Of a stretch of 8,600 bases of DNA, positions 1-8,600 are shown piece after piece. The notes beneath the pieces were generated by a model that saw nothing but the letters and a program-made list of their open reading frames with translations, made no database searches and was not told where the DNA came from. Within the stretch, counting starts at the first letter, position 1. Each line of letters begins with the position of its first letter. Where the stretch lies: contig PLZT01000082.1 of NCBI GenBank assembly GCA_003152255.1, positions 1 through 8,600 on the forward strand, given 5' to 3'. A program made the position numbers and the translations under genes. This stretch comes from Methylocystaceae bacterium. Its GTDB lineage: Bacteria; Pseudomonadota; Alphaproteobacteria; Rhizobiales; Beijerinckiaceae.

Positions 1-257
1 AAAACGGTCGTTTAAAAACGTCGCCGAAGTGCTGTTTCGGCTGCTCGGTTTCCAGGGGCTAAGGGGAATAGGCCAAAAAGCGGGATTTTTCGGCTATCTG
101 AGGCGTAAAAGCCGTATCCAAGGCGGCTGCGGACGGCCAAACGCCAAACAGCGAGGGTTTCCCCTGGATGTAGCGGCGGGGCATCCAGAAAGTTGTCGCT
201 ATGGCTCAATCAAAATATGTGATAACTTGAATAAAACTATGTAGGCCACTGGAATAT
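1..257. other. Left flank of the transposon; no secure gene
   Basis: This stretch precedes the interrupted RHE_PE00001-family gene. Short open frames exist on both strands (about 65 codons leftward from 209, about 70 codons rightward from 29), but neither gives a product I recognise and both use weak or non-ATG starts without a clear ribosome binding site. A 7-bp perfect inverted repeat, CTGGATG (164-170) and CATCCAG (182-188) with an 11-base loop, lies in the middle and has no T tract after it. The last 50 bases are AT-richer than the rest, as expected of the promoter region for the gene starting at 258. Confidence 0.5.
193..221 (+). promoter_or_regulatory. Weak sigma-70-like promoter for the interrupted gene
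   Basis: TTGTCG (193-198) and TATGTG (216-221) are separated by 17 bases and lie about 40 bases upstream of ATG 258, in an AT-rich patch. The -10 match is poor (3 of 6), and GATAAC at 221-226 is an alternative. The ribosome binding site is only a GGA at 251-253. The position fits; the motifs alone would not be convincing. Confidence 0.25.
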
Positions 258-300
258 ATGAACATCTTTTCCACAAGCTCGCTTGGCCACGATGGGCTGC
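258..300 (+). pseudogene. RHE_PE00001-family (DUF1612) gene, 5' fragment cut by the transposon
   Basis: ATG 258 opens a frame reading MNIFSTSSLGHDGL, which stops making sense at base 300, where the transposon begins. Joining base 300 to base 7178 (one copy of the GCTGC duplication kept) continues without a shift into QAPLEAASDALARLDER, the N-terminal part of the RHE_PE00001-family product encoded to the right of the element. The reconstructed gene has 374 codons including the stop. This fragment holds the true start codon and its promoter. The insertion separates them from the other 96% of the gene by almost 7 kb. Confidence 0.85.
296..300 (+). repeat. Target-site duplication, left copy (GCTGC)
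   Basis: GCTGC directly precedes the left terminal repeat and recurs immediately after the right terminal repeat at 7173-7177. Five bases is the duplication length made by Mu, Tn7 and Tn5053/Tn402-type DDE transposases. Its perfect state, and the frame restored when one copy is removed, establish that the element inserted as one unit. Confidence 0.92.
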
Positions 301-324
301 TGTCGGTTTTGCTTAAGGACTTCA
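301..324 (+). repeat. Left terminal inverted repeat
   Basis: The element begins TGTCGGTTTTG followed by CTTAAGGACTTCA. Against the right end read inward, positions 1-11, 13-16 and 20-24 are identical, so 20 of 24 bases match. The TGT...ACA termini are typical of the Mu/Tn7/Tn5053 transposase superfamily. Confidence 0.9.
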
Positions 325-328
325 CTTT

Positions 329-375
329 GAACAGCTAAGTCAAAAATCACCTATCGGATTTTGGCTTAGCTGTTC
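329..375. repeat. 17-bp inverted repeat in the left end of the transposon
   Basis: GAACAGCTAAGTCAAAA (329-345) and TTTTGGCTTAGCTGTTC (359-375) are reverse complements except at one position (340/364), with a 13-base loop. The right arm and loop also contain TCGGATTTTGGCTTA, which resembles TCGGTTTTGCTTA of the terminal repeat with two single-base insertions. No T tract follows on either strand, so a rho-independent terminator for the leftward recombinase gene is unlikely. An inner transposase-binding repeat or a recombinase binding site fits better. A 10-bp palindrome, TTGATATCAA, follows at 397-406. Confidence 0.6.
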
Positions 376-421
376 AATATCAGCTCATTCTCACCATTGA
401 TATCAAACACCTTTCCGACGC

Positions 422-1522
422 CTATAATCCCGCCGCTTTGGTAAGATTGACGCGGAATCGATCGCGTTTCCTCTGATATCGGCGGGTCATCTCAGCACTG
501 GCGTGGCCGAGGTGCTTTTGGACGTGGGCTTCCTCGATTTGCGCCGAGCTGGCGAGGCCGGCGCGCAGCGAATGGCCGGCGAAGGCGCGCTTGCGCTCTC
601 CTTCGGGGAGATCACCGCGCACGCCCGCCTTAAGCACGCATTTTTGCACGAGCCTTGCGACATGCTTGTCGGTAAGCCGCTCGGCGGCGACGCCGGCGTT
701 CTTCTTGGCGATGCGGCGGAACAGCGGGCCGTGCGTGATACGGCCAAGCCGCATCCAGGTCTCCAGCAAAGCGACAGGGCAGGTGTCGGGGCGGGAGCCG
801 CGCCCAATCTCCACTTCGCGCCAGCCCGTCTTGCCGTTGATCGTCAGCAGGACGCCGCCGTCGAGAATTTCGATCCAGCCGGTTCCGTCCTCGGTCTGCT
901 CGGGGCCGCGATCGAGGCCGGTGATTTCGGAGCGGCGGAGCCCTCCGGCGAAGCCGATCGCCAAAATGGCGCGGTCGCGCAAGCCGCGCAGATCCATGTC
1001 GAGGACGCCGAGCATGGCGAGCAGTTCGTCGGCGAAGATCGCCTCCTTCTGAACGGGAGGCCTACCGTGCTGGCGGCGGATTCCTGCGAGGACCGTCGAT
1101 ATATGGCGGTCTCGAGAGTCTAGCGGGTCGCCCAGCTGGCGGTAATTCCAGCAAATCCCGGAAAGGCGGCGCTCCAGCGTGGCGACGCTTGTCGGCTCCG
1201 CGCCGTGTCCAGCGCCGTCGGCGGAGGCGGCGAGATAGAGTCCGACCGTCTGCGGGTCGGGTGGCAGTTGTGGCAGACCCTGCCGGCGAAGCCAGGAGGA
1301 AAAATGTCGCCAATCGGAGTCGTAAGCGCGCTGGGTGTTGTTGGCCCGGGCGGCGCGGGCGTAGTTTTTAGCGGTCTCGGCGAGCGCGGCGAGGTGATCG
1401 TTTTGTGGGGCGCGGGGAGAGGGCAAAACGCCTTTGTCGGCATTTGTTCCGTTTGCGTTCTCATTTTCCCGACGACTCGAAGGGCTGTTCGTGGGGCTGT
1501 TTGAGGCAATTTCGTCCGACAC
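422..1522 (-). CDS. Tyrosine-type site-specific recombinase (integrase family)
   Basis: The product cuts and rejoins DNA at specific sites through a phosphotyrosine intermediate. From the start chosen here it has 366 residues; numbers below count from an alternative TTG at 1579 that would add 19. An N-terminal core-binding (SAM-like) domain covers about 60-170 (NTQRAYDSDWRHFSSW). The catalytic domain covers about 178-375 and shows the full set: R215 in GGLRRSE, K250 in NGKTG, H336 and R339 in HSLRAG, H359 in LGHAS, and nucleophile Y368 in RRYQR. I prefer GTG 1522 because GGAA lies 8 bases upstream and because a 25-bp palindrome then falls in the leader instead of the coding region. In Tn5053-type elements this position is held by a serine resolvase, so resolution of cointegrates is the likely job. 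Integration of circular intermediates is an alternative. Confidence 0.9.
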   Translation of the reverse strand: MSDEIASNSPTNSPSSRRENENANGTNADKGVLPSPRAPQNDHLAALAETAKNYARAARANNTQRAYDSDWRHFSSWLRRQGLPQLPPDPQTVGLYLAASADGAGHGAEPTSVATLERRLSGICWNYRQLGDPLDSRDRHISTVLAGIRRQHGRPPVQKEAIFADELLAMLGVLDMDLRGLRDRAILAIGFAGGLRRSEITGLDRGPEQTEDGTGWIEILDGGVLLTINGKTGWREVEIGRGSRPDTCPVALLETWMRLGRITHGPLFRRIAKKNAGVAAERLTDKHVARLVQKCVLKAGVRGDLPEGERKRAFAGHSLRAGLASSAQIEEAHVQKHLGHASAEMTRRYQRKRDRFRVNLTKAAGL

Positions 1523-1541
1523 TGCAGGGGTTCCGAATCGC

Positions 1542-1566
1542 GTCCGATAAACTAACGTTATCGGAC
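1542..1566. promoter_or_regulatory. Perfect 9-7-9 palindrome upstream of the recombinase gene; putative core site or operator
   Basis: GTCCGATAA (1542-1550) and TTATCGGAC (1558-1566) are exact reverse complements with a 7-base spacer, ACTAACG. Arms of 9-13 bp around a 6-8 bp spacer are the usual layout of a tyrosine-recombinase core site. The palindrome lies between the divergent recombinase and DUF1403 genes. On the leftward strand it overlaps a possible promoter (TTGTCT, 16 bases, GATAAC), so it could also autoregulate the recombinase. A further GTCCGA half-site occurs at 1514-1519, and a related TATCGGA lies at 353-359 inside the left-end hairpin. Confidence 0.55.
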
Positions 1567-1644
1567 ATTCCTTTCGCAAGACAAGCGCGGCGGTTTTCTC
1601 CGAATAAATAGTGACAAAGCGCCGTCTTGCGCTACGATTCCGTC

Positions 1645-2700
1645 ATGCTCCGATTCGACTCCGATGCGCTTTCCGATGCCGAGATCGCGCCCGTCGCGGC
1701 GGCGGCGCGATCCGCGCGCAAAAAATCGGCGTCGGAATCAATCACGTTAAATTTCCCGGTGGAACGGGGCTTTCCACGCTGGGCGCGGATCGGCGAAAAT
1801 GCTGTCCGCGCCGGCGATCCTGTCTTCTTCGCCGGAGCTGGGCTCGCTTTGTTGGATCATTTTCTCGCCGCCTCGCCGCCCTTCGCCGGCGCGCTGCGCC
1901 AGCGCCTCGCTCTGCGAGCCGCCGCCGCCTGCGTGAAAATGGCGCGGCTGCGAGAAGACGCCGCCGGCCTGCGCGACGCCGAACATCTGGCTCCGGGCGC
2001 CGGGACGACGCAGACCAGCCTCGCCGGGCGCGTTCATCGCCTGTGGCGCCTCTTCGCGTCCCGCCCAATGCGGCTCGACGCCTCGACCTTGCGAATCGCG
2101 GCTGATCTTGTTGGATTGACGGACGCCACGAGTTTCGACGGCCTCGCCGGCGCCTTGCGGGACATCGTGGCCGGCGCCGAGCATCCGCTCGCGGCGGCCG
2201 TGGGCGCGAGCGCCGCGGCGATGAAACTGCTTACGGACGCGCCACCGGTCGACGTCGAGATTTTCGCGCTCTGGCTGTCGGACCTCGCCTTGGCGCAACG
2301 ACTCGGCTGGGACGCGCCGGTTCCGCTGCTCGCCACGGCGATTGCGCATGCGTCTTTGCGTCGCGGCCCAAGCGGCAAGCGTCCGCGTCCGGCCGATCCG
2401 GATTGGGTCGACGCTGCGGCCGGCGCTTACGCGATGGCCGCCCAAGAGGCTTACGCTCTCGCCGGTGAGTTGGCGCGCGCTGGCGAAAAACTTCTCGCCG
2501 CCCAGCCCAAATTGCGGGCCAAGAGCGCCGGGCGGGTCATCGAATTGTTGCTCTCGGACGATGCCGTGTCGCCTGCGCGAGCCGCGAAGGCCGCGCGGCT
2601 ATCCGATCGCGCCGCCCGCCGCTTGTTCGATCGGCTCATCGAGCTTGGAGCCGTGCGCGAACTCTCCGGCCGCCCGAATTTTCGGCTCTATGGCTTGTGA
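1645..2700 (+). CDS. DUF1403 family protein
   Basis: The 351-residue product is recognised as DUF1403 by long characteristic stretches, among them GFPRWARIGENAV, DPVFFAGAGLALLD, VHRLWRLFASRP, VDVEIFALWLSDLALAQRLGW and PLLATAIAHASLRRGP. The biochemical function of the family is unknown to me. The first 280 residues are helical and alanine-rich without membrane segments or a signal peptide. The last 60 form a winged-helix-like unit: a helix (RVIELLLS), a helix-turn-helix (SPARAAKAARLSDRAARRLFDRLIELG) and a wing (RELSGRPNFRLY), so DNA or protein contact is likely. ATG 1645 is preferred to a TTG at 1627 because the family-like sequence MLRFDSDALSDAEIAPVAAA begins there, although no good ribosome binding site precedes it. 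It is followed after 9 bases by scpB, and the two are probably one transcript. The scpB partner suggests a role in a condensin-like or segregation-related complex; that is inference. Confidence 0.85.
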   Translation: MLRFDSDALSDAEIAPVAAAARSARKKSASESITLNFPVERGFPRWARIGENAVRAGDPVFFAGAGLALLDHFLAASPPFAGALRQRLALRAAAACVKMARLREDAAGLRDAEHLAPGAGTTQTSLAGRVHRLWRLFASRPMRLDASTLRIAADLVGLTDATSFDGLAGALRDIVAGAEHPLAAAVGASAAAMKLLTDAPPVDVEIFALWLSDLALAQRLGWDAPVPLLATAIAHASLRRGPSGKRPRPADPDWVDAAAGAYAMAAQEAYALAGELARAGEKLLAAQPKLRAKSAGRVIELLLSDDAVSPARAAKAARLSDRAARRLFDRLIELGAVRELSGRPNFRLYGL

Positions 2701-2709
2701 GGCTTAGCG

Positions 2710-3438
2710 ATGGGCCGTCCCAAAAAACGCGAACAGGATGCGCTGTTCGATAGAGACCTCGCCGATGTTCCGGGCGGCGCACGCTGGCGTGAATGGATGG
2801 GCCGCGTCGAGGCGGCGATCTTCGCCGCGCGCGATCCCGTGCCCCGCGAAGCGCTGGCGAAACTCGTCGGACAGAGTTGCAAACTCGACGATCTTATCGC
2901 CGACATTGTCGACGAACTTCGCGCACGCCCTTACGATCTCGTCTTCGTCGCCGGCGGCTATCAGCTGCGCACCAAACCGCGCTTTTCGGCCGCGATCCGG
3001 GCGGCGAATGCTGGCGAGCTTCGCGACGTGGGCCTTCCCGAACTGACGCCGACCGAACTTCTGGCGGTGACTGCGATCGCTTATCTGCAACCCGCCACCC
3101 GCGCGGAAATCTCGCGGCTCGCCGGCAAGGAAATCAGCCGCGACGTCATCGGCCGCCTGAAGCGTCTCGATCTCATCGACGGGACCTTGCGCGCGCCGGA
3201 ACCTGGCGCGCCCTTCGCCTATGTCACGACAAAAAAGTTCCTGGAGGTTTTTGGGCTGGCGACGCTGCGCGACCTTCCCGACATCGAACGGCTTGAAGAC
3301 GAAGGTTTGTTGCGGCGGCCTCAATCGGACATCGATCTCGACGGCGCCTTGGGGCTTGTCGAAGACGACGGCCAAGTTTTCGAAGGGGACAGTGAGTTCG
3401 AGGGCGCCGAGTTCGAAGACACGGCCGATGGCGTATAG
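2710..3438 (+). CDS. scpB: ScpB homologue (SMC-Scp complex subunit family), transposon-borne
   Basis: Classical ScpB is a dimer of two winged-helix domains that binds the kleisin ScpA and regulates the SMC condensin in chromosome segregation. This 242-residue protein has both units. The first covers about 30-95 (VEAAIFAARDPVPREALAKL and GGYQLRTKPRFSAAIR). The second covers about 110-195 (LTPTELLAVTAIAYLQPATR, AEISRLAGKEISRDVIGRLK and FAYVTTKKFLEVFGLATLRDLP). Residues 200-242 form a strongly acidic tail. The start is ATG 2710 with TGAGG (2698-2702, overlapping the DUF1403 stop) 7 bases upstream, so translation is probably coupled to the upstream gene. No scpA or smc is nearby: the protein must recruit host ScpA/SMC, use DUF1403 as partner, or have a different task. 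It is not expected to be the host's housekeeping copy. Confidence 0.9.
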   Translation: MGRPKKREQDALFDRDLADVPGGARWREWMGRVEAAIFAARDPVPREALAKLVGQSCKLDDLIADIVDELRARPYDLVFVAGGYQLRTKPRFSAAIRAANAGELRDVGLPELTPTELLAVTAIAYLQPATRAEISRLAGKEISRDVIGRLKRLDLIDGTLRAPEPGAPFAYVTTKKFLEVFGLATLRDLPDIERLEDEGLLRRPQSDIDLDGALGLVEDDGQVFEGDSEFEGAEFEDTADGV

Positions 3439-3479
3439 GAGCCCGAGTCGCCGCGCATCCGGAGCTCCCGACGCGCACC

Positions 3480-3536
3480 GACGGCGCCATAAGCCGCCAG
3501 CAATGAATGCAATTTGGCGGTGCCCGCGCCGTCTTT
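3480..3536 (+). terminator. Two-tier hairpin with short T run after scpB; possible terminator
   Basis: GACGGCGC (3480-3487) pairs with GCGCCGTC (3526-3533), and inside it CCGCCA (3494-3499) pairs with TGGCGG (3515-3520). TTT follows directly at 3534-3536. It lies 42 bases after the scpB stop codon. The T run is short and the inner loop long, so it is a plausible rather than a strong rho-independent terminator. Confidence 0.4.
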
Positions 3537-3557
3537 AAGATGGCGACTCCTTGGTTT

Positions 3558-3575
3558 CCACTCGTTTTCGAGTGG
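3558..3575. repeat. Perfect 7-bp hairpin with TTTT loop
   Basis: CCACTCG (3558-3564) and CGAGTGG (3569-3575) enclose TTTT. There is no T tract on either side in either orientation, so it is not an ordinary terminator. It may help to separate the converging scpB and tniQ transcripts, or be part of a longer structured RNA. Confidence 0.4.
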
Positions 3576-3718
3576 CGCCCGCGACATCAGTCGGCGCAGC
3601 AACGGTTGTGTGCTGGCGGTAATCCCGCCCGCCGCTACGATCGTCCGTCGCCAGGCGGCGATCACGGCGTCGGGCTCCACGCAAAGATGTATATCAAATC
3701 GTTGGTCGAAGCAGTTTC

Positions 3719-4492
3719 CTACGCGCGTGACGCAACGGATTCGCTCGACTGTCGACAGTCTCGTGAATTTCTCATTGCTTGGGGCTCTTGCAGAGAGGGT
3801 AAGGCGATAATCCGCTTGATCAGCGTGCTTTTCTCCAAAAAGCCCTTCGCCGCTTCGAGCCGGACCAGATCGTCGATCAGTTCCGCTGCCTTGCGCGTCG
3901 CCGGCGCGAGTTTAGGCGCCTTGGCTTGGCGGAGATCGAATCCGCAGACAGCACATCGGTGTTGAGAAACGAGCGCACGTTGATTGAAGGGCACGAGGCC
4001 CTGGCGGCAAGCGGGACAACGGTCGAGCAGACCCCGTCGATGTCGCCGGCAGGTCATGACGCTGGCGCGGCGCCACTCCTGTCGAAAATATGGCGTCTCG
4101 TCTTCGGCGAGGCACACAGGGCAGAACTGCTGCCACGTCGCATGTTTTTGGTCCGCTTGGGCTCGGCGGAGCGGCAGGAGCAGCGGCCGCCATTTCTTGG
4201 CGCCGATCGTCATGGCCATGATCCTATCGCGGTCGACGCCGGTCTGATGATGCAAGAGGTTCAGCACGGTTCCCGGCAAGGCGAGGTCGAGCCGCGCCGA
4301 CCAGGCGCCGGAGCCGAACCCGAGCTCTTCCCCGAAATGTCGCGGCGACAGGCCGTGAGCGAGAGCGAGCCGATGCAGCCAGCTCGACAAAAGTTCGTCA
4401 CGCAGGGGCGTCACCTTCACCGGCCAACGTTCGGGGAAAAGTGTCGCGAGACGCGGCTGCACTTCGATCGCGGGACCGGCGTGTCCGCGCAT
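3719..4492 (-). CDS. tniQ: TniQ family transposition protein
   Basis: TniQ proteins work with TniA and TniB in Tn5053- and Tn7-type transposition and, as TnsD/TniQ, can choose the target site. The 257-residue product opens with the typical TniQ segment (LFPERWPVKVTPLRDELLSS, WLHRLALAHGLSPRHF; about 19-53). Zinc-binding pairs follow: C124/C127 (CPVC), C148 and H151 (CRRH), C159/C162 (CPAC) and C180/C183 (CAVC). It begins 2 bases after the tniB stop, as the last gene of the tniABQ operon. It is short beside the roughly 400 residues of Tn5053 TniQ, and its last 40 residues look unlike a folded domain, so a small frameshift near the T5 run in the minus strand around 3840, or natural truncation, is possible. 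The family assignment is secure; the true C-terminus is not. Confidence 0.87.
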   Translation of the reverse strand: MRGHAGPAIEVQPRLATLFPERWPVKVTPLRDELLSSWLHRLALAHGLSPRHFGEELGFGSGAWSARLDLALPGTVLNLLHHQTGVDRDRIMAMTIGAKKWRPLLLPLRRAQADQKHATWQQFCPVCLAEDETPYFRQEWRRASVMTCRRHRRGLLDRCPACRQGLVPFNQRALVSQHRCAVCGFDLRQAKAPKLAPATRKAAELIDDLVRLEAAKGFLEKSTLIKRIIALPSLQEPQAMRNSRDCRQSSESVASRA

Positions 4493-4494
4493 GC

Positions 4495-5373
4495 TTAAAG
4501 CAGCTCTTGCCGCAGCGCCGATCGCCGGCGCTCAGTGAGAGGCGTGTAATCGAGCGCGTCAAGCGATCGCGGCGTGATCCGTTCGGCGCCGTCACGGACC
4601 GCCAGCACGGCGGCCTCGGCGAGAATGCGCACCGTTTCGCCGATCAAGCCCTCGGACATGGAGAACACGCGGCGGGCGATGGCTTCTTGCGACAAATCGG
4701 ACGGATGCGCGAGCGGCAAGGCCGCCTCCAACGTGTCGAGCAGCGTCAGATAGGGCTCGCCGTAGCGCCAGCGCGGCACGGGCAGGGCCTGGAACCGGCT
4801 CGCCATTTCCGGCGTGGCGTTGACGTGATCATAGACGGCGACTTCGCCGATCAGCACCGGCGAGACGTCATATTCCCGGCCGAGCCGCCTGAGGAATGCG
4901 AAAATCGCCTCGATGTCGCGCGCGCGGCCGCGTAGCGCATTGTGGAATTCGTCGAAGATCAGGATGCGGGGGCGCAGCGCCTTGAGCAAGGCGTCGACCT
5001 GCTCCGCCAGCCGAGAGACCGAGCGAAGCCCACTCGCCGGCGCACCCAACCCGGCAATCACGCTCGCATAGAAATGCGCCAGGCCCGTTCCCTCCCGTGT
5101 CTGCACGATCCAGGCCTTGCGTTGGCTCACGGCTTGAAGGTGGTGCAGGACGAAGCGCTCGGCGATCATCGTCTTGCCGTTGGCGTAGGGACCAACCAGC
5201 ATCAGCCCGTCCGTGCGCAGCATCGTCGGCCGCTCCAGCAATTCCTCGAGGCGCCGATGCGCGGCGAGCGCGGCGTCCGTGCCGATCCAGCGCGGGGCGC
5301 GGATGAAGGCGATGCGCTCCGCCTCCGGCGCGGCCAAGATGGCTCGCACATGTTCGAAAAGGTGCTCGGTCAC
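4495..5373 (-). CDS. tniB: TniB family AAA+ ATPase, transposition regulator
   Basis: TniB is the ATP-dependent partner of the transposase, analogous to MuB and TnsC: it binds target DNA and activates TniA. The 292-residue product is close to the usual length. It carries a family-typical N-terminal segment (RAPRWIGTDAALAAHRRLEE, about 25-44), Walker A GPYANGKT (61-68) and Walker B ILIFDEFHN (137-145, with D141 and E142). An arginine-rich sensor region follows (MASRFQALPVPRW). Start is GTG 5373, 6 bases after the tniA stop codon. The stop lies 2 bases ahead of the tniQ ATG, so the three genes form a tight operon read leftward. No inactivating change is visible. Confidence 0.93.
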   Translation of the reverse strand: MTEHLFEHVRAILAAPEAERIAFIRAPRWIGTDAALAAHRRLEELLERPTMLRTDGLMLVGPYANGKTMIAERFVLHHLQAVSQRKAWIVQTREGTGLAHFYASVIAGLGAPASGLRSVSRLAEQVDALLKALRPRILIFDEFHNALRGRARDIEAIFAFLRRLGREYDVSPVLIGEVAVYDHVNATPEMASRFQALPVPRWRYGEPYLTLLDTLEAALPLAHPSDLSQEAIARRVFSMSEGLIGETVRILAEAAVLAVRDGAERITPRSLDALDYTPLTERRRSALRQELL

Positions 5374-5379
5374 GTCCCG

Positions 5380-7062
5380 TCACCAGCTTTCTATCGGCAA
5401 CAATCGTTTGGCTCGCACGGGATGGGGCGCCGGCGGCTCGACAACCGGCTCCATGATCTGGTGAGGCTTTGGAGCGTGCGCCGCCTTTGTCGAACGAACC
5501 TTGTCGCGCAGTTCGGCTTTCGAAGAGCGCCGCGCCAGGGTTTTGGTCGCGCGCGCCGCCGTCACGATGGCGGCGATTTCGCGAGTGATCGCGATCTTTT
5601 CGGTAGTTGTGCGGGATGCAGCCGCCCTTTGTTCGCGACGATCGCGCCGATGCTCCCACAAAGTGAGCGGCGTCGTGATGCCGTCGCGGCGCGTCGCGAC
5701 CCGAAACGCAGAGTCGCCAGGATCGCGGACGTAAATACGGCTGATGTCGCGCGGATCGTATCTGATCTCGAGTGTGCCGATGCGGTCGCGCTCCGGGACG
5801 AGAACGCCAAGCCAAGGCGAGTAATAATGTAGGGCGAACAACTCGACGCCCTGCGGCGTCAGCCGCCGCTGCACGCCCGGCAGAAAATTCAGCAGGACCG
5901 CCTCGGAAGAATCGACGGCTTCCGACTGGTCGCCGACATGAGCGCGCCATTCGTCGAGAGGAACTTTCAAAGTCTTCTCGTTCATCTGATTGTTGTGATC
6001 GATGATGGCGAGCGCGACACAGCGTTCGAGATCGGCGAAAGTCAGACAGGCGCGCTTTTCGGACGGATAGCCGTCGCGATCTTTGACGGAGCGACCGGTG
6101 GCGCCGTCATGCCTCCCGATCACGCCATTGAGCTTGCCCAGCAGGCGCTCGACCACTCCGCCCTCGTGCACGCAGCCTCGATTGCGAAGCCGGATCGACA
6201 CGCCATATTCGGCACAGCCTCTTTGGAACGCCGCTCCGCGAAACTCCTTCGCCGAATCCGTCACGATTTGCTTTGGCCGTCCGAGCGTCGGCCAAGCGTG
6301 CGCGACGCCGCGCGATTCGAGCCACGCTTCCTTGGGACAGATCGCGTGGGCGAGGCACAGCGCCACCGAAAGCGTGCTCGGGGCTTCGAGCGTCAGGCAG
6401 AAACCCAGAATGCAGCGAGAGAACACATCGACGAGGATCGTGAGGTAAGCACGGCCGACAAAGGCGCCAGCGCCATCGATAATCTCGACAAATTGGATGT
6501 CGGTCGGCGTGTGGTCGATTTGCGTCACCGCGAGCGGCCGGGGCGCGCTGATATAGCCGGGCCGGGGTTTTAGCCGGCGCAAATGGTTTGGGTTGGCCGA
6601 GCGTTGCTTGGCTATTTCCTCGGGCGAGAACAAGGAGGCGGCCCGCGCGCGGATCGCGACATAAGAAGGCGGCCGCAACCCAGCCGCCTCGCAGCGCGCC
6701 CTGATCTCGCCGACCACCGGGGCCAGAGGCGGCGCCTCGAGGATCAACCATTGCTCCCGCAGTGTCGCGGCGATGATCGCCTCGGCGTCGTCATCGAGCC
6801 GCTTGCGACGGGCGGCGCCTTTGCGGGACAGCAACGATGAAACCGTCCGCTCGCGTCGATATCGCGCGAGCAACGTATAAATCCGCCGTGTCGACAGCCG
6901 CAATTCTCCTGCCGCGCGGGCCACCGCCACCCTGCGCGGTCCCGCCGCGTCCAGCACCTTGTCCAGTTCGCGGGCGACCCGCCTGGCGCTCAGCCAATTC
7001 ACATCGTCGGCTGGACGCACCGCCGCCGCTCCGCGGGGGATGCGCGAGTTGAAGTGCCGCAA
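5380..7062 (-). CDS. tniA: TniA family DDE transposase (Mu transposase type)
   Basis: TniA binds the transposon ends and joins them to target DNA. The 560-residue product has an N-terminal helix-turn-helix region (about 25-90, with LSTRRIYTLLARY). The RNase H-like integrase domain (about 172-375) has D183 in TQIDHTPTD, D269 in IVTDSAKEF and E305 in GGVVERLLG, an exact D,D-35-E spacing. A Mu-type C-terminal beta-barrel covers about 390-455 (LTPQGVELFALHYYSPWL, GTLEIRYDPRDISRIYV), and a basic tail of about 100 residues likely contacts TniB. The start at TTG 7062 has GGGAA upstream. A GTG at 7020 preceded by GGAG is equally possible and would remove 14 residues. The gene starts 110 bases inside the right terminal repeat, as in Tn5053. 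All catalytic residues are present, so it is probably functional. Confidence 0.94.
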   Translation of the reverse strand: MRHFNSRIPRGAAAVRPADDVNWLSARRVARELDKVLDAAGPRRVAVARAAGELRLSTRRIYTLLARYRRERTVSSLLSRKGAARRKRLDDDAEAIIAATLREQWLILEAPPLAPVVGEIRARCEAAGLRPPSYVAIRARAASLFSPEEIAKQRSANPNHLRRLKPRPGYISAPRPLAVTQIDHTPTDIQFVEIIDGAGAFVGRAYLTILVDVFSRCILGFCLTLEAPSTLSVALCLAHAICPKEAWLESRGVAHAWPTLGRPKQIVTDSAKEFRGAAFQRGCAEYGVSIRLRNRGCVHEGGVVERLLGKLNGVIGRHDGATGRSVKDRDGYPSEKRACLTFADLERCVALAIIDHNNQMNEKTLKVPLDEWRAHVGDQSEAVDSSEAVLLNFLPGVQRRLTPQGVELFALHYYSPWLGVLVPERDRIGTLEIRYDPRDISRIYVRDPGDSAFRVATRRDGITTPLTLWEHRRDRREQRAAASRTTTEKIAITREIAAIVTAARATKTLARRSSKAELRDKVRSTKAAHAPKPHQIMEPVVEPPAPHPVRAKRLLPIESW

Positions 7063-7148
7063 GAGATCGTTCCCGGGTTGAAGTTTTTAGGCAAAAGAGC
7101 GGCCCGAATACCGGGCGAAGCTGAAGAAATAGTTACGTTCCAGCTTGT
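7063..7148 (-). promoter_or_regulatory. Right-end inner region: tniA leader and likely transposase-binding repeats
   Basis: Between the right terminal repeat and tniA lie CAGCTT-GTTG-AAGCTG (7141-7156, a 6-bp hairpin running into the terminal repeat) and GCCCG-AATAC-CGGGC (7102-7116). On the minus strand there is also TTTTGCCTAA (7087-7096), close to TTTTGCTTAA of the left terminal repeat. The tniA promoter must lie here; a -10-like TAACTAT is visible on the minus strand near 7130, but no good -35. Several TniA-binding repeats per end are usual in this superfamily. Confidence 0.4.
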
Positions 7149-7172
7149 TGAAGCTGTTAATCAAAACCGACA
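7149..7172 (-). repeat. Right terminal inverted repeat
   Basis: The plus strand ends CAAAACCGACA (7162-7172), the exact reverse complement of the first 11 bases of the left repeat. Read inward, 20 of 24 bases match the left end, with differences at positions 12 and 17-19. GCTGC follows directly. Confidence 0.9.
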
Positions 7173-7177
7173 GCTGC
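7173..7177 (+). repeat. Target-site duplication, right copy (GCTGC)
   Basis: This is an identical copy of 296-300, immediately outside the right terminal repeat. In the uninterrupted gene a single copy would supply the last base of a Gly codon, a Leu codon and the first base of a Gln codon, in the same frame on both sides. Confidence 0.92.
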
Positions 7178-8256
7178 AGGCCCCTCTGGAGGCGGCGTCC
7201 GACGCGCTGGCGCGCCTGGATGAGCGTCTGCGCGTGAGCCCTGTCGCGGAAGCCTTCAGGCTGCGTGCCCATTTCCACGATGCCTGCGCCGCGCTGTGGC
7301 GGGCGGGAGAGTTCGTGCAGGTCGAGGATCTCGTTCTGCATGACGCCGGCATGGACGCGCGTTCGCCCACCCATGAGCTGGTGCGCGCGCATGCGGTCTT
7401 GCTCGCGCGTCGGCGGATCGCCGCCCGGCAACCCAACTGGGCGTTGACGCCGTCCGGTCTGAGGGCTCTGCGCGGCTCCTGGAGCATCAGCGATGCGCGC
7501 GCCTACGAGAATGAGGATGTCGCACCCCCCGATCGCGACGGCGAGGATGGGCCGGACGTCGAGCCGCTGGACGAGGAACCCGCGGCGTCGGGCGAGTTCG
7601 ACGAGATCGACGCGCTGCTGGCGCGGACCGCCAAGGTCACGCAATCCGCTGGAGCGTTTCCCGCGCCGCGAGAAAACTTGGGATTAGTCTACGACGAGGA
7701 TTGGGACGAACAAGCGCGGCTCTCCGAATGGCGCCAGGCGGTTGAGCAAACCCGCGCCTTGCCGCCGGTGATGGCGGCGGGCCTCGCTTTCGACGCTTGG
7801 GAGGTCATTGATCCCTTGCAGCATAGCGCCTGGCTTGGTTAGTTGCTCATCGCCGCCCTATTGCGAGGGCGCGGCAAGACGCGCCATCATCTCGCGGCGC
7901 TGCACGCCGGCTTGCGTCGCGCTAAATATCGCCATTCTCGTCGGCCAGATGCGTCGAGTCGGCTGATCGGTTTCCCGCAGGCGATCGAGGCGATGGCGAA
8001 CGCCGATATGAAAGAGCTCGACAGATTGACCTTGGCGCGCGAGCTGTTGCTTAGGAAATGCCAGGGCAAGAGAGGGAATTCGAAATTGCCGCGCCTCGTC
8101 GAGCTGTGTTTGACCTCGCCCATCGTTAGCGTTCCCTTCGCGGCCAAGGAGCTTGGGGTGTCGCAACAGGCGGCGACCATTATGATCGGCGAGCTTTCGT
8201 CGAACCTTCGCGAGTTGACGGGACGCGGGCGCTATCGGGCATGGGCGGTAATGTGA
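7173..8256 (+). pseudogene. RHE_PE00001-family (DUF1612) gene, 3' fragment, with internal amber stop
   Basis: This is the main part of the gene begun at 258. It shows the family's N-terminal signature (ASDALARLDERLRVSP, FVQVEDLVLHDAGMD, SPTHELVRAHAVLLARRRIA), an acidic variable middle, and a C-terminal winged-helix ending RELTGRGRYRAW. The function of the family is not established; the C-terminus suggests DNA binding. Two lesions are visible: loss of the first 14 codons to the transposon, and TAG at 7840-7842 (codon 236 of the rebuilt gene). The frame continues past the TAG into sequence that is clearly family-like (ALLRGRGKTRHHLAALHAGL, ELDRLTLARELLLRK) to TGA 8254-8256. A frame entering from inside the transposon (GTG 7054) runs through the junction in register, so a hybrid product with about 40 foreign residues is formally possible, still ended by the TAG. 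Confidence 0.88.
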
Positions 8257-8305
8257 GGACGCCTTTTACAATTCGAGTTCCGCACTTTCACAACTTAGAA
8301 ATGAG

Positions 8306-8324
8306 TTACACTTGCCAAATGTGA
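8306..8324. promoter_or_regulatory. Imperfect 19-bp dyad upstream of folE; possible operator
   Basis: TTACACTT and AAATGTGA flank GCC and pair at 6 of 8 positions. The dyad lies 22 bases ahead of the folE start, where a repressor would block transcription. Some bacterial folE-type genes are controlled by Fur-family metal regulators such as Zur, whose sites are AT-rich dyads of this size, but the sequence does not match a Zur box I could name. No strong promoter hexamers are visible near it. Confidence 0.22.
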
Positions 8325-8346
8325 CAATGCTATGTGGAGACATAGG

Positions 8347-8600
8347 ATGGCGAAACCGACCCAGGCCGAAGCCGAAGCAGCCGTAAGGGTGTTGATCGAA
8401 TGGGCGGGCGATGATCCGACCCGTGAAGGGCTGATCGATACGCCTGCACGAGTGGCGCGATCCTACCGTGAACTGTTCGCCGGCTACACGGCTGAGCCCC
8501 GCGACTATCTAAAGCGCACCTTCGAGGAAGTGGGCGGTTACGACGAGTTGGTTGTGCTGAGAAACATTCGCGTGCTCAGCTTTTGCGAGCATCACATGCT
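8347..8600 (+). CDS. folE: GTP cyclohydrolase I, 5' part (runs off the window)
   Basis: The enzyme converts GTP to dihydroneopterin triphosphate, the first step of folate (tetrahydrofolate) synthesis, in the cytoplasm. The visible 84 residues follow the family: [39 protein letters not shown], then a zinc site CEHH (C80, H83) preceded by RVLSF. The second zinc cysteine and the catalytic domain lie beyond the window. ATG 8347 has GGAGA (8336-8340) 6 bases upstream. The N-terminus is short compared with other folE products, starting only a few residues before the conserved helix. The gene lies 90 bases downstream of the broken RHE_PE00001-family gene, in the same direction but with its own leader, and was not disturbed by the transposon. 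Whether it is the main or a second folE copy cannot be told here. Confidence 0.92.

Follow-up and report, generated by a model that had tools for sequence, protein, structure and literature searches.

Transposons of the Tn5053/Tn402 family carry tniA, tniB and tniQ between TGT...ACA ends, generate a 5 bp target duplication and possess a serine resolvase, TniR; they are reportedly hunters of res sites. Tn7 homes to glmS in a fixed orientation, with the end that carries the transposase genes adjoining its target. The Tn7-like Tn6022, which encodes TnsF, is described in Faure 2023 (PMC10293859) as residing inside a coding gene, comM, and as having a partner related to tyrosine recombinases. For tnsA-less branches with a resolvase, replicative transposition was inferred in Benler 2021 (PMC8649781), whose main text mentions neither ScpB, DUF1403 nor DUF1612, just as DUF1612 and ScpB are not mentioned in the main text of PMC10293859. 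A site-specific recombinase of Rhizobium etli, RinQ, is placed near repABC in PMC10194956.

The window analysed here, a stretch of 8,600 nucleotides from a Methylocystaceae contig, contains a TniABQ transposon of 6,872 bp at positions 301–7172 (Table 1). An earlier, sequence-only reading had recognized this element; the family-wide target, the palindrome and the decay of the window copy go beyond it.

Table 1. Positions and strands of the features of the window element and its target gene, with the basis of each assignment.
Feature	Position	Strand	Basis
First 14 codons of RHE_PE00001-family target gene, ATG at 258, left of the insertion	258–300	+	N-terminus length as in L087, L088
Left target-duplication copy, GCTGC	296–300		Sequence
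Left terminal inverted repeat, TGTCGGTTTTGCTTAAGGACTTCA	301–324	+	Inverted-repeat listing
Subterminal inverted repeat, TTGAACAGCTAAGTCAAAA / TTTTGGCTTAGCTGTTCAA, possible transposase binding sites	327–377		Inverted-repeat listing
Tyrosine recombinase, Phage_integrase PF00589; catalytic R, K, HxxR, H and Y all present	422–1522	−	Pfam and alignment
Palindrome GTCCGATAA-ACTAACG-TTATCGGAC, proposed recombination core site	1542–1566		Palindrome comparison
DUF1403 protein, PF07183; weak C-terminal HTH_13; predicted Fic-like fold and HTH	1645–2700	+	Pfam and prediction
Divergent ScpB-like protein, PF04079, below the TIGR00281 cut-off	2710–3438	+	Pfam, NCBIfam
tniQ, PF06527; frameshift near 3782, homology continuing in another frame to ~3468	3719–4492	−	Pfam and comparison
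tniB, PF05621, AAA	4495–5373	−	Pfam
tniA, DDE-type transposase (rve, Mu-transpos_C)	5380–7062	−	Pfam
Right terminal inverted repeat, TGTCGGTTTTGATTAACAGCTTCA in inverse orientation	7149–7172	−	Inverted-repeat listing
Right target-duplication copy, GCTGC	7173–7177		Sequence
Remainder of RHE_PE00001-family target gene (DUF1612 and HTH_13), in-frame TAG at 7840–7842	7178–8256	+	Pfam, NCBIfam NF040876

Boundaries and gene content of the window element

TGTCGGTTTTG starts at 301, its reverse complement ends at 7172 and GCTGC lies outside both, which upholds the exact transposon ends and the 5 bp duplication claimed by the sequence-only reading and gives the window element both TGT...ACA terminal repeats and an exact 5 bp target duplication. 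The arms 296–324 and 7149–7177 (29 nt, 83% complementary) ranked top among the 147 inverted-repeat pairs listed, a few of which were longer but less alike. As this pair ranks first and the homology to the related copy L011 stops there, chance repeats were ruled out as the source of the window ends. Subterminally, CGATTTCA recurred in the ends of the family with a mean of 2.5 copies per 160 bp in 92 ends versus 0.11 in shuffles, one of the copies being part of the terminal repeat itself. This motif was absent from both window ends, the window having a single subterminal inverted repeat, at its left end only.

Six genes, each supported by Pfam and arranged from left to right as integrase, DUF1403, scpB, tniQ, tniB and tniA, occupy positions 422–7062. 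For the integrase a GTG at 1522 is a possible start, and its frame is open to 1579. The TniA/TnsB-type transposase, the AAA protein TniB and TniQ that characterize Tn7-like elements were all found, tniQ being frameshifted in the window copy relative to the 343-residue TniQ of L011. Against the integron-linked TniA of pPC9, TniA shows ~34% identity at 83% coverage. A Pfam scan of the six genes revealed none of the TnsA-like or TnsE type.

L011, in Methylocapsa acidiphila, is the nearest relative of the window element (TniA 81–82%; DNA identity 75% in a 5.4 kb stretch and 70% in one of 1.1 kb). It lies in other DNA than the window copy, not in RHE_PE00001, and is flanked by GCAGC and GCTGC. By blastn it matched the window at 296–1384, 1533–1658 and 1886–7181 and nowhere outside; a fourth small match represents one end pairing with the other. 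In Rhizobium altiplani, a 6,681 bp element with tniABQ, scpB, DUF1403 and integrase genes was found with three right and two left flanks; as its contigs may be one collapsed assembly repeat, these differing flanks count as evidence and their perfect identity does not. Because the similarity to L011 ends at the element ends and the R. altiplani flanks differ, the six genes form a single mobile unit, as the earlier reading had proposed. With up to four candidates scored per genome, this TniA was detected at E ≤ 1e-100 in at least three of 297 genomes from the order of R. altiplani, R. altiplani included, and the element family seems sparse.

The interrupted gene and its empty site

Deletion of 301–7177 yields MNIFSTSSLGHDGLQAPLEAASDALARLDER and joins 258–300 to 7178 in frame, whereas the frame is broken if both GCTGC copies are retained. 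The target gene belongs to the RHE_PE00001 family NF040876, its first part alone scoring 258.7 bits against a threshold of 250 bits, and the match of the post-insertion part begins at profile position 15. Intact and unoccupied target genes, both near rep genes and with a 15-codon N-terminus of identical length, were found on two Methylosinus plasmids (L087, L088), and over 80 residues the product of the OB3b gene shows 75% identity to that of the joined window sequence. In the data searched, RHE_PE00001 relatives do possess the N-terminal residues encoded at 258–300, the natural lack of which had been named as counter-evidence. In R. johnstonii pRL11 the RHE_PE00001 gene follows repC after 180 bases; in the window the next gene encodes GTP cyclohydrolase I and runs off the end of the stretch.

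A search of plasmids for near-identical empty-site DNA gave nothing that matched the target gene, and the empty site that the sequence-only reading had wanted to see in related genomes therefore rests on protein-level relatives such as the intact Methylosinus genes. The proposed join of 258–300 to 7178–8256 holds with one GCTGC copy but the frame is not open to 8256, the joined gene being split by the TAG at 7840–7842. Recoding at a conserved stop was rejected, as the Methylocapsa RHE_PE00001 gene has its TAG three codons earlier, which suggests separate decay in both. The frameshift in tniQ, together with the TAG that splits the target gene, gives the window copy a decayed appearance, that of an old or immobile element, unless a sequencing error is responsible.

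A landing site apparently shared by the family

Eight TniA proteins used as queries against genomes yielded 76 loci, to which seven annotated plasmid loci were added. Two loci (L012 and L024, the same as L003 and L006) and 12 loci with fewer than 60 bases beyond the end were dropped before counting, which left 69. LARLDER-like codons of RHE_PE00001 were found to start 1–25 nt past the tniA-side end in 50 of these 69 loci; the end-repeat matrix had been built from ten seed ends, taken from the window and from seven loci that are also in the count. The 50 loci show 48 distinct 60 nt flanks in a single orientation; they include neither L086, a false regex match, nor L006, whose scored end is not beside RHE_PE00001. 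Without the seven annotated plasmid loci, the proportion was 44 of 62. The RHE_PE00001 gene was mapped as divergent from tniA in 48 of the 50, the other two (L043 and L063, from one strain) having a short remnant only.

Nineteen loci had no such codons at the scored end. Five of them lack a good end repeat (L037, L075, L084–L086), two are stacked on the end of another element (L056, L072), three adjoin a partial RHE_PE00001 gene (L066, L071, L076) and two lie 0.4–0.5 kb from one (L055, L061), while in L006 another copy of the end, at 5493, does adjoin RHE_PE00001. The remaining six are located elsewhere (L011, L029, L032, L035, L057, L070).

One exact insertion base was ruled out by the spread of the offsets, 39 of which fall at 6–12 nt, ten at 21–25 nt and one at 1 nt; the window, at 34 nt, is beyond this range. 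The far-offset class, window included, clusters on the TniA tree, with five changes versus 9.4 in shuffles, none of 500 being as low. Strict frame-keeping at insertion was likewise ruled out, 25 insertions being in frame 0, 18 in frame 2 and eight in frame 1 (51 regex matches, one of frame 2 being false).

Sixteen end pairs were available, two of them, from R. altiplani, having been assembled across contigs by inference. A 5 bp duplication was exact in three and had at most one mismatch in eight, whereas other lengths from 3 to 9 gave at most 3 of 16; the other eight pairs have no clean 5 bp duplication, and L008 has an 8 bp match. By eye, a matching N-terminus can be read in the left flank of 14 of the 16 (not L011 and L035), and removal of five bases gives a continuous N-terminus in, for example, L018, L021, L025 and both R. 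altiplani pairs. Openness of the joined frame is weak evidence in GC-rich DNA, in which other frames are often open, and it is the matching residues that count. From these sequence comparisons, it looks as though the TniABQ transposon family of Hyphomicrobiales, whose members occur in many soil bacteria, shares a landing site at the start of RHE_PE00001.

In a second element type, of ~5 kb, the integrase–DUF1403–scpB module is replaced by a further RHE_PE00001 gene (L014, L021, L022, L026, L038, L039, L078); L020, whose left end was not found, probably belongs to it as well. All six of these with flanking sequence (L014, L020, L021, L022, L039, L078) are still inserted in RHE_PE00001. Targeting thus seems to be possible without an integrase, DUF1403 and ScpB encoded by the element itself, barring action of these proteins in trans. 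Since the type without the module targets the same gene, TniQ or the RHE_PE00001 protein is left as the likely selector.

Fate of the occupied gene

RHE_PE00001 has been proposed to be essential in R. etli, its mutation being lethal according to PMC9022086, citing Landeta 2011. Among 51 occupied genes (the 50 and L006), the frame is open for more than 320 aa in 43, two of them up to the contig end; one other is shortened by a contig end and seven are broken. Hand counts revealed an ATG or GTG 40 nt inside the element and in frame with the gene in 15 of the 17 frame-2 insertions, and a GTG 12 nt inside the element in eight frame-0 insertions; most other occupied genes would have to use a start within the gene. 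An open target frame beyond the insertion is frequent, at times with its start codon in the element end, and we infer that the occupied gene stays functional.

The integrase–DUF1403–scpB module and its palindrome

In many elements the module lies on the far side of tniQ. The left end was located in 14 elements; the integrase gene is 102–123 bp from it in ten of them and 689–1593 bp in the other four. R215, K250, H336–R339, H359 and Y368 were invariant in an alignment of 20 integrases, from which L029, L049 and L053 had been left out (stop in the matched span).

Core sites of tyrosine recombinases consist of inverted arms around an asymmetric spacer of 6–8 bp, and this layout is matched by a palindrome upstream of DUF1403 with arms around a 7 bp spacer. 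Of 18 distinct integrase/DUF1403 pairs, 17 have it in strict form, which is missing in L032. The arms co-vary (GTCCGATAA/TTATCGGAC, GAACGATAA/TTATCGTTC and GTCCGGTAA/TTACCGGAC); L017 and L035 each have a one-base mismatch between the arms. Within 106 loci (1.6 Mb), the strict core, a pattern defined after a first inspection of the palindromes, gave 27 matches, one per locus and all 79–395 bases upstream of DUF1403; these reduce to 20 distinct loci once the seven contigs that belong to a single R. altiplani element are merged and a duplicate is taken out. The best palindromes scored 6–14 versus means of 5–6 in 60 shuffles per region, those of L017, L025, L032, L035 and L049 being no better than the best shuffle, and what convinces us of the putative site is the recurrence of the same arms rather than the shuffle scores.

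The module and its palindrome are also found beside repABC (repC) without tniABQ on two Methylocystis rosea plasmids (L001, L002), and in Pseudosulfitobacter the module with the same palindrome adjoins repC. Its presence beside repABC without tniABQ in M. rosea suggests that the module may also serve plasmid maintenance. In M. rosea the module is not inside RHE_PE00001, and a tniABQ-less module in the place of the insertion, which would have spoken against a joint arrival of the six genes, was not met with in the data searched. Assignment of the three genes to a plasmid backbone was rejected for the window locus and retained as a rival on function.

The DUF1403 and RHE_PE00001 proteins are related (probability 81%, E 1.2e-5), with the same Fic-like fold and HTH predicted for both. 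The Fic catalytic motif, HxFxxGNxR, was present in none of 19 DUF1403 and none of 28 RHE_PE00001 rows, and Pfam Fic gave no match at E ≤ 1 in three proteins. In the main texts of the open-access literature searched, DUF1403 occurred in no paper and RHE_PE00001 in one.

Discussion

Taken together, the comparisons make it probable that the window element represents a Tn7-like TniABQ family that transposes replicatively and site-specifically into RHE_PE00001 and is equipped with a tyrosine-recombinase resolution module. TniA, a DDE transposase activated by TniB, would join the TGT...ACA ends to the target and leave the 5 bp duplication, a chemistry extrapolated from the protein families. TniQ would most likely recognize the 5′ part of RHE_PE00001 and set region and orientation, a role assigned to it because the small type hits the same gene without integrase, DUF1403 and scpB. 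As no TnsA-like gene is among the six, a replicative route is expected; the tyrosine recombinase would resolve the resulting cointegrate at the GTCCGATAA-N7-TTATCGGAC site, with DUF1403 and ScpB as putative accessory DNA-binding partners.

An ordinary TniABQ transposon that entered RHE_PE00001 by chance, with integrase, DUF1403 and scpB as passive cargo, would fit the six insertions elsewhere, the position of L011, the closest relative, outside RHE_PE00001 and the window offset unlike the others. At the family level this is contradicted by 50 of 69 loci that meet the same codons in one orientation with 48 distinct flanks, and the module and palindrome recur near the far end, so that we regard it as very improbable. 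Even less credible is a scheme in which RHE_PE00001 is itself an element gene, the tniA-side repeat being internal and the adjacency arising without targeting. Frequent adjacency and the second RHE_PE00001 gene inside the small type would agree with it, but a terminal repeat and a duplication lie in between, the left flank supplies the matching N-terminus in most end pairs, unoccupied RHE_PE00001 genes occur without an annotated tni gene nearby, and an R. altiplani copy is located elsewhere.

A more serious, if still unlikely, alternative concerns the module alone, which could be a captured dimer-resolution module of repABC plasmids acting for the plasmid more than on cointegrates. L001 and L002, where the module and that palindrome adjoin repC and tni genes are absent, and Pseudosulfitobacter, where it again lies beside repC, point in this direction, whereas proximity of the integrase gene to the left end in ten of 14 elements is expected of transposition machinery; the two roles could both hold. 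As to the selector, a Fic-fold/HTH protein might take the place of TniQ, be it the DUF1403 or RHE_PE00001 protein of the element or a resident RHE_PE00001 protein bound to its own gene. The two proteins are related and share the predicted fold, each of the two complete element types carries one or the other gene, and the TniQ of L011 has 343 aa, a size at which the need for a partner is left open in Faure 2023 (PMC10293859); the DUF1403 module also exists without tniABQ, however, and we deem a selector of this kind improbable compared with TniQ. Equally doubtful is the wider proposition that the family homes into a repABC-linked, proposed-essential gene while carrying a Fic-fold/HTH relative of its product (DUF1403 or a second RHE_PE00001) as selector or stand-in regulator, the solo ScpB being an architectural partner of the tyrosine resolvase.

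On the preferred reading, of a TniABQ family that homes into RHE_PE00001, the elements land in the 5′ end of a gene that is linked to repABC and has been proposed as essential in R. etli, a site not found described for Tn7-like elements in the papers searched. It offers a testable case both for target choice by TniQ and for survival of an element after insertion in such a gene. A role is also suggested for two unexplained gene families of rhizobial plasmids, DUF1403 and the solo ScpB, encoded next to a tyrosine recombinase and its proposed site, and in annotation DUF1403–scpB–integrase blocks can be parts of transposons.

The window element resembles the Tn5053/Tn402 family in its tniA-tniB-tniQ genes, its TGT...ACA ends and its 5 bp duplication, but among its six genes a tyrosine recombinase, DUF1403 and ScpB are found and no serine TniR, and its family apparently targets RHE_PE00001 rather than res sites. 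With Tn7 and other TnsD-targeted elements it shares the use of one conserved gene, the fixed orientation and a transposase-gene end beside the target; it differs in that its six genes include neither TnsA nor TnsE and in inserting inside the 5′ coding end instead of beyond the gene. Tn6022 likewise combines Tn7-like insertion inside a coding gene with a partner of tyrosine-recombinase type, whereas here no TnsA or TnsE was seen in the six genes and the integrase has all catalytic residues and its own palindrome. The predicted replicative route and the resolvase as a core component are shared with the tnsA-less Tn7-like elements of clades 2 and 3, as portrayed in PMC8649781, and RinQ is comparable as a site-specific recombinase linked to repABC.

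Variant arrangements at related loci

At two comparison loci (L056 and L072) what appears to be the left end of a second element directly adjoins the tniA-side end of the first, an end-to-end arrangement that looks as if elements were stacking at a single landing site. On an Aquibium plasmid (L091), two tniABQ sets with identical protein accessions lie in tandem and are followed by scpB and DUF1403.

On a Pseudosulfitobacter plasmid (L089), repC is adjoined by tniAB, scpB, DUF1403 and integrase genes, the palindrome is present with DUF1403, and no RHE_PE00001 is annotated within 8851-16564; this locus possibly represents a different landing site, beside repABC.

Defence-like genes are annotated on the far side of RHE_PE00001 at five loci. 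Close to defence genes on a Methylocystis heyeri plasmid (L005), an 87-bp segment with no annotated gene shows 94% identity to part of tniQ in the window and may be a remnant.

RHE_PE00001 carries a TAG within its W-L-G stretch both in the window and in Methylocapsa acidiphila (L097), the two positions being three codons apart.

Features at the window and comparison loci
Locus	Position	Feature
L056	1520	apparent end-to-end junction
L072	4115	apparent end-to-end junction
L091	7866-14731	tandem tniABQ
L089	8851-16564	repC-adjoining genes
L003, L006, L008, L009, L010		defence-like genes: SIR2; N-6 methylases; multiubiquitin/ThiF sets; AbiEi; ATPase/exonuclease pairs
L005	8001-8087	tniQ-like segment
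Window	3831-3917	matching tniQ segment
Window	7840-7842	TAG
L097	1648-1650	TAG
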